DNA of 64,000 nucleotides from Accumulibacter sp. (lineage in GTDB: Bacteria; Pseudomonadota; Gammaproteobacteria; Burkholderiales; Rhodocyclaceae). The DNA lies in the NCBI GenBank assembly GCA_017302455.1, contig JAFLDO010000001.1:124001-188000 (forward strand), written 5' to 3'. The notes beneath the pieces were generated by a model. The model was not told the DNA's origin, did not search any database, and saw nothing but the letters and a program-made list of their open reading frames with translations. Positions 1 through 64,000 of this stretch are shown here, piece after piece. The position numbers were made by a program, and so were the translations under genes. The first letter of the stretch is position 1. Each line of letters opens with the position of its first letter.

Positions 1-408
1 CGAAAAGGCGACCGGGTCGTCGATGCCGGCACTGAAATCGACCCAAGTGAAGCGCAGCAGGAAAGACGGCAACTTGTCCTTCGCCTCCTGGTCCGCGCCC
101 GGCAGGAGGACCGGGATGACGCGGAAGCTGTTCTCCTGGACGCGCCTGCTCAGCGCCGCCCGCATCTCCTCGTTTTCCCAGGAGTTGACGCCGCTCGGGC
201 CGACGAAGACGGCCACGCAGCGGCTCCGGTTGAGCGCCTGCTCGAGACTCTCTTGCCAGGGTTCCCCCGGGATCAGGTGCCAGCGGTCGAGAAACGGACT
301 GAGCTGCGCTTCCTCGACGAGTTTCTCGGCGAGTCGTTCGACCATCGGCTTGTCGGGCGAACGGTGGGAGAGGAATACGTCGTACCCTGTTGCAACAGTG
401 CCTGTCAT
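1..408 (-). CDS. TIR-domain protein, N-terminal part (cut by window edge)
   Basis: Reading leftward from ATG at 408 gives 136 residues with no stop before the window edge, so the gene is partial. It opens with the TIR hallmark YDVFLSHRSPDK (residues 9-20). The later segment GVNSWENEEMRAAL contains a W-x3-E arrangement (W77, E81), where bacterial TIR NADases carry their catalytic glutamate. A GGGGAGA ribosome site sits just upstream. Bacterial TIR proteins commonly cleave NAD+ or make signalling nucleotides in immune systems; whether this one does depends on the missing C-terminal part (often NACHT, WD40 or TPR), so the role is inferred. It is divergent from the secreted-protein gene at 726. 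Confidence 0.8.
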   Translation of the reverse strand, partial: MTGTVATGYDVFLSHRSPDKPMVERLAEKLVEEAQLSPFLDRWHLIPGEPWQESLEQALNRSRCVAVFVGPSGVNSWENEEMRAALSRRVQENSFRVIPVLLPGADQEAKDKLPSFLLRFTWVDFSAGIDDPVAFS

Positions 409-725
409 TTGAGTCTCCCCTGACGATGGCCCGGCCGCCGAAGTCTTACCGGCAAAGGCGATTATCCACCGAATTCGGCACAGAAGAGCGACACGTGTTC
501 CCCGGGGCGCAGTGTTCAGAAAGTCGTGCCTTGGAGTGGAGACGTCGCCGCCACGCAGATATCGGGTCATCGACATGTTGACGGGGCGAGCAGCTGAAGC
601 CGGCGACGGCTCTTGCCGTCGACTATACTTTTCATGTAAGTCCCTTCTGCCATTGCTGTCTAGCGTCTCGCCTGCGCGACTCGCTGAAGAACGGCAGTCG
701 ACTTCCGTTCAGGAGGAGAGCCAGC
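409..725. other. Divergent intergenic region, TIR gene / secreted protein
   Basis: About 320 bases between two diverging genes, so it must hold both promoters. I see a strong AGGAGG ribosome site at 711-716 for the rightward gene and the GGGGAGA site for the TIR gene. I find no convincing gene, repeat or hairpin in it. Confidence 0.4.
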
Positions 726-1973
726 GTGTCGCGCGTTGTCGGAAGTACCGTCGTGGTCGTGTGGACAAGACTGGAGGCCCTGTGGCGTGTCGCGAGCAGG
801 GGGGCTCTTGCTATCGTCGGCGCCACGATCCTGCAGACCGCTGTGGGCCTCTCAGGCGTTGGCGAGGTATCTGCCGGCGACCGCGACGTGCCGCCGCTGA
901 CCACCTATCCAAGTCAGGTCTTCACGACGGAAAAGCCCGGGCAGCTGGGCCTGTATGTCGAAGGTGAGGACTGGCATCTGCTGGCCGACATGCCTGGATT
1001 TGAGCACCAAGAACTCCCGTTTTCAGGGCCGTCGCAGTTCTTCTTCATGGGGAACGACACTTCCGGAACAACGGCCACCGTTTTCGCGGAGCGGATAGAC
1101 GGTGCCAACAGTGAGGAGTCTTGTCGAAGGTATTACGCGCGAGGTGTCCAGGAGGGGCGCGATCGGACGGCGAGCTTTGTTGGTGACAAAGGCAAAGTGG
1201 GCGAGGTGGCCGAAGTCGAAGCGCGCGGAAAGACGCTTCTGATGTACGACTGGTCGATCTCCGAGTTCGGGCCCCAAAAGGTCCAGTTTTGGCGAAGGAC
1301 CATATACTGGTATCCCTACTACCGTGGTTTCTGCTTTGACTTCCATTTCAGCGTCTCCAGCACCGCAGCCCAGGAAGATGTGCTGAAGGTCTTCGACTCG
1401 GTCACGTACGGTCCACGCAGGCCTTCGGCAGACATCGATCGCCTGTTCTACTTTTTTGACCGATTGCGGATTCGCCTCAGTATCCCGATTGATTGGCGGT
1501 ACACGTATCGGCGGCCGCCACCAGGCCCTGCCGGCGGGATCGAGTTGCGCTCCGGTAAGGGGCAGGCCTTCTCGTTCCTGGTGTTCCCCTTGGGGAGGAC
1601 GCGCTCTGCCGCGCTGTCCGATCAGCCTGAAGGCGTGGCAGAGGCGGCGCGACGCTCTTACGAGGAGCGAGGCGCTACCGTGTCGTCGCTGCAGACTCAA
1701 TGCGCTGCGGGTACCTGCGTCTACTACTACGATCTCACCGTTCGCGCGGACGATAGCGCCTATGCCCACGATTTTCGCTACAACGCCGTTCAGTATCACC
1801 GTCAAGGATGGGCGAAGTTCGGCGAAATGGTAATGGGACTTTCGTTGTTGTACGGGGATAGCGGCAAGGACGCTGCAGACCACGTCACCGCGGCATTCAG
1901 TCGAGCGAAGGTCCTCGATCTGGGCGCAGCCCGTCGGCCCGCCGCGCAGGGTGACCGCCCACCGACGGAGTGA
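726..1973 (+). CDS. Secreted or membrane-anchored protein of unknown function, two similar halves
   Basis: A 415-residue protein starting with GTG at 726, set by an AGGAGG ribosome site 9 bases upstream. A hydrophobic stretch at about residues 27-45 looks like a long signal peptide or N-terminal anchor. The mature part appears to be two related modules. The first ends near VLKVFDSVTYG and the second near VTAAFSRAKVLD, each rich in aromatic beta-strand-like segments. I do not recognise a family; the build resembles periplasmic or extracytoplasmic folds with an internal duplication. No neighbour hints at function. Confidence 0.6.
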   Translation: MSRVVGSTVVVVWTRLEALWRVASRGALAIVGATILQTAVGLSGVGEVSAGDRDVPPLTTYPSQVFTTEKPGQLGLYVEGEDWHLLADMPGFEHQELPFSGPSQFFFMGNDTSGTTATVFAERIDGANSEESCRRYYARGVQEGRDRTASFVGDKGKVGEVAEVEARGKTLLMYDWSISEFGPQKVQFWRRTIYWYPYYRGFCFDFHFSVSSTAAQEDVLKVFDSVTYGPRRPSADIDRLFYFFDRLRIRLSIPIDWRYTYRRPPPGPAGGIELRSGKGQAFSFLVFPLGRTRSAALSDQPEGVAEAARRSYEERGATVSSLQTQCAAGTCVYYYDLTVRADDSAYAHDFRYNAVQYHRQGWAKFGEMVMGLSLLYGDSGKDAADHVTAAFSRAKVLDLGAARRPAAQGDRPPTE

Positions 1974-2434
1974 TTGCACGCGGGAGCGGACCGCTGAAGA
2001 CACTGTAGACGGTTCTCCTGGCTTTCTACGAGCGCGGTCCAGAAAGACTGCGCAGACATCCCCGGATTCCACAGGTGCTGTCTGTTTCGCCCGCACAGGG
2101 AGGCCCGTCTGGTTTTTCGCATTCGTCGTCAGATGGAGATCGCCCGTGATCGACTGCCAAGTGGGGCCACTCGACCTCGGCGCGCCTATGCGCGCCTATG
2201 CGCGCCAGCGCACCGGCTGCCTGGGCCGGTTTGCGCAGCCTCATCGCCAACGGTGCCGTGCCGGCTTCAGTCAGTCCTCCCGGGTTTGTGTCTGCAAGTC
2301 AGCCCGGTTCCGTCCGCGCAGTAGCGATGGCCCGATCCACCCACGCCGAAGATTGCTGCCGGAAGCTGATCAAATCCGGGGGATTGCCCGCCTTGACGTG
2401 GGTGGTTCCGGTAAGCCACGACGAAGACATCATC
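1974..2434. other. Intergenic region with a short tandem repeat
   Basis: About 460 bases upstream of the collagen-like gene. Reading frames here have no recognisable protein content. It contains two exact copies plus a partial third copy of a 10-base unit (CGCGCCTATG) at 2181-2206. No clear promoter was identified. Confidence 0.4.
2181..2206. repeat. 10-bp tandem repeat (2.6 copies)
   Basis: Unit CGCGCCTATG occurs twice in direct succession followed by CGCGCC. It lies in non-coding DNA upstream of the collagen-like gene and probably reflects slippage. Confidence 0.7.
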
Positions 2435-2800
2435 ATGAACTATCTGAACCATTCGAAGCTGATTGCCCCAACACTGACGACGCTCGCTTTAAGCGCCTGC
2501 TTCACACTGCCTGCGGGCCTGGCCGGGCCGCAGGGCGCGACTGGGTACACCGGGGCAACCGGCAATACCGGCGCGACCGGCGACACCGGAGGCGGTGGCG
2601 ACACCGGTGCCACCGGCAGTACCAGAGCAACGGGTGATACGGGGCCGCCGGCAGCGCCGGGGCACGGGGCAACTACAGACGGCGCGATCGACAGGAAGGA
2701 CGATGGCCAGAGAATCAGAGGGTTCCGCAGATCGCCGGCCCGGGGCTGGCGATTGATTCGACTGCGCTTGCCCAGGGTTGATTCCTGGAGTAGATCATGA
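2435..2800 (+). CDS. Short collagen-like (Gly-x-Thr) lipoprotein, probably decayed
   Basis: From ATG at 2435 the protein begins with a signal sequence ending in a lipobox-like LALSAC, then a run of collagen-type triplets (GPQGATGYTGATGNTGATG and on) to about residue 70. After roughly residue 75 the Gly-x-y pattern stops and the remaining 45 residues are Arg-rich and look out of frame, suggesting a frameshift or truncation of a longer collagen-like surface protein. The upstream in-frame extension to 2198 has no coding character. Collagen-like bacterial proteins form triple helices at the cell surface; whether this short form is made is uncertain. Confidence 0.5.
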   Translation: MNYLNHSKLIAPTLTTLALSACFTLPAGLAGPQGATGYTGATGNTGATGDTGGGGDTGATGSTRATGDTGPPAAPGHGATTDGAIDRKDDGQRIRGFRRSPARGWRLIRLRLPRVDSWSRS

Positions 2801-3170
2801 GCCATCCCCCACCAACGTTCGAGGCGCAGATGCTCCCACGGCCTTGTCGCCTTTCCCTTCGCAGTGGCCTGCTGGCCTTGGTCATCGCCTTGCCATGCGC
2901 TCCGCTGCTGGCCGGGACGGCGGGCGACGTAACGCGAGCCAACACCACCAGCGCCCCGCAAGAACAGCTTACCTGGATGAGCGGGGGCATCGGCGACCAG
3001 GCGCTCGAAGACATGCGCCAGCTTGCGGCAGCCTACAACGTTCGTGGCGAAGGCCAGTTGAGTCGTAGACAGCATCCGTCTTCACTCTGCTCGACAACGA
3101 CCAGCTGCTCGTTCGCGTAACGGCGCCGGCATCCGTGGCTGACCAAGGGACGCCGTGGCGCCTGCACGGC
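2797..3170 (+). pseudogene. Remnant of an exported protein, frameshifted
   Basis: ATG at 2797 opens a protein with a signal peptide (hydrophobic core LLALVIALPCAPLLA) followed by the sensible segment LTWMSGGIGDQALEDM and AAAYNVR. After about residue 82 the frame turns to nonsense and stops at 3120. Another frame of the same strand from about 3080 to 3165 reads VFTLLDNDQLLVRVTAPAS, which looks like the continuation of a beta-rich exported protein. I read this as one gene broken by one or more frameshifts. It overlaps the end of the collagen-like reading frame by 4 bases, so the two were probably an operon. Confidence 0.45.
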
Positions 3171-3331
3171 CGTCAGGGTTTGTGGTGGGCCGTTCTTCGT
3201 CGTTCCTGGGCGGATTCCACAGTAGAATCCTGGTGTTTCGCAAGGGCCATGGCCGGCTGGCCGCCGACCCCACACTTGACGCTGTACTCACGGAAGGACG
3301 CCGATCGATTTCGGCGAACCCATTCTCGACC

Positions 3332-5056
3332 ATGGTTCATTTTGACGTTCACTTGTGGCAGCGCTTTCGGGCGATGGCGGTACCCTACTGGTTCGGCGAG
3401 GAAAAATGGATCGCCAGAGGGCTGCTCGCCTTGCTGGTCATGTTGTTGCTGGGGCAGACCGGATTCGACGTCCTCTTCAATCAGTTGACCGGAGAATTCA
3501 CCTCTGCACTGGCGGCAAGAGATGCCGAGAGGTTCTGGAGCGCGATCAAGAAGTGCCTCGCCATCCTGGTTGTTGCCGTGCCGATCTATGCCTTCTACTA
3601 CTACGTACGTGACAAGCTCGGTCTCCACTGGCGGCGCTGGTTGACGCGGCGTCTTCTCGGTAGCTATTTCAGCAATCGGGCGTACTACCGACTGAACGCA
3701 AGTGCCGAGATCGACAACCCGGATCAGCGGATCGCCGAAGATATCAGAACCTTCACCGAGCAGTCCCTGCACTTTCTGTTGGTAACAGCGGGTGCATTGC
3801 TGCAGCTTGTCGCGTTCTGCGGCGTTCTCTGGTCCATTTCCCGGGAAATGGTCGGCTTTCTGGTCGTTTATGCGATTTTCGGCACGGCGGTAACGCTACT
3901 GGTGTTCGGCCAGGTGCTGATTGGCCTCAACTTCTATCAGCTCAAACGCGAAGCCGACTTCCGCTTCAGCCTGGTACGGATTCGCGAGAATGCCGAGGCC
4001 ATAGCCTTCTATCGCGGCGAGACACAGGAGTTGCGACAGGTCGGTCGGCATTTCGACGAGGTATTCAGGAACTTCGGCAGACTTATCAGGGCGCAATTGA
4101 ATCTGAACCTTTTCCAGTATGCTTACCGATTCGTCACCATCATCCTGCCCAGCGCGATCATTGCCGGGCGGGTGATTTCGGGGGAGCTCGAGGTTGGCCG
4201 GGCGATCCAGGCAACCGGCGCCTTTGCGGCGATCCTGACGGCGCTGACGGTGATTGTCGACAACTTCGAAGAGTTCAGCAAGTTTGCCGCCGGGATCGAT
4301 CGTCTGCATGGCTTCGCGGGCTTCGTCACCGGCAAGGAGACCGATCGGTCGGGCGCAGAGGATGGCATTGCCGTCGTCCAGGATTCGCGCTTGGCCATTG
4401 AAAGCCTTACCCTCGAAACCCCAAACCATGCGCGAACGCTGATCAAGGATCTTTCGCTGACGATCGATCCGGGCCAGGGCGTGTTGATCGTCGGCGCCAG
4501 CGGTTGCGGAAAGAGTTCATTGCTGCGCGCGATCGCCGGTCTGTGGCGCTCGGGCAGTGGCCGCATCATTCAGCCAGAGGCCAGCGAAATGCTGTTCCTG
4601 CCGCAAAGACCCTACATGCTGCTGGGTACCCTGCGCAGCCAGTTGCTGTATCCGCTACCGGAGCAGGCGATAGCTGACGCGGAACTGCTGCGCGTGCTGG
4701 AGAAGGTCAACCTCCCTGACCTTGCCGCCCGCTTCAATGGCCTGGATGCCGAACTGGATTGGGCCAAGGTATTGTCGGTCGGTGAACAGCAACGCGTCGC
4801 CTTGGCCCGAGTGCTGCTTTCCGCACCCCGTTACGCCATTCTCGACGAAGCGACCAGCGCCCTCGATATCACCAACGAAGACAGCGTCTATCGTCAGTTG
4901 GCGGCCAGCGAAACGACCATGATCAGCGTCGGCCATCGTCCCGCGATCCTTAAGTATCATCAGCACGTCCTGGAGCTGACAGGCGATGGCGGATGGCAGT
5001 TGTATGCGGCGAGCGATTACTGCTTTGACCGGGAAGCGCCCGCCAAGGCGACCTGA
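3332..5056 (+). CDS. ABC transporter, fused membrane and ATPase domains (BacA/SbmA-YddA / ABCD type)
   Basis: A 574-residue half transporter. The N-terminal ~330 residues carry several transmembrane helices of the SbmA/BacA-like ABC membrane family. The ATPase follows, with Walker A GASGCGKSS at about 388, signature LSVGEQQR at about 481 and Walker B YAILDEATSALD at about 500; LSVGEQQR in place of LSGGQ is usual in this family. Relatives (YddA, BacA/BclA, eukaryotic ABCD) move peptides, very long acyl chains or cobalamin. The substrate here is unknown. The start at 3332 is chosen because the upstream extension to 3155 has no membrane-protein character. Confidence 0.85.
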   Translation: MVHFDVHLWQRFRAMAVPYWFGEEKWIARGLLALLVMLLLGQTGFDVLFNQLTGEFTSALAARDAERFWSAIKKCLAILVVAVPIYAFYYYVRDKLGLHWRRWLTRRLLGSYFSNRAYYRLNASAEIDNPDQRIAEDIRTFTEQSLHFLLVTAGALLQLVAFCGVLWSISREMVGFLVVYAIFGTAVTLLVFGQVLIGLNFYQLKREADFRFSLVRIRENAEAIAFYRGETQELRQVGRHFDEVFRNFGRLIRAQLNLNLFQYAYRFVTIILPSAIIAGRVISGELEVGRAIQATGAFAAILTALTVIVDNFEEFSKFAAGIDRLHGFAGFVTGKETDRSGAEDGIAVVQDSRLAIESLTLETPNHARTLIKDLSLTIDPGQGVLIVGASGCGKSSLLRAIAGLWRSGSGRIIQPEASEMLFLPQRPYMLLGTLRSQLLYPLPEQAIADAELLRVLEKVNLPDLAARFNGLDAELDWAKVLSVGEQQRVALARVLLSAPRYAILDEATSALDITNEDSVYRQLAASETTMISVGHRPAILKYHQHVLELTGDGGWQLYAASDYCFDREAPAKAT

Positions 5057-5480
5057 CGCTTCCCGCGCGGATCGGCCGTTCCAGGTGTGTTCGGGGTAGG
5101 ACCCGAAGGAACAGCGACGGGCGCCACAGGCTGATCGGCGGCTGCCACCAGATTGCCGCCCTCGTCGGCTTGCTCGCGCATGGTCCTGAACTGGCGCGAG
5201 CACCCCGTCCGGATCGCGCGAAGATGCGGCGGACGCGACGGCGAGCTGTCGGTGGCGTACTCGAGCAACGGCACCTTGGCACAGCTCGATCCGCTTGCAC
5301 GACAGATTTCCGGAACCTGACCACTGCCCCCGGCTGGCGGCAAGAGTGCATGCGCGGTGCATAGTGGCCACCTCGGCGTCATCGACTGAAACCGGTCTGG
5401 TGGGCGAACGCATGCAGCACCGGCCACTTTGCCTCGGCCTTGCAACACGTTCAGCTGTGGCAGCGCGGCGGTCGACCCGC
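5057..5480. other. Intergenic region between convergent genes, no gene seen
   Basis: About 420 bases between the ABC transporter and the end of the LysR gene. Open frames on both strands are Arg/Pro/Ser-rich and resemble nothing. I see no clear terminator hairpin. It may be eroded coding sequence. Confidence 0.4.
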
Positions 5481-6401
5481 TCAATCAGGTCGCTCCCACG
5501 GCGGCACGGGGAGAAACAGCGCTTCCAGTTCGTCGAGAACGACGCGGACCTTCGCCAGGCGGACCCGGCTCGGGGTGTAGCAGGCGTAGACATGGCGCCC
5601 GAAGCTGCTCAGCGGCTCGTAGTCGTCAAGCACCGCGTGCAGTCTCCCGTCGGCCAGGTACGAACGGCAGAGATAGGTCGGCAGGATCGCCATTCCGTGA
5701 CCAGCGAGGAGCGCGTCCAGAATGCAGTCGACGTTGTTGATCCGAAACCTGCTGCTGACCGGGACGGCGGTTTCCTCTCCTTGGCGATCGAGCAGCCGCC
5801 ACCTCCCGTTGCCGTAGGGATGCGGGAAGTCGAAACACTGGTGACTGGACAGTTCAGCGGGTGTTGCCGGGCGACCGTGCGTGTCGAGGTAGGCGGGTGC
5901 GGCGCAGATCAGGCGCTTGACGAGGGTCAGGGGGCGCGCCACCGCATCTTCTGGCGGTGTTTTGGTCAGGCGCAAGGCAAGGTCGATCCGGTCATCGATC
6001 AGGTCGACCAGGTCGTCGCTCAACAGCAGTTCACACTCGAGCTGTGGATAACGTTCGGCCAGACGCGGCAGCAGCGGCGCAATATACAATCGTCCGAAAG
6101 TCAGCGAGGCGCTGATGCGCAGGACGCCGCATGGCACCTCGGTACTGATCCGGACCGCCAGATCGGCACCGTCGACGACTGCCAGCGCGCGCAGGGCGTG
6201 CTGGTAGAAGATTTCGCCCGCGGGTGTCAGGCGGAGCTTGCGCGTGGTCCTCTCGAAGAGCCGGACGCCAAAAGCTTTTTCGAGTTCGCCGACCTGCTTG
6301 CTGATCTGTGCCCGCGTACAGTCGAGACGGCGCGCCGCAGCAGCCATGCTGCCGATTTCGACAACCCGGACAAAGCTTGTCCAGCTGCTCAACCAAGCCA
6401 T
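5481..6401 (-). CDS. LysR-family transcriptional regulator
   Basis: A 306-residue LTTR of normal length. The N-terminal winged helix-turn-helix covers about residues 1-60 (SMAAAARRLDCTRAQISKQV, then FGVRLFERTTRKLRLTPAG). The rest is the periplasmic-binding-protein-like effector domain. It is divergent from the MFS transporter at 6525 with 123 bases between, the classic arrangement in which an LTTR controls its neighbour and itself. A GTCAA-N7-TTGAC dyad lies just upstream of its start codon. The effector ligand cannot be read from sequence. Confidence 0.92.
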   Translation of the reverse strand: MAWLSSWTSFVRVVEIGSMAAAARRLDCTRAQISKQVGELEKAFGVRLFERTTRKLRLTPAGEIFYQHALRALAVVDGADLAVRISTEVPCGVLRISASLTFGRLYIAPLLPRLAERYPQLECELLLSDDLVDLIDDRIDLALRLTKTPPEDAVARPLTLVKRLICAAPAYLDTHGRPATPAELSSHQCFDFPHPYGNGRWRLLDRQGEETAVPVSSRFRINNVDCILDALLAGHGMAILPTYLCRSYLADGRLHAVLDDYEPLSSFGRHVYACYTPSRVRLAKVRVVLDELEALFLPVPPWERPD

Positions 6402-6403
6402 TT

Positions 6404-6420
6404 GTCAATCATTCGTTGAC
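6404..6420. promoter_or_regulatory. Candidate LysR operator (GTCAA-N7-TTGAC)
   Basis: A perfect 5-base inverted repeat with 7-base spacer, ending 3 bases before the LysR start codon in the LysR/MFS divergent region. Position and symmetry fit an autoregulatory LTTR site; the match is short, so this is tentative. Confidence 0.4.
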
Positions 6421-6524
6421 GTCAAAGCCCGATTCTACTGCTATTCGTCGTCCCGGCTTCGACCTATAGTTCGCCCGAATCAGAGCCAATTCCGGCCTGG
6501 TCAATTCCTCTACAGGCACCTCCC

Positions 6525-7745
6525 ATGCTGCGTTCGCTCAACCGCCCCGGCGTCATGGCCATCACCCTGGCTGCGGCCGGCATCCTGATGGTGACGATGG
6601 GAACGCGCCAGTCCTTCGGCCTGCTCATCGCGCCGATCAACGACACCAGCGGACTGGGGATTGCCACCATCAGCCTGGCTCTCGCCATTGGCCAGTTCGC
6701 CTGGGGTGCGGTTCAGCCGGTGGCCGGCGCGCTGGCTGACCGCTTCGGGCCGCGCACCGTACTCACCGGCGGCATCATCACACTGGCGGCGGGTTGCGCG
6801 ATCACCCCATATGCCACTTCCGGATTTGGCCTGGTGGTGTCGCTCGGCCTCCTGGCGGCGATCGGTGCAGGTGCCGGGAGTTTTTCCGTGCTGATCGGCG
6901 CCGCCGCGCAGCGCCTGCCACTGGAAGCGCGCGGCGCGGCGTCGGGAGTGATCAATGCCGGCGGTTCCTTTGGGCAGTTCGTCTTTGCGCCGATTCTCCA
7001 GAAGGCGATCCAGGCGCTCGGCTGGATGGGCGCGATGTGGGTTCTGGCGGCGATGACCCTGGCGGCGCTGCCACTGGTGCGGCGGGTCGCCAGCCCGTTA
7101 GCGGTGACGCCAGCCCCTGCTGGCGAGCAGGCGGACAAGGGGTTGCCGGCGGCCTTGCGCGAGGCGTTCGGCGACCGCAGCTACCTGTTGCTGCATGCCG
7201 GCTTCTTCACCTGCGGCTTTCACATCGCGTTCCTGGTCACCCACCTGCCGGGCGAGGTCAATCTGTGCGGACTACCTCCCGAGGTCGCCAGTTGGTCGCT
7301 GGCGATCATCGGACTGGCCAACATCCTCGGCAGTCTCTACGCGGGTGCCTGCATCTCCCGCTATCGCAGCAAGTACGTGCTGGCGCTCATGTATGGCTCG
7401 CGCGCCCTGCTCGTAGCCGTCTATCTGATGGCGCCGCGTACGGCGCTGACTTTCTATGTCTTCGCCGCTGGCCTCGGTTTCACCTGGCTGGCGACCGTCC
7501 CACCGACGGCAGCCATCGTCGGCAAGTTGTTCGGGGTTCGCTACCTGGCCACGCTGTTCGGCATGACCCTGCTGTCGCACCAGATCGGTGGCTTCCTCGG
7601 CGCCTGGCTGGGCGGGCTGGTCATCGTCCGTTTCGGCGACTTCGGCTGGATGTGGTACGCCGACATGGCGCTGGCCGTCGCCGCCGCGCTGGTCAACCTG
7701 CCGATCCGCGAAGCACCCGTGACCAGGGCCCTTGCACCAGCCTGA
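6525..7745 (+). CDS. MFS transporter
   Basis: A 406-residue protein with about 12 hydrophobic helices. It has the MFS loop 2-3 signature form (ALADRFGPRTVLTGG) and a Gly/Ala-rich second half. It resembles the oxalate/formate or monocarboxylate-like antiporter branch rather than drug exporters, but the substrate is not determined. It is divergent from the LysR gene, which probably regulates it, and is followed 46 bases later by the hotdog thioesterase gene on the same strand. That spacing suggests co-transcription and perhaps an acid or acyl-type substrate. Confidence 0.85.
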   Translation: MLRSLNRPGVMAITLAAAGILMVTMGTRQSFGLLIAPINDTSGLGIATISLALAIGQFAWGAVQPVAGALADRFGPRTVLTGGIITLAAGCAITPYATSGFGLVVSLGLLAAIGAGAGSFSVLIGAAAQRLPLEARGAASGVINAGGSFGQFVFAPILQKAIQALGWMGAMWVLAAMTLAALPLVRRVASPLAVTPAPAGEQADKGLPAALREAFGDRSYLLLHAGFFTCGFHIAFLVTHLPGEVNLCGLPPEVASWSLAIIGLANILGSLYAGACISRYRSKYVLALMYGSRALLVAVYLMAPRTALTFYVFAAGLGFTWLATVPPTAAIVGKLFGVRYLATLFGMTLLSHQIGGFLGAWLGGLVIVRFGDFGWMWYADMALAVAAALVNLPIREAPVTRALAPA

Positions 7746-7791
7746 CAGGGGCTTCGAGAAGCGTCTTCTTTCCAACTCGGGATCGCCGACC

Positions 7792-8232
7792 ATGAGCAAA
7801 CTGCGCAACGAGATCACCATCGAACGTCTCAACCAGCAAGGCATCGAGTACCTGCCCGGCTACCTCGGCATCGTCATCCTGTCGCTGGAACCGAACACGC
7901 TCAGCAGCCGGATGCCGATCCACAAGCTGCACGTGGCCCCCAACGAATTCCTGCACGCGGCCAGCGTCGTTGCGCTTGCCGATACGAGCTGCGGATACGC
8001 AACCATCGCGCACCTGCCGGAAGGCGCACAGTCCTTCACGACGATCGAACTGAAAAGCAACCATCTCGGCACCGTCAGGGAGGGTAGCGTCGCTTGCACG
8101 GCGACCGCCCAACATCTCGGACGCAACACGCAGGTCTGGGATGCGGTGGTGACCGACGAGGCGAGCGGACGCAAGCTGGCCCTGTTTCGCTGCACGCAGA
8201 TGATCCTCTGGCCCAAGGCCGAACACCGATAG
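7792..8232 (+). CDS. PaaI-type hotdog-fold thioesterase
   Basis: 146 residues, the usual single-domain length. The hotdog core reads NEFLHAASVVALADTSCGYA, matching the PaaI/YbgC pattern in which a helix carrying LAD packs against the acyl-CoA site, followed by strands IELKSNHLGTVREG. The family hydrolyses acyl- or aryl-CoA thioesters in the cytoplasm. The ATG at 7792 is preferred over the upstream frame start because the family alignment begins there. Probably co-transcribed with the MFS gene. Confidence 0.85.
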   Translation: MSKLRNEITIERLNQQGIEYLPGYLGIVILSLEPNTLSSRMPIHKLHVAPNEFLHAASVVALADTSCGYATIAHLPEGAQSFTTIELKSNHLGTVREGSVACTATAQHLGRNTQVWDAVVTDEASGRKLALFRCTQMILWPKAEHR

Positions 8233-8440
8233 CCCCAGCGACCCCGCTAAGCTGCCGGCACCTGCCGGCACCTGGCGGCGGGCCGACTCACCTCGATATG
8301 ATGCTTCGTCGGGTGAGCAACAGCGCACCGGCTGTTGCATCGAATCTGTTCCGCTTGCGTCAGCAGCGTCGAGCCCGCTCAGTAGAGCGCGTGGTAGATG
8401 CCCGGGGAATAGTTGTCGGTAGGGCCATCCGCCGTCGCAT

Positions 8441-9625
8441 TCAAAGCCGACAGGCGAGGATGTCCGTAAGCTCCGCGTCGGTGAGGACAATCGGGTTGGT
8501 CTTCATGCTGCCTCCCCGGCTGGCCGCGACGATGCGCGGCAGATCGCTCTCGCCGATGCCGTACGCGGCGAGCCGCGGCAGCGCGAGTTCCACTTCCCAG
8601 CGGCGCAGGCTGTCGACGAGGAAGGCGCGCGCCTCAGAGCCGCTCAGGCCCTTCTGCATCGCGAAGCGGCGCCCGATCTCGCCGTATTTCGGCAGCGCCG
8701 GATGGTCGGGTGCGCGTGCTTCAAGCGCCGCGATGTTGCTTGCCGTGGCTGCCGCTACCAGGGTGCCGCAGACGACGCCATGCGGAATCGGGAAGAAGGC
8801 GCCGAGTGGCGAGGCGAGACCATGCACCGCACCGAGCCCGGTCTGTGCCAGGCAGATACCCGACACCAGCGAGGCATAGGCCATCGGCGCGCGCGCCGCG
8901 GCCGACTGCTGGCGATGCAGCGCCGGCAGGGCGTCGCGCGCGGCCATGATCCCGGAGCGGGCGAGGGCGTCGGTCAGTGGGTTGGCGCGCGTGGACACGA
9001 AGGACTCGAGGATCTGCGTAAAGGCGTCCAGGCCGTCGGCGGCGATCAGCGCCGGCGGGCAGGTGGCGAGCAGATCCGGATCGACGATCGCCCATTCGGC
9101 GACCAACCGGTCATCGCGGAAGGATTTCTTGAAGCCGCCGGGAGCCGTCAGCACCGCGTTCTTCGTCGCCTCCGAACCGGTCCCGGCGGTGGTCGGCACG
9201 GCGATGAACGGCGTTGACGGTCCGCGATAGGGCAGTTCCGGACCGACGCCCTCGAGGTGGTCCATCACCGAGTTGCCGGGCCGCAGCAGGCCGGCGATGG
9301 CCTTCGCCGCATCGAGCGCGCTGCCGCCGCCGATGCCGACTACCGCGTCGAACGGCGTTCCGCGCAGCGCGGCGACCGTCGCATCGACGAACTCCGGCGA
9401 CGGCTCACCCGACACCCTGACCTGCTCCCACGCCAGGCCGCGCTGGCGAAGCTGCGCGAACAAGCGCGTTCCCGCTTCCGACTCGGCGAACGAGCGCAGG
9501 CCGGTGACGATGAGGAGATGGTTGCCGTAGCCGGCAGCGATCTCCGGCAGTTTTTCCAGCGCGCCGCTGCCGAATTCGATGCGCGGCAGGCGGGCGATCG
9601 AGAAGGGAAAGAAATTGCCGCTCAT
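8441..9625 (-). CDS. Iron-containing (group III) alcohol dehydrogenase family protein
   Basis: 394 residues from ATG at 9625, which overlaps the stop of the upstream monooxygenase gene by 4 bases (ATGA), showing translational coupling. Nucleotide-binding GIGGGSALDAAKAIA and the TTAGTGSEAT loop are present. The first metal region reads DGLDAFTQILESFVS, with Gln where many members have His, a variant common in one subgroup. The second region HGLASPLGAFFPIPHG has both histidines. Family members reduce aldehydes or oxidise alcohols or maleylacetate with NAD(P)H. The specific substrate is unknown. Confidence 0.88.
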   Translation of the reverse strand: MSGNFFPFSIARLPRIEFGSGALEKLPEIAAGYGNHLLIVTGLRSFAESEAGTRLFAQLRQRGLAWEQVRVSGEPSPEFVDATVAALRGTPFDAVVGIGGGSALDAAKAIAGLLRPGNSVMDHLEGVGPELPYRGPSTPFIAVPTTAGTGSEATKNAVLTAPGGFKKSFRDDRLVAEWAIVDPDLLATCPPALIAADGLDAFTQILESFVSTRANPLTDALARSGIMAARDALPALHRQQSAAARAPMAYASLVSGICLAQTGLGAVHGLASPLGAFFPIPHGVVCGTLVAAATASNIAALEARAPDHPALPKYGEIGRRFAMQKGLSGSEARAFLVDSLRRWEVELALPRLAAYGIGESDLPRIVAASRGGSMKTNPIVLTDAELTDILACRL

Positions 9626-9915
9626 GCGGGAAATAGTCCATTCATCGGCTCGCCGCGGCGTGGCTCGGCCATCATGTCGGCGACCGCCGTACGCCAGGCG
9701 AGATAGTGCGCGGTCTCCTTGTGCGCGGCGGCGTCGGCGGCCGACGCGTAGGCCTCGTAGAGGATCAAGCGCGTCGGGTCGTCGGGCGCCTGCAGGACAT
9801 CGAAGCGACGGTTGCCCGCTTCGCTGACCGAGGCCTCGTGGTTCGCGCGCGTTGCCGCGATGAAGGCGTCGAGATGCTCCGGCCGGACCCGGACATGGAC
9901 GAGCGTGACATGCAT
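9622..9915 (-). CDS. Antibiotic biosynthesis monooxygenase (ABM) / YgiN-like protein
   Basis: 97 residues, the normal size for the dimeric ferredoxin-like ABM fold. The opening strand VTLVHVRVRPEHLDAFI and later LILYEAYASAADAAAHKETAHYLAW (split here by a family-typical loop) are diagnostic. Members act as cofactor-free quinol monooxygenases or small dimer scaffolds. It is coupled to the alcohol dehydrogenase downstream by a 4-base overlap, so the two likely act on the same compound. Confidence 0.85.
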   Translation of the reverse strand: MHVTLVHVRVRPEHLDAFIAATRANHEASVSEAGNRRFDVLQAPDDPTRLILYEAYASAADAAAHKETAHYLAWRTAVADMMAEPRRGEPMNGLFPA

Positions 9916-10051
9916 GGTGGTCTCCCGTGAGTTGTCCGGAGAATTCTACACTCCGCATGCTGGCTGTACGCGCGCAATGACGGTTGCCCCGACCGGGATG
10001 GCCGGCGCCGTTGCCGCGATGCACGCCATGTGCCTGAGCGTCAGGCGGGCT

Positions 10052-10936
10052 TCATCGACCCTGTAGATCGGGCAGCGTCACCTGCAGCAGGAGGACACGG
10101 TCATTGTAGGTGTCGACCACCCAGAGATGAGGCGCGCGTGCCACGACCGCCTCCGGCTTCCTGAAGGCGTTCGCGCCACGCCCCGGTTGGCTGGTGCCGA
10201 GGACGCCGAGCAGGCGATGCCGGTGGTCGAGGAGAAGGATGCGATGGTTGTACTCGTCGGCGAGCCAGATGCGGCCCGCGTCGAGCGAAAGGTACTTGGG
10301 CCCGTTGAGCTTCAATTCGGGCCCGAAGCTGCTGCGGTGTGCCAGGCTGCTATCGAATACCTGAACACGATTGTTACCGGAATCGACAACGTAGATCGTG
10401 CCATCGGCCCCAACATCGATGTCGTGGGGATGCGAGAACTCGCCATCGCGCGAACCCTGCTGGCCGACGCTGGCCACCAGCTTGTCGCCGCGGAAAACGC
10501 TGACGCTGCCCGAGCGCACATTGGTGGCGAGCACGCGCCCATCCCCGGTCACCGCCACACCCTCGGGCGCAGCCAGCCCCTTGAGTTCGCCGACGAGTCG
10601 GGCAGACGCCCCATTCACCTCGTAGATGGCAATCCGGTCGTTGCCCGTGTCGGCGACGAGCAGGCGCCCGCGCGCGTCGAACTCCGCATCGTGCGGGTAG
10701 GACAGCTCGCCCGCACCGAACGTACCGAGGGTCTTCAGCGTCATCGCATCGAGGGCGACGATCCGGCTGTTGGCCATGTCGGTGACGTACAGCAGCCTGC
10801 CGTCCGGCGACAGCGCGGCATCGTGCGGTTGTGCCAGCCCGGCAGCCTGCTCCGCGATTAGCGTGCCGTGCAGAAGCGGTTGCGCCTGGCCAATGGGCAG
10901 GAAGAGCAGTGTGGCGACAAAGAGGAGGAAGCGCAT
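10052..10936 (-). CDS. Secreted NHL-repeat six-bladed beta-propeller protein
   Basis: About 294 residues. An N-terminal signal peptide (MRFLLFVATLLFLPIGQAQP) is followed by six NHL-type repeats, each with a hydrophobic-P-x-[DEG] start and a [VL]-x-D-x-x-N-x-R end, for example LSYPHDAEF to VADTGNDRI. That number closes one propeller. The ATG at 10936 is preferred over the adjacent 10939 because it gives AGGTG a 6-base spacer. NHL propellers mostly serve as binding platforms, sometimes as lactonases. No partner is evident and function is unassigned. Confidence 0.85.
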   Translation of the reverse strand: MRFLLFVATLLFLPIGQAQPLLHGTLIAEQAAGLAQPHDAALSPDGRLLYVTDMANSRIVALDAMTLKTLGTFGAGELSYPHDAEFDARGRLLVADTGNDRIAIYEVNGASARLVGELKGLAAPEGVAVTGDGRVLATNVRSGSVSVFRGDKLVASVGQQGSRDGEFSHPHDIDVGADGTIYVVDSGNNRVQVFDSSLAHRSSFGPELKLNGPKYLSLDAGRIWLADEYNHRILLLDHRHRLLGVLGTSQPGRGANAFRKPEAVVARAPHLWVVDTYNDRVLLLQVTLPDLQGR

Positions 10937-11080
10937 CATGATCACCTCGACTGGAGCAGTTTCGCTGACGGCGCCCGGCTCGGGTGGACGGTCTTCTGTC
11001 GGCTGCCGCACCGTCTCGGCTTGGGCACGTTCTGTTCGATGCCGGTACGAGGGCAAGGTTCAACTGAGCGCGCGAACACG

Positions 11081-11854
11081 CTATCGGTCCAGGCGATTTT
11101 CGATAATCAGGAACCATGGCCTTGGACTCGAATACTGCAAGTGGCCATCCGGGGATAAAGTCAAAACAGTCCTGGAAACGGAATTGCGGACATTGCCGCC
11201 GATGGCTTGCAAGGTTCGGCCGTCGGTTTCCACGACGATGTCGCAATGCGCCCCGGAGTTGACTGAGTCCGGGAGTTTCTCCATCACTTCCTGAGGCTCG
11301 ACTCTGCTGCGGGTGGCGCAGATCAAATCCCCGAGTGTGGGTTTGTATTGCTGAATGGTATGGGGTATCAAGGCCGCGAACGGATCCTGTGCGTTGGCGA
11401 GAAAATGGTTAAGGTAATTCCGGTGGGCGCTGCTCGGTGGGAACACGTCTGTCGGCACACCAGCCACCCGCATGATCCAACTGATGAAGGCAGCGGACCA
11501 CGGCTCCCTGCAGTCGTAACCTGTTAGCCGGTACTTGCCAACGGCGCGCCAGTACTGGTTGATCCGGTCGCTGTGCTCATGATCGTCATCTTCCCAAACT
11601 CCCACATGGGGAATGCTCTCCTCATCGCCATCGATGACCACTGTCTGCCGGTCGAAGTAGAGCCATTCTGCATTCGCGGCCTCGACGATCCTGGATTTCC
11701 AGTAACCGAGCGGCGGTGATTCCGAACTGTCGGCCGGGGGTGCGATTTCCTGCGCCTGCGGCGGTTCTTCGGGTTGCACAGCTATCTTCGGTGCCGATTC
11801 ACAAGCGGCCAAGGCGAGAACCAACACGATGGACAGAGGTTTCATCGGCACCAT
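11081..11854 (-). CDS. DUF2272-domain lipoprotein
   Basis: 257 residues. The N-terminus is a lipoprotein signal (SIVLVLALAAC), so the protein is probably tethered to the outer membrane. The domain reads DCREPWSAAFISWIMRVAGVP, then a GAHCDIVVETDG strand and AIGGNVRNSV, an order reminiscent of CHAP/NlpC-type amidases. Where those have a catalytic Cys after Trp, this has Ser (WSAAF), as I recall for DUF2272. It is the last of three closely packed genes with an M15 peptidase and a serine hydrolase, suggesting a peptidoglycan-related job. Start could also be ATG 11845. Confidence 0.75.
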   Translation of the reverse strand: MVPMKPLSIVLVLALAACESAPKIAVQPEEPPQAQEIAPPADSSESPPLGYWKSRIVEAANAEWLYFDRQTVVIDGDEESIPHVGVWEDDDHEHSDRINQYWRAVGKYRLTGYDCREPWSAAFISWIMRVAGVPTDVFPPSSAHRNYLNHFLANAQDPFAALIPHTIQQYKPTLGDLICATRSRVEPQEVMEKLPDSVNSGAHCDIVVETDGRTLQAIGGNVRNSVSRTVLTLSPDGHLQYSSPRPWFLIIENRLDR

Positions 11855-11879
11855 GGAAGCCTGGATACTGGAGCGTGGA

Positions 11880-12839
11880 TTATAAGCTTGTCAGCACGGC
11901 GTAACGTCGTCGATGAATTTCCAGCGGCGACAGAAGCGCCCCTGCGGGCCCGCTTCGGTGGGCGAGGAGACAGATGCAACTCAAGTCTTCGGGGCGAAAA
12001 AATATCGCTGGGCCGGTAAAGCCCGTATGCATCCACCACGATTGATTGGTTTCGGTAGGGGGCGCATTGGGTACGTCCGCAGGCATTTCCGTACCGCTGT
12101 GCTCGATGACTCGACACGTGCCGTCCAGCGGCAGCCTATCCAGCAGTTCGCCGAACTGGCCAGGGCCGTTCGCTACGCGCCATAGCCCAAGTCCCCACAC
12201 GGTGCCGTCGACCGATCGTCCATGGGGGAGCGTCATGTTCGGTGCATGCGTCGTCCGCCAGGTCATGAGCCAGGGCAACAGGAGTTCTGCATTGGCCGCG
12301 AAACCGGCATGGCCTATCATCCCCGCACGCGCATTCGCATCGTGCGGCAAGTTGGGCGTGCTTTCCGGGAAGGCAACGTCGTTACCGGCAAGGAGCCAGG
12401 CTTCGCGGTCCGGCCCGGGAGGAAGCGCGATCGGCGCCTCACCCCACGGAGCTGGCAGGAGACCAGTCATCCGTTGCCCAAGTTTCGCCCACGACTCGCC
12501 ACTGACCGCTTCGACGGCCTCCGCCAGCAAGCGGTAGCCGAGATCCGAATAACAGGCAGGAAATTGGCCGAATTCGGCGACTGGCCTCACCAGGAGAGGG
12601 TGTTGATTCCAGGGAAGCGGGGCGGTGAGCTGCTGAGCCAGCGGAAGCCCGTTGTAGGGAAGCCATGGCGGTAAACCCGCCGTGTGCGAAAGCAGGTGGC
12701 GTGCCGTCAAGGGCCACGTCTGTTTGCGAAAGCCGGACAGGAGGGGGAGATCGCTCAAGTCACGGTCCAGGTCCAGATACGTGAGAGCCAGCGGCGTCGT
12801 AACGAGCGGTTTGGTCAGTGAGGCGAGATCGAACAACAT
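11880..12839 (-). CDS. Short beta-lactamase/penicillin-binding-type serine hydrolase, N-terminally abbreviated
   Basis: 319 residues of the class C beta-lactamase/esterase family. The nucleophile motif SLTK lies at residues 7-10, only a few residues from the start, whereas relatives have about 50 more residues before it. Other motifs are present: YSD (in CYSDLGYRLLAE) in place of YxN, and HTG near the C-terminus in place of KTG. The ATG at 12839 has a GGAG site 9 bases upstream, inside the end of the M15 gene whose stop is 3 bases away, so the short start looks genuine and coupled. The missing N-terminal strand is not encoded in another frame. Confidence 0.75.
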   Translation of the reverse strand: MLFDLASLTKPLVTTPLALTYLDLDRDLSDLPLLSGFRKQTWPLTARHLLSHTAGLPPWLPYNGLPLAQQLTAPLPWNQHPLLVRPVAEFGQFPACYSDLGYRLLAEAVEAVSGESWAKLGQRMTGLLPAPWGEAPIALPPGPDREAWLLAGNDVAFPESTPNLPHDANARAGMIGHAGFAANAELLLPWLMTWRTTHAPNMTLPHGRSVDGTVWGLGLWRVANGPGQFGELLDRLPLDGTCRVIEHSGTEMPADVPNAPPTETNQSWWMHTGFTGPAIFFRPEDLSCICLLAHRSGPAGALLSPLEIHRRRYAVLTSL

Positions 12840-12842
12840 GAA

Positions 12843-13667
12843 TCATTTCTCCTGGCTCTTGCAGGTACATTCGGCCACGAGCAGCTCTGGGCGGTATTCG
12901 AAATGGATGGTGTCGAAGTGAAACCATTTTCCGCCCCAGATAAAGCCGTTGGCTTCGAAAATGGTCACGATGTCCCGCAACGCTCGATCTTGCAGAACAC
13001 GTTCCGGGTAAGCACAGGATTTTTCGGATAAGCACCCTGCCCAGCGCCAATAGTGGCCCAGCCCGTGCGGGAGCCTGAAATCAATCGCGATACCAAAGCT
13101 GTGGCTGCTTGTCCGTTTCGTCCCTTGTATGGTGCGCCAGTTAAGTGTTCCCACCGGGCTGGAGACGAGATGTCGAAGCTCGGGACGAGCGGCGATGGCC
13201 TCGCCGACGCGGATGAGCGCTTGGTCCGCGCCGGCGATTCGGCTGAATGGGAGGGATTGGCCTGACGGGGCCCAGATCACCTGAACGATATTCCGCTGGA
13301 CGGCAAGTTTATCCTCACCGTAAAGACGCTTGAAGAACGGCTCATGCCGCATGCGTCCCGGATCTTCGTTGAGTCGCGGCTGATCGACCGGAAAGCCCGG
13401 CGAGTAACATTGACTCATCTGATCATGCAAATCAGCGTGGTCAAGCCGGTCCTCGAGGTTACCCTGGCTCCCCGAGCCGTAAGGCAGGCGATGACCATCC
13501 GCCAAGACTAGGTTGTCTCCGTCCTTTTCAAGCAGGAATCCCGGGTAGGCTTTCAGCAGGCAATCGATGCCCAGTTGCGAATCTGAATAGGCTCCTGAGG
13601 ATAGGGTGAGCAGCATAGGCACGATGCTCAAGAGTCGTATAACTGGTACGGGCTTCTTGTCTGTCAT
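12843..13667 (-). CDS. Periplasmic M15 metallopeptidase (D,D-carboxypeptidase/endopeptidase type)
   Basis: 274 residues with an N-terminal signal sequence (IRLLSIVPMLLTLSSGAYS). The zinc-site pattern is complete: SSHSFGIAIDF supplies the first His and Asp, and GKWFHFDTIHFEYRPEL supplies the acidic base region and the last His (H-F-E). The family cleaves D-Ala-D-Ala or peptide cross-links of peptidoglycan. It is first in a three-gene run with a penicillin-binding-type serine hydrolase and a DUF2272 lipoprotein, all probably periplasmic, hinting at joint cell-wall remodelling. Confidence 0.85.
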   Translation of the reverse strand: MTDKKPVPVIRLLSIVPMLLTLSSGAYSDSQLGIDCLLKAYPGFLLEKDGDNLVLADGHRLPYGSGSQGNLEDRLDHADLHDQMSQCYSPGFPVDQPRLNEDPGRMRHEPFFKRLYGEDKLAVQRNIVQVIWAPSGQSLPFSRIAGADQALIRVGEAIAARPELRHLVSSPVGTLNWRTIQGTKRTSSHSFGIAIDFRLPHGLGHYWRWAGCLSEKSCAYPERVLQDRALRDIVTIFEANGFIWGGKWFHFDTIHFEYRPELLVAECTCKSQEK

Positions 13668-14172
13668 CTCTGATCATCGAGTTATTCCGAGCCTGCACTT
13701 CTTCCGCGGTTGCTCGTCTGGCTGGCCGCTCCAGACCCTAAGCGGCCATCTAGTTTTCGTGGTCTGCTGACCGCAACCGACCCCAACCAGACGTATAGGG
13801 CTCTGACCTTCCAAGGGCGAGTTACTGAGCGGAGCAGCCACCCTGAGCAATTCACCGCCGACCGCACGTCGGCCAAAACCGACCTTGGGCCAGCGGTTAG
13901 AATCCGACAGCAATGTGGCGATTAGCTGCAGAGCCTCGCCACTCGTGATGCATAAAGTAACGCACTGATTCTGCGTACGTTTAAAGCAATTCCGGCTAAT
14001 CTCGATCATCTAAACCGCGTCCGCCACAATCTGCGCCTCCGATTCGGCCAGCGAGGCGACCTCGAACTCAGCGAGGAAAGACACAATAGTTGTCGACAAG
14101 TCCCATAGTTGAAGAATTAGGCGTCATATGCTATCCGAGTGGCTAGGCCCTGATCGTTCACTGGGTTCGGCA
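13668..14172. other. Non-coding, repeat-like left flank of the AT-rich island
   Basis: About 500 bases between the M15 gene and the STAND/HEPN gene. A 111-residue open frame spans it but has no protein character. The sequence carries short motifs (TAAGCGGCC, ACGTCGG, GACCG) that recur in the right flank at 18.4-18.9 kb. I read it as interspersed non-coding repeat debris. Confidence 0.4.
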
Positions 14173-15771
14173 TCACCTTGCTAACTCGGCCCCATCCTCA
14201 GCATGCTTTTCCAACTCACGATCCACTATGACCGACAGATCGTCACAGGCAATCCGGCATCTATCCAGTTCTTTCGCAGGTACTTCAGAAAAGTGAGCCC
14301 GGTCGTTCCGAACGGGAGTAATAGCGCTCACCTTGTCTTCGAGCTCACGCTTGTCACGAAACATGTGCTTGAAATGTGACCAACCCTGTCCATGGATCAT
14401 TAGGTCTTTGAGGTGCCCAAAATACATACATGACATCGTGTCACGTTCAACTGCCTCCGGCGAATACTTGTATTTCCTCTTCGATCCTGCCTTTTTACTC
14501 TGGATTTCTGTCCATGCCTTATCGCCCAGAACGGTACGCATTACACTCTCTGCTTTCCCACCGTACGCGGCTTCGTATCTATTCTTAATTAGATCCCGCA
14601 TTGAGAGCTCAGTCGTCTCGATAAGTCTCCATACGTCGTGTGCGGCAGAGGGAACTGCAGCGTCGACATTCAGCCGCTCATAGTAATTCCAAAAGAATTT
14701 GTTCCGACGAATTAACCTTCCATTCAACACGTCCGCTATACCCATATACTGAAACTCCTCCACCACCCTCGGCGCAAGAAGCGGCTCTAGTCTTGCATCG
14801 CGAAGAATGGGAGCAATCGCAACCAAGGACATCTCCTCATTCTCGCAAAAGTCCTGTGCTACGGCCCGGGCACGAGGGGTGAGAGCTAGTGACCAATTTT
14901 CTAGTAATCCTCGATTGTCATGTAATACTGTTGATTCCGCGAGCAGCAAAACTTCTGCCGTAACTTGAGGCGGCGATATACGGGCCAGTTCTTCCAGCAT
15001 CTTTGCGGCTAAGCCGGCTTGCCCACCTGAACTTTCCCAGATAAAGCGAGCCAGCTCAACTAGCTCCGTATCTGCTCTTTCTGGGAATACCTGCTTGGCG
15101 AGGGCCTGAATAGCAGTCTCGGGAAGATTCCTTATGTGCCATGGGATAGCTCTGCTTCCAATCGGCGACGTATCGTCTAGAGAAAACGCATATAGATGCT
15201 GAGCGCCGGCGAAAACCATCGCAACAGTGAAGTTCTGTACACCGGATTCGCCAAAAAGCAAAGAAAATAGATTGTCCTGAAATCCTCGCGGAAATCGATC
15301 ACCGAGGACGCGTTTTGCCTCATCAAGAAGGAAAACAAACCTTGGCTCAATTTCCCCACACTCCGCGCTTACGTTTTGCAAATCACCTATGAAGTCATCT
15401 AACAAATCTCCGGTACGATGGGCGCCCGCGTTTGGAGTATTCTCACAAGGGAAACCAGCAATTTGCTTTGCGCAGGATGTTCGGGCGGCACGTACCAATG
15501 TTTGGAATAGGTCCGCAGGCCTCGCATCATAATTTAGACGGGTAAGATCAACGTAAACCGGCACTTCGAGTGCCCCCAAGGTTGCAACTTCGCCTGTTAC
15601 GCGAAGCAATCTGTCTCTTAAGCGAAGCAGGAGAGCTGTTTTCCCAGATTGACGTCCGCCGAATAACAACACCGCATTCGTCTTCCGTGTTGCGCCAAGG
15701 AGCCCATCACACATCTCATCCCGTCCGACAAAGAACCCCGAACCAGGGCTTATTCTCAGGCTAGCGGACAT
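14173..15771 (-). CDS. STAND-type P-loop ATPase with C-terminal Swt1-like HEPN domain
   Basis: 532 residues from ATG 15771, which has GGGAGG 7 bases upstream and overlaps the preceding gene by 11 bases. The GTG at 15786 is less likely. N-terminal GRDEM precedes Walker A GGRQSGKTA (38-46); Walker B is FVFLLDEAKR (145-154); a winged-helix-like region follows at about 290-365. Residues ~380-520 match the Swt1-like HEPN family: opening helix LIETTELSMRDLIKNRYEAAYG, closing with VRNDRAHF, an exact R-x4-H (R488, H493) RNase motif. HEPN domains with this motif cut RNA and act as toxins in many conflict systems. By inference the ATPase controls the HEPN RNase. Base composition is AT-richer than the chromosome around it. 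Confidence 0.8.
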   Translation of the reverse strand: MSASLRISPGSGFFVGRDEMCDGLLGATRKTNAVLLFGGRQSGKTALLLRLRDRLLRVTGEVATLGALEVPVYVDLTRLNYDARPADLFQTLVRAARTSCAKQIAGFPCENTPNAGAHRTGDLLDDFIGDLQNVSAECGEIEPRFVFLLDEAKRVLGDRFPRGFQDNLFSLLFGESGVQNFTVAMVFAGAQHLYAFSLDDTSPIGSRAIPWHIRNLPETAIQALAKQVFPERADTELVELARFIWESSGGQAGLAAKMLEELARISPPQVTAEVLLLAESTVLHDNRGLLENWSLALTPRARAVAQDFCENEEMSLVAIAPILRDARLEPLLAPRVVEEFQYMGIADVLNGRLIRRNKFFWNYYERLNVDAAVPSAAHDVWRLIETTELSMRDLIKNRYEAAYGGKAESVMRTVLGDKAWTEIQSKKAGSKRKYKYSPEAVERDTMSCMYFGHLKDLMIHGQGWSHFKHMFRDKRELEDKVSAITPVRNDRAHFSEVPAKELDRCRIACDDLSVIVDRELEKHAEDGAELAR

Positions 15772-18337
15772 TCCCAATCCTCCCACTTTGCAGCCAACGT
15801 TGCATTAACCCCATAGTCAACGACGCCTTATTGTCTGAAATTTCAACAATTTGATAACCAATAAGGTGCCTTAAGCTCAAAGTTTTCGGCAACTTTCGAG
15901 TGAGCTGGTGCAGCCCTATATCTTTCCCTCTCGAAATTTCTAGACAAACGTCGAGTTCATCCGGATAGTCACGAGAGAACCTTTCCACAATTTCGCTAAA
16001 ATCTCTTCCAGCGATTTCCAGGTACGCGTCGACCCAGTCGTCAATTTTCGTCACAGTCATTGTGAGCGGCCGTTCGGGATATCGAGCGCACAAATAGCTG
16101 CAGAACTGGCGGATGAAGAAGGGATGCCCACCAGTCAGACTGTGTATTCGAAGGGCCACTTCTGTCGAAAACCGGATTCCCATTCCCTTACCCAGCGTCT
16201 GAACCATCTGAATTGATTCACCGCTTTTCAGTAGAGGAAGATATATTTCTCGGAAGAAGTTGAAAACCGGATTGTCTTTTCCGGAAAACTGTGCTGCTTC
16301 TGCAATGGCTGCATTGGCGCCAGTCACGATAGGAACAAAATCTGAGGACTCCTGTGCGACGCCACGAATGTAACTGACAAAGTCGAAGAATCCTTTAAAC
16401 CCTTCTTTCCCCGCAGTATTTGGCAATAGTCGCTCGATCTCATCTAACATTACGATAACTTTTGGCCGAGGGCTGAGTGGAGATCGCCGGATTACATCAA
16501 GTGTTCGGCTTAGGTCGGAGTCGAACGCGGTAGCGACAGGATATTTGTCTGGGATATCAAGGTAATCATTGTATTCATTCCCTAATCGCCATCGAATACC
16601 GCGAAACTCTGGACGAATTGTCGTTCTTTTCACTAACTCACGCCCCAGCTTCCAATACAACCATCTCGTGTCTGTTATGTCAGCGGGAATTCGGAGAAGA
16701 TCAATGTAAATTGCGATATCTCCCCCCTCGTTAGCTCGCCTCTCTATCTCCTTCAGGAGTGAGGTTTTCCCGACTTTACGCAAACCAAAGATGCCGGCAG
16801 CGGTTCCATTCGCAATGGCATCCCGAATCTCCGCGAGCGATCGTTCACGACCAAAGAAGCGTCGACCAGATACTGGGAAGTTTTGAGCAAAAAGATCGCG
16901 TCGGTATAGCCAGCGATCCAGCACTTCGCGTAGCAGATCATCGGCTTTTCCCGCTGTCTCGATCTGCGATTGTGTAATCGGCACAATCGCTGGAACCGTT
17001 CGCTTCCGGTCTTCCAGTCGCTGAAACATCAGGCGCTCGACCCCTTCAGGTAGCGATGCGACGAGAAGCAGCACCACCTGCTCGTCCACTACGCCACCCG
17101 TCCCCCATTCGTGCACGACCTTGTCAATGTCACTAATATCCGCCCTAGCGATACCCGATTTAAATAGACACCGAAGGAGAATATTCCCGGCTACGCCGTA
17201 GCCCTCGAGTAAGTCGGCGTTCTTTGGCTCGACTATAAAGTCCGCCCCGACCGTTTTCTGTTCGAATAGGGCCGCTCTAACCGGCTTAAATCCCGCCTTA
17301 TTAAGAAAATCGTACGCCAGACCACCCCGATAGTGCTGGAGGCGAATGCTCACAATATCCATGACAAGGAGGTCATCACGGGGGAAGGCAGCTTTTCCGT
17401 GCCGGCTTGATGCGAACGCCTCTTTAGCCTGGTTGTAGTATTTCCACGCCTCTTCTAAGTCTGCGCGGCCATTGTCTCTCCTCGCATGTATTCTTGCTAT
17501 TGCCAGGAGAAAGATGCGGTCGCCTCTTTGCGCCGTTTTCTGACTTAATGCTAGGCCGCGGCTCAGCAAGTCCAGTGCCTTCTTAAACTCCCCCATCGAG
17601 GCGGCCAGGAGCCCTGCGTCCTCGAACAGCTTTATGTTGTTCGGAAAGACCAGCAAACCTTGTTCGTAGACTCGTATTGCATCCGCCCGACGGTTTCTGT
17701 TCTTTTCCATCGATGCATAGCTGGTAATCAGCTGTACCGACGGGGATTGTGCAAGTCCTTTTTCGTACAGTTTAGCAGCCTCGTCCAAGCGCTTGTTGTA
17801 TCGAGCAAGGATGGCCTGTTCCAAGTAGTTTTCCTTTTGCGGTACTGTCTTTGGAATCTCTTGATAGGCGGTGCTCTGAATAGGTGTATCGAGAGGCGTT
17901 ACTCGGAATGCTTGCATTCCGCGATCCGTCCCCTGCTTATTGAAGCTAACAGCAGTTCCAACTGGTGGCGGTTGGTCCGGATCGGCCAGCTGGGCAAAAT
18001 GAAAAAAGATTCGATCGTCGTTATCGTCCGCGATGAAACCGAAACCGCGATCGGATTGGAGTGAGCTTATAGCCCCGTGGAAAATTTCGTCGCTATCTGG
18101 ATCCAACAACTCAAAATGAACGTCGGCTGCCAACAAACCTCGGGGAACAACTTCCAACTTAAAGATAACGCGATCCCCCCGGGACAATGGCAAACCCGGG
18201 ATTCGCAATGATCGGCGATGAACAAGAAAGCGCTCTTCCTCGCTGCCTGGCTCATCGGGTTTTATATAGCCGTAACCCATCCGGTCATCATATTGATCAA
18301 CCGAGCCGCTTAGGTATTCATTCTTCACGTAATCCAT
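15761..18337 (-). CDS. Cold-shock-domain / TPR / STAND-type ATPase fusion protein
   Basis: 858 residues. Two cold-shock-like OB domains lie at ~8-76 (MGYGYIKP, RFLVHRRSL, GDRVIF) and ~84-147 (DRGFGFIADD, IFFHFAQL). TPR-like helices follow at ~165-310, then an unassigned region (~320-485). The ATPase starts at FFGRERSL (494) with Walker A GLRKVGKTS (518-526), Walker B VIVMLDEIE (627-635), a sensor-like GANAAI (673) and GGHPFFIRQFCSYLC (736-750), a common STAND feature. The C-terminus looks like a winged helix. Cold-shock domains bind single-stranded RNA/DNA, so this protein could be the sensor of a pair with the overlapping STAND-HEPN gene. Horizontal origin is suggested by AT-rich codon choice. 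Confidence 0.8.
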   Translation of the reverse strand: MDYVKNEYLSGSVDQYDDRMGYGYIKPDEPGSEEERFLVHRRSLRIPGLPLSRGDRVIFKLEVVPRGLLAADVHFELLDPDSDEIFHGAISSLQSDRGFGFIADDNDDRIFFHFAQLADPDQPPPVGTAVSFNKQGTDRGMQAFRVTPLDTPIQSTAYQEIPKTVPQKENYLEQAILARYNKRLDEAAKLYEKGLAQSPSVQLITSYASMEKNRNRRADAIRVYEQGLLVFPNNIKLFEDAGLLAASMGEFKKALDLLSRGLALSQKTAQRGDRIFLLAIARIHARRDNGRADLEEAWKYYNQAKEAFASSRHGKAAFPRDDLLVMDIVSIRLQHYRGGLAYDFLNKAGFKPVRAALFEQKTVGADFIVEPKNADLLEGYGVAGNILLRCLFKSGIARADISDIDKVVHEWGTGGVVDEQVVLLLVASLPEGVERLMFQRLEDRKRTVPAIVPITQSQIETAGKADDLLREVLDRWLYRRDLFAQNFPVSGRRFFGRERSLAEIRDAIANGTAAGIFGLRKVGKTSLLKEIERRANEGGDIAIYIDLLRIPADITDTRWLYWKLGRELVKRTTIRPEFRGIRWRLGNEYNDYLDIPDKYPVATAFDSDLSRTLDVIRRSPLSPRPKVIVMLDEIERLLPNTAGKEGFKGFFDFVSYIRGVAQESSDFVPIVTGANAAIAEAAQFSGKDNPVFNFFREIYLPLLKSGESIQMVQTLGKGMGIRFSTEVALRIHSLTGGHPFFIRQFCSYLCARYPERPLTMTVTKIDDWVDAYLEIAGRDFSEIVERFSRDYPDELDVCLEISRGKDIGLHQLTRKLPKTLSLRHLIGYQIVEISDNKASLTMGLMQRWLQSGRIGNVR

Positions 18338-18588
18338 CTCCGGATGTAATCGCTCTTCTTACGCCATTCCTATCGCATTATCAGCTTTCTGGTAACGAAC
18401 CAAGCGTTGTCACTGAATCAGCTGCCGTCCTGGGCAATTTCTCTCTGAAGGGCCGCTTACCGACGGATCGGTGACCGATTAAGCTGGATGACCGGAGTGG
18501 CCGACGTGCCGAGGTGGGCCATCCGGCAGCTTCCGGAGCGAATCGGTCATCTGAATGACTGTGCAGTTGCAATACCCAATGGGCGGAA

Positions 18589-18632
18589 GTGGCCGGTGGC
18601 CGACCGACGCCATGCTACACCCACTGACTGCT
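18589..18632. repeat. 44-bp direct repeat, copy 1
   Basis: Matches the segment at 18745-18788 at about 39 of 44 positions, sharing the core GACGCCATxCTACACCCACT. The copies are 156 bases apart. Likely a degenerate member of an interspersed non-coding repeat. Confidence 0.7.
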
Positions 18633-18744
18633 TTCTGGAGCGTAAGGGCAGGCGACGAAATCAACATCCCCAGCCGACTGACCGGTTTCGGTTGATCGTT
18701 CGAGACCGACGTCGGCTTTGGAGAAGAATCTCCACCGTCTGCTC

Positions 18745-18788
18745 GTGGCCGGTTGCCGAGCGACGCCATCCTACACCCACTGGCCGCT
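18745..18788. repeat. 44-bp direct repeat, copy 2
   Basis: Second copy of the repeat at 18589-18632, with about five substitutions. It ends in GGCCGCTTA, whose complement TAAGCGGCC also occurs near 13740 in the left flank of the island. Confidence 0.7.
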
Positions 18789-18940
18789 TACCGCTCATCG
18801 CTCCACCAAGTCAACGTCAGTCTTGGGCACACTTCTTCACTGGTCTCGTTCTGGCTGATTCCCACCCGCCGTCTGCAGGCCGAGCGAGTAGGGCATGGGA
18901 CGCGAGCCGTCTCTCCCCGCACTGCTCGCGAAGCACCGCC

Positions 18941-19339
18941 TCAGAACGCGCCATGACCCCGGGCAAAGGCGATGAGGAGGTAGGCGGATGAAACAATCAG
19001 TGTCATGAAGGTCAGCGCCATTCCGGCAATGCGAAGCCTGTAGTCCTCGTGCGTGCGACTCACACCAAAGGCATGCAGGCTTCTGCCGATCAGCAGGCAA
19101 AGGCACAGTCCATGTACGAGTGCGGCTGGCGCGTTGCGCAATTCGACGAAGGACAGCAGGATCAAACTGAGCGGTGCATATTCGGCGAAGTTGGAGTGCA
19201 CACGCATGGCGCGCAGCATTGCCGCGTCGCCAGCGTCGCCGATGGCGATGCGGAGCTTGCGACGCAGGCGCAGGGTGCGGATGCTGAGTGCCACGAAAAG
19301 GAGTGCCAGCAAAGCGGCGTAGGTTGGGACGATGGACAT
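18941..19339 (-). CDS. MAPEG-family membrane protein
   Basis: 132 residues with four hydrophobic helices, the normal MAPEG architecture. The conserved stretch MRVHSNFAEYAPLSLILL (E/N/H at the helix 1-2 border) and GRSLHAFGVSR are typical of the bacterial branch near microsomal glutathione S-transferase. Bacterial members may conjugate or reduce hydrophobic electrophiles with glutathione in the membrane; the real substrate is unknown. It stands alone in minus orientation. Confidence 0.88.
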   Translation of the reverse strand: MSIVPTYAALLALLFVALSIRTLRLRRKLRIAIGDAGDAAMLRAMRVHSNFAEYAPLSLILLSFVELRNAPAALVHGLCLCLLIGRSLHAFGVSRTHEDYRLRIAGMALTFMTLIVSSAYLLIAFARGHGAF

Positions 19340-19362
19340 GGTGGAGGGCGCCTGACGCGTGG

Positions 19363-19542
19363 TTATCGGGAAGAAGGCGCGCTGCAGTACCCGGCGGGAG
19401 ATTCCGGGTAGCCAGGGGCCCGGCGGACGGCGAAGCCGCAGTGGGACTCCTCGTTGAGCAGGGCCTCGCGACTGCTGGCACAGGTTGTAGCGACGATGGC
19501 TTTGGCATCGTCCTGGCTGATATGGACACGGGCGATGTACAT
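19363..19542 (-). CDS. Possible small protein (59 aa), unknown
   Basis: An ATG at 19542 preceded by AGGGA at an 8-base spacing opens 59 codons. The first half, MYIARVHISQDDAKAIVATT, reads like a real small protein; the second half is Pro/Ser-rich and less convincing. It lies between the MAPEG and DUF2126 genes on their strand. I do not recognise it. Confidence 0.3.
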   Translation of the reverse strand: MYIARVHISQDDAKAIVATTCASSREALLNEESHCGFAVRRAPGYPESPAGYCSAPSSR

Positions 19543-19749
19543 GCGGTTGGTCCCTGAAGTTGCGCGGAAAATTCTACATTCGGTATGGCGCCTTCAGCTG
19601 GCGCATGGAAGTTCCTCGGCAGAGGTTCCGTCACCTCCGCCCGAGCGGGGTTGCTGGTGCCCGGTACGAACGCAGGCGTCAAGCGTCCCGGCTGTCCGGC
19701 GATCGTCATGTCAAGCACACACCAGCGGGGTCGCTCCGGCCGGCGCTAA

Positions 19750-21924
19750 TCATGACTCGTGTGTACCTGCTGGGCTCATCCCCTGGCCGGGCAGGCAGCG
19801 CAGATCCAGGCAGAAGGGGCCGAGACCCGGAACCGGCCCGCAGCGCAGCTCTTCGTCCGGGTTCGGTGGCAGGACTTCCAGTCTCACCCGCTCGGCACGA
19901 CGATCGCCGGCTGCCGCCAGATCCTCGGGCAGGCCGGCATAGGCAATAGGGTCGGGACGCCACTCATGCAGCGTCACGACATGGTCCACCGCCTGTCCGG
20001 GATGGCGCAGGCGCAGCTGCACCGGCACCTGCGCGCGCAGCCCGGGATGCAGGCCCCAACTTGGGACGAAGCTGCGGTAACGCAGGCCGTACACCCTCAG
20101 CGGCCCCTGGCTGTCGTGCTCGTGCCGCATCGGCAGCGTGACCCCCGCCACGACGATCTGCCACGCATCCTCCAGGTCGCCGCCTTCGCCCGGGCGCAGC
20201 CGCAGTTCCACACGCGCGGTGCTGGCATCGACGAGGCGGGAGGTGCCACCCTGTTCCGGGCTCGCCGAATCGCCCAGCAGCGGCCAGAACTCGAGAGCAC
20301 GCCTGATTTCCAGGGTGCAGCCGGGCAGCGGCACTTGCCCCCAGCAACGGAACTCGTCGCGTAGCAGCACCGCCTGGATCGCCTCGCCGAGTTCCACTCC
20401 GGCCGCGGCCAGGGCCTGCAGCACCTGATCGAGATCCCGTTCCAGGTAGAAGGGCAGGGCAAAGCGCTCGTGGAGTTCGCGACCCCAATCGATGAGGGGC
20501 AGAGTGGAGGAGTCGCGCGCCAGCATCGCCGTCACGGCGCGCAACAGGCAGGCCAGGGCGGTGGCCCTTTCCGGCGTATGCTGCATGCGCAGCGCGCGAA
20601 ATTCGACCAGGCCCTGCTTGCCCCGCCCGGCGAGGAAGGGATTCCACAGCTTCTCGATGTTCATCTCGGCCCGATGACTGTTGCCGGCCGCATCGCAGAG
20701 AAACGGCGCCAAACTGTGCCAGAGCAGTTCCGGCGACAGGTCATGTTCCCGCTCCAGCAGGTCCACGGCGAGGCACAGTTCGTCGAACGCGTCGCCGCCA
20801 CGCTCATCGGCGCGCACCGACTGGCCGCTGCTGCCGACGAAGTCGTGCGAGTAGAGATAAGACAGCGCCGGATGGCGGTTGAAGAAACGCACCAGACGCG
20901 GCAGCAGCCGTGGCTCCAGTAGGAAGGGGCTGGCCGCCGGCGACGGCCCGCCGAGGGTGATCTGGCCACCACCGCCGGAGTCCGCCACGGCGCCGTTGAA
21001 GTAGAGCCGGTAGGGGGCAAGGCCCTGTTCGGCGGCTGCAGCGTGGATCTTGCGGCTGCGCAGGAGGAAATCCGCCGCGTCGACGCTCGGTGCGCTATTG
21101 ATCTCGATGACCGCCGGGTCGGGCGTCACCGTCGTCCACTCGACTGTCGCATCCACCGGCGGTGGATAGCCGGCCAGGATCAGCGTCGCTACCTGGCTGG
21201 CCAGCGAAGCTTCCGCGACGCTCTCCAGTACGGCCAGGAACAAGGCGACCCCGGAGAACAGGGGCAACTCGATGCGCGCCGTCGGCCGTCCGTCCACCTC
21301 GTGGCAGCCCAGGATGAAGAGGTAGGCGCCGGCCTCCGCGAGTTCGTCATGCAGGCCACTGGCCGGAGTCGCACGGGCATGCACCGAGGCGCGGCGCAGC
21401 CGGGGATCGTCGGTATCGGGGAAGGCGGCCGCCGCATCGGAGCGCATCAGCAGGCGCCGTTCTCGGGGGGCGGCCGCGGCCAGTGGTGTGACCAGGAGGC
21501 TGCGCGCGGCCAGCTCGGCGGCCAGGGCGGACGCCCAGCCATCGAGATCGAATGCATCGCCGTACCCCGAGGCGGCTGTCGGGTCGCTCAACGACAGGAG
21601 CGGGTCGGGAGGCCCGTGCCAGATCGAGGCGCCGTCCCGCCGACGATAAAGGCCAAGATTCCAACGCGGTTGTTCCTCGCCGGGGTATTGCCGTCCGACA
21701 CTGCGCAGCACTACGCCACCGGCGTGACGCCGACACAGGCCGCCGAGCAGCGCTTCGGCACGGCGTTCCTTGTCACCGCCGAGGGCCTGGCTCAGCCACT
21801 CCGGCGAATGGGCGGTCCGGTCGGTGAAGGTCGGTTCCGAGCCAACCCAGATGGTCAGGCCCATCGCGGCGATCTGCGCGTCGTGATGGCGTACGGCCGC
21901 CGCGAATCGGTCTTTCGTAGTCAT
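19750..21924 (-). CDS. Stand-alone DUF2126 protein
   Basis: 724 residues. The opening HDAQIAAMGLTIWVGSEPTF, then TDRTAHSPEWLSQALGGDKE, is the hallmark start of DUF2126. That domain usually forms the C-terminal two thirds of a ~1100-residue protein whose N-terminus is a transglutaminase-like cysteine protease. Later conserved blocks include VIEINSAPSVD, RFFNRHPALSYLYS and GLVEFRALRMQHTP, which recall carboxylate-amine ligase-like enzymes. Here no transglutaminase part precedes it, nor the alpha-E and circularly permuted ATP-grasp genes that often accompany it. It may be a self-sufficient peptide-ligase-like enzyme or an orphaned half; function is undetermined. Confidence 0.8.
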   Translation of the reverse strand: MTTKDRFAAAVRHHDAQIAAMGLTIWVGSEPTFTDRTAHSPEWLSQALGGDKERRAEALLGGLCRRHAGGVVLRSVGRQYPGEEQPRWNLGLYRRRDGASIWHGPPDPLLSLSDPTAASGYGDAFDLDGWASALAAELAARSLLVTPLAAAAPRERRLLMRSDAAAAFPDTDDPRLRRASVHARATPASGLHDELAEAGAYLFILGCHEVDGRPTARIELPLFSGVALFLAVLESVAEASLASQVATLILAGYPPPVDATVEWTTVTPDPAVIEINSAPSVDAADFLLRSRKIHAAAAEQGLAPYRLYFNGAVADSGGGGQITLGGPSPAASPFLLEPRLLPRLVRFFNRHPALSYLYSHDFVGSSGQSVRADERGGDAFDELCLAVDLLEREHDLSPELLWHSLAPFLCDAAGNSHRAEMNIEKLWNPFLAGRGKQGLVEFRALRMQHTPERATALACLLRAVTAMLARDSSTLPLIDWGRELHERFALPFYLERDLDQVLQALAAAGVELGEAIQAVLLRDEFRCWGQVPLPGCTLEIRRALEFWPLLGDSASPEQGGTSRLVDASTARVELRLRPGEGGDLEDAWQIVVAGVTLPMRHEHDSQGPLRVYGLRYRSFVPSWGLHPGLRAQVPVQLRLRHPGQAVDHVVTLHEWRPDPIAYAGLPEDLAAAGDRRAERVRLEVLPPNPDEELRCGPVPGLGPFCLDLRCLPGQGMSPAGTHES

Positions 21925-22108
21925 GTTCTTGTACTGCCATAAGGACAGGCGACGATGTTACCGCAGTCGGTAGCGCTCTGCCGTGCTCCAGGCCTCCAGA
22001 GTTTGGACAGAGGTGGCGCGATCGTGGCAGGCGTCTGTCGGGCTTGCCTGGTTTCGACCAACGCAGGCAGGCTGGCAGTGGGCGATCACCAGGCCAGCCC
22101 CAAAATGG

Positions 22109-22125
22109 TGTCGGGAATTTTTACA
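22109..22125 (+). promoter_or_regulatory. 17-bp motif TGTCGGGAATTTTTACA, PEP-CTERM upstream element (copy A)
   Basis: An imperfect dyad beginning TGT and ending ACA. Two near-identical 17-bp copies occur at 35440 and 35611, upstream of the only other PEP-CTERM gene in the window. I infer a binding site for the activator of the sigma-54 promoters (PrsR-like). Confidence 0.55.
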
Positions 22126-22178
22126 GGGAACTTTTTGACGAAGTGCTAACCCACTTGATAATTTGCATGAACTTTAAG

Positions 22179-22193
22179 TGGCCCGCGTCTTGC
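22179..22193 (+). promoter_or_regulatory. Sigma-54 (-24/-12) promoter TGGCCCGCGTCTTGC
   Basis: Matches the RpoN consensus TGGCAC-N5-TTGC with the invariant GG (22180-22181) and GC (22192-22193) exactly 10 bases apart. Transcription would start near 22205, leaving a leader of about 75 bases before the PEP-CTERM gene. Sigma-54 control with the PrsK/PrsR pair is established for PEP-CTERM genes in floc-forming betaproteobacteria. Confidence 0.75.
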
Positions 22194-22280
22194 TTGAGGT
22201 GAGTAAGAGGCAACGCGTGTTCTTGCTACCGCGTCACCTTGAGAGAGCACTGTCCTGCGATCTGGAGATAGGAGTCCGAG

Positions 22281-23090
22281 ATGATGAAGAAACTGTTGAG
22301 TGGTTGCTCTCTGGCGATGGCAGTCATGCTGTCAGCCCCTGCGGCCCAGGCCGTTCCTGTTGACCTGGAACTTATTCTGGCGACGGACACCTCTGGCAGT
22401 GTCGACGGCACTGACTTCGCCCTGCGCCGTAGTGGCGTCGAGGCAGCCTTTCGCAGTGCCGCGGTCATTTCCGCGATCGAAGGCGGCGCGATTGGCAGCA
22501 TCGCCGTGGCCTTGTGGGACTTTGGAACTGGTGTAGGCGTGGCGGTGGACTGGTTCCGAATCAGCAATGCCACGGAAGCCAATGCCTTTGCCGATGCGGT
22601 TGCCGCGGCAGGACGCCTGGATGGTGGTGGAGATGGTCAGGCCAACATGCTGCGTCAGGCCCTCATCTCGGTCAACGGGAACGGTTTCGAGGGTACGCGC
22701 AAGGTCGTAGACATCAATTCCGAGGGTGTGCAGAGCGGTGAGGGCTGTGTCTTCAATAGTCCCGATTGCGCGGCCGTGCGAGGTGCGCGCGATGCATTCC
22801 TCGCGGGCGGCGGTACCGCCGTTAACGCCATCTGGATGAACGACCGCGATTTCTTCGGTCTCGACGCAAGCGATGCGGTCAACGCGTTTGAATACGGTAC
22901 CACGAGCGTAATCGGCGGCACGGGCGCCTTCCAGGTGTTCGCCGAAACCAATGCGGACTTCGTGTCGGCAATCCAGAACAAGCTCATTCGTGAGATCACC
23001 CCGGTACCGGAACCCGCGACCCTGCTCCTTGCCTCGCTGGGTTTGATGGGTGTGGCATTCGCCGGCAGGCGCCGCTCGGCCAAGGCCTAG
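22281..23090 (+). CDS. DUF1194 vWA-like exported protein with PEP-CTERM sorting signal
   Basis: 269 residues: signal peptide (to about 24, ending APAAQA), a DUF1194/vWA-like domain with metal-ion-dependent adhesion motif DTSGS, and a C-terminal PEP-CTERM tail (PVPEPATLLLAS, hydrophobic stretch, GRRR). PEP-CTERM proteins are cut by an exosortase and delivered to the surface or exopolysaccharide, where they aid floc and biofilm formation. No exosortase gene is in this window. Expression is predicted to be RpoN-dependent from the promoter at 22179. A strong terminator follows. Confidence 0.88.
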   Translation: MMKKLLSGCSLAMAVMLSAPAAQAVPVDLELILATDTSGSVDGTDFALRRSGVEAAFRSAAVISAIEGGAIGSIAVALWDFGTGVGVAVDWFRISNATEANAFADAVAAAGRLDGGGDGQANMLRQALISVNGNGFEGTRKVVDINSEGVQSGEGCVFNSPDCAAVRGARDAFLAGGGTAVNAIWMNDRDFFGLDASDAVNAFEYGTTSVIGGTGAFQVFAETNADFVSAIQNKLIREITPVPEPATLLLASLGLMGVAFAGRRRSAKA

Positions 23091-23123
23091 AAGCAACGCT
23101 TTGCCAGTCTGCTGGACAATTCT

Positions 23124-23150
23124 CCGGGGCCCTTGTGGCCCCGGTTTTTT
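23124..23150 (+). terminator. Rho-independent terminator of the PEP-CTERM gene
   Basis: Perfect 8-bp GC stem (CCGGGGCC / GGCCCCGG), 5-base loop, then six T residues, 34 bases after the stop codon. Confidence 0.92.
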
Positions 23151-23222
23151 GCCACGACGTAGGCGCGTCGCCACTTTGCCGCACTGATCCCCGCGCCGAT
23201 CGGCAAGTCCCGGTGGGTGCGT

Positions 23223-23936
23223 CTAGTCAGGCAGGAACGCACGCGCAGTCGGTGCGGTGCCTACGCCAAAGGTCTCATTCAGGCGCGTTGCGCCAAAGAG
23301 AATGATCTTGAGTTGCTGCACGAAGTTCTCCAGCATCTCACCCTCGAGCAGCGGTTGCTCGGGGGGCAGGTCGAGGATGTCGGTCGCCGCCGCGAGCATG
23401 GTCATCACGATCATGCCGCAGACCATCTGCAGACTTGCCGTCGGCAGTTGCGTGTAGAGACCGCGCAGCCGGAAGTCCTGTGCCATTTCATTGGTGAAAT
23501 GCGTCACCTCGTTGCGAATTGCCATGCGCAGGATGCGGCTGCCCCCGGATCGCTCGCTCGAGATGAACACGAATTGCAGGCGATTGCGCTTCACGTGCTC
23601 CTGGTAGACGCCGACCGAACGCCGCAGCATGTCGCGCGGCGCCACGTCCATCTTGCGTGCCTCGCGCAGGAGGCGGCGCAGCGTGATCCCGGCCTCCTCG
23701 ACCAGAACCAGACCCAGTTCGTCGGTGTTGCGAAAGTGACGATAGAAGGCGTTCGGGACCACGCCGGCTTCACGGGCGATCTCGCGCAATCCAAGGCTGG
23801 TGAAACTGCGTCCCCCGCCCATGAGGTTCAGCGCCGCCTGCAGAAGGTTCGCTCGGGTCAGATCCTTGCGCGCGCTGCGCGACAGCGAGTCGGGATTCTC
23901 GGGTGCGGCTCTCCCGAGTGGGGTGGCAGTCCTCAT
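23223..23936 (-). CDS. TetR-family regulator, FabR-like
   Basis: 237 residues from ATG 23936. The DNA-binding part SFTSLGLREIAREAGVVPNA, then FYRHFRNTDELGLVLVEEAG, is very close in pattern to FabR, the repressor of unsaturated fatty acid synthesis. The ligand domain is diverged. It is divergent from a long acyl-CoA dehydrogenase gene, and the 215-base gap contains a perfect 16-bp palindrome resembling FabR/DesT-type sites. The likely role is acyl-CoA-responsive repression of the adjacent beta-oxidation gene and of itself (inference). The upstream M at 24071 would place coding sequence across the operator and is rejected. Confidence 0.85.
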   Translation of the reverse strand: MRTATPLGRAAPENPDSLSRSARKDLTRANLLQAALNLMGGGRSFTSLGLREIAREAGVVPNAFYRHFRNTDELGLVLVEEAGITLRRLLREARKMDVAPRDMLRRSVGVYQEHVKRNRLQFVFISSERSGGSRILRMAIRNEVTHFTNEMAQDFRLRGLYTQLPTASLQMVCGMIVMTMLAAATDILDLPPEQPLLEGEMLENFVQQLKIILFGATRLNETFGVGTAPTARAFLPD

Positions 23937-24055
23937 GCTGCGTATTTTAGAACACTTGTATCCAGGAATTCGCTTTTCTGAACAGGTCCGTTGCCCTGAC
24001 GGGTTGCTATTGACCAATTTCCGTAACAACAATACTTCAGTCGCCAGGAGTTTCA

Positions 24056-24071
24056 GTGTACGATTGTACAC
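24056..24071. promoter_or_regulatory. Palindromic operator GTGTAC-GATT-GTACAC
   Basis: A perfect 6-base inverted repeat with a 4-base centre, in the divergent region between the FabR-like regulator and the acyl-CoA dehydrogenase. The GTAC-N4-GTAC core resembles the known FabR site. Location 80 bases before the dehydrogenase start suits repression of its promoter. Confidence 0.65.
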
Positions 24072-24151
24072 AAAACGCCCAAAGTCGAATCGCTGATGCC
24101 CTTGGCGGGCAGCGCACAGTCACACCGTTTCCCTTCCGGAAAGGCCGCACC

Positions 24152-25975
24152 ATGCCGAACTACAAAGCTCCGCTGCGCGACATGCGTTTCCTGATCAATG
24201 AGGTGCTGGATTACCCGGCGCACTACGCCAGGCTGTCAAGCGGCGGCGAAGCGACGCCCGACATGGTCGAGGCCATACTCGCCGGTGCAGCCACCCTGTG
24301 CGAAGAGGTTCTCGCACCCCTGAGTCTTTCCGGCGATCGCGAAGGCTGCCACTTCAAGGACGGCGAAGTCACTACCCCAGCCGGATTCCGGGAGGCCTAC
24401 CGGAAATTCGTCGAAGGTGGCTGGCAAGGGCTGTCGTTTCCCACCAAGTATGGTGGCCACGGGCTGCCGACCTCGATGAGCGTGTTCAAGACCGAGATGA
24501 TGGGTGCGGCCAACTGGTCGTTCAACATGTATCCGGGGCTTAGCCTGGGCTGTATCAACACCCTCCTGAAATACGGGACCGAGGCACAGAAGTCGCTTTA
24601 TCTGCCGGCCCTGGTGAGTGGTGAATGGACCGGCACGATGTGTCTGACCGAGGCGCAGTGCGGCACCGATCTCGGGCAGGTGACCACCCGGGCCGAATCT
24701 CGGCCCGACGGCAGCTACGCGATCACCGGCACGAAAATGTTCATTTCGGCGGGCGAGCATGATCTCGCCGCGAACATCGTGCACATCGTCCTCGCCCGCC
24801 TGTCCGGGGCGCCGGCAGGAACACGCGGCCTGTCGCTGTTCGTCGTCCCCAAGTTTCTCCCGAATGAAGGGGGTTCGCCTGGCCAGCGCAATGCTGTCAA
24901 TTGCGGCGCCATCGAGCACAAGATGGGTATTCGCGCCTCGCCGACTGCCGTGTTGAATTTCGATGCGGCGGTCGGCCAGTTGATCTTCGAGCCCAACAAG
25001 GGCCTGGAGGCGATGTTTACCTTCATGAATACGGCGCGCCTCGGAATTGCCCTGCAGGGCATCGCGCACGCGGAGGCGTCGTTTCAGGGTGCGCTCGCCT
25101 ATGCCAGAGAGCGCCGCTCGATGCGCGCCCTCTCCGGGAAGAAGGACCCTGACTCGGTCGCCGATGCCTTGATCTGGCACGCCGATGTGCGGCGCATGCT
25201 GCTGACGCAGAAAGCCATTGCCGAGGGTGGCCGGGCGATGATCTATGCGGCTGCGCAGACCGCCGACATCATGTTCAACGCCGTGCTCGAAGAGGATCGC
25301 GCCACGCAGGCAGAGTACGATAACCTGCTCGGCTTCTACACACCCATCCTCAAAGGTTTCCTCACCGAACTGGGGCTGGAAGCCGCCAATCTCGGCATGC
25401 AGGTCTTTGGCGGTCACGGCTACATTCACGAGCACGGGATGGAGCAGATGGTTCGAGATGCACGCATCGCCACGCTGTACGAAGGCACCACCGGCATTCA
25501 GGCGCTCGACCTGCTGGGCCGCAAGGTGTTGATCGGCACCCGGGGAAAGTGTGTGCGCGACTTCACGCGCCTCATGCTGCGCTTTGCCAGGCCGCATCTC
25601 TTCGCAGGCGGGTGCATGGGCGCCATGGCGCGCTCCACGGTCAAGCGCGCCATCGAGTGGAACCTGCTCACCTTGCGGATCATGTCGCGGGCGGGCAAGG
25701 ATCGTGACCTCGTGGGATCGGCAAGCGTCGACTACCTGATGTATTCCGGCTATGTGATGATGGCCTACTTCTGGGCCTTGCAGGCCGACAAGGCGTACAA
25801 GTACCTGAGCAGTGGCCAGGGCGCGGAGTCGGCGGCCTTCTATCGCGCCAAGATACAGACGGCAGAGTTCTATTTCGACCGCCTGCTGCCGCGCGCCGAC
25901 GGCCACCGCCAGGGCGCCCTGGCACCGGCGCGCTCGCTGATGCAGATGGACAACGCGAGCTTCGCGTTCCCCTGA
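24152..25975 (+). CDS. Acyl-CoA dehydrogenase, long form with C-terminal extension
   Basis: 607 residues, the length of the ~600-residue acyl-CoA dehydrogenase branch (with DmdC) that has an extra C-terminal helical domain. Seen: MCLTEAQCGTDLG (FAD/substrate loop), the second FAD loop KMFISAGEHD, and YEGTTGIQALDLLGRK, where the Glu of EGTTGIQ is the catalytic base position. It oxidises acyl-CoA to enoyl-CoA in the cytoplasm, passing electrons to ETF; chain length is not predictable. Regulation by the divergent FabR-like protein is likely. ATG 24152 gives the family-typical MPNYKAPLRDMRF start. Confidence 0.9.
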   Translation: MPNYKAPLRDMRFLINEVLDYPAHYARLSSGGEATPDMVEAILAGAATLCEEVLAPLSLSGDREGCHFKDGEVTTPAGFREAYRKFVEGGWQGLSFPTKYGGHGLPTSMSVFKTEMMGAANWSFNMYPGLSLGCINTLLKYGTEAQKSLYLPALVSGEWTGTMCLTEAQCGTDLGQVTTRAESRPDGSYAITGTKMFISAGEHDLAANIVHIVLARLSGAPAGTRGLSLFVVPKFLPNEGGSPGQRNAVNCGAIEHKMGIRASPTAVLNFDAAVGQLIFEPNKGLEAMFTFMNTARLGIALQGIAHAEASFQGALAYARERRSMRALSGKKDPDSVADALIWHADVRRMLLTQKAIAEGGRAMIYAAAQTADIMFNAVLEEDRATQAEYDNLLGFYTPILKGFLTELGLEAANLGMQVFGGHGYIHEHGMEQMVRDARIATLYEGTTGIQALDLLGRKVLIGTRGKCVRDFTRLMLRFARPHLFAGGCMGAMARSTVKRAIEWNLLTLRIMSRAGKDRDLVGSASVDYLMYSGYVMMAYFWALQADKAYKYLSSGQGAESAAFYRAKIQTAEFYFDRLLPRADGHRQGALAPARSLMQMDNASFAFP

Positions 25976-25990
25976 CCTGACGAGGCAAGC

Positions 25991-28654
25991 ATGACTGTCC
26001 GCAATCTCGAGTTCCTCTTTCGTCCCGAATCGGTAGCCGTGGTTGCCGAGCCCGACGAGGCGGGCCGCTACGCCGAAGTGGTATTGGCCAATCTGGCCGC
26101 CGGCGGCTTCTCCGGCCCGGTGATTTCGGTCAGCGCCAGGAAGCGATCGCTGTTCTGGATCGGCGCCGACGTGCGCATCGACGATATGGCGGTGGTGCCC
26201 GACCTGGCGATCGTCTGCGCCGCGCTGGACAAGGTCCCGTCGATCATCGAGCAACTCGGCGCGCGTGGCACGCGGGCGGTGATCGTCGGGCCCTGGCTGT
26301 GGCACCGGATGAGCAGCAGCCAGATCCTGGCCGCCCGCAAGGCCATCCTCGAGGCGGCGCGGCCCTACCTGATGCGCGTTCTCGGGCCTGGCAGCGGCGG
26401 TATCGTCGTTCCCGCCAGAGGCCTCAATGCCAGTGCGGCCCCGGTGTCGATCACGCCGGGCAAGATCGCGCTGGTCAGCCAGTCGACCGCCGTCACGGCC
26501 GCGATTCTCGATCGCGCTTCCAGCAAGGGAATCGGTTTTTCGAGCGTTCTGCACCTGGGAGCGAGCATCGATATCGATCTCGCCGACGCACTTGACTGGC
26601 TGGCCGGCGATCCCGACACCAAGTCGATCCTCGTCCAGTTCGATTCGCTGCCGCCGGGGCGGAAGTTCATGTCAGCGGCGCGCGCCGCCGCGCGCAACAA
26701 GCCGGTCGTCTCGATTCGTGGCCGGCGCGTGGACACACGCAGCATGCCCGGCGCACCGTTCAGCGTCGACGAGGTGTACGAGGCCGCGCTGCGTCGCGCC
26801 GGCTGGGTTCACATCGACAACCTGGGCGATCTGTTCGAGGCCGCCGAAGCGATGGCGCGGGTGCGGCCGATGCGCGGCGAGCGCCTGACCATTCTGGCGA
26901 ATGGCCACGGCCTCGGCTGGATTGCCGGGGACGCGCTGCAGCGCTCCGGTGGCCAGTTGGGCGCCCTGTCCAAGGGCACGGTCAAGCATCTCGGCGAACT
27001 GCTGCAGACGCGTTCGACGCTCGGTAATCCGATGGCCTTGCCGCCGGACATCACCCCGGCGAACTGGGCGGCAGCGCTTGCCGCGGTACTCGCGGACGAC
27101 GACACGGACGCCGTGCTGACGGTCTGCTCGCCGTCCCCGTTCGCGCCGAGCGTCGAGGTTGCCACGGCAATCTGCGAGGTGTCGCAGGCCAGCGAGCGCA
27201 ACGTGTTCACGTGCTGGGTAGGCGGTCGCACGATGCTCGAGGCGCAACAGATCGCTGCCGCCAGCGGCGTCTTGAGCCATGATTCACCGGAAAAGGCGAT
27301 CGCGGTTTTTCTCGGGGTGTTGAACTACCGGCGCAATCGCGACTTGCTGATGCAGATGCCGCCCTCGTTGGCGGAGGACTTTTCTCCCGACATTGCCGCC
27401 GCACGTGCCGCGATCGGCGAGGCCGTCGATGCCGGGAGCGACGTTCCCAGCGCAGAGCAGGCGCGTCGCGTACTGCGCGCTTATGGTATTGCCGTTGCCG
27501 ATCATTCTCTGGCGAGCAGTGTCGAGGCGGCAATAGGCACCGCGGAACGTATCGGCTACCCGGTCGACATCGGCCTCGTGCTGGCCAATACGGCGGAGTG
27601 TGAACAGGTCGCCGCGGGACTCCGCTCGCCGGCCGAGATCCAACTTGCCGTTCGCGGCCTGCGCAATAGCGCGCGCCTGCAGCAACCGCGGAAACGCGTC
27701 ACCGCCTATCGGCTGCGCCCAAGCGGCGCACGCAGCGGCACGCCGGCGCTGCGTCTCGGTGTCGCCGAGGATTCGCTGTTCGGGCCGCTGATCTTCCTCG
27801 GTCCGGCTGCCGGCGCTGGTGCCCGCCGGAGCCGTTTCGTCGTCGCCCTGCCGCCGCTCAACCTGACCTTGGCCCAGGACCTGGTCGCGCGCAGCGGCTT
27901 CGCCGCGGAAGCGCCCGAGGGCGAGCGCGCCGCGCTGGAGGCGGCGGTGAGCCAGACACTGGTGCGCCTGTCGCAATTGCTCACCGACATCGACGCGGTG
28001 GTCGGCGCAGAACTCGATCCCCTCTTTGTCGAGACCTCGGGGGTGGTGGCGCTCGACGTGCGGCTTCGCATCAGCAGGGGAAAACGCCTGCTCGGCCTGC
28101 GACGCTTCGCGATTCGCCCGTATCCGAAGGAACTCGAGCAACCGTTGACCTGGGAGGGTCGTCAGTTGCTGGTCCGGCCGATTCGCCCGGAAGACGAGAC
28201 CCGTCTCGGCGAACTGTTGAACTCGCTTGCTCCCGAGGATTCACGGATGCGATTTTTCGACTCGATCAGGAATCTGCCGCGTGCGCGCCTGGCCCGCTTC
28301 ACGCAGATCGACTACGATCGCGAGATGGCGCTGGTCGCCGTCGAGCGGGGCAGCGATGGCGTCGAAGTCGTGCTCGGCGAGGTACGCGCCGTCGCCGATC
28401 CCGACAGCGTCGTCGCCGACTTTGCGCTCGTCGTTGCTTCGGCAATCAAGGGCAGGGGACTCGGGCGACTCCTGCTGCAGAGCATCGTCGCCTACTGCCG
28501 CAGCCGCGGCATCGGCGAATTGCGCGGCGAAACGCTCGATGGCAACCTGCGCATGCAGCGACTGGCCCGCGGCCTCGGCTTCGCGATGACGACAGGTGCC
28601 GACCGCGGCACGATTGACTTGCGCCTGCCGCTCGGCAAACAGCCGCAGGGGTGA
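25991..28654 (+). CDS. Pat-type protein acetyltransferase with degenerate ADP-forming acyl-CoA synthetase domains
   Basis: 887 residues. In order: CoA-binding Rossmann domain (~1-125), two succinyl-CoA-ligase-like domains (~140-440), a remote ATP-grasp-like region (~470-690), then a GNAT acetyltransferase (~715-880; LVRPIRPEDETRLGELL, GRGLGRLLLQSIV). PatZ/Pat proteins acetylate lysines, notably of acyl-CoA synthetases. In active ADP-forming synthetases the catalytic SHTGA and ATP-grasp HKSD motifs are conserved; here neither is visible (the matching regions read RSMPGAPFSVDE and YPVDIGLVL). So the ligase part is probably a sensor only. It lies 15 bases after the acyl-CoA dehydrogenase, hence co-transcribed, suggesting control of fatty acid metabolism. 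Confidence 0.85.
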   Translation: MTVRNLEFLFRPESVAVVAEPDEAGRYAEVVLANLAAGGFSGPVISVSARKRSLFWIGADVRIDDMAVVPDLAIVCAALDKVPSIIEQLGARGTRAVIVGPWLWHRMSSSQILAARKAILEAARPYLMRVLGPGSGGIVVPARGLNASAAPVSITPGKIALVSQSTAVTAAILDRASSKGIGFSSVLHLGASIDIDLADALDWLAGDPDTKSILVQFDSLPPGRKFMSAARAAARNKPVVSIRGRRVDTRSMPGAPFSVDEVYEAALRRAGWVHIDNLGDLFEAAEAMARVRPMRGERLTILANGHGLGWIAGDALQRSGGQLGALSKGTVKHLGELLQTRSTLGNPMALPPDITPANWAAALAAVLADDDTDAVLTVCSPSPFAPSVEVATAICEVSQASERNVFTCWVGGRTMLEAQQIAAASGVLSHDSPEKAIAVFLGVLNYRRNRDLLMQMPPSLAEDFSPDIAAARAAIGEAVDAGSDVPSAEQARRVLRAYGIAVADHSLASSVEAAIGTAERIGYPVDIGLVLANTAECEQVAAGLRSPAEIQLAVRGLRNSARLQQPRKRVTAYRLRPSGARSGTPALRLGVAEDSLFGPLIFLGPAAGAGARRSRFVVALPPLNLTLAQDLVARSGFAAEAPEGERAALEAAVSQTLVRLSQLLTDIDAVVGAELDPLFVETSGVVALDVRLRISRGKRLLGLRRFAIRPYPKELEQPLTWEGRQLLVRPIRPEDETRLGELLNSLAPEDSRMRFFDSIRNLPRARLARFTQIDYDREMALVAVERGSDGVEVVLGEVRAVADPDSVVADFALVVASAIKGRGLGRLLLQSIVAYCRSRGIGELRGETLDGNLRMQRLARGLGFAMTTGADRGTIDLRLPLGKQPQG

Positions 28655-28670
28655 CACGTCGGCGAACCGT

Positions 28671-29087
28671 CTAGCGGGCGAGGGCGCGGATGTGCGTCGC
28701 CACCGCCAACAACTGCTCCCTGTCCATGCGCACGATGAATTTGCGGCTGACCGAACTGATCAGCTTTACCGCCCCGGACATGCCCAGACGGGCTGACTGT
28801 TCGGCGACAAAGCCGACCTGGGCCAGCCGGAGTGGCCGCAGGAAGTAATAGTCCATCCCCGCCCCGGTAAGTTCAGCCACCAGGTTGGCGAGAGCGGCGC
28901 CATGTCCGGCGTCGTCGGGACTCTCCTCGAGAGCAGCCAGGACGGCATCGGTTCTCGCTCGCAGGTCCAGCGAATGGTGGAAGCGCAGATAGGGCTCGCT
29001 GCCGGCGGCCGCTGCGGCGGCCTTGCTTCCCTGGCTTGCGGGCGCTTTCGCCCTGGGAGTTGATGCGGGTTTTGCTGTGGTGGCCAT
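28671..29087 (-). CDS. Conserved-looking small protein of unknown function
   Basis: 138 residues. The first ~30 are low-complexity Ala/Lys/Pro (like a histone-tail or phasin-type linker); the rest is a compact helical domain (SLDLRARTDAVLAALEE, GMDYYFLRPLRLAQVGFVAE, LISSVSRKFI). No known family recognised. It converges on the Pat-type gene with a 16-base gap. The basic Ala-rich tail might bind DNA or polyanions, which is only a guess. Confidence 0.6.
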   Translation of the reverse strand: MATTAKPASTPRAKAPASQGSKAAAAAAGSEPYLRFHHSLDLRARTDAVLAALEESPDDAGHGAALANLVAELTGAGMDYYFLRPLRLAQVGFVAEQSARLGMSGAVKLISSVSRKFIVRMDREQLLAVATHIRALAR

Positions 29088-29435
29088 GATTTCCGATCGG
29101 TTTTGAGCTGCGCTGGCGACGGATCGCGTCTTGCCGCGAGCAAGCGAGAGCCGACCTTCGGTGTCAGTATAACCAGGGTCATGACGTCCCGGAGCCTTTC
29201 AGGAGCACGCTGCGTCTTGTGTGCTGACGGATGCGACTGCCGCGATCCCTCCAGTCACCCAAGCAGCGTCCTTGAGCGGAGCGGCTTGCGGGTTTGCGAG
29301 GGCAGGATCTGGCGGCGACAGCCGTTGCTCGAGATTATCCGTCCCATGAAACCGCCGATCATCGATCGGAGGTGGGCCCACGGAGCCGACCTGATGTCGT
29401 GACCATCTCCATGCTTGTCCTGCTACGATTCGCCT
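29088..29435. other. Intergenic region upstream of the Rpn gene
   Basis: About 350 bases between divergent genes. Open frames are Arg/Ser-rich without recognisable content. It must contain promoters for both neighbours; none stands out. Confidence 0.4.
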
Positions 29436-30428
29436 ATGGCAAACACTCACGACACGGGCTACAAACTCCTTTTCTCCACGCCGGAACTGGTGCGCGACCT
29501 GATTCTCGGCTTCGTGCCGGACGACTGGCTACACGGGCTCGATTACAGCACCCTGGAGAGGGTGCCGGGCAGCTACGTCACCGAAGACTTCACCAACCGC
29601 GCTGACGACATCGTCTGGCGGGTCAAGGTGGGCGGGGAGTGGGTGTATCTGTACCTGCTGATCGAATTCCAGAGCAGCGTCGACAAGTACATGGCACTGC
29701 GCATGATGGTCTATGGGGGGCTGCTCTATCAGGACCTGATCAAGCGCGGTGAGGTCCTGGCCGACGGCCGCTTGCCGCCGGTCCTCCCCATCGTCCTCTA
29801 CAACGGTAGCCAGCGCTGGTCAGCGGTCACCGACGTCTTTGAGTTGATCCCGCCAGTTCCGGGCTTGGTCGAGCAGTTCAAGCCGCGGCTGAAGTATCTC
29901 TTGATCGACGAGAACGCCTGGAGCGACAGCGAATTGGCCTCGCTCAAGAACCTGGTGGCAGCCGTCTTCCGGATCGAACACCCGGCGTCGCCGGCTGCCA
30001 TCGGCGACTTGCTGAGCCTGCTCGACGAGTGGCTGGCCGAGCGGCCCGACCTGCGCCGGATGTTCGCTCTCTGGATCCGGGCGACATTGATGCGCAAGGC
30101 CGAATACCGTATCGTGTTACCTCGGATTGACGATCTACAGGAGCTGAATGTCATGTTGGCTGAACGACTCGAAGAATGGGCACAGGCCTACAAGGCGGAG
30201 GGGAAAGCCGAGGGCAAGGCCGAGGGGAAAGCGGAGGGGAAAGCCGAGGGGAAAGCCGAGGGTGAAGCGCTGGCGCTGCAAAAGCTGCTGAAGAAGCGTT
30301 TTGGTGCCGTCCCTCCGGATGTTCTGGCGCAGATTTCCAGGGCTTCCCTCGAGCAAATCGATGCGTGGCTGGATCAGGTGCTTGATGCCGGTAGTCTGGA
30401 CAGCATCTTCGGAACAAGCACGCGCTGA
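29436..30428 (+). CDS. Rpn-family PD-(D/E)xK nuclease (YhgA-like)
   Basis: 330 residues. The catalytic core reads RADDIVWRV, then YLYLLIEFQSSVDK, the Rpn/YhgA form of the PD-(D/E)xK fold. Pfam calls these putative transposases, but E. coli Rpn proteins are DNA nucleases that promote recombination and, in published work, antiphage toxins neutralised by a small protein translated from inside the same gene. The C-terminus has six KAEG repeats, then a conserved helix-rich end. ATG 29436 is the family start (MANTHDTGYKLLF). An internal start candidate is listed separately. Confidence 0.85.
   Translation: MANTHDTGYKLLFSTPELVRDLILGFVPDDWLHGLDYSTLERVPGSYVTEDFTNRADDIVWRVKVGGEWVYLYLLIEFQSSVDKYMALRMMVYGGLLYQDLIKRGEVLADGRLPPVLPIVLYNGSQRWSAVTDVFELIPPVPGLVEQFKPRLKYLLIDENAWSDSELASLKNLVAAVFRIEHPASPAAIGDLLSLLDEWLAERPDLRRMFALWIRATLMRKAEYRIVLPRIDDLQELNVMLAERLEEWAQAYKAEGKAEGKAEGKAEGKAEGKAEGEALALQKLLKKRFGAVPPDVLAQISRASLEQIDAWLDQVLDAGSLDSIFGTSTR
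30139..30428 (+). other. Possible internal translation start in rpn (intragenic antitoxin candidate, 91 aa)
   Basis: AGGAG at 30139-30143 lies 9 bases before an in-frame ATG at 30153 (MLAERLEEWAQAYK). Translation from there would yield the 91-residue C-terminal part alone, which corresponds to the small RpnS antitoxins reported from E. coli rpn genes. Supported only by position and ribosome site. Confidence 0.45.
30192..30263 (+). repeat. Six 12-bp tandem repeats encoding (KAEG)6
   Basis: Near-identical 12-base units (AAGGCSGAGGGS-like) in frame within the Rpn gene, giving a hydrophilic KAEG linker. Copy number could change by slippage without breaking the frame. Confidence 0.9.
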
Positions 30429-30643
30429 AGCCCTACACCTTCCCCCGCCCAATCGCCAGGTCATCGCGGGGGCACGCATCTCCGCGAATCCTGTCCCCAG
30501 GAATGTAGCGAACTCCCGTGACAGTCTGGCGGCGTAGCTACACTCGAACGCCCGGCTTGCCGCACCGCGCCCACCGATTGCCCGGGGTGTCACCGCCGCA
30601 CGTTTGGCGGGACTTCTACGAAGTCCGGCAGACTCACGGAACG

Positions 30644-30715
30644 TCCCCTCGACAGGAATCGAACCTGTATCCCACGCTTAGGAGGCGTGTGCACTATCCA
30701 TTGTGCTACGAGGAG
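30644..30715 (-). tRNA. tRNA-Arg (anticodon CCU)
   Basis: The minus strand folds as a cloverleaf: 7-bp acceptor CTCCTCG / CGAGGGG (one G-U pair), D-arm GCAC/GTGC, anticodon stem CACGC/GCGTG with loop CTCCTAA (anticodon CCT), T-arm ACAGG-TTCGATT-CCTGT, discriminator A. The 3' CCA is not encoded. It reads AGG codons. Confidence 0.95.
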
Positions 30716-31071
30716 CAGGGGCCGTATTGTAGCCGTTGACTGTCGCCAGCGGGAAACTCGGACACAAATTCGGGCACTTGACTGCGGGCGGCGACGCGCC
30801 CGGGCGACCACCGGCGGGCCGGTCGGGCGGGGCGATGGCGGCACTGTCGGCGTGGCCGGACCCTGAGGTGGGGGATGGGGTGTGCGCGCGCTGAAACAGG
30901 GGCAGCCACCCGATGTGGCGCGATCCCGCTGTAGTTCAGGGCTTCCCGAACGGTCTCCGCAGAGTAGAATCGCGCGCAGTCGCCGCCAGCCGGCTGCCGC
31001 GAGCACTTGCTCATGGCGTCGGCGGTGATTTCGCTTCAGTATCACCCACCCACAGGACAACGTAAGCACTC
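30716..31071. other. Intergenic region between tRNA-Arg and uup
   Basis: About 355 bases between diverging transcripts; must hold the tRNA and uup promoters. Several frames remain open on the minus strand but are Arg/Pro-rich without recognisable content. No hairpin or repeat of note. Confidence 0.4.
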
Positions 31072-32988
31072 ATGCCCTACCTGACTCTCTCCGATGCCTC
31101 GCTTGCCTTCGGCCACGTGCCGCTCCTCGATCATGCCGATTTCCAGCTCGACCCGGGTGAGCGGGTCGCTCTGATCGGTCGCAACGGTACGGGCAAGTCC
31201 TCGCTGCTGAGCGCCCTGGCGGGCACGGGTGGCCTCGACGACGGCAAGGTCTGGCAACAGCCGGGATTGCGCGTGGGCTATGTCCCCCAGGAACCGCCCT
31301 TCGCCGCCGAGTTGACGGTTTTCCAGGCGGTCGTCGCCGGCATGGGCGAGCTGTCGGCGTTGCTCGCCGATTACCACGCGGTTTCGCACGCGCTTGCTGA
31401 CGCGCAGGCCGACCAGGCCAGCCTGCTCGAACGGATGCAGTCCCTGCAGGGTGAACTCGAGTCGCGCAATGCCTGGTCGTTCGAGGCGCAGGCCGAGCGT
31501 GTCATCCAGCGTTTCTCGCTCGACGCCGACGCGCTGGTCGGGACGCTGTCCGGCGGCCAGAAGAAGCGCCTGGCCCTGGCGCAGGCACTGGCGGTGTCGC
31601 CGGATCTGTTGCTGCTCGACGAGCCGACCAACCACCTGGACATCGCCGCTATCGAATGGCTCGAGGAGATGCTTGTGGCTTCCGGCGTGACGTTGGTGTT
31701 CATCACCCACGACCGCCGGTTCCTCGAACGCGTGGCGACGCGCATCGTCGAACTCGACCGCGGCCGACTGCTTTCGTGTCCGGGCAGCTTCAGCGAGTAC
31801 CAGGCGCGCAAGGAGGCGATGCTGCACGACGAGGCGATCAACAACGCCAGGTTCGACAAGTTTCTCGCGCAGGAAGAGGTGTGGATCCGACAGGGAATCA
31901 AGGCGCGTCGGACGCGCAACGAGGGCCGCGTGCTGCGCCTCGAACAGTTGCGCCGCGAACGTGCGGCGCGGCGGGAGCGCCAGGGAAGGGTCGAGATGGC
32001 GCTCGACGCCGGTGTGCGCAGCGGCAAGCTCGTGGCGGCGCTCGAAAACGTCAGCAAGAGCTTCGGCGACAAGACGGTGGTGCGCGACTTTTCGTGTCGC
32101 CTGCAGCGTGGCGACAAGATCGGCGTCATCGGTCCCAATGGTGCCGGCAAGACGACGCTGCTGCGCTTGATCCTCGGCGAGTTGCAGCCCGACAAGGGGA
32201 CGGTGCACCTCGGGACGAAGGTGGAGGTGGCTTATTTCGACCAGTTTCGCAGCAAGCTCGATGAGGAGTCGACGCTGATCGACGTCATTTCGCCGGGGTC
32301 GGATTTTGTCGAGATCGGCAACCAGCGCAAACACGTGATCAGCTACCTGGGCGATTTCCTCTTTGCGCCCCAGCGTGCGCGTTCGCTGGTCAGCTCGCTG
32401 TCCGGCGGCGAACGCAACCGCCTGCTGCTGGCCCGCCTGTTCGCGCGGCCGGCGAACGTTCTGGTGCTCGACGAGCCGACCAACGACCTCGATATCGAAA
32501 CGCTCGAATTGCTCGAGGAGTTGTTGCAGGAGTACCCCGGTACCCTGTTTCTGGTCAGCCACGATCGCGCATTCATCGACAATGTGGTCACCCAGACGAT
32601 TGCCTCCGAGGGCGACGGGTCGTGGCGTGAATATGCCGGAGGCTATCAGGACTGGGCCGACTACCAGGCCGCTCGGCGCGGGAACGAGATACCGCCGGCG
32701 GGCGCGGGTAAACGCGGCGATCTGCGCCCGGCCGACGTCGCGAAACCGGCGCGGCCGAAGGCGGCCGTTGCCGGCAAGCTGTCGTGGAAGGAAGCGCGCG
32801 AACTCGCCGAGCTGCCAGAGCGCATCGCGGCCCTCGAGACGGAGCAGAAGGCGATTGGCGAGCGTCTGGCCGATCCGGCGCTGTACCAGTCGCAAGGGCA
32901 GGAGGCGCAACGCCTGTCGGCACGCCTCGGCGAAATCGATGAGCAGCTACTCGGCTTGCTCGAACGCTGGGAGGCGCTCGAGGGCTGA
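31072..32988 (+). CDS. uup: ABC-F ATPase Uup
   Basis: 638 residues, no membrane helices. Two ATPase modules: Walker A GRNGTGKSS and GPNGAGKTT, signatures LSGGQKKR and LSGGERNR, Walker B DEPTNHLD and DEPTNDLD, joined by the charged P-site tRNA interaction motif linker (~240-320). A C-terminal coiled coil (after ~560, rich in Glu/Ala/Leu) with Lys/Arg is the Uup-specific DNA-binding tail. ABC-F proteins act on the ribosome; Uup also affects transposon excision and branched DNA. Alone on the plus strand. Confidence 0.92.
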   Translation: MPYLTLSDASLAFGHVPLLDHADFQLDPGERVALIGRNGTGKSSLLSALAGTGGLDDGKVWQQPGLRVGYVPQEPPFAAELTVFQAVVAGMGELSALLADYHAVSHALADAQADQASLLERMQSLQGELESRNAWSFEAQAERVIQRFSLDADALVGTLSGGQKKRLALAQALAVSPDLLLLDEPTNHLDIAAIEWLEEMLVASGVTLVFITHDRRFLERVATRIVELDRGRLLSCPGSFSEYQARKEAMLHDEAINNARFDKFLAQEEVWIRQGIKARRTRNEGRVLRLEQLRRERAARRERQGRVEMALDAGVRSGKLVAALENVSKSFGDKTVVRDFSCRLQRGDKIGVIGPNGAGKTTLLRLILGELQPDKGTVHLGTKVEVAYFDQFRSKLDEESTLIDVISPGSDFVEIGNQRKHVISYLGDFLFAPQRARSLVSSLSGGERNRLLLARLFARPANVLVLDEPTNDLDIETLELLEELLQEYPGTLFLVSHDRAFIDNVVTQTIASEGDGSWREYAGGYQDWADYQAARRGNEIPPAGAGKRGDLRPADVAKPARPKAAVAGKLSWKEARELAELPERIAALETEQKAIGERLADPALYQSQGQEAQRLSARLGEIDEQLLGLLERWEALEG

Positions 32989-33040
32989 GGCGGCGGAGGT
33001 GCGAGGCGGGGGGGGTTAGCAGGCTGTTGGGATAGGGGTT

Positions 33041-33081
33041 TCGCGGATTCCCGGATTTCACTGCGTTGCATCCGGGCTACG
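33041..33081. repeat. REP-like palindromic element between convergent genes
   Basis: The sequence CCCGGAT-N13-ATCCGGG forms a 7-bp perfect stem and has the wording (GCTGCGTTGCATCCGGGCTACG-like) of extragenic palindromes common in betaproteobacteria. It sits between uup and the end of benE and may serve as terminator or mRNA stabiliser for both. Confidence 0.6.
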
Positions 33082-34252
33082 GTCGCGCCGGCGGTCTGGT
33101 CCGCAGGATGGCAAGCGCCGACACGCCGACTAGCAGGCCCCAGAAGGCGGAGCCGATGCCGGCGAGCGCAATTCCCGACGCGGTGACAAGGAAAGTCAGT
33201 AGCGCTGGTTCGCGTTCGCTCTCGTTGCCCAGCGCCGCCGCCAGACCGCTGCCGATCGTGCCGAGGAGGGCCAGGCCGGCAATCGCCAGGATAAGTTCCT
33301 TGGGGAAAGCCAGGAAGAGCGAGCCGACGGTCGCCCCGAACAGCCCGATCAGCAGGTAGAACGCACCGGCGGCCATGGCGGCGACGTAGCGCCTGGCGGG
33401 GTCTTCATGCGCTTCGCGGCCCATGCAGATCGCCGCAGTGATCGCCGCCAGGTTGAGGGCAAAGCCGCCGAAGGGAGCCAGGAGGAGGTTGGCCGCACCG
33501 GTCCAGCCGATCAGCGGCGAGATCGGCACCTGGTAGCCGGAAGCGCGGATCACGGCGACGCCGGGAACGTTCTGCGAGGCCATGGTGACCACATACAAGG
33601 GCAGGGCGACACCGACCAGCGCCTGCCACGAGAACTCCGGCACCGTGAATACCGGCGTCGCCAGCTCGAGACGGACGTCGTCGACGCGCAGCAGCCCCTG
33701 CGTCGCCGCCAGGACGATGCCGAGCAGCAGGGTGACGACGATGGCGTAGCGCGGCAGCAGCCGGCGGCAGATCAGATAGGCGCAGAACATGGGAAAGACC
33801 AGGGCGAACTGGCTTCGCATGGCCGCAAAGGCGTCGAGTCCGAAGCGCAGGAGAACGCCGGCGAGCATGCCCGAGGCGATGGAGATCGGAATCCGGCCGA
33901 TCATTCGTTCGAACCAGCCGCTGAACCCCGACAGCGTGATCAACGCCGCCGAGACGAGGAAGGCGCCGACGGCCTCGCCCATCGACACGCCGGCCGCGCT
34001 GGTGATCAGCATTGCCGCACCGGGCGTGGACCAGGCCGTCAGGACCGGCACGCGGAAGCGCATTGACAACACGATACTGGTCAGGCCCATGCCCACCCCC
34101 AGGGCACACATCCACGAGGCGATCTCGGCAGCGCTCGCGTGCAGCGTTTGGGCGGCCTGGAAGACGATCACCGCCGAGCTGGTGAAGCCGACGAGCACGG
34201 CGACGAAGCCAGCAATCACGGCCGAAGCGGAGAACTCCTTGAGCAGTCGCAT
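33077..34252 (-). CDS. benE: BenE-family benzoate/H+ symporter-like transporter
   Basis: 391 residues, about 12 hydrophobic segments, the normal BenE/YdcO size. The opening SASAVIAGFVAVLVGFTSSA and the segment TAWSTPGAAML are family hallmarks, the latter within the nucleobase-transporter-like core. BenE imports benzoate in Acinetobacter, but YdcO-type relatives have undefined substrates, and no aromatic catabolic genes lie nearby. Confidence 0.88.
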   Translation of the reverse strand: MRLLKEFSASAVIAGFVAVLVGFTSSAVIVFQAAQTLHASAAEIASWMCALGVGMGLTSIVLSMRFRVPVLTAWSTPGAAMLITSAAGVSMGEAVGAFLVSAALITLSGFSGWFERMIGRIPISIASGMLAGVLLRFGLDAFAAMRSQFALVFPMFCAYLICRRLLPRYAIVVTLLLGIVLAATQGLLRVDDVRLELATPVFTVPEFSWQALVGVALPLYVVTMASQNVPGVAVIRASGYQVPISPLIGWTGAANLLLAPFGGFALNLAAITAAICMGREAHEDPARRYVAAMAAGAFYLLIGLFGATVGSLFLAFPKELILAIAGLALLGTIGSGLAAALGNESEREPALLTFLVTASGIALAGIGSAFWGLLVGVSALAILRTRPPARP

Positions 34253-34317
34253 CGTTCTTGTCGTGGTCTCTTGCAGCGGGCACCTGGCGGGCGCCCAGGG
34301 GAGTCAGTCGAACGGTT

Positions 34318-35190
34318 TCAGGTCCGGCCCGCCTTGCGCAGTGCTTCGCGAATCTGCGGCAAGGCGGCCTGGGCGGCCTTCTCGCCCTCGAGGATGGCGT
34401 CGTGACGGGCCTGGAAATCGGTCGAGCCGACGCTGCCGACCTGCGGGCGAATCACCACGTCGGCTTCCTTGAGTTCGTAGCGAGCCAGGCTCTGGCCCAT
34501 GATCGTGAACGTCTGCATCAGGATGTCGAGCGTGCTGCGTACCGGCTGGTTGCCGGGCCGCGCCGAGATGTCGACGGCGATGATCACATCGCCACCCATC
34601 TGGCGCGCCGCGCGAACCGGAATCAGGCTGCTCAGGCCGCCGTCGACGTATTCGCGTCCGCTCACCTTGACCGGCTGGAAGACGCCCGGTACCGTCGCTG
34701 AAGCGCGCACCGCGATGCCGGTGTTGCCGGTACGGAAGACGATACTCTCGCCGCTGTGCAGATCGGTGGCGACCGCGCCAAACGGTTTCTTCAGGGACTC
34801 GAGCGGCCGCTGGCCGACGGCATCGTTGACGAACTGCTGCAGCGACTCGCCCTTGAGGACACCGCGATCGGGCAGCGACCAGTCGCTGATCTTCGATTCA
34901 TCGAGCCGGTGCGCCAGCTTCTGCAGCTCGAAACCGTTGTTGCCGGCCGCGTAAAGGGCGCCGACCACCGCCCCGGCGCTGGTGCCGGTGATGATGTCGG
35001 GAAAGATTCCCTGACTTTCCAGCGCCTTGATCACGCCGACGTGCGCAAAGCCGCGCGCCGCGCCGCCGCCGAGCGCCAGTGCCAGCTTGACGGGTTTGGC
35101 CACCGGCGGCGGCGTGGGGGTGCCGGCACAACCGCCCAGGGCAGCGATGGCGAGCGTGGCAGCAAACAGCAAGTAACGACGCATGGGCAT
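34318..35190 (-). CDS. Patatin-like phospholipase lipoprotein (RssA-like)
   Basis: 290 residues. An N-terminal lipobox (LAIAALGGC) marks a lipoprotein. The catalytic patatin set is complete: oxyanion loop GGGAARG, nucleophile elbow GTSAG and the dyad Asp in YVDGGLSSLIP. Such proteins hydrolyse acyl esters of phospholipids; lipidation suggests action at the outer membrane or periplasm. Starts at 35190 or 35184 are equally possible. Same strand as benE, 65 bases apart. Confidence 0.88.
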   Translation of the reverse strand: MPMRRYLLFAATLAIAALGGCAGTPTPPPVAKPVKLALALGGGAARGFAHVGVIKALESQGIFPDIITGTSAGAVVGALYAAGNNGFELQKLAHRLDESKISDWSLPDRGVLKGESLQQFVNDAVGQRPLESLKKPFGAVATDLHSGESIVFRTGNTGIAVRASATVPGVFQPVKVSGREYVDGGLSSLIPVRAARQMGGDVIIAVDISARPGNQPVRSTLDILMQTFTIMGQSLARYELKEADVVIRPQVGSVGSTDFQARHDAILEGEKAAQAALPQIREALRKAGRT

Positions 35191-35439
35191 CCGTTCTACA
35201 GGTATCGGTTTTCGCGAGTGGAAAATCCCGGCGTGGTGCGCTGGGCAGGCCGCCGACGTCCGCTAGCGCTGTTGCCACGATGGCGAGCGAGTTGAAGCGA
35301 GTGGCAATGGTACGACTAATTTCGGTTCGAAGTCGGCGATCAGCCCGGCGCGGCGTCCTGCTCGGAGGAGCCGGGCCCACCCCCTTCCGGGGGCATGCCG
35401 CGCTGACCAAGGCTGCACCCCCGATTTCGAACCCCGACG

Positions 35440-35456
35440 TGTCGACGATTTTTACA
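35440..35456 (+). promoter_or_regulatory. 17-bp motif TGTCGACGATTTTTACA (copy B)
   Basis: Same length and ends as the motif at 22109; it differs from copy C by one base. About 265 bases upstream of the sigma-54 promoter. Confidence 0.5.
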
Positions 35457-35610
35457 TCCGCCTGCGCTGCCATAACGGGCTTGGCGGGCACCTACCCCTC
35501 GCCGCCGCCAAAACGGCCGGGACAAGTATGAGGTGACGGCACGCGTGGGCACGAATCCTTGCTACAGGTGGGATTCAGCCCAGAGGGACCAGTCAACGCG
35601 CACCCATGGA

Positions 35611-35627
35611 TGTCGACGAATTTTACA
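35611..35627 (+). promoter_or_regulatory. 17-bp motif TGTCGACGAATTTTACA (copy C)
   Basis: Third copy of the shared dyad, about 95 bases upstream of the sigma-54 promoter and thus in enhancer range. Confidence 0.55.
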
Positions 35628-35721
35628 CGTTTGCTCGCGAATCGCCATCCAGACCTCGGCGACTCGCTCAGGAGGTGTAAACCACTTTTTAAATACGGCT
35701 ATAGCAAAATAGTTCTGCTAG

Positions 35722-35736
35722 GGGCATGGCTTATGC
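35722..35736 (+). promoter_or_regulatory. Sigma-54-type promoter GGGCATGGCTTATGC
   Basis: GG at 35723-35724 and GC at 35735-35736 are spaced by exactly 10 bases. GGCATG and ATGC match the RpoN consensus less well than the promoter at 22179 but keep the invariant pairs. Confidence 0.55.
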
Positions 35737-35959
35737 TTGTCGTTCGGTGGGAAAACCATCGCCCTCAACGAGTGGATCTGGACAGCACGATTGGTTCGGT
35801 CGTTTTCGGCGCCGTTCGATTTGCGCATTCTGGGGAGGAGTCATGAACGAATTCTGGTGACTGGAACACTTCTCACTTGGTCTGTCGGGCCTCGAGTAAT
35901 CGAAGCTACCACTGGTTGGAAAATCAGATACTTTTCAAGGAAATGCAAGGGAACTGATC

Positions 35960-37240
35960 ATGAACACGAAGAAGAGCATCACGAAGCTGGCATTGGCCGT
36001 TACCCTGGTGTGTGCCGCTTTCGGTACAAGCAGCGCCCAGGCGGCAACGGACGCCGAGATCGTTACCGCCATCGACAAGAGTCTTGCGTACCTGCACGCC
36101 CAACAACAAGCGGGCGGCAACTGGAGCTATTGGGGTGGTACCTATGACGATGCCGCCACCGGTGCCGCCGCGTATGCGATGCTCACCCAGAAAAGCCACT
36201 GGGGAAGCAACGCGGCGGCCTATCAGGCCGATGTGGACAAGGCCATCAGGTTTCTTCTCAACAACGCCCTTGGGGCGACCGTCAGCACCAGAAACGATGC
36301 CGTAAACATCTGCCCCGGCGGTGGTAGCTGCGCCGCGGCCTACTGGTACGGCAACGGCGAAAGCAGCTATACCACCGGACTGATCGCGCCGGCGATTGCC
36401 CTCTACGCGGCGGGAAATCCGGCGGGTGTATCGAGCGCCACCAGCGGGCCTTTGGTGGGCAAGACCTGGGGCGATATTGCACAGAGCATCAACAACACAT
36501 GGGCGGCAAGCCAGAGTACCGCCAACCAGGGTGCCTTGATAGGCGGCTGGCGTTATGGCCTCAACGACGGCTACGACTCAGATATGTCGACGACGCAATG
36601 GGGGATCATTTCCCTGGCCTATGACAAGACCCTGGGGGCAAGTCAGCCCGCCATTCTCAACACCGATCTCGCCAAATGGCTTGCTTTTGCTCAAGATCCG
36701 ACATCGGGTGCAGGGTGCTACCAGGGACCTGGTAGTGGCCTTTGCGATCACGCCGACACCGGCGGCCTTCTGGTCGGCCTGGGCCTGATCGGAAAACCCG
36801 TCAGCGATGGCGCTGTCCAGAAGGCACTGAGTTTTGTAAACAGCAACTGGCGAGACGCCGGCAGCGGCTGGTACGGCAACTTCGGGCACCCCTATGCCAT
36901 GTGGTCGATCTACAAGGGTCTTGAAACGAACATCGGGCTCACTGACACAGCAACCATTACGAATCTTCGGCCCGGCGACTGTGGCGGCGATAGGGGCACG
37001 GATTGCAACTGGTGGCAGGACTATAACGAATGGTTGGTCAGTAATCAGAGGACTGATGGAAGCTGGGCTGGCGCTGATTATTGGACCGATCCGCTGGCGA
37101 CTGCCTTCTATCTGCCCATCCTGGGTGGCACCGTGATTCCCGATGGTGGCGACACGCCCGAACCCGGTACGCTGGCGCTATTGGCCGGCGCTCTGCTCGG
37201 CATGAGGTCGCTGCGGAGGAAGGGCAACACCCGGAGCTGA
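35960..37240 (+). CDS. PEP-CTERM protein with prenyltransferase/terpene-cyclase-like alpha-toroid repeats
   Basis: 426 residues: signal peptide (to about 28), then repeated units of the type GxW-(aromatic/Gly)-D/T-A (GNWSYWGG, GGWRYGLNDGYDSDMSTTQW, SGWYGNFGHPYAMWSIYKGL, DGSWAGADYWTDPLATAFYL) as in alpha/alpha toroids of squalene cyclases and prenyltransferases. The C-terminus is a PEP-CTERM signal (TPEPGTLALLAGALLG, then RSLRRK). The cyclase DxDD acid motif is absent, so a binding or structural role at the surface is more likely than cyclisation. RpoN-type regulation is suggested by the upstream elements. Confidence 0.82.
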   Translation: MNTKKSITKLALAVTLVCAAFGTSSAQAATDAEIVTAIDKSLAYLHAQQQAGGNWSYWGGTYDDAATGAAAYAMLTQKSHWGSNAAAYQADVDKAIRFLLNNALGATVSTRNDAVNICPGGGSCAAAYWYGNGESSYTTGLIAPAIALYAAGNPAGVSSATSGPLVGKTWGDIAQSINNTWAASQSTANQGALIGGWRYGLNDGYDSDMSTTQWGIISLAYDKTLGASQPAILNTDLAKWLAFAQDPTSGAGCYQGPGSGLCDHADTGGLLVGLGLIGKPVSDGAVQKALSFVNSNWRDAGSGWYGNFGHPYAMWSIYKGLETNIGLTDTATITNLRPGDCGGDRGTDCNWWQDYNEWLVSNQRTDGSWAGADYWTDPLATAFYLPILGGTVIPDGGDTPEPGTLALLAGALLGMRSLRRKGNTRS

Positions 37241-37262
37241 TAGATCGTCTGCCGCAGGCGCC

Positions 37263-37292
37263 AAGGGCGGGGAGACCCGCCCTTGTCTATCG
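37263..37292 (+). terminator. Rho-independent-like terminator
   Basis: Perfect 9-bp stem AAGGGCGGG / CCCGCCCTT with GAGA loop, 22 bases after the PEP-CTERM gene. The following T-tract (GTCTAT) is weak. Confidence 0.7.
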
Positions 37293-37418
37293 TGCGTATC
37301 GATTGCGGAGCTTGGTTGGCTTTTCGGTATTCTGGAGGCGGTCCCGCAGGCTCTGCCCCCGGACGGGCGCTCCTCGGTGTATCCTCCGGTTCTCGCAGAC
37401 TATGGGAGAGCACGAATC

Positions 37419-38801
37419 ATGGCCGTAGCGCCGGAAACCGCCATCATGGCTTTGTATTGTGACTTCGAGAACGTGGCACTTGGCGTACGCGACGCGAAGT
37501 ACGACAAGTTCGACATCAAGCCGGTCCTCGAACGTCTGCTGCTCAAAGGCAGTATCGTTGTCAAGAAGGCCTACTGTGACTGGGAGCGCTACAAGGGCTT
37601 CAAGTCGACCATGCACGAAGCGAGTTTCGAGCTGATCGAAATTCCGCACCTGCGTCAATCGGGCAAGAACTCGGCCGACATCCGGCTCGTCGTCGATGCG
37701 CTGGACCTGTGCTACACCAAGTCGCATGTCGATACCTTCGTGATCATCAGCGGCGACTCGGACTTTTCACCGCTGGTCTCGAAGCTGCGCGAGAACGCCA
37801 AGTACGTGATCGGCGTCGGCGTCAAACAGTCCACTTCCGATCTGTTGATCGGCAACTGCGACGAATTCATCTTCTACGACGATCTGGTGCGCGAGAGCCA
37901 GCGGGCGGCGCGGCGTGATTCCCGAGAGGCTCAAGCCGTGGTCAGGCGCTCGCCGGAAGAGGATGCGCAGCGCAAGGCCGAGTTGGAAGCGCGGCGGAGC
38001 AAGGCGATCGAACTGGCTGTGGCCACTTTTGATGCGCTCGTCGCCGAGCGCGGCGACAGCAGCAAGATCTGGGCGTCGATGCTCAAGGAAGCGATCAAGC
38101 GGCGCAAGCCCGATTTCAGCGAGTCGTATTACGGCTTCCGCGCGTTCGGCAACCTGCTCGAGGAAGCGCAGGCACGCGGCCTGCTGGAGATCGGTCGGGA
38201 CGAGAAGTCGGGCACTTATGTGTTCCGCAGCAACGGCATCGCGGCGCGGGCGGAGTTGCCCGTCGAGATGGCGGCCGAGCCGACACCGGGCACCGGCGCC
38301 GAGCTGCACAGCGAAGGGATTCCCGGCGAGGTGACGGCGGCTGAACCGGCCGATACGCGCCGGAAAGGGCAGGGCCGGCGCAAGGCAGGGGAGAAGGTGG
38401 GCCGACGTTCCCGCGGCGAGGCCAGAGAAGTCAAGGAAGAAGCCGGAGCAGCCGAATCCGGCGAGCCGGCCCGCGAAGCCACGCCGTTCGGCGACGGCGA
38501 GTCGGCACCCTTGCCCGACCGGCCTGAGTCCGTCGAGGAGCGTGGACCAGCAGAGGCACCGATGCCGACAGCGGGCTTCGCGTTCGTGGAGGACAGGTCG
38601 CTGGTGGTCACCGATTCAGGACCGGCGAGCACCAGCGAACTGGCGCCGCCGCCAGAGACGGCAACCGAAATCGAGGACAGGCCTGTCACCAACGCTGGAG
38701 CCGAGGCCGAGGCGGAAGCGGAGGCCAGCAAACCTGCCAAGAAACCGGCGAGTCGCAGTCGCCGCCCACGCAAGCCCAAGGAAGCGCCGGAAAGCGCCTA
38801 G
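37419..38801 (+). CDS. NYN-domain RNase with LOTUS/OST-HTH domain
   Basis: 460 residues from ATG 37419 (GGGAGAG ribosome site, 8-base spacer). The NYN (PIN-like) nuclease at ~8-155 has the acidic site: D15 and N18 in YCDFENVA, D87 in SADIRLVVDAL, D113 and D115 in ISGDSDFSPL. A LOTUS/OST-HTH domain follows at ~195-270 (SKIWASMLKEAIKRRKPDF). The remaining ~190 residues are a disordered acidic/basic tail ending in KPxKKPASRSRRPRKPK. NYN-LOTUS pairs (MARF1/LabA-like) bind and cut RNA. Cellular role in bacteria is mostly unknown. Confidence 0.88.
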   Translation: MAVAPETAIMALYCDFENVALGVRDAKYDKFDIKPVLERLLLKGSIVVKKAYCDWERYKGFKSTMHEASFELIEIPHLRQSGKNSADIRLVVDALDLCYTKSHVDTFVIISGDSDFSPLVSKLRENAKYVIGVGVKQSTSDLLIGNCDEFIFYDDLVRESQRAARRDSREAQAVVRRSPEEDAQRKAELEARRSKAIELAVATFDALVAERGDSSKIWASMLKEAIKRRKPDFSESYYGFRAFGNLLEEAQARGLLEIGRDEKSGTYVFRSNGIAARAELPVEMAAEPTPGTGAELHSEGIPGEVTAAEPADTRRKGQGRRKAGEKVGRRSRGEAREVKEEAGAAESGEPAREATPFGDGESAPLPDRPESVEERGPAEAPMPTAGFAFVEDRSLVVTDSGPASTSELAPPPETATEIEDRPVTNAGAEAEAEAEASKPAKKPASRSRRPRKPKEAPESA

Positions 38802-38851
38802 CGGGCAAACCGACGCTGCGCGAGCAGCCGGCCGCCAGGGGTGTGAAAGCA

Positions 38852-38880
38852 AAAAAGCCGCGACTCGCATCGCGGCTTTT
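38852..38880. terminator. Bidirectional rho-independent terminator
   Basis: Inverted repeat AAAAGCCGCGA / TCGCGGCTTTT with a 6-base loop, flanked by A and T runs, so it can end both the NYN gene (plus) and panD (minus), which converge on it. Confidence 0.93.
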
Positions 38881-38904
38881 CCATGGTTGCGGCAGAACCC
38901 GCCT

Positions 38905-39288
38905 TCAGGCAGCGGCCTGCGCCGGGATCTTGCCGGCGGTGCGGACAATGCGGTTCTGGGTGTCGACGTAGATGAGCTGCGGCGCATATTTCGCCAGTTC
39001 GACTTCGTTGTACGCGGCAAAGCTGGCGATGATCAGGATGTCACCCGGCGCGGCGCGTCGTGCGGCCGAACCATTCACCGAAATGACTCCGGATCCTCGC
39101 TCGGCGCGCAGGGCGTAGGTCGTGAAGCGCTCACCGTTATTGACGTTCCAGATGTCGATCTGTTCGTATTCACGGATGTTTGCCGCCTCGAGAAGGTCCT
39201 CGTCGATCGCGCATGACCCTTCATAGTGAAGCTCGGCATGCGTGGCGCTTACGCGGTGCAGCTTCGACTTCAGCATTGTTCTCTGCAT
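38905..39288 (-). CDS. panD: Aspartate 1-decarboxylase
   Basis: 127 residues, normal length. It makes beta-alanine from aspartate for pantothenate. The self-cleavage site YEGSC is intact, with Gly24-Ser25 giving the pyruvoyl group on Ser25, after the typical [20 protein letters not shown] start. Downstream of panB and panC on the same strand, so the complete route to pantothenate from ketoisovalerate and aspartate, apart from ketopantoate reductase (panE/ilvC), is together here. Confidence 0.97.
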
Positions 39289-39345
39289 GGAATCACCAGT
39301 TCGGAGTGGGGGGGGAAGCGCATTGTAGCGACTAATGGCCGCCTG

Positions 39346-40197
<852 letters not shown>

Positions 40198-40201
40198 TCA
40201 G

Positions 40202-41014
40202 TCAGTAACAGTTTTCCGGACCGGGGAAGCTGCCGTCCTTGACGGCATTGACGTAGGCGGCGATGGCGCCGGCGATGGACGTCTGCCCGGCCATGAAGTT
40301 CCTGACGAAGCGTGCCTTCTTGCCGGCGGAAACGTCCAGCATGTCGTGCAGGACCAGCACCTGTCCGGAGCACTCCCGACTGGCGCCGATGCCGATGGTA
40401 GGGATGGTCAGCCGGCCGGTCACTTCAGCAGCCAGCGCCTGCGGGATGGCCTCGAGGACGATCAGCCCGGCACCCGCCTCCTGTTGAGCCAGCGCATCGG
40501 CGATCAAACGGGCGGCGCCGGAATCGTCCCGCCCCTGGACGCGGTAGCCACCAAGCTGGTGAACCGATTGCGGGGTCAGCCCGACGTGCGCGCATACCGG
40601 GATGCCTCGGGCGGTCAGAAAGCGTGTCGTTTCCGCCAATTCGACACCGCCTTCGATCTTGACCATCTGCGCGCCAGCAGCCATCAGCGTGACGGCGTTG
40701 CGCAGCGCACGCTGCGGGCTCTCCTGGAAGCTGCCGAAAGGCATGTCGGCGATCACCAGCGGGCGCCGGCTGCCGCGCGCGACGCTGGCCGTGTGGTAGG
40801 CGATGTCGGACAGGGTCACCGGCAGCGTCGAGTCATGGCCTTGCAGGACCATGCCGAGCGAGTCGCCGATCAACAAGGCGTCGACACCGACCGCATCGCA
40901 GACCACCGCGAAGCTGGCGTCGTAGCAGGTGAGGACCGCGATCTTCTCGCCATTGACGCGCATCCGGGCGAGATCGAGCTGCGTCAGCCGGCGCGTCGCA
41001 ACGTGGGTGGACAT
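40202..41014 (-). CDS. panB: 3-methyl-2-oxobutanoate hydroxymethyltransferase
   Basis: 270 residues. The TIM-barrel enzyme signature is seen: [38 protein letters not shown] (metal-binding Asp), MVKIEGG and [14 protein letters not shown]. It transfers a one-carbon unit from methylene-THF to alpha-ketoisovalerate to give ketopantoate. First gene of panBCD here. Confidence 0.97.
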
Positions 41015-41047
41015 GGGTTTGCTCTCCGGGTTTGAGATAGTGGCGCG

Positions 41048-42169
41048 TCAGCGTGCGCGGACAAGCGAGTCGGGTCTGGCGTCGCCGTCACAAGCCATCC
41101 GTTCGAGGTTCTGCAGAACCAGCATGCTGGCAGCTTCCATCTGCTCGATCGCATCGACGCCGGCAGAAAGATCGCCGGCATGCAATGCCTCGACAGCGGC
41201 ACGGCCCTGCCGATGAACGTCGATGTGAGGCTTCTCCAGCCCTCGATAGCCATCAAGCTGCGAGAAGCAGGTCTTGCCCTCGCCCTCATAATACCATTTG
41301 CCCAGACGGCAGCCGGTGTGCGTGGCGAGGTCGTCGGCACGCTTGTCGGACGTGTTGAGGAAAACCTGATAGATGTCGAACTTGAATAGCAGATGATCGA
41401 TCTTGGCCAACTCGACAAGACTGCGCAGCGCAGCCAGACCGATGGTCTGCTCCATTTTCTGGGCGAGCGCGGTGATCCCGCCGATCGTCGATGAAGCCTG
41501 CCGGCCCTGCTCGCTGAACGAGTCCGACTGCTCGGCAAGGTTGCCGATACTGCTCTGGGCGGAGGCAGTTTCACCCTGGATGGTGGTCACCAGTTGCGAA
41601 ATGTCACTGGTCGCGTGCGTGGTGCGGTCGGCAAGTTTGCGAACCTCATCGGCGACCACGGCAAAGCCGCGGCCGGCCTCGCCTGCGCGAGCAGCTTCTA
41701 TCGCGGCGTTGAGCGCCAGCAGGTTGGTCTGGTCGGCGATTTCCTTGATCAGATGCACGATGCCGCCGATCTTCTGGGTGCTGCCCTGCAGGCCAAGGAT
41801 CTTGCCCAGAGCGTCGCGCGAGTCTTCGGCGAGCCGGTTCAACTCGCTGCTGATTGCCTGTACCAACTCGCGACTGCTGGAGGCCAGGCCGGCCGCGGCC
41901 ACCGTTTCCTGCTGCTCGTCACGCAGTCGGTGGGCGAGAGCGGCGAGGGTCTGCTGCGACTCGGCCAGCGATTGTCGATACGAGCGGAACGAAGCAAACA
42001 GCCGTTGCCGATCACGATCGTGGCCTAGCGCCGCAGCCGTCACCTGATCGCCTTGGGCGAGTCGGGAGTGCATCGTCGAAAGCTGGTCACGCAGACCGGC
42101 GTTCTCGGCGGCAAGCTCGTCGACGCGTTGTTGCAGGCTGCGGATCTTCTCCCCACTCCCGAAAATCAT
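41048..42169 (-). CDS. Soluble chemoreceptor with CZB zinc-binding domain
   Basis: 373 residues from ATG 42169 (GGGAG, 6-base spacer); no membrane segments, so it is cytoplasmic. A short N-terminal coiled coil leads to the methyl-accepting signalling hairpin with the invariant tip [20 protein letters not shown], followed by [13 protein letters not shown]. The C-terminus is a CZB domain with its zinc ligands: His in KIDHLLFK, Cys in [13 protein letters not shown] and two His in PHIDVH. CZB receptors such as TlpD sense zinc or hypochlorous acid, and CZB of DgcZ controls cyclic-di-GMP. No che genes are nearby. Confidence 0.92.
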
Positions 42170-42495
42170 CCAATTCTCCCTTTGTTTGACCGAGCCGACC
42201 GGTGTCGCGGGGAGCGAACCGTCAGCGAAGTCGGACGGCGCCAAGGATACACAGAGCAGCGCCAAGATGTTCAAGTTTGCGCGCCTCCAGCAAAAAAATG
42301 CGACTCGCCGCACCCCGGACGAAGGCGACGAGGCGACTGCCCGAGCGGTACCGAGCAAGGCGGCGCGTCAGGCGGTGCGTCAGACGGCATCGCCCGCATG
42401 GACCTGTGGTCCCGGCGTGAAACATCCGGTAACAAGCGGTTACCGACCAATCTGTCCGTGCTGCGTTAAGAGGGTGTGACCTGTCGGAGAACCCC
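42170..42495. other. Intergenic region, chemoreceptor / small lipoprotein
   Basis: About 325 bases between diverging genes. No gene recognised in the overlapping open frames. It must contain both promoters; a GGAG-type site precedes the small lipoprotein. Confidence 0.35.
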
Positions 42496-42726
42496 ATGAA
42501 AACTCTTGTCCTTGCTCTGCTTGCCGCTGCCGGTGTGGCTGGCTGCGTCGTTGTTCCCGCTGAACCGGCGCTCGTTGTCGCCCCTCCGCGTGCCTACATC
42601 AATCCACCGCCGGTGGTGGTCGTCCCGGGAGGGCAGTACTACGGCTACGGCCGAGGCTACGGCTACGGCCGTGGTTATCGCCATGGCTACGGCTATGGGC
42701 CTCCCCGCTACCGTCCTTACTATTGA
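42496..42726 (+). CDS. Small Tyr/Gly-rich lipoprotein
   Basis: 76 residues: signal with lipobox GVAGC (Cys17), a Pro/Val-rich stretch, then repeats GYGRGYGYGRGYRHGYGYG. Similar short YG-rich envelope lipoproteins are common in betaproteobacteria and have no established role; the aromatic-cationic tail could stick to the cell wall or metal ions. Its end overlaps the end of folK by 7 bases. Confidence 0.75.
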   Translation: MKTLVLALLAAAGVAGCVVVPAEPALVVAPPRAYINPPPVVVVPGGQYYGYGRGYGYGRGYRHGYGYGPPRYRPYY

Positions 42727-43244
42727 GTCGGCACTCTTTCGATGCGTTGCATGCTCACCGCCGGTAGCCAGGCCGCGGCGCTGCCGCGACCCGGGATGTG
42801 GCAGTGCGGCGCGATCTCGAGCAAGGGCGCGATGACGAAGGCGCGCAAGTGCATGCGCGGGTGCGGCAGGCTCAGCCGTGGGCTATCGACGATGAGTTGA
42901 TCGTAGAGCAGCAGGTCGAGGTCGAGGGTGCGCGGTGCCTGGTGGAACTCGCGGCGACGACCAAAGCGGCGTTCGACCGAGAACAGCGCATCGAGAAGTC
43001 GCAGCGGTGCCAGTTCGGTCGTCAGGGCGGCGACGGCATTGATGAAATCGGGCTGGCCGCGGATTCCCACCGGCGCCGTGCGGTAAAGCGAGGACAGGTA
43101 CAGCAGACGGGATTCGGGTACGCCGGCGAGCGCATCGCCCGCCGCGCGCACTTGCGCCAACGGGTCGTCGAGGTTGGCCCCGAGAGCGACGAAAGCCAGG
43201 TGTGACGAACTAGCCACGTTGGACCATCGGCGCGTACCTGGCAT
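42720..43244 (-). CDS. folK: 6-hydroxymethyl-dihydropterin pyrophosphokinase
   Basis: 174 residues. HPPK features: LAFVALGANLDDPLAQV at the start, LYRTAPVGIRGQPDFINAVA, and RTLDLDLLLYD with the Mg-binding DLD. It adds pyrophosphate to the pterin in folate synthesis. ATG 43244 or the GTG at 43217 could start it; neither has a strong ribosome site. It follows pcnB on the same strand by about 100 bases, a conserved betaproteobacterial order. Confidence 0.93.
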   Translation of the reverse strand: MPGTRRWSNVASSSHLAFVALGANLDDPLAQVRAAGDALAGVPESRLLYLSSLYRTAPVGIRGQPDFINAVAALTTELAPLRLLDALFSVERRFGRRREFHQAPRTLDLDLLLYDQLIVDSPRLSLPHPRMHLRAFVIAPLLEIAPHCHIPGRGSAAAWLPAVSMQRIERVPTQ

Positions 43245-43343
43245 CTGCAGCCGCCGGACCGGTAGGCTGTCTGGCTGCCGGGCAGCGAGCGGCGCGTTGC
43301 CCGCGCCCGTTTCCCGGACCTGCGGTAACGTCCTTGCCGCGAT

Positions 43344-44690
43344 TCATTCAGGGAGGTTCGGCGCGCTGTCCGCTGGCGGGCGCCGACGCCGCCGGCGCTT
43401 TCTGGCTTCGCCAGGCGGCGGCAGCAGCATGGCGGCACGCCCCTCGTCACTGGCGTGCAGGAAATCCGTCCACCACGCACCGACCGCCTGATCGACTTCA
43501 CCGGACTCGGCGCGCAGCAGCAGGAAGTCGTAGCCGGCCTTGAAACGTGGCTGCTGGAGAACGCCGTAGGGCCGTTTGCCGGAACGTTGCTCGAAGCGCG
43601 GCTGCAGTGCCCAGATATCCTTGATGTCACCGACAATCCGACGGGTGATCGCGAGCTTCTCGGCCTGCACGTCAAGGACTTCGTCCATTGCCTGGAAGAG
43701 GGCAGGGATGACCGGCTCGCCGCGACGCTTCAGCAGTTCCCACTTGACGAGCACCTCGTTCCACAGCAGGGTGGCAAAGAGGAAGCCGGGGGAAATCGGC
43801 TTGCCGGCGCCGACGCGCGCATCGGTGGACTCGAGAGCCAGCATGACGAAGCGTTCGCCGAGCGGCTGGTCGAGAATGACATCGAGCAGCGGCAGCAGGC
43901 CGTGGTGCAAACCCTCTTCGCGCAGGCGCGTGACGCAGCGTACCGCGTGCCCGGAGGTGAGCAGCTTGAGCATCTCGTCGAACAGTCGCGAAGGCGGCAC
44001 GTTCTCGATCAGGTCGGTCATCTCGCGGATCGGTCGGCTGGCTTCGGGATCGATCATCAGGCCCAGCTTGGCGGCCAGACGGACGGCGCGCAACATGCGC
44101 ACCGGGTCTTCACGATAACGCGTCTTGGGGTCGCCGATCATGCGCAGGGTCTTCTGCTTCAGGTCGGCGACACCATGGTGGTAATCGATGATGGTCTCGG
44201 CAGTCGGATCGTAGTACAGCGCGTTCACCGTGAAGTCGCGCCGCGCCGCATCCTCGGCCTGGCTGCCGAAGACGTTGTCGCGCAGGACACGGCCCTGGTC
44301 GTCGGTCTGCGCCTTGTTGCCGCCCTGTTCGCCGTGGTGACCGCGGAAAGTGGTCACTTCGATGGTTTCCACGCCCATGTTGACGTGTACGATCTGGAAG
44401 CGACGACCGATGATGCGCGAGCGCCGAAAACACTGCCTGACCTGTTCCGGCGTGGCATTGGTGGCGACGTCGAAGTCCTTCGGTACCAGACCAGCCAGCA
44501 GGTCGCGCACGGCACCGCCGACGACGTAGGCCTGATAGCCGCCCTCCTGCAAGGTCTCGATCGTGCGCCGACAGCCACGACTGATCTGCTCCCGCTGCAG
44601 ACCGTGCTGGGCAGCGCCGATCACCGCCGGCTGACTGGGGCTGCCGGTACCTTTTCGTCCGAGGACGCGGGATATGAACTTGCGGATCAT
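43344..44690 (-). CDS. pcnB: Poly(A) polymerase I
   Basis: 448 residues. The nucleotidyltransferase core is intact: YVVGGAVRDLLAGLVPKDFD with the metal-binding D-x-D (DFDVAT), then RRDFTVNALYYD and the neck ARAVRLA-type block (MLRAVRLAAKLGL). The C-terminal arginine-rich tail (GEARKRRRRRRPPAD) binds RNA. It adds 3' poly(A) tails that speed RNA decay. The basic start MIRKFISRVLGRKGTG marks poly(A) polymerase rather than a CCA-adding enzyme. Confidence 0.95.
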   Translation of the reverse strand: MIRKFISRVLGRKGTGSPSQPAVIGAAQHGLQREQISRGCRRTIETLQEGGYQAYVVGGAVRDLLAGLVPKDFDVATNATPEQVRQCFRRSRIIGRRFQIVHVNMGVETIEVTTFRGHHGEQGGNKAQTDDQGRVLRDNVFGSQAEDAARRDFTVNALYYDPTAETIIDYHHGVADLKQKTLRMIGDPKTRYREDPVRMLRAVRLAAKLGLMIDPEASRPIREMTDLIENVPPSRLFDEMLKLLTSGHAVRCVTRLREEGLHHGLLPLLDVILDQPLGERFVMLALESTDARVGAGKPISPGFLFATLLWNEVLVKWELLKRRGEPVIPALFQAMDEVLDVQAEKLAITRRIVGDIKDIWALQPRFEQRSGKRPYGVLQQPRFKAGYDFLLLRAESGEVDQAVGAWWTDFLHASDEGRAAMLLPPPGEARKRRRRRRPPADSAPNLPE

Positions 44691-44778
44691 CGCTGGTGGC
44701 TCGTGGCTCGTCGTGCGCTATAGGCGCGGCATGATAGCGGATATTGCGCCGGCCGGCAGCGCTCCCTTCGCCATGCGC

Positions 44779-45444
44779 TCAAGCGAGGAGGCTGATGACC
44801 GGCCAACCGGCCGCTTCGGCGTGCGTGCGCAGGGTCGGGTCCGGGTCGACGGCGACCGGGTTGCTGACCCGGGAAAGGAGCGGCAGGTCGTTTTGTGAGT
44901 CGCTGTAGAACCAGGAACGCTCGAAGCTGCTCCACCAGAGTCCCATCGCCTCGAGCCAGGCCTCGACACGGAGGATCTTGCCTTCGCGGAAGGAAGGTAT
45001 GCCGCGCGGCCGACCGGTGAATTGGCCGTTCTCCTGCGCCGGGATGGTGGCGATCAGATGCGCGATGCCGAACTCACGCACGGTCGAGGAGGTGACGAAG
45101 CTGTTGGTGGCGGTGACCACGGCGCACAGAGCGCCGCTGTCGAGGTGCTCGCGCACGAGTGCGCGTGCCTTGTGGCTGACGATCGGCAGAATGTGCCTGG
45201 CCATGAACTCCTGATGCCAGGCGTCGAGCAGGTGGCGTGGGTAGCGCGCCAGAGGCTGCAACTGAAAATCGAGGAAGACATCGATATCGAGGGTGCCGGC
45301 CTTGTACTGCTCGTAGAATTCGAGGTTCCTCGCTTCATACAGTTCGCGATCGAGAACCCCCTTGTTGATCAGGAACTGCGCCCATTCGAAGTCGCTGTCG
45401 CCGCTGATCAGTGTGTTGTCGAGGTCGAAAAGGACAAGATCCAT
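44779..45444 (-). CDS. HAD-IB family hydrolase (SerB/histidinol-phosphatase-like)
   Basis: 221 residues. Motif I FDLDNTL (nucleophile Asp and acid Asp), motif II VVTATNS, Lys in FREGKILRVEAW, and motif IV YSDSQNDLPLL are all present. The cap is the small helical C1 type of the HAD-IB group. Members remove phosphate from small metabolites (phosphoserine, histidinol-phosphate); substrate not set. 21 bases downstream of hda, so co-transcribed, as in many beta- and gammaproteobacteria. Confidence 0.9.
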   Translation of the reverse strand: MDLVLFDLDNTLISGDSDFEWAQFLINKGVLDRELYEARNLEFYEQYKAGTLDIDVFLDFQLQPLARYPRHLLDAWHQEFMARHILPIVSHKARALVREHLDSGALCAVVTATNSFVTSSTVREFGIAHLIATIPAQENGQFTGRPRGIPSFREGKILRVEAWLEAMGLWWSSFERSWFYSDSQNDLPLLSRVSNPVAVDPDPTLRTHAEAAGWPVISLLA

Positions 45445-45465
45445 CGTTTGCTTCTTTCCGGCAGG

Positions 45466-46122
45466 TCAGAAATCCAGGGATGACTGCAGAACCTCGCGCA
45501 GCAGCGGCAGCGTGATCGGCCGCTTGTGCTCGAGCGAGTAACGGTCGATAGCGATGAGCAGGGCCGTCAGGCTGCGCATGTCGCGCGGCGCGCGCGCGAA
45601 AAGGTAGTTGAAGGCCTCGGCCGGCAGGACCAGCCCACGCGCGCGCGCCTGTTCGGCCAGCGCGGCCAGCTTCTCCGGATCGCTCAGTGGCTGTAGCCGG
45701 TAGACCAGACCGCTACCCAGTCGGGTGCGCAGGTCTTCGCGCAGGGCGAGGCGCAAGGGCGGGACGCTGGCCGCCACCAGTAGCCGGCCACCATCGGCGC
45801 GCAGGCGGTTGATCAGGTTGAAAGCGGCGACCTGTCCGCTCGCGTCGAGCGCTTCGATGTTGTCGATCGCGTGCAACGTGTCTTGCAGGTCGACAGCCGC
45901 CAAGCCGGGGTCCTGCCGAGCATCGCTGTAGCTGGCCTGGCTGGCCTGCAACAGATGCGACTTGCCGGCACCGGCCTCGCCCCAGAGGAAGAATACGGGT
46001 TCGCGATTGACTGGCGCCAGCCAGGACGCCAGTCCGGTCAGCGCTTCCGCGTTGCTGCCGGTGACATAGTTGTCGAGGCTGGGTGGCACTTCCGGCAGCA
46101 GGTCGAGGATCAACTGGCGCAT
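45466..46122 (-). CDS. hda: DnaA regulatory inactivator Hda
   Basis: 218 residues, a DnaA-like AAA+ domain without the DNA-binding C-terminus. The start MRQLILDLLPEVPPSLDNYV has the clamp-binding QL-[IL]-x-[LF] motif (QLILDL), then Walker A GEAGAGKSHL and AIDNIEAL, a softened Walker B. Hda with the loaded sliding clamp stimulates ATP hydrolysis on DnaA and so prevents re-initiation. ATG 46122 chosen over TTG 46125. Divergent from purM. Confidence 0.93.
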   Translation of the reverse strand: MRQLILDLLPEVPPSLDNYVTGSNAEALTGLASWLAPVNREPVFFLWGEAGAGKSHLLQASQASYSDARQDPGLAAVDLQDTLHAIDNIEALDASGQVAAFNLINRLRADGGRLLVAASVPPLRLALREDLRTRLGSGLVYRLQPLSDPEKLAALAEQARARGLVLPAEAFNYLFARAPRDMRSLTALLIAIDRYSLEHKRPITLPLLREVLQSSLDF

Positions 46123-46268
46123 CAAGAGAGGCTTCGACCTCCGGCGCTGACGCTGCGATCAGCGCGCGCAGGAGGCTTTTCGGATAAGATTCGGGATCGC
46201 AGGCGATCGGGGTGGACCATTCTACCACTGCGCAGCATTCGCCAGCCTTGCTTGGGACGCCCTACCAG

Positions 46269-47306
46269 ATGACTCAGGAATCTCTCTCCTATCGCGATGC
46301 CGGTGTGGACATCGACGCCGGCGATCAACTCGTTGAACGCATCAAGCCGCTCGCCAGGAAAACGATGCGCGAAGGTGTCCTCGCCGGTATCGGCGGTTTT
46401 GGCGCCCTGTTCGAAGTGCCCGGCAGGTACCGTCAGCCCGTCCTCGTCTCCGGTACCGACGGCGTCGGCACGAAGCTGAAGTTGGCGTTCCAGTTGCGAC
46501 AGCACGACACGATCGGTATCGATCTCGTGGCAATGAGCGTCAACGACATCCTCGTCCAGGGTGCCGAGCCGCTGTTCTTTCTTGACTATTTTGCCTGCGG
46601 CAGGCTGGACGTCGACGTCGCCACCGATGTCGTCAAGGGCATCGCCAGAGGCTGCGAATTGGCCGGCTGCGCGCTGATCGGCGGCGAAACGGCCGAAATG
46701 CCCGGGATGTATCCCGACGGCGAGTACGATCTGGCCGGCTTTGCCGTCGGCGTCGTCGAGAAGGCGGCAATCATCGACGGGTCGACGATCGTCCCGGGTG
46801 ACGTTGTCCTCGGCCTGCCGTCGTCGGGTGCGCATTCAAACGGTTACTCGCTGGTGCGCAAGATCATCGCCCGCGCGCAGCCGGATCTGGGTCTGGCCTT
46901 CGACGGCGAGCGGACCCTCGGCGATGCGATCATGGCGCCGACGCGCATCTACGTGCAGCCGCTGCTGGCGTTGCTGCGGGCGCTACCGGTCAAGGGCATG
47001 GCGCACATCACGGGCGGCGGCCTGACCGGCAACGTACCCCGCATCCTGCCGGCGCACGTCAGGGCGGAGATCGTCCAGGCGGCATGGCCGCGTCCCAAGC
47101 TGTTCGAGTGGCTGCAGCGCGAAGGCGGCGTTGCCGAGAGCGAAATGCACCGCGTCTTCAACTGCGGCATCGGCATGGTCGTCGTCGTTTCCCGCGAGTG
47201 CGTGCAGCAGGCGATGCAAGTCCTGCGCGACGCCGGCGAACCGGCCCTGGTGATCGGCAGCATCAAGGTCCGTCGCGAGGACGAAGCACCGACCACTGTC
47301 GTGTAA
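46269..47306 (+). CDS. purM: Phosphoribosylformylglycinamidine cyclo-ligase (AIR synthetase)
   Basis: 345 residues from ATG 46269, exactly the E. coli length; the upstream frame extension is not part of the family. The conserved [20 protein letters not shown] start, [34 protein letters not shown] and [13 protein letters not shown] blocks are all present. It closes the imidazole ring in purine synthesis using ATP. The purM-hda divergent pair is typical of beta- and gammaproteobacteria. Confidence 0.97.
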
Positions 47307-47390
47307 GCTACGACGCCGCTGGCGCGTCCTCTGCCTTGTGGCTCGAGCGGGGCAACCGGCCGGCACGCGCGTAACCCGGCGGGGCGCGCG

Positions 47391-47726
47391 TCACACCTTG
47401 ATGTTGATGCCGCCTTCCCCGGGCGTTTGCCGGCGACCTTTGCGAGAGCGCGTGTCGAGCAGGACCGGCCGTTTTTCGGACCGGCGCTCGGCCTGTCGGC
47501 GCTCGCCGGTCACCGGCGTACTCTGCGGCGGAGCCAGTGGTCCGGCCGGGGGTCGTGGCGGCCGGCGCGCGGGTTGATCACCGGGAAGAGCCGGTTCACC
47601 CTGCGCGGAGGCCGATAGCTCGTTGCCCAATCTGCCGGAAGCGCCGACCGGTTCGGCTTTCCTGCCGACGTCGAGATCCTTGTTCAGGTTGGTCACAGGC
47701 GGAATTGCTTCCGCGGGAATCCTCAT
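47391..47726 (-). CDS. Small basic protein of unknown function
   Basis: 111 residues from ATG 47726, with AGGGA 8 bases upstream. The first part (MRIPAEAIPPVTNLNKDL) is followed by a Pro/Arg-rich linker and an ERRQAERRSEKRPVLLDTRS block ending in GINIKV. The RRQ-x-RR-x-KR pattern with a terminal hydrophobic strand recurs in short proteobacterial hypothetical proteins of which I know no function. The longer frame back to 47936 lacks protein character. It converges on purM. Confidence 0.6.
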   Translation of the reverse strand: MRIPAEAIPPVTNLNKDLDVGRKAEPVGASGRLGNELSASAQGEPALPGDQPARRPPRPPAGPLAPPQSTPVTGERRQAERRSEKRPVLLDTRSRKGRRQTPGEGGINIKV

Positions 47727-48071
47727 CGTCCAGTTCCCTTTCAGGCGCGTGCCATGCGGTGTAACCCGTCGACTCCTCGACGACGAACCGCTCCAGATCG
47801 GCTTGAATTGCCACTCTAGCACTCCCTCATTGGAAGATAAACCATTTCTTACCAATGGCTTGCTGGTTCCCGGTGCGTGTCGGCGGGCAACCGACACGCT
47901 GATCGCGCACCTCACCCTGGCAGCCTTTTCGCTCACGCCGGCGAGCAGCCAGATGAATCAGGGTTTCCGATTCGCTCTGGCTTCGGTACACTCCGCTGCC
48001 TGCCCGGTCCCTGGGCTCACCCGTTGCAAATCGCCTTTACTTGCCCGCTGCGGCGGGGGATTCGGATCATC
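47727..48071. other. Intergenic region upstream of the RND pump
   Basis: About 345 bases between diverging genes. No supported gene. One frame (from GTG 47814) briefly reads AIQADLERFVVEESTG but then loses sense, so it is not called. Confidence 0.35.
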
Positions 48072-49292
48072 ATGCCGAGCAGGAAAAATCGCCTTGTGTT
48101 GTTGGCCGTCGTCGCTGCCGGCCTGATCGGGCTTGGCTACTTCGCGTACACGAGCTTTCGCGAGCCGGGCGGCGCGCTCCTGCCGGCGGCGCCCGGTGGT
48201 GCTGGCAAGCCGGCGGCGGCCGGCGGCCCGCCCGGTGGTTTTCCGACCCCCGTCGAAACCGCCCGGGTCCTCGCCGCCGAACTCGCGGTCGAGGCGACGG
48301 CAGTCGGTTCGCTGCGCTCCAACGAGTCGGTCATCCTGCGGCCGGAGACGCCAGGCCGCATCGCCTCGATCAATTTTCGCGACGGCGTCGCCGTCGGCAA
48401 GGGCGCCCTGCTGATCGCTCTCGATGCCGCGACGCAGTCGGCCGAACTCGATCAGGCCAAGGCCAGCCTGGGCTTGGCGCAAGCCAATCATCAGCGCAAT
48501 CAGGACCTCTTCGCGAGGAAGTTCATCAGCCGCCAGGCGCTCGACAACACGCAGGCTGGACTGAAAGTGCAGGAAGCTGCCGTTGCCGTGGCGCAGGCCA
48601 GGTTCGAAAAGATGCATATCCGCGCCCCCTTCTCGGGAATCGTCGGCATACGCAATGTCAGTGTCGGCGACTATGTCAAGGAAGGACAGGAACTCGTCAA
48701 TCTCGAGGACATCAGCACGCTGAAGATCGATTTTCGCCTGCCCGAGTCCTATCTGACCCAGCTTCGCCCCGGGCAGCGGCTCGAGGTGGCCAGCGACGCT
48801 ATACCGGGCCAGCTTTTTCCGGCCGTGCTCGATGCGATCAATCCGCTGGTCGAGGCGGGCGGCCGAGCCATTTCCTTGCGGGCGCACTTGCCGAATGCCG
48901 AGGGTCGGCTGCGCCCCGGCCTGTTCGTGCGGGTTCGCCTGATCTTCGAGCAGCGCAACAACGTGCTGCTGATTCCGGAGCAGGCGGTGGTGCCGGACAG
49001 CAAGGCGCCCTACGTCTATCGCCTCGTCGACGGCAAGGCGAAGCGCGCACCGATCAAGACCGGCCTGCGCCGCGACGGTCAGGTGGAAGTCATCGAGGGC
49101 CTGAGCGCTGGTGACGAGGTGGTCATCGCCGGTCAACTGAAGCTGCGCGACGGTGCGGCGGTGCGCGCAGCGGGGCAGGGCGGTGCGCCAGGGGCGCCAC
49201 CACTTCCCCCCCCTGAGGGCGCGCCGCCCGGTGCCGACAAGGCGGTGGCGACCGACGGCAAGGCAGCGACCCCGGCGGGACCGGGGAAATGA
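48072..49292 (+). CDS. RND efflux periplasmic adaptor (membrane fusion protein)
   Basis: 406 residues: N-terminal anchor helix (LVLLAVVAAGLIGLGYFAY), a Pro/Gly/Ala linker, then lipoyl half (SVILRPETPGRIASINF), alpha-hairpin, second lipoyl half (HIRAPFSGIVGIRNVSVGDYV), beta-barrel and membrane-proximal domain (QAVVPDSKAPYVYRLVDGKA). The C-terminus is an unusual low-complexity Pro/Ala/Gly tail. It joins an RND pump to an outer membrane channel. Its stop overlaps the pump start by 4 bases. No TolC-type gene is adjacent. Confidence 0.93.
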   Translation: MPSRKNRLVLLAVVAAGLIGLGYFAYTSFREPGGALLPAAPGGAGKPAAAGGPPGGFPTPVETARVLAAELAVEATAVGSLRSNESVILRPETPGRIASINFRDGVAVGKGALLIALDAATQSAELDQAKASLGLAQANHQRNQDLFARKFISRQALDNTQAGLKVQEAAVAVAQARFEKMHIRAPFSGIVGIRNVSVGDYVKEGQELVNLEDISTLKIDFRLPESYLTQLRPGQRLEVASDAIPGQLFPAVLDAINPLVEAGGRAISLRAHLPNAEGRLRPGLFVRVRLIFEQRNNVLLIPEQAVVPDSKAPYVYRLVDGKAKRAPIKTGLRRDGQVEVIEGLSAGDEVVIAGQLKLRDGAAVRAAGQGGAPGAPPLPPPEGAPPGADKAVATDGKAATPAGPGK

Positions 49293-52200
49293 AGATCTCC
49301 GATCTGTGCATCCGTCGTCCGGTCTTCGCGACGGTACTCTCGTTGTCGATCATGCTGGTCGGTCTGGTTTCCTACACCCGACTACCGGTGCGCGAGTATC
49401 CCAAGATCGATGAGCCGGTGGTGACCGTTGACACGACCTATCGCGGCGCCTCCGCGGAGATCGTCGAGTCGCAGATCAGCAAGCCGCTCGAGGACTCGCT
49501 CGCCGGCATCGAGGGGGTGGACGTGATCACCTCGATCTCGCGCCAGGAGAACAGCCAGATTTCGGTGCGCTTCAAGCTGGAACGCAACCCCGACTCGGCG
49601 GCATCGGATGTGCGCGACCGCGTCTCGCGCGTGCGCAACAAGCTACCGACCGACATCGACGAACCGGTCATCGCCAAGGTCGAGGCCGACGCCAACCCGA
49701 TCATCTGGATCGCCTTTTCCTCCGACCAGCACTCGGCGCTCGAAGTCACCGACGTGGCCAACCGGATCGTCAAGCCACGCCTGCAGACGCTGCCTGGTGC
49801 CGCCGACGTGCGCGTCTTCGGCGAGCGGAAGTTTGCAATGCGCATCTGGCTCGATCGCGACCGGCTCGCCGCCTTCAACCTGACGGCACAGGATGTCGAG
49901 GACGCGCTGCGCCGGCAGAACGTCGAAGTGCCGGCTGGCCGAATCGAAAGTCAGAGTCGCGAGTTCTCCGTCGTCGCCCGCACCGATCTCACCGAGCCGG
50001 CGCAGTTTGCCGAGATCATCGTCAAGCAGGCGACCGACGCCAAGGGCAGCTACCCGGTGCGCATCGCCGACCTCGGCCGCGTCGAGATCGGCGCCGCTTC
50101 CGAGCGCAGCAGCGTACGCTTCAACGGGCGGCCGGCAGTCGCCCTCGGCGTCATCAAGCAGGCGACGGCGAATCCGCTCGAACTCTCGCGGGCGCTGCGT
50201 GGCGAACTACCGAAGGTGATCAGCGAACTGCCGCAGGGAATGCGGGCCAGCATCGCCTATGACTCGTCGGTATTCATCGATCGCTCGATCGACGCCGTGT
50301 TCAAGACCATCGGTGAAGCGATGGCGCTGGTCCTGCTGATCATCTTCCTCTTTCTCCGCAACTTCCGGGCGACGCTGATCCCGTTGGTGACGATCCCGGT
50401 ATCGCTGATCGGTGCGTTCACCCTGATGCTGGTGCTCGGCTTCACGATCAACACGCTGACGCTGCTGGCCCTCGTGCTGGCCATCGGCCTCGTCGTTGAT
50501 GACGCGATCGTCGTCCTCGAAAACATTTTCCGGCACATCGAGGAGGGCATGCCACGGCGGCAAGCGGCCTTCCAGGGCGCGCAGGAGATCGGCTTCGCCG
50601 TCGTCGCGATGACCATCACGCTGGCGGCCGTGTATGCGCCGGTCGCTTTCATGACCGGGCGGACCGGCAAGCTTTTCGTCGAGTTCGCGCTGACCCTGGC
50701 TGGCGCCGTGCTGGTCTCGGGCTTCGTCGCGCTGACCCTGTCACCGATGATGTGCTCACTACTCCTCAAACACGAGACCCGCCACGGCAAGGCCTACGTG
50801 TGGGTGGAAAACGCCCTGAACCGGCTGACAAGCGGCTATCGCCGCGTTTTGACCGCGGCGCTCGCGCGCCGCTGGCTGGTCATGCTGGCCTTTGCCGTGG
50901 TGGCGGCGGCAAACGTCGTCCTCCTCGGCGCGCTGAAATCCGAACTGGCGCCGATCGAGGATCGCGGCGTCATTCTCGGCGTCTTCCTTGGTCCGGAGGG
51001 CGCGACTCTCGACTACACCGACAAGTATGCGAGGCAACTCGAGAGCATCTACGCCAATACCAAGGATGTCGAACGCTACTTCGTCGTCGCCGGCAACCCG
51101 ACCGTCAGCCAGGGTATCTCCTTCATCGGCCTCAGCGATTGGCAGGAACGCCAGCGCAACAGTGGAGCCGTGGTCAAGGAACTGTTCCCGAAGTTCATGG
51201 GGATTCCCGGCGTTCTGGCCTTCCCGGTCCTGCCTCCCTCACTGGGGCAGAGCCCGCGTGAGCGGCCGATCAACTTCGTCATCGTCACCTCGGCGTCGTA
51301 CGCTGAGCTGGACCGGATGACCAGCAAGATCCTCGAAGAAGTCGCGAAGAATTCGGGCTTCACCAACGTCGATACCGACCTCAAGCTGAACAAGCCGGAA
51401 TTGTCGATCATCGTCAACCGCGACAAGTCTTCCGACACCGGCGTCCAGATCGAAACCGTCGGCCGGACGCTCGAGACCATGCTCGGTGGTCGTCAGGTGA
51501 CTCGCTTCAAGCGTGAGGGCGAGCAGTACGACGTGATCGTGCAGGTAGCGAACGCCGATCGGGCAACGCCTTCCGATATCCGCGACATCTTCGTTCGCGC
51601 CCGGGACGGCAGCATGATCCCGCTGGCCAATCTGCTCACCGTTGACGAGTCGGTCAGCCCACGTGAGCTCAACCACTTCGCGCAACGGCGCGCGGTCACC
51701 ATTACCGCCAACCTGGCTCCCGGCTACGCCATGGGCGAAGCTCTCAAGTTCCTCGAGGAGGCCGCCGGACGCGTTCTGCCGCCGGGCTATGCCATCGACT
51801 ACGCCGGCCAGTCGCGCGAGTTCAGGCTTTCGTCATCGTCGCTGGCGCTGACTTTCGTGCTCGCGCTGGCCTTCATCTATCTGGTGCTGGCCGCCCAGTT
51901 CGAGAGTTTCCGCGATCCCTTCATCATCATGCTGACCGTGCCGCTGTCGATGACCGGCGCGCTGCTGGCGCTACTGCTTAGCGGCGGCACGCTCAACGTC
52001 TACAGCCAGATCGGCCTGGTGACACTGGTCGGCCTGATCACCAAGCACGGCATCCTCATCGTCGAGTTTGCCAACCAGTTGCAGGAACAGGGACGTGCGA
52101 TCAAACAGGCCGTGATCGACGCTTCCGAGTTGCGTCTGCGGCCTATCCTGATGACCACCGGCGCGATGGTGCTCGGGGCGATTCCCCTGGCGTTGGCCCG

Positions 52201-52369
52201 TGGTGCCGGCGCCGAGAGCCGCCAGCAGATCGGCTGGGTCATCGTCGGCGGCCTGCTGCTCGGCACCTTGTTCACACTGTTCGTCGTACCGACGGTCTAT
52301 ACGCTGCTGGCCAAGCGCACGAAAAGAGAGGTGTCCGACGAGCGAAATGCCCACCAGATCACCGATTGA
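49289..52369 (+). CDS. RND multidrug efflux permease (HAE1 family)
   Basis: 1026 residues, normal for the AcrB/MdtB/MexF group. Start MKISDLCIRRPVFATVLSLS is the family N-terminus. The proton relay Asp pair is seen in GLVVDDAIVVLEN (about D404-D405), with FMTGRTGKLFVEFALTLAGA in TM6 and, in the second half, LVTLVGLITKHGILIVEFAN. It exports hydrophobic compounds using the proton gradient; specificity not predictable. Pair made with the adaptor just upstream. Confidence 0.93.
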   Translation: MKISDLCIRRPVFATVLSLSIMLVGLVSYTRLPVREYPKIDEPVVTVDTTYRGASAEIVESQISKPLEDSLAGIEGVDVITSISRQENSQISVRFKLERNPDSAASDVRDRVSRVRNKLPTDIDEPVIAKVEADANPIIWIAFSSDQHSALEVTDVANRIVKPRLQTLPGAADVRVFGERKFAMRIWLDRDRLAAFNLTAQDVEDALRRQNVEVPAGRIESQSREFSVVARTDLTEPAQFAEIIVKQATDAKGSYPVRIADLGRVEIGAASERSSVRFNGRPAVALGVIKQATANPLELSRALRGELPKVISELPQGMRASIAYDSSVFIDRSIDAVFKTIGEAMALVLLIIFLFLRNFRATLIPLVTIPVSLIGAFTLMLVLGFTINTLTLLALVLAIGLVVDDAIVVLENIFRHIEEGMPRRQAAFQGAQEIGFAVVAMTITLAAVYAPVAFMTGRTGKLFVEFALTLAGAVLVSGFVALTLSPMMCSLLLKHETRHGKAYVWVENALNRLTSGYRRVLTAALARRWLVMLAFAVVAAANVVLLGALKSELAPIEDRGVILGVFLGPEGATLDYTDKYARQLESIYANTKDVERYFVVAGNPTVSQGISFIGLSDWQERQRNSGAVVKELFPKFMGIPGVLAFPVLPPSLGQSPRERPINFVIVTSASYAELDRMTSKILEEVAKNSGFTNVDTDLKLNKPELSIIVNRDKSSDTGVQIETVGRTLETMLGGRQVTRFKREGEQYDVIVQVANADRATPSDIRDIFVRARDGSMIPLANLLTVDESVSPRELNHFAQRRAVTITANLAPGYAMGEALKFLEEAAGRVLPPGYAIDYAGQSREFRLSSSSLALTFVLALAFIYLVLAAQFESFRDPFIIMLTVPLSMTGALLALLLSGGTLNVYSQIGLVTLVGLITKHGILIVEFANQLQEQGRAIKQAVIDASELRLRPILMTTGAMVLGAIPLALARGAGAESRQQIGWVIVGGLLLGTLFTLFVVPTVYTLLAKRTKREVSDERNAHQITD

Positions 52370-52523
52370 GCCGTCGCGCATTACCCCTTCACGGCGTAGC
52401 AAATCCGTCCGACGATCAATAGCCGGCCGCGGAGAGTTCCACTGGCTGGCTCAGTGGGGCAGTTCCTTGGGATTCCTGAGTGCAGACCGGGTGCGTCATC
52501 CCCTGGACTTTACATAATACAAA

Positions 52524-53075
52524 TTATGCGTACTTAACGGCGAGATGTGGCGGGTCGCCTGGGATCGGCTCTTGCGCCACGCTAACCGGAGGGCCAGCCA
52601 AAAATCCCTCAGGCGTCGGCCGCGGGCATCGCCCGTTCGATGATCCCCAGCCAATCGTTGCCAGAGGCAAGCTACCGTACTGCCAGTGGCCTGGACTAGC
52701 ATGGCGTACGAGCAGACTCGCCAGCAGACCGAGCGCCAGGCGATCGGCCGGACTGCGCGCAGAAAACCACCGATCCTTCACCGCCGACCAGTCGCACCTG
52801 AGGGCGGTGACATGACGATCGAGGGCTGCATTGCCGCTGCACGCCTGCGCCATTTCGGCGAAGTGAACTTCGAGGATCTCAGGGGCCTCATGCACCGAGC
52901 GCAGCACGTCCAGGCACTTGATGTTCCCGCTGCCTTCCCAGATCGCGTTGACCGGTGACTCACGGAACAGCCGCGGCATCGGCGAGTACGAAGAACTTGT
53001 GACCGAGCAGTTCGTAGGCCTGACCCCGCTGATCGCCGTTTCCATCAGCGCATGATAGGCGGGATGAAAGCGCAC
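52524..53075 (-). pseudogene. Remnant of an AidB-like acyl-CoA dehydrogenase (C-terminal end)
   Basis: One open frame contains the unmistakable stretch LFRESPVNAIWEGSGNIKCL, then DVLRSVHEAPEILEVHF, matching the C-terminal part of AidB-type acyl-CoA dehydrogenases, and decayed helices further on (LALGLLASLLVRHA). Before it the frame carries only fragments (VRFHPAYHALMETA), and another frame has ELLGHKFFVLADAAAV. The N-terminal FAD domain is absent from the window. A deleted and frameshifted gene. Confidence 0.75.
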
Positions 53076-53447
53076 CAGATCGGTTCGGTGACCGAATCGA
53101 TCGTGAGTATCCAGTATGAAGCCTTGTTAAAGTATGCCAGTAAAGGTTAATGCTAATGCAGATTGTGACGTTTGGCTCGTTGAACTCGGCTGTCGGTCGC
53201 AAGCCCGGGCCAAACTCCTGCAGCGCGCCAAGGACAACTTTATAACCCTTGTTATATAAGTTATCTCAAGGCTATATCTCATCCTTTACATCACTCCAGC
53301 AGGGCGAACGATCAGCTCCCGAGGGTTGCGCACGCGCGCTTTTCCAGGCCTCCAGGATCCATTCAGTGGTAAATTACAGGGCTACGCGGGTCGCTGCCGA
53401 CAGCCGCCTTCGCCCGCCTTCCCCCACCTTAGATCCGGTGTTCGCCG
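53076..53447. other. Intergenic region upstream of the alpha/beta hydrolase
   Basis: About 370 bases, AT-richer than average around 53,120-53,290. It probably includes eroded upstream sequence of the aidB-like remnant and the promoter of the hydrolase. No gene supported. Confidence 0.35.
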
Positions 53448-54335
53448 ATGCCGCAGATTACCGCCAACCAACTGCAAATCGAGTACGAAATTTTCGGCGA
53501 CGGGCCGTCAGCGCCGGCCATCCTGCTGATCATGGGACTCGGCGCGCAACTGAGTCGCTGGAACGTCGAACTCTGCGAGGCCCTCGTGGACCGCGGTTAC
53601 CGCGTGATCCGCTTCGACAACCGCGATTGCGGTCTGTCGAGCAAACTCGACGAGGCAGGCGTACCTGATGTCGGCAAATCGCTGCGTACGGGCCAGCCAC
53701 TGCTGGCTCCTTACACCCTCGAAGACATGGCGGCTGACAGCGTCGGCCTGCTCGACGCGCTGGCCATCGAGCAGGCACACATCGTCGGCGCGTCGATGGG
53801 CGGAGCGATCGCGCAGATCGTTGCCGCACTTTATCCGCAGCGGGTTTTGTCGCTGACCTGCATCATGACTACCAGTGGCCATCCCGACCTGCCGCCACCG
53901 ACGCGCGCGGCTTCCCAGGCGCTGTTTGCGCCTCTGCCGGCGGCGCGTGACAAGGAGAGTCTGGTCGAGGACGCCATCAGGCGCCAGTTGGCGGTCGCCA
54001 GCCCCGATTTCCCGAGCTGTCCGCAGCGTCTGCGCGACCTGATCACCGAAGAGCATGAGCGCGCCTTCCACCCGCGCGGCGTTACCCGCCAACTGGCGGC
54101 TTTTCTCGCCAGCGATCATCGCCGCGAGATGCTGCAAACGATCCGTGCGCCAACCCTCGTGCTGCACGGGGCCGAGGACCCCCTGATTCCGGTCGCCTGC
54201 GGCCACGATGTGGCCGCGCACATCCCCGGTGCGGAGATCAAAGTGATCGAGGGAATGGGGCATGACCTACCCCTGGCCTTGACCGACGTGTTCGCCGATG
54301 CGATCGCCGCCGTGGCGCAGCGTGCCGGGCGCTGA
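53448..54335 (+). CDS. Alpha/beta-hydrolase
   Basis: 295 residues. The nucleophile elbow is GASMGG (GxSxG), the oxyanion region is ILLIMGLGAQLSRW, the acid is in VLHGAEDPLIP and the base His in EGMGHDLP. Closest in pattern to the esterase/epoxide-hydrolase-like group that includes aclacinomycin methylesterase-like proteins. The substrate is unknown. It is followed 48 bases later by a DnaQ-like exonuclease on the same strand. Confidence 0.9.
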   Translation: MPQITANQLQIEYEIFGDGPSAPAILLIMGLGAQLSRWNVELCEALVDRGYRVIRFDNRDCGLSSKLDEAGVPDVGKSLRTGQPLLAPYTLEDMAADSVGLLDALAIEQAHIVGASMGGAIAQIVAALYPQRVLSLTCIMTTSGHPDLPPPTRAASQALFAPLPAARDKESLVEDAIRRQLAVASPDFPSCPQRLRDLITEEHERAFHPRGVTRQLAAFLASDHRREMLQTIRAPTLVLHGAEDPLIPVACGHDVAAHIPGAEIKVIEGMGHDLPLALTDVFADAIAAVAQRAGR

Positions 54336-54383
54336 GTTGACCGGCGAGCGGCAGGTTCCAGCATTCGCCGCGGCGGCCTGCCC

Positions 54384-55838
54384 ATGCCGTTGAATCCTCT
54401 TCTTGCGCTGGAACCTCTGGTTTTTGTCGATCTCGAGACGAGTGGAGCGAACTTCGCCAGCGACCGGGTGATTGAGGTCGGCCTGGTCGAAGTGGACGCC
54501 GACGGTGTGCGCGAGTGGAGCGTGCTGGTCAATCCCGAAGCACCAATCTCGCCTTTCATCACGCGGCTGACCGGCATCGACGATGCGATGGTCGGCAGTG
54601 CACCGACCTTTCGCCAACTGGCGCCAACCTTGCTGGACAGGCTGCGCGGGCGGCTGTTGGTCGCGCATAACGCGCGCTTCGACTACGGTTTCCTGCAGTG
54701 CGAGTTCAAACGACTAGGTGTCGAGTTCCGAACCCCGACGCTTTGTACGGTCAAGCTTTCGCGCAAGCTGTTCCCCGAACACCATCGCCACAACCTCGAT
54801 GCGCTGGTCACCCGCCATGGCCTCAAAGTTGCAGGGAATCGCCATCGGGCCCTCGCCGATGCGCGCATCTTGTGGGAGCTGTGGCAGTGCTGGCACAAGG
54901 ATCTGGCATCGGAAACCGTGCGCAGTGCCGTGGCCACCATCGTCGGCCGACCCGAGCTGCCGCCGCAGATCGATGCCGCCGTGATCGACGACCTGCCCGA
55001 GGCGGCAGGCGCCTATGCCTTCCTCGGCGCTGATGGTCGACGCTTGCTGGTCAGGCGAACCGGTAATGTCCGCCAGCAGGTCCTGGCACATTTTGCCGCC
55101 GCCAACCGTGACACGGCGCTCATTCGCGACACCTGGCGCATCGAGTGGCGCGATGCCGCCGGCGAAGTCGGCGCTCGCTTGCACGAGATCGAACTCGCGC
55201 GCGCGACCGCCACCGAGTCCGGGCTTGCGGCGGAACCTGGGGACGCCGCCGGCGAACTCTGTTCCTGGCAACTTCAGCGAAGCGCAGGGGGTGGCTTCCG
55301 GCCGCAACTCGTTTTCTCCGCGGATCGCGATTTTGCTGTTGCCGACGACCTGTTCGGCGTGTACCCGAATCGTCGCGAGGCCTTGCGCGCCTTGCGCCGG
55401 TTGGCCGATGGCCAGCGCTTGTGCCACCAGCAGTTGGGGCTCGAAGAAACGGCCAGAGGCGAGGCCTGTTCCGCTTACCGCCAGAAGAACTGCCGTGGCG
55501 CCTGTATCGGCAAGGAGGCCGCCGCCGTGCATGGTGCCCGCTTGCTGACCGCGCTGGCGAAGTTCAGGCTGCGGGCCTGGCCCTACCGAGGGCCGATTGC
55601 CCTGCTCGAACGCGACGACTTCGGGATGCGCGAGGACATTCACTTGATCGACCGGTGGCGCCATATCGGCACAGCGCGTTGCGAAGAAACCCTGCAGGCC
55701 TACCTGGCCGACGGACCGCACTGGCACCGCCGCTTCGACCCCGAGATCTACCGCATCCTCAGCCGGGCACTACAGGCAGGCAAGGTGCGCATTCGCCCCT
55801 TGCCTGCTGTTCATCGTGAAGGCGGGCCGGCGGGCTGA
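54384..55838 (+). CDS. DnaQ-like 3'-5' exonuclease fused to a degenerate GIY-YIG (UvrC/Cho-like) domain
   Basis: 484 residues. The DEDDh exonuclease (~10-175) is complete: D16 and E18 in VFVDLETSG, D100 in AHNARFDYGF, H154 and D159 in HRALADA. A Cho/UvrC-type part follows from ~205 (LPEAAGAYAF, NVRQQVLAHF). In active GIY-YIG nucleases the second motif is near YVGKS; here it is LLVRRTG, so the nuclease centre looks lost. Such fusions occur in proteobacteria and may process damaged DNA. Its end overlaps the ankyrin gene by 28 bases. Confidence 0.88.
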   Translation: MPLNPLLALEPLVFVDLETSGANFASDRVIEVGLVEVDADGVREWSVLVNPEAPISPFITRLTGIDDAMVGSAPTFRQLAPTLLDRLRGRLLVAHNARFDYGFLQCEFKRLGVEFRTPTLCTVKLSRKLFPEHHRHNLDALVTRHGLKVAGNRHRALADARILWELWQCWHKDLASETVRSAVATIVGRPELPPQIDAAVIDDLPEAAGAYAFLGADGRRLLVRRTGNVRQQVLAHFAAANRDTALIRDTWRIEWRDAAGEVGARLHEIELARATATESGLAAEPGDAAGELCSWQLQRSAGGGFRPQLVFSADRDFAVADDLFGVYPNRREALRALRRLADGQRLCHQQLGLEETARGEACSAYRQKNCRGACIGKEAAAVHGARLLTALAKFRLRAWPYRGPIALLERDDFGMREDIHLIDRWRHIGTARCEETLQAYLADGPHWHRRFDPEIYRILSRALQAGKVRIRPLPAVHREGGPAG

Positions 55839-56473
55839 TCGCCGGCCCGCCCACCGGCCTTGCGCAGGAGATCGGCAATATCGGTGTTGTCGGTCTTCAG
55901 AGCCCAGTCGATGGCAGTCGCCCCACGCTCATTGGCGATGTTCGGATCGGCTTTGTTCAGCAGCAGCAGCTCGACCACTTCGATGTGCCCGAAACGAGCG
56001 GCAAAGAGCAGCGCCGTCGAACCGTTCTCGGTCGTCCCGTTGACCTCGGCGCCCTTCTTCAGCAGGTACTCGGCGACCGCGGTGTGACCATTGAAGGCCG
56101 CGTAGATCAGCGGTGGCCAGCCGTAGAGATTGACGTCGGCGCCGGAGTCGACCAGGCGCTGCACGAAATGCAGCTTGCCGCGATAGGCCGCCAGGCTCAG
56201 CGCGGTCTCGCCATTGCGGTTACGGGTGTTGATGCGGGCGCGGCGCTTCAACAAGTAATCGAAGAATTCCTGGTTGTCGCGATTGACGGTCTGCATCAAC
56301 AGCGTGTTGCCTGCGGCATCCACTGAATTGACGTCCATGCCGCGGTTGATCAGCTTGATCGCCCAGGCGGTGTCGCCGGAAATCAGGGCTTCTTCCATGT
56401 CTTCATAGACGCCCGCCGCGGCAACGATCGGCAGAAGCAGCAGGGCAAACAGTACGGCGAGGGTTCTTTTCAT
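55811..56473 (-). CDS. Exported ankyrin-repeat protein
   Basis: 220 residues: signal peptide (LAVLFALLLLPIVAAAG) then five to six ankyrin repeats, such as GNTLLMQTVNRDNQEFFDYLL, NGETALSLAAYRGKLHFVQRL and NGSTALLFAARFGHIEVVELL (each quoted in part here). Ankyrins bind proteins; a periplasmic partner is implied but unknown. Its ATG overlaps the TatD stop by 4 bases, making it the last gene of the mltG-tmk-holB-pilZ-tatD operon. Confidence 0.88.
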   Translation of the reverse strand: MKRTLAVLFALLLLPIVAAAGVYEDMEEALISGDTAWAIKLINRGMDVNSVDAAGNTLLMQTVNRDNQEFFDYLLKRRARINTRNRNGETALSLAAYRGKLHFVQRLVDSGADVNLYGWPPLIYAAFNGHTAVAEYLLKKGAEVNGTTENGSTALLFAARFGHIEVVELLLLNKADPNIANERGATAIDWALKTDNTDIADLLRKAGGRAGDQPAGPPSR

Positions 56474-57258
56474 TGGGCAACTTTCGTACGGGCTTCAGGA
56501 AACAGGCGAAAGAAGTTCTCCGTCGTAGCGTCGACGACGTCTTCATAGCGCAGGCCACGCAATTGCGCGATCTCTTCGGCGACATGCCTCACGTAGCCCG
56601 GCTGGTTGATCTTGCCGCGATAGGGAACCGGCGCCAGGTACGGTGAGTCGGTCTCGACCAGGAGGCGGTCGAGCGGGATGCGCTGTGCCACCTCCCGCAC
56701 CGTCAGAGCCTTCCTGAAGGTGACGATTCCCGACATGGAGAGGTAGAAACCCTGATCCAGTGCCGCCGCGGCAACCTCCCAGGTCTCGGTGAAACAGTGC
56801 ATGATCCCGCCGGCCTCGCCGGCGCCCTCCTCTGCCATTAACCGCAAGGTATCGGCACCGGCATCGCGAGTGTGCACCACCAGCGGCTTGCCGGCGGCGC
56901 GGGCGGCGCGGATATGGGTGCGAAAGCGCTCGCGCTGCCACTCCGGCGCGTCCTTGTGCCAGTAGTAATCCAGGCCGGTCTCGCCAATGGCGATGACTCG
57001 CGGATGGCGGGCGAGTTCGACGAGTTCGCCGACTGTCGGTTCGCGCACCCCGGTCGACTCGGGATGCACACCGACCGAAGCCAGCAGCGGCGGCCACGCC
57101 TCGGCGAGCGCCAGAACGCGCGGCAACTCCTCCAGGGTGACGCCGATGCAGACGGCGCAGCCGACCCCGTTGCTGGTCATCAAGTCGATGATCGCCGGGA
57201 GGCGCGCCGCGAGCTCGGGAAAATCCAGGTGACAGTGCGAATCGACGAGCATCCGCAT
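56470..57258 (-). CDS. TatD-family metal-dependent hydrolase
   Basis: 262 residues, a TIM-barrel amidohydrolase. The metal site is intact: SHCHLDF, IGETGLDYYW (Glu), VVHTRDA, MHCFTETW and VETDSPYLAPVPYRG. TatD/YcfH enzymes act as 3'-5' DNA exonucleases or D-aminoacyl deacylases. The tmk-holB-pilZ-tatD order is the conserved context of YcfH. Start is 57258 or the second ATG at 57252. Confidence 0.93.
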   Translation of the reverse strand: MRMLVDSHCHLDFPELAARLPAIIDLMTSNGVGCAVCIGVTLEELPRVLALAEAWPPLLASVGVHPESTGVREPTVGELVELARHPRVIAIGETGLDYYWHKDAPEWQRERFRTHIRAARAAGKPLVVHTRDAGADTLRLMAEEGAGEAGGIMHCFTETWEVAAAALDQGFYLSMSGIVTFRKALTVREVAQRIPLDRLLVETDSPYLAPVPYRGKINQPGYVRHVAEEIAQLRGLRYEDVVDATTENFFRLFPEARTKVAQ

Positions 57259-57262
57259 CCCG

Positions 57263-57643
57263 TCAGATGGTGTGAGTCGGGCGGCCGGACTGCATCACCC
57301 CACCGAGAAGACCTTCGATCCGCCGCCGCGCTTCGATGCCGGAATCGTCGCCCTTGAAATGAACACCGATTCCCTGCGCCTTGTTGTTCTGCGCACCCAC
57401 CGGAGTAATCCAGACCACCGTTCCGGCGATCGGCAGCTTCGCGGGATCGTCCATCAGCGACAGGAGCATGAAGACTTCGTCGCCCAGCGCATAGTTGCGG
57501 GTCGTCGGAACAAAGATGCCGCCATGGCGCAGGAAGGGCATGAACGCCGCATACAGTGCCGACTTCGAGTTGATGTTGAGCGACAGGACTGTCGGCCTCG
57601 GTCCTGCGGGTGCGGCCGCCTTCGGCTGGTCTGGTTCTGGCAT
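57263..57643 (-). CDS. PilZ-domain protein (type IV pilus / c-di-GMP related)
   Basis: 126 residues. It matches the original PilZ type found beside holB: LSLNINSKSALYAAFMPFL, then GGIFVPTTRNYALGDEVFML and VHFKGDD. The N-terminal RxxxR arginines needed for cyclic-di-GMP are not obvious, as in Pseudomonas PilZ, which acts in pilus assembly through PilB. It lies 4 bases upstream of tatD and 6 downstream of holB. Confidence 0.9.
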   Translation of the reverse strand: MPEPDQPKAAAPAGPRPTVLSLNINSKSALYAAFMPFLRHGGIFVPTTRNYALGDEVFMLLSLMDDPAKLPIAGTVVWITPVGAQNNKAQGIGVHFKGDDSGIEARRRIEGLLGGVMQSGRPTHTI

Positions 57644-57649
57644 GTCCCC

Positions 57650-58696
57650 TCAGGAGGTTCGGAAAAGCCCCGCGTAATTCAGAAAAAAGTCTTCAAGAAA
57701 CAGGCGGCTATTCAAGGGTTGTTCGCACTGGGCCTTGTATTGTAGCGCCTTTCGGTTGAATGCCAAGAGCTTGCCCGTATCGGTCGCCCGTGCCAGACGC
57801 TGGAGTAGCGACGCCTGCGGCAGAAAATAGCGTGGAGAAAGGCCGGCACTTGCCAGAGTCAGGTCGAAAAGCCATTTCTGCGCCCAATCGAGCGTCCTCT
57901 TGAGCGGCGCTGGGCGCTTGTCGGCCTTGACCAGTTTGTCCAGGTTGGCAGCCGCCGCCAGCGGGTCAAACCCCTCGGTGCGCGCGACCTGGGCGAGCAG
58001 CGCATCGAGCAACGCTCGCTCGCCGCTGCCGGCGAGCTCGACCGCCAGGAGGGGCGAGCCGCCGGCCAGTGCCAGCCAGTCGTCAATGGCGTCGTTGACG
58101 CCGGCCTGGCCCAGCCATTGCACCGCAAGGTGTCGTGATGGCCGTCGCACCGGAACCGACTGACAGCGGCTGCGGATGGTCGGCAGCAAGCGGTGGGGTT
58201 CACTTGCTACCAATATAAATAGAGTATTTGCGATTGGTTCTTCGAGTGATTTGAGAAGTGCATTGGCGGTGGCGCGATTCATCGCTTCTGCGGGACTGAG
58301 CAGCACCACACGCACTCCGTGGCGGTGGGTACCGAGATGCAGGAAGGCGTCGAGGCCGCGCACCTGATCGATGGTGATCTGCTGGCTCGCCTTCTTCCTG
58401 CCGCCGCCGCCCTCGCCTTCGACCGCCTCGCTGCTCTCGTTTTCGGCCAGCGCATCCGGCTGCAACAGGCGCAGGTCCGGGTGGTTGCCCTGGGCCAGCC
58501 AGCCACAGGCCAGACAACTGCCACAGGCGCTACCGGCCGGCGTGACGTTCTCACAGAGCAGGGACTCGGCGAAGCGGCGGGCCAGATCGAACTTGCCGAT
58601 ACCCCGTTGACCGGTGATGAGGAGCGCGTGCGGCAGTTGTGCTCGTCGCGCGCGCAACTGTTGCCAGACCTGGTCGTGTAATTGAATAATATTCAT
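57650..58696 (-). CDS. holB: DNA polymerase III delta-prime subunit
   Basis: 348 residues from ATG 58696, which overlaps the tmk stop as ATGA. Clamp-loader features: [15 protein letters not shown] (altered P-loop, as delta-prime does not hydrolyse ATP), zinc module [17 protein letters not shown] with an upstream Cys, and [11 protein letters not shown] and TIRSRCQ (arginine finger SRC). An insert of Glu/Gly ([16 protein letters not shown]) lies between. Part of the clamp loader. Confidence 0.95.
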
Positions 58697-59328
58697 AAAC
58701 AATGTATTGCAATGATATCTTCAATCATTTTCTTGATTGCCTCCGGCGCTTGCTCGGCGTCGATGATCTGTATGCGCTGTGGCGCTGCGATGGCGCGCTC
58801 GAGATAGGCGCGTCGCACACGCTCGTGAAAGTCGCTCCGCTCCTGTTCGAAGCGATCGAGTTCGCGCGCTTGCGCGACGATTCTCCCGCTCGCAATCGAA
58901 GACGACAGGTCGAACAGCAGGGTCAGGTCCGGCTGCAGGTGGGAGTGCACCCATTCTTCAAGTTGCGCGAACTTCTTGCGTTCAAGCCCGCGTCCGCCAC
59001 TCTGGTAGGCATAGGTGGCGTCGCTGAAGCGGTCGCAGACGACCCAGTCGCCCCGTTCCAGGGCGGGTTCGATGACGCGTGCCAAGTGTTCGCGCCGGGC
59101 GGCGAACATCAGCAGCGCTTCGGTTTCGAGGTGCATCGCTTCGTGCAGCAGCAGTTCGCGCAGCGCTTCGCCGAGTGGCGTACCCCCGGGTTCACGGGTT
59201 GTCAGAACCTGCAGACCACGCCGGCGAAGGAAAGCGGCCACCCCCGCAATATGGCTGCTCTTGCCCGCCCCGTCGATCCCCTCGAAAGTGATGAACTTGC
59301 CGCGCCGTCGGCTCTCGTCTGAACTCAA
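58693..59328 (-). CDS. tmk: Thymidylate kinase
   Basis: 211 residues. Walker [12 protein letters not shown], substrate loop [29 protein letters not shown] (DR-[YF] motif) and the LID ending ELDRFEQE. It makes dTDP from dTMP. No ATG fits; the TTG at 59328 overlaps the mltG stop (TTGA) and gives the expected length, so I choose it. The in-frame extension to 59982 runs antisense-like through mltG and is not coding. Confidence 0.93.
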
Positions 59329-60326
59329 GACTTGCCACCTCGCTGATAGCGCGTCACGGCCTGCCGATGTTCGTCGAGAGTGCGTGAGAAATGACTGCTG
59401 CCGTCGCCGCGTGCGACAAAATACAAGGCCTCGGTGCGCGACGGATGCAACGCCGCCTGCAGGGACGCCAGACCGGGCATCGCGATCGGTGTCGGCGGCA
59501 GACCCGCGCGCGCATAGGTGTTGTAGGGCGTGTCGGCGAGCAGGTCGCGCTTGCGCAGATTGCCGTCGAAACGCTCGCCCAGGCCGTAGATTACGGTCGG
59601 GTCGGTCTGCAGCAGCATGCCCTGCCGCAGGCGGTTGACGAATACGCCGGCGATCTGCGCTCGATCGACGTCGCGCCCGGTTTCCTTCTCGACGATCGAC
59701 GCCATGATCAAGGCCTGGTAGGCATCGCGGTAGGGAAGCCCCTCCTCCCTGGCCGGCCACTCGCGCGCCAGATGGCGGCGCATCGCGCGATAGGCCCGGG
59801 CCAGCAGATCGACGTCGCTGCTGCGTTTGGCAAAGAGGTAGGTATCGGGGAAGAAGACGCCCTCGGCGGCATCGTTCGGCGCCCCGAGCAGGCGCATGAT
59901 CTCGGGTTCGGACAGTCCGACGGTCTCGTGGCGAAGGTCCGGGTGCGCATCGAGGCGCTCGCGCATCTGCCGGAACGTCCACCCTTCGATGAAGGCGAGT
60001 TCGGCCTGCGTGACGTCGCCGCGGCTGAGTTTCCGCAACAGATCGAGCGGCGTGACGCCCTGTCCGATCTGGTAACTTCCGGCCTTGATGGACGCCTCGA
60101 CGCGCATCAGTTTGCCGAGCAACAGCAGTAGCCAGGGGTCGAGGTCTGCACCGGCCGCTGCGATCTCACGGGTGACGGCGCGCAGACTGCTGCCGGGGGC
60201 GACGGTGAACTCGACCGGTTCGCGCTGCATCCCGATCGGTGACAGCGCCACCCACGCGAAAGCGGCAGCCAGAACTGCGAGCACGAGAGCACCGAGAAGG
60301 AACAGCTTGCCGAGGAGTTTGTGCAT
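59325..60326 (-). CDS. mltG: Endolytic murein transglycosylase MltG
   Basis: 333 residues from ATG 60326. One N-terminal membrane helix ([20 protein letters not shown]), a LysM-like domain, then the catalytic domain with [11 protein letters not shown], where the Glu is the lytic residue, [21 protein letters not shown] and [20 protein letters not shown]. It cuts nascent glycan strands and so sets their length. First gene of the tmk-holB-pilZ-tatD operon and divergent from ygfZ. Confidence 0.95.
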
Positions 60327-60527
60327 CAATGCAGCGCAGCCAGGAGGCCGCGGGGCGGGGACGGGAGAATGGGCGGCGAGAGGCTCTATAATAGCCGAAA
60401 CCCATGGCACGCAAGCGCCTGCCGCTACCCGCGGTCGATGCCCTGGTGCTGCCAAGGCGCTACCCGACCCGACATCGGCCGCCCCGCCGGCGACTCTCTA
60501 CCTGTACTTGATGGAAACGAAACAACG

Positions 60528-61544
60528 ATGAACTCGATCTGGCATGAATTCCTCGCGGCGACCGGTGCTCGCATCGACCAGGATCTGGTCACCGATTTCG
60601 GCGATCCGCCGGGCGAACTGAGCGCAGCCTGCACCGCACCGATCGTCTCGCCTTTGACCCATCTGCGGCTGATCGCGGTTGGCGGGCCTGAGGCTGCCGT
60701 CTTTCTGCACAACCAGGTCACCAGCGACATCAAGCATCTGGCGACCGATGCCGCGCAGCATTCCGCGTGGTGTTCCGCCAAGGGCCGCATGCTCGCCAGT
60801 TTTCTCGTCTTCCGTAGCGGCGCCGACTATCAGCTGCAGCTTTCCGCCGATCTGCTGACGATGATCGTCAAGCGACTGCAGATGTTCGTCCTGCGCAGCA
60901 AGGTGACGATCGTCGACCTTTCCGGCAACCGCGAAATCTTCGGCCTTGCCGGGCCGCACGCGGTCGAAGCCCTGCAGGCGCTCGGCCTGCCGGTTCCTGA
61001 CGGGCCGCTGAACACTGCGGTTGGCAGTGCGGGCCTGGTCATCCGTCTCGATAGTGCTCGTTTCCAGATCGTCACCAGCACCGAGGACGCCGCCGCGCTC
61101 TGGCGGCGACTGGCGGCGCACGCCCGCCCGGTGGGCACCGCCGTCTGGCAATGGCTGGACATCCAGGCCGGCATTCCGTTGATCACCGAGCGCACCCGCG
61201 AGGAATTCGTTCCCCAGATGGCCAATTTCGAACGGCTCGGCGGGGTCAGTTTCCACAAGGGCTGCTATCCCGGCCAGGAAATCATCGCCCGCACGCAGTA
61301 TCTGGGCAAGGTCAAGCGCCACCTCTATCGTGCGCATTCGGCCAGCCCACTGGCGGCTGGCGACACCATCTATTCGGCGACCAGCCCGGACCATCCCTGC
61401 GGCATGGTCACCAATGCCGCTCCGGCGCCCGCCGGCGGATACGATGCGCTGGCGGTGGTGCAGGAGAATTTTGTCGCCGGCGGTGATCTGGCTCTGGCCG
61501 CTCCGGGCGGGCCGCGTGTCGACCTCGAGTTGCTCGACGGCTAG
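60528..61544 (+). CDS. ygfZ: Folate-dependent iron-sulfur cluster protein YgfZ
   Basis: 338 residues. It belongs to the aminomethyltransferase-like fold and has the signature KGCYPGQEIIART with the reactive Cys. FLHNQVTSDIKHL and AWCSAKGRMLASFLVFR are the family N-terminal blocks. YgfZ helps assemble or repair Fe-S clusters of enzymes such as MiaB, using tetrahydrofolate. ATG 60528 gives the usual start; the frame back to 60321 is not coding. The next gene begins 22 bases later. Confidence 0.94.
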   Translation: MNSIWHEFLAATGARIDQDLVTDFGDPPGELSAACTAPIVSPLTHLRLIAVGGPEAAVFLHNQVTSDIKHLATDAAQHSAWCSAKGRMLASFLVFRSGADYQLQLSADLLTMIVKRLQMFVLRSKVTIVDLSGNREIFGLAGPHAVEALQALGLPVPDGPLNTAVGSAGLVIRLDSARFQIVTSTEDAAALWRRLAAHARPVGTAVWQWLDIQAGIPLITERTREEFVPQMANFERLGGVSFHKGCYPGQEIIARTQYLGKVKRHLYRAHSASPLAAGDTIYSATSPDHPCGMVTNAAPAPAGGYDALAVVQENFVAGGDLALAAPGGPRVDLELLDG

Positions 61545-62318
61545 CGCCAGCCCGGACGCATCGCCGATGTGCCTGATCCTGCTTGCCTGGCGGGTGCACC
61601 CCGGTTACCCGCTGGTCGTCGCCGCCAATCGCGACGAGTTCTTCGTACGTCCCTCGGCACCTGCCGCTTTCTGGCCAGAAGCCCCCCAGATTCTCGCCGG
61701 GCGCGATCTCGAAGCCGGCGGCACCTGGTTGGGAATCAGCCGCGGCCAGCGATTCGCCGCCTTGACCAACTACCGCGAAGGCGCCCAGCCAGTCGCCACC
61801 GCTCGCTCGCGGGGTGCCCTGGTCGCCGATTTCCTCGCCGGCAACGATCCCCCGGCCGCATATCTGGCGCAAACAGCCGCCGCTGGCGCGGCCTACAACG
61901 GCTTCAACCTCTTCGTCGGCGACCATGAGTCGCTGGGCTACTACTCGAACCGTGGCGACCGGCGGCCCCGCTGGCTGCCGCCCGGGATCTACGGCCTGTC
62001 CAACCATCTCCTCGATACGCCCTGGCCAAAACTCGCCAGCGCCAAAGCGGCCTTTGCCGACGCGCTGGCCACCTTGCCGGCGCAGGCGGCCTTTTTCTCG
62101 CTGCTCGGCGACCAGGAAATCGTTGCCGACACCCATCTGCCGGCAACCGGCGTGCCGCTCGAATGGGAGCGTATTCTCTCGGCCGTCTTCGTCAGTTCGG
62201 CAAACTACGGGACGCGCGCGGCGACACTCATCACCAGGCGCCGGGACGGGCAGACCAGCCTCGCCGAACGCAGCTTCGGCGCCGGCGCCGTGGCTATCGG
62301 CGAAGTCTGCGAGACCTT

Positions 62319-63274
<956 letters not shown>

Positions 63275-63424
63275 TTACCCCAGGGCAGCGCTTTCGCTGC
63301 GTCTTGAGAGGACGTCCAGCCGCCTGTGGTCATCGCCAGCGGTTCTTGACCTTCTCTTTCGCGCGCGCGCGGTGCACAATGGGAAGCTCATTAGCGAAAC
63401 CCGATGCGCCATGAGGGGGACCCG

Positions 63425-63940
63425 ATGACGACAGCCCAATTCCTGCAGGAGCAGCCGCTGTTCGGCGGCGTTGACGACCATGCCATGGAGGCGATCGTGC
63501 CTTTGTTGCGGGAAGTGACCTTCGCTGCCGGCGAGGTCATCGTCCGCGAGGGCGACGACGGCGACACCATGTTCCTGATCTGCACGGGCGCGGTCGAGGT
63601 ATTGAAAGCCGGCCCGGAGGTCGATGACGGGCCCGGCAGGCGAATCGCCGTGCTGGGCGTCGGCGATGTCTTTGGCGAAATGGAGGTGATCGACATGCAG
63701 CGTCGATCGGCAACGGTAAGTGCCCTCGAACCCGTCACGGCGCTGGCGCTCTGCAACGGCGACCTCTTCCGCATCTATGAGTCCGACATGCCGACCTTTA
63801 CCCTGATCGTCCTGAATCTGGCCCGCGAGCTCAGTCGTCGTCTGCGCCGCATCGATGAGCTCGCGGTACGCTGCATGGCGATGGGCTGCGTCGATCCCGT
63901 GGCTCGAGATGCGCGCAACCGTCTGCACGCTCGTTTCTGA
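63425..63940 (+). CDS. Cyclic-nucleotide-binding-domain protein
   Basis: 171 residues from ATG 63425 (GAGGGGG ribosome site). A single cNMP-binding jelly roll with EVIVREGDDGDTMFLICTGA and the phosphate-binding cassette GDVFGEMEVIDMQRRSATV. A helix of ~30 residues follows, but there is no helix-turn-helix, so it is a sensor without an attached CRP-type DNA-binding domain. Partner not evident at the window end. Confidence 0.88.
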   Translation: MTTAQFLQEQPLFGGVDDHAMEAIVPLLREVTFAAGEVIVREGDDGDTMFLICTGAVEVLKAGPEVDDGPGRRIAVLGVGDVFGEMEVIDMQRRSATVSALEPVTALALCNGDLFRIYESDMPTFTLIVLNLARELSRRLRRIDELAVRCMAMGCVDPVARDARNRLHARF

Positions 63941-64000
63941 CGGCAGAGGGGCTATCCTCTCGAGTCAGTCACCACGCCGCAAGGCCGCCTGCCACGCGCG

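Follow-up and report, generated by a model that had tools for sequence, protein, structure and literature searches.

Two overlapping genes, here termed A and B, lie on the minus strand of the window (the whole stretch of 64,000 nucleotides that was analysed), and both reading frames, together with the 11 nt that they share, are where the original prediction had placed them (Table 1). The ATG start of B is supported by a GGGAGG sequence 7 nt upstream. Because a GGAG abuts the ATG of A, a GTG at 18328 may serve as an alternative start for that gene.

Table 1. Coordinates of the two genes, their domains and motifs, and the adjoining repeat
Feature	Position	Strand	Remarks
Gene A	15761..18337	-	858 aa; CSD-CSD-TPR-middle domain-STAND ATPase
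Cold-shock-like domain 1 of A, residues 6-81	18095..18322	-	phrog_729 (PHROG cold-shock family), E 7.5e-9
Cold-shock domain 2 of A, residues 86-148	17894..18082	-	best Pfam CSD stretch; RGFGFI / RIFFHF
TPR repeats of A, residues 169-310	17408..17833	-	TPR_14
Middle alpha/beta domain of A, residues 336-480	16898..17332	-	aligns with N-terminal domain of single-chain relatives
STAND-type ATPase of A, residues 485-858	15764..16885	-	Pfam, alignment, Foldseek
Walker A of A, GLRKVGKT (518-525)	16763..16786	-	motif and alignment
A end/B start overlap, 11 nt	15761..15771	-	
Gene B	14173..15771	-	532 aa; STAND ATPase-HEPN
STAND-type ATPase of B, residues 1-370	14662..15771	-	Walker A and B intact
Swt1-like HEPN domain of B, residues 374-526	14194..14652	-	Pfam, PADLOC, profile alignment; helices in model
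E388-x3-R392 of HEPN domain	14596..14610	-	nearly invariant in alignment A14
Rx4H motif R488-N-D-R-A-H493	14293..14310	-	sequence motif
Dispersed repeat adjoining island	18589..18789	.	45-nt sequence in two copies 156 nt apart; related sequence at other genome sites

The two cold-shock domains and the TPRs foreseen for A were borne out by matches above the curated Pfam cut-offs, CSD (PF00313) in two stretches at 49.9 bits (cut-off 27) and TPR_14 at 28.5 bits over the whole protein (cut-off 23.5), as well as by phrog_729. In the AlphaFold2 model domain 1 is formed of strands at lower confidence, domain 2 of five strands (pLDDT blocks 73-83) and the TPR region of helices (pLDDT mostly 83-94). 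None of six middle-domain pieces tested gave anything above a Pfam cut-off; the piece from one relative (L077) had a single weak HaeII match (E 0.0025), and, judged by the order of its strands, the domain may have either an inactive restriction-endonuclease-like or a Rossmann-like fold. A STAND ATPase in each protein, the next element predicted, was recovered with intact Walker motifs, although all Pfam ATPase matches of the window proteins fall below the curated cut-offs (those of some relatives lie above); A, for example, reached 16.0 bits against nSTAND6, for which the cut-off is 27.7. In A, residues F517, G518, L519, R520 and G523-S526 of the Walker A region are unvaried across 15 rows and the Walker B, IVMLDE, begins at residue 628; the corresponding motifs of B are GGRQSGKT at 38 and VFLLDE at 146. 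The two STAND domains match one another by profile (probability 97.2). By sequence, A found cold-shock and TPR chains among solved structures and its profile found 2fna, and Foldseek matched its model best to 2qen (TM 0.70 by target). Comparison of the A model with a viral structure library returned AAA-type ATPases and clamp loaders and was uninformative.

The Swt1-like HEPN domain assigned to the C-terminus of B was upheld by PADLOC model PDC-M34B, a 192-position candidate model without assigned function (26.7 bits, E 9e-7; the other PDC-M34 models were unmatched at E<=1), and, when profiles were compared, by the C-termini of 12 single-chain relatives (94.7%, E 6e-8), where R..AH lies in register. 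Pfam HEPN_Swt1 (PF18731) scored 18.3 bits, below its curated cut-off of 27.5. The domain also carries an upstream E-x3-R of the Ex3[KR] type described for HEPN proteins (PMC3710099). The Rx4H motif alone proves nothing, because R-x4-6-H recurs at residues 207 and 518 of B and 803 of A. In the model the helix formed by residues 474-489 ends at this motif and the next long helix (499-531) follows, which agrees with the Rx4-6H at the close of helix 3 that is characteristic of Swt1-like HEPN domains. The B model is of medium confidence (mean pLDDT 72, pTM 0.43) and its Foldseek matches, which include 2qen and 2fna, had low TM scores, the ten best lying at 0.19-0.26 by query; no solved structure was matched by sequence, and matches of the A14 profile to two G-protein constructs were put down to chance. 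Within these bounds the predicted structures of A and B speak against neither the cold-shock nor the HEPN assignment.

The composition of the region points to a foreign origin. Across 14.0-18.5 kb the G+C content, taken in 300-base steps, is 45-56%, compared with 54-72% on both sides, with about 50% for the island overall. It is low for this genome, and the island looks foreign and was most likely acquired horizontally; the description of it as AT-rich did not hold. Among three genomes of the same genus, the left flank of the island was present in one (G1045, 65-67%) and the right flank in two, as short pieces only. Promoter-like sites were fewer than in shuffled sequence (1 vs 3.8), terminator-like sites were close to the shuffle mean (8 vs 5.6, sd 2.2), and an Rfam search gave no match. 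Both genes are under purifying selection. Against the Propionivibrio copy, A has a dN of 0.128 and a dS of 1.97 (dN/dS about 0.07) and B, over 488 codons, 0.176 and 1.65 (about 0.11), with dS near saturation in each case. A decayed or inert island, in which B has lost its RNase function, would fit the Propionivibrio B, which is without a HEPN end, and the score of the window HEPN under the Pfam cut-off. We nevertheless regard decay as very improbable, since both frames are open, neither the P-loops nor the HEPN residues have been lost, and dN/dS stays low over the STAND and HEPN part of B as far as residue 486.

The pair is rare. The A search of 369 class genomes matched 96 at E<=0.001, by coordinates mostly short, lone cold-shock or TPR stretches; B, searched in 200 genomes of the order, found its own genome and a single weak match in G431 that spans just 74 residues (E 6e-4). 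An A profile matched six of 398 phylum genomes at E<=1e-10, comprising its own, three with single chains (G807, G891 and G845) and two weaker ones (G804 and G610). The B profile matched six of 350 class genomes at E<=1e-5 (G174, G089, G167, G177 with two matches, G032 and G284), including a two-gene TIR locus in G174, a single-chain gene in G089 and a TPR-STAND frame in G167. Plasmid records held no match for B, for B of the Klebsiella-type prophage pair described below (L066) or for the STAND domain of L008 B, a TIR-bearing relative that, used whole as the query, returned results swamped by TIR domains. Phage records held none for the A or B STAND domains or the L068 single chain. Among viral contigs, the single chain L078 found itself alone and the STAND domain of L026 B found nothing.

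As had been predicted, the homologues co-occur, as adjacent genes at five loci. Besides the window these are a Propionivibrio pair (L004, 11-nt overlap), a pair on a Klebsiella-type prophage contig (L066, 4-nt overlap), a tubulin/TIR pair (L026, 4-nt overlap) and a viral-contig pair (L073) with an 8-nt overlap if B starts at GTG 2854 or a 1-nt gap if it starts at ATG 2863. Some ATPase matches here pass their cut-offs, namely AAA_22 in L066 B (30.7, cut-off 27) and nSTAND6 (PF25201), for which the literature searched yielded no paper naming it, in L026 A (28.7, cut-off 27.7). The ends of the proteins differ: L026 A has Tubulin_2 at its sensor end (217 bits) and L026 B has TIR_2 at its effector end (64.6, cut-off 28), while L073 B carries pP_pnuc_1, a predicted pPIWI-associated nuclease (43.5 bits, cut-off 26.3). 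CSD was below cut-off in L066 A and gave no match in L073 A at E<=0.1; neither CSD nor HEPN was matched in L026 at E<=0.05. Sensor ends (CSD plus TPR, or tubulin-like) and effector ends (HEPN, TIR or pP_pnuc) have thus been exchanged on related STAND cores.

A further 19 relatives are single chains with the order middle domain, STAND and HEPN-like domain, one of which starts with a cold-shock domain; in L078 (770 aa) a CSD (33.9, cut-off 27) precedes these parts in the same polypeptide. Scanning viral sequences with the A profile gave 14 loci, two pairs and 12 single chains. All 12 of these chains have R-x3/x4-H close to the end, and in seven it is R-x3-H, which is not the canonical Rx4-6H. 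HEPN_Swt1 was unreported for L066 B, L068, L078 and L079 at E<=0.1 and for L006, L007, L002 and L003 at E<=0.05; PDC-M34B matched L007 (35.6 bits) and L002 (16.1) and left L066 B, L068, L078 and L079 unmatched at E<=0.001. The putative HEPN domain of the relatives is called from PDC-M34B, profile alignment and the motif.

The L066 pair and the L068 single chain share flanks that are 92-98% identical, on prophage-like contigs, and in Klebsiella phage Kp4865-4 this slot is filled in a third way. Pair and single chain are alternative cargo of one Klebsiella-type prophage slot. One explanation for such a setting is that the genes primarily benefit the mobile element, as a device that maintains the prophage or island by superinfection exclusion or addiction. 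The phage-type integrase that adjoins L073 (36.5 bits, cut-off 27.1) and the single-chain form on the sole Klebsiella plasmid examined, conjugative according to MOB-suite, would agree with this. We think it unlikely: Pfam identified no integrase, phage gene or known defence gene among nine window neighbours tested, and two large STAND proteins would be, to our knowledge, an unusual toxin-antitoxin layout. Another possibility is a stress or RNA-regulation device, responding for instance to cold or translation stress, in which phages are uninvolved. Cold-shock domains and TPRs are frequent in housekeeping regulators, and the nine neighbours tested are ordinary cell genes. This explanation seems distinctly improbable in view of the patchy occurrence of the pair (B was found in none of 149 other genomes of the family), the low G+C of the island, the exchangeable contents of the prophage slot and the replacement of HEPN by TIR or pP_pnuc in relatives.

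The closest published layout is nSTAND2, a predicted mobile operon of two genes whose products both contain a STAND NTPase, one of them bearing a HEPN or GT4 effector as well (Kaur et al., 2021; PMC8195603). As described there, the effector-bearing partner has eroded NTP-binding motifs and an arginine finger is conserved in both proteins. That the window pair is a true but diverged member of this group is in our judgement a minority possibility. It too consists of two adjacent STAND genes with HEPN on one, and L066 A touches PF20702, the nSTAND2 family (17.9 bits, E 0.002, cut-off 24), but neither window protein matches PF20702 at E<=1. A tree of 32 STAND rows, in which nSTAND2-type rows stood in for published nSTAND2 members, placed the nSTAND2-type rows in a group of their own (94/91), the B rows together (93/88), A with the single chains (100/98) and the single chains together (100/99). 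The alternatives that unite B with the nSTAND2-type gene 1 (AU p 0.12), or the partner of that gene with A and the single chains (p 0.126), were nonetheless not rejected. A clade of A alone was not supported, L026 lying outside it (AU p 0.355), and A plus B as one clade apart from the single chains and nSTAND2-type rows, a group proposed only once the first tree was known, was discarded (AU p 0.002). The pair differs from published nSTAND2 in lacking the Pfam match and in keeping both ATP sites, including that of the effector-bearing B. It differs further in the cold-shock/TPR sensor of A, and the description of nSTAND2 in PMC8195603 mentions neither single chains nor the TIR and pP_pnuc effectors found here.

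Other described systems share parts of this design. Swt1-like HEPN domains fused to a STAND ATPase, TPRs and S1 (Npun_F6454 and others) were described in 2013, with mention of HEPN-STAND proteins bearing cold-shock-like OB folds (PMC3710099); the ingredients are alike, but as described those fusions are one chain, whereas the window has two proteins and two STAND domains. CoCoNuT systems, as presented in PMC11090510 (2024), likewise place a cold-shock-like OB fold on an NTPase, include HEPN nucleases and are predicted to target RNA, but with a McrB-type GTPase and McrC-type partner instead of STAND; neither McrB-type GTPase nor McrC (DUF2357) was among the Pfam matches of A and B at E<=1. The TIR-NLR/AVAST proteins resemble the pair in their STAND switch, sensor repeats and swappable effector, yet a TIR-NLR as described has an N-terminal effector and C-terminal TPRs in one protein, the reverse of the order found here over two genes (PMC9122126). 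PADLOC 2.0.0 fitted the pair to the models of no single named system, matching only CSD_V, PDC candidates and, through the P-loop, MADS mad8 (17.6 bits, residues 497-549), and every NCBIfam 20 match was below cut-off. The suggestion of an undescribed system therefore stands only in part: the pair corresponds to no named PADLOC or NCBIfam system, but it is not wholly undescribed, as the paired STAND/STAND-HEPN layout was predicted in 2021 and the HEPN-STAND-TPR-OB ingredients were known from 2013.

We propose, as the somewhat more probable account, that the pair is a modular, horizontally acquired two-protein STAND switch, most likely directed against invaders inside the cell (an anti-phage system), with A as the sensor and B as the killer by way of its HEPN RNase. 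From sequence we infer a defence role with phage as the trigger, and the sense-and-abort logic first suggested for the locus is still the best reading of the domains and their pairing. The cold-shock OB domains of A would bind single strands of nucleic acid, with RNA the likeliest ligand, while the TPR and middle domains would keep its STAND ATPase off. On binding the cue, A may exchange nucleotide and oligomerise, then recruit B through putative STAND-STAND contacts into a joint assembly; the HEPN domains of B, so brought together, could switch on a presumed RNA cleavage that would halt both cell and invader.

More tentatively, and perhaps going too far, the pair may represent a family of its own, apart from nSTAND2, made up of modular immune relays with paired STAND proteins. 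In it, gene 1 would supply a sensor that can be exchanged (cold-shock/TPR where foreign RNA is the cue, tubulin-like where it is phage cytoskeleton or assembly) and gene 2 an exchangeable killer (HEPN, TIR or pPIWI-associated nuclease), with one-chain versions possible; pairing would let sensors and effectors recombine, and the cold-shock form would perceive foreign RNA directly and so license a HEPN RNase. STAND proteins form a core that the innate immunity of plants, animals and bacteria has in common, and a single chain usually holds both sensor and effector. A split over two STAND partners with exchangeable ends, and with a one-chain alternative in one slot, would allow the licensing of an executor STAND by a sensor STAND to be tested. 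If its cold-shock domains sense phage RNA, A would be a protein-only RNA receptor within a STAND defence system.

Genes A and B form one unit. The same pair is present in a Propionivibrio MAG (L004), where the A homologue is 79% identical and the B homologue 72% over the STAND part, and on a contig near Klebsiella phages (L066; 43% for A, 35% for B). On a viral contig (L073; 28% for A, 18% for B) the pair adjoins a phage-type integrase, and a more remote version of the arrangement occurs again in genome G174 (L026). In the window, where both genes are minus-strand, the overlap is 11 nt; it is likewise 11 nt in L004, and 4 nt in both L066 and L026; in L073 it is 8 nt if the start is GTG 2854 and there is none if it is ATG 2863. 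Within L004 B, at about 10036, unrelated DNA starts just ahead of the Rx4H motif, so the HEPN end in the Propionivibrio copy is either lost or degraded, or misassembled.

Features of the window pair and its surroundings
Feature	Position	Strand	Description
Gene A	18337-15761	minus	ORF; 3' end inside gene B
Gene B	15771-14173	minus	ATPase module and C-terminal HEPN-like domain
Middle alpha/beta domain of A	16898-17332		Common to A proteins and single chains
Window neighbours			By Pfam: beta-propeller, DUF2272, beta-lactamase-fold, M15 peptidase, MAPEG, DUF2126, DUF1194/PEP-CTERM, TetR, acyl-CoA dehydrogenase

The product of A has two cold-shock domains (Pfam CSD, 49.9 bits, cut-off 27), a stretch of TPRs (TPR_14, 28.5 bits, cut-off 23.5) and, beyond these, an ATPase module; A and B each keep intact Walker A and Walker B motifs. 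The AlphaFold2 model of A, built from a 15-row alignment (mean pLDDT 80.6), has strands where the two cold-shock domains lie, helices for the TPRs, the alpha/beta middle domain and the ATPase, and its best Foldseek match was the archaeal ATPase 2qen (TM 0.70 by target). At 18328-18337, GGAG directly abuts the ATG of A, and a better-spaced GTG lies three codons on, which may be the true start. A weak HaeII-like hint was noted in the middle domain of locus L077.

The C-terminus of B matched the PADLOC candidate model PDC-M34B (E 9e-7), and HEPN_Swt1 matched B at E 0.003, under its Pfam cut-off. According to part of a 2013 survey, HEPN domains have an Ex3[KR] motif and an Rx4-6H motif, the latter at a helix end (PMC3710099). 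B has both: E388, R392 and R488, like W464, are nearly invariant in alignment A14, and the model of B places the Rx4-6H motif at a helix end, matching that description. Profile-profile comparison of the C-terminal domains of B and L066 B with the C-termini of 12 single chains, one-protein relatives of the pair, gave 94.7% and E 6e-8, and the R..AH motifs of the two sides lined up. The B model (13 alignment rows, mean pLDDT 72.1, pTM 0.43) is weaker than that of A; it matched 2qen, 2fna and ORC/Cdc6 proteins at E<=0.001 and Apaf-1, CED-4 and plant resistosomes at higher E-values, with a TM by query of 0.19-0.26 for the best ten structure matches. Counting against both the HEPN call and the reading of the pair as a switch with an RNase arm, HEPN_Swt1 was missing from all eight relatives tested with Pfam (no match at E<=0.1 in L066 B, L068, L078 and L079, nor at E<=0.05 in L006, L007, L002 and L003). 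PDC-M34B matched the single chains L007 (35.6 bits) and L002 (16.1 bits), with no match at E<=0.01 in L006 and L003 or at E<=0.001 in L066 B, L068, L078 and L079.

Scanning viral contigs with the A profile recovered 14 loci, comprising two pairs (L066, L073) and 12 single proteins of 666-770 aa in the order middle domain, STAND, HEPN-like end; by reading, every one of the 12 has a near-terminal R-x3-H (seven) or R-x4-H (five). Seven further single chains, on plasmids (L002, L003) and in genomes (L006, L007, L061-L063), bring the total to 19, L002 and L075 being near copies of each other. Where B-STAND queries matched single-chain loci, they did so only inside the one STAND gene. The single chain of L078 has a cold-shock domain at its N-terminus (33.9 bits, cut-off 27). 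L066 and L068 have flanks of 3109, 1138 and 2582 bp in common (97.0, 92.5 and 97.8%), and what these enclose is the pair in L066, a single chain in L068 and, in Klebsiella phage Kp4865-4, which shares the flanks too, other genes. Two observations suggest that A and B together may do the job of one protein: how L078 is arranged, and that pair and single chain replace each other in a single slot.

This Klebsiella-type prophage cargo slot was seen with three different contents (L066 5149-11037, L068 5244-10666, L082 about 5169-8565), and one gene of the L066 cargo, 428 aa long (phrog_30399), shows about 92% identity to chromosomal DNA of E. coli among the 20 matches listed. A plasmid search with A returned 20 records (16 from Klebsiella); in every one identity was below 60% and under half of A was covered, and two of the records were inspected. 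The window island has a G+C content of about 50%, and B was not found at E<=1e-6 in 149 other genomes of the family, three of them same-genus. The nine window neighbours checked against Pfam are all ordinary cell genes, with no integrase, phage or defence gene among them. A dispersed repeat lies at 18589-18789 (two 45-nt copies with a spacing of 156 nt). It is matched at 72-78% by four stretches of 119-209 nt, spread over three further contigs of the same genome, and there are two more in a same-genus genome.

The sensor parts in A and the effector parts in B are exchangeable. L066 A has one cold-shock domain (21.1 bits, under the cut-off of 27) and TPRs, L073 A has TPRs, and Pfam reports no CSD there at E<=0.1; L026 A has a tubulin-like domain (217 bits). 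HEPN is found on B in the window, L004 (cut short) and L066; L073 B carries a predicted pPIWI-associating nuclease (43.5 bits, cut-off 26.3) and L026 B a TIR domain (64.6 bits; PADLOC ThsB, 1e-58). In a STAND tree of 32 rows, with 16 of the 19 single chains in and L002, L070 and L071 out, the five B rows form one group (93/88, not starred), while the A rows join the single chains (100/98); B_L073, A_L026 and L078 are flagged as long branches and B_window for an odd letter make-up. Three consecutive genes at L026 1388-9851 encode a TPR-S sensor (PF20308), a Tubulin_2-middle-STAND protein of 1381 aa and a STAND-TIR protein of 512 aa, and this looks like a further counter-invader locus.

Among the closest described kinds is nSTAND2, presented in part of a 2021 report as a mobile operon of two genes that each encode a STAND NTPase, the inactive partner bearing a GT4 or HEPN fusion, and predicted to be a counter-invader system (PMC8195603). 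The window pair shares the two-gene layout and an HEPN; unlike nSTAND2 as described there, it keeps the ATP motifs in the effector partner B, and it has no Pfam nSTAND2 match. The comparison comprised six rows from nSTAND2-type two-gene loci, namely gene 1 of L088 and L089 (above the PF20702 cut-off), a gene-1 paralogue of L087 beside a passing one, and the partner genes of L087, L088 and L090; no HEPN or GT4 was recognised by eye in these loci. The six rows formed their own group (94/91), though an origin common to window-type and nSTAND2-type rows was not rejected by the AU test (p 0.12). Gene 2 of L087, L088 and L089 has, by eye, long hydrophobic stretches before the STAND domain. Part of the 2013 survey reports fusions that join a Swt1-like HEPN to STAND-ATPase, TPR and S1, and also cold-shock-like OB folds in HEPN-STAND proteins (PMC3710099); no paper on a CSD-TPR-STAND plus STAND-HEPN pair was found in the literature searched. 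Because of these precedents, the missing Pfam match and the retained ATP motifs, we would file the window pair as a variant within the paired-STAND kind, outside nSTAND2.

Cold-shock domains are known to bind RNA, and this, together with a parallel in the CoCoNuTs, makes RNA the most likely ligand of A. In CoCoNuTs, cold-shock-like folds occur together with HEPN nucleases, and part of their description predicts that these systems target RNA (PMC11090510). We somewhat favour the proposal that A and B are a counter-invader switch in which A senses and B kills through its HEPN RNase: sensing by the cold-shock/TPR arm would switch the STAND of A, STAND contacts would recruit B, and the HEPN domains of B would then cleave RNA.
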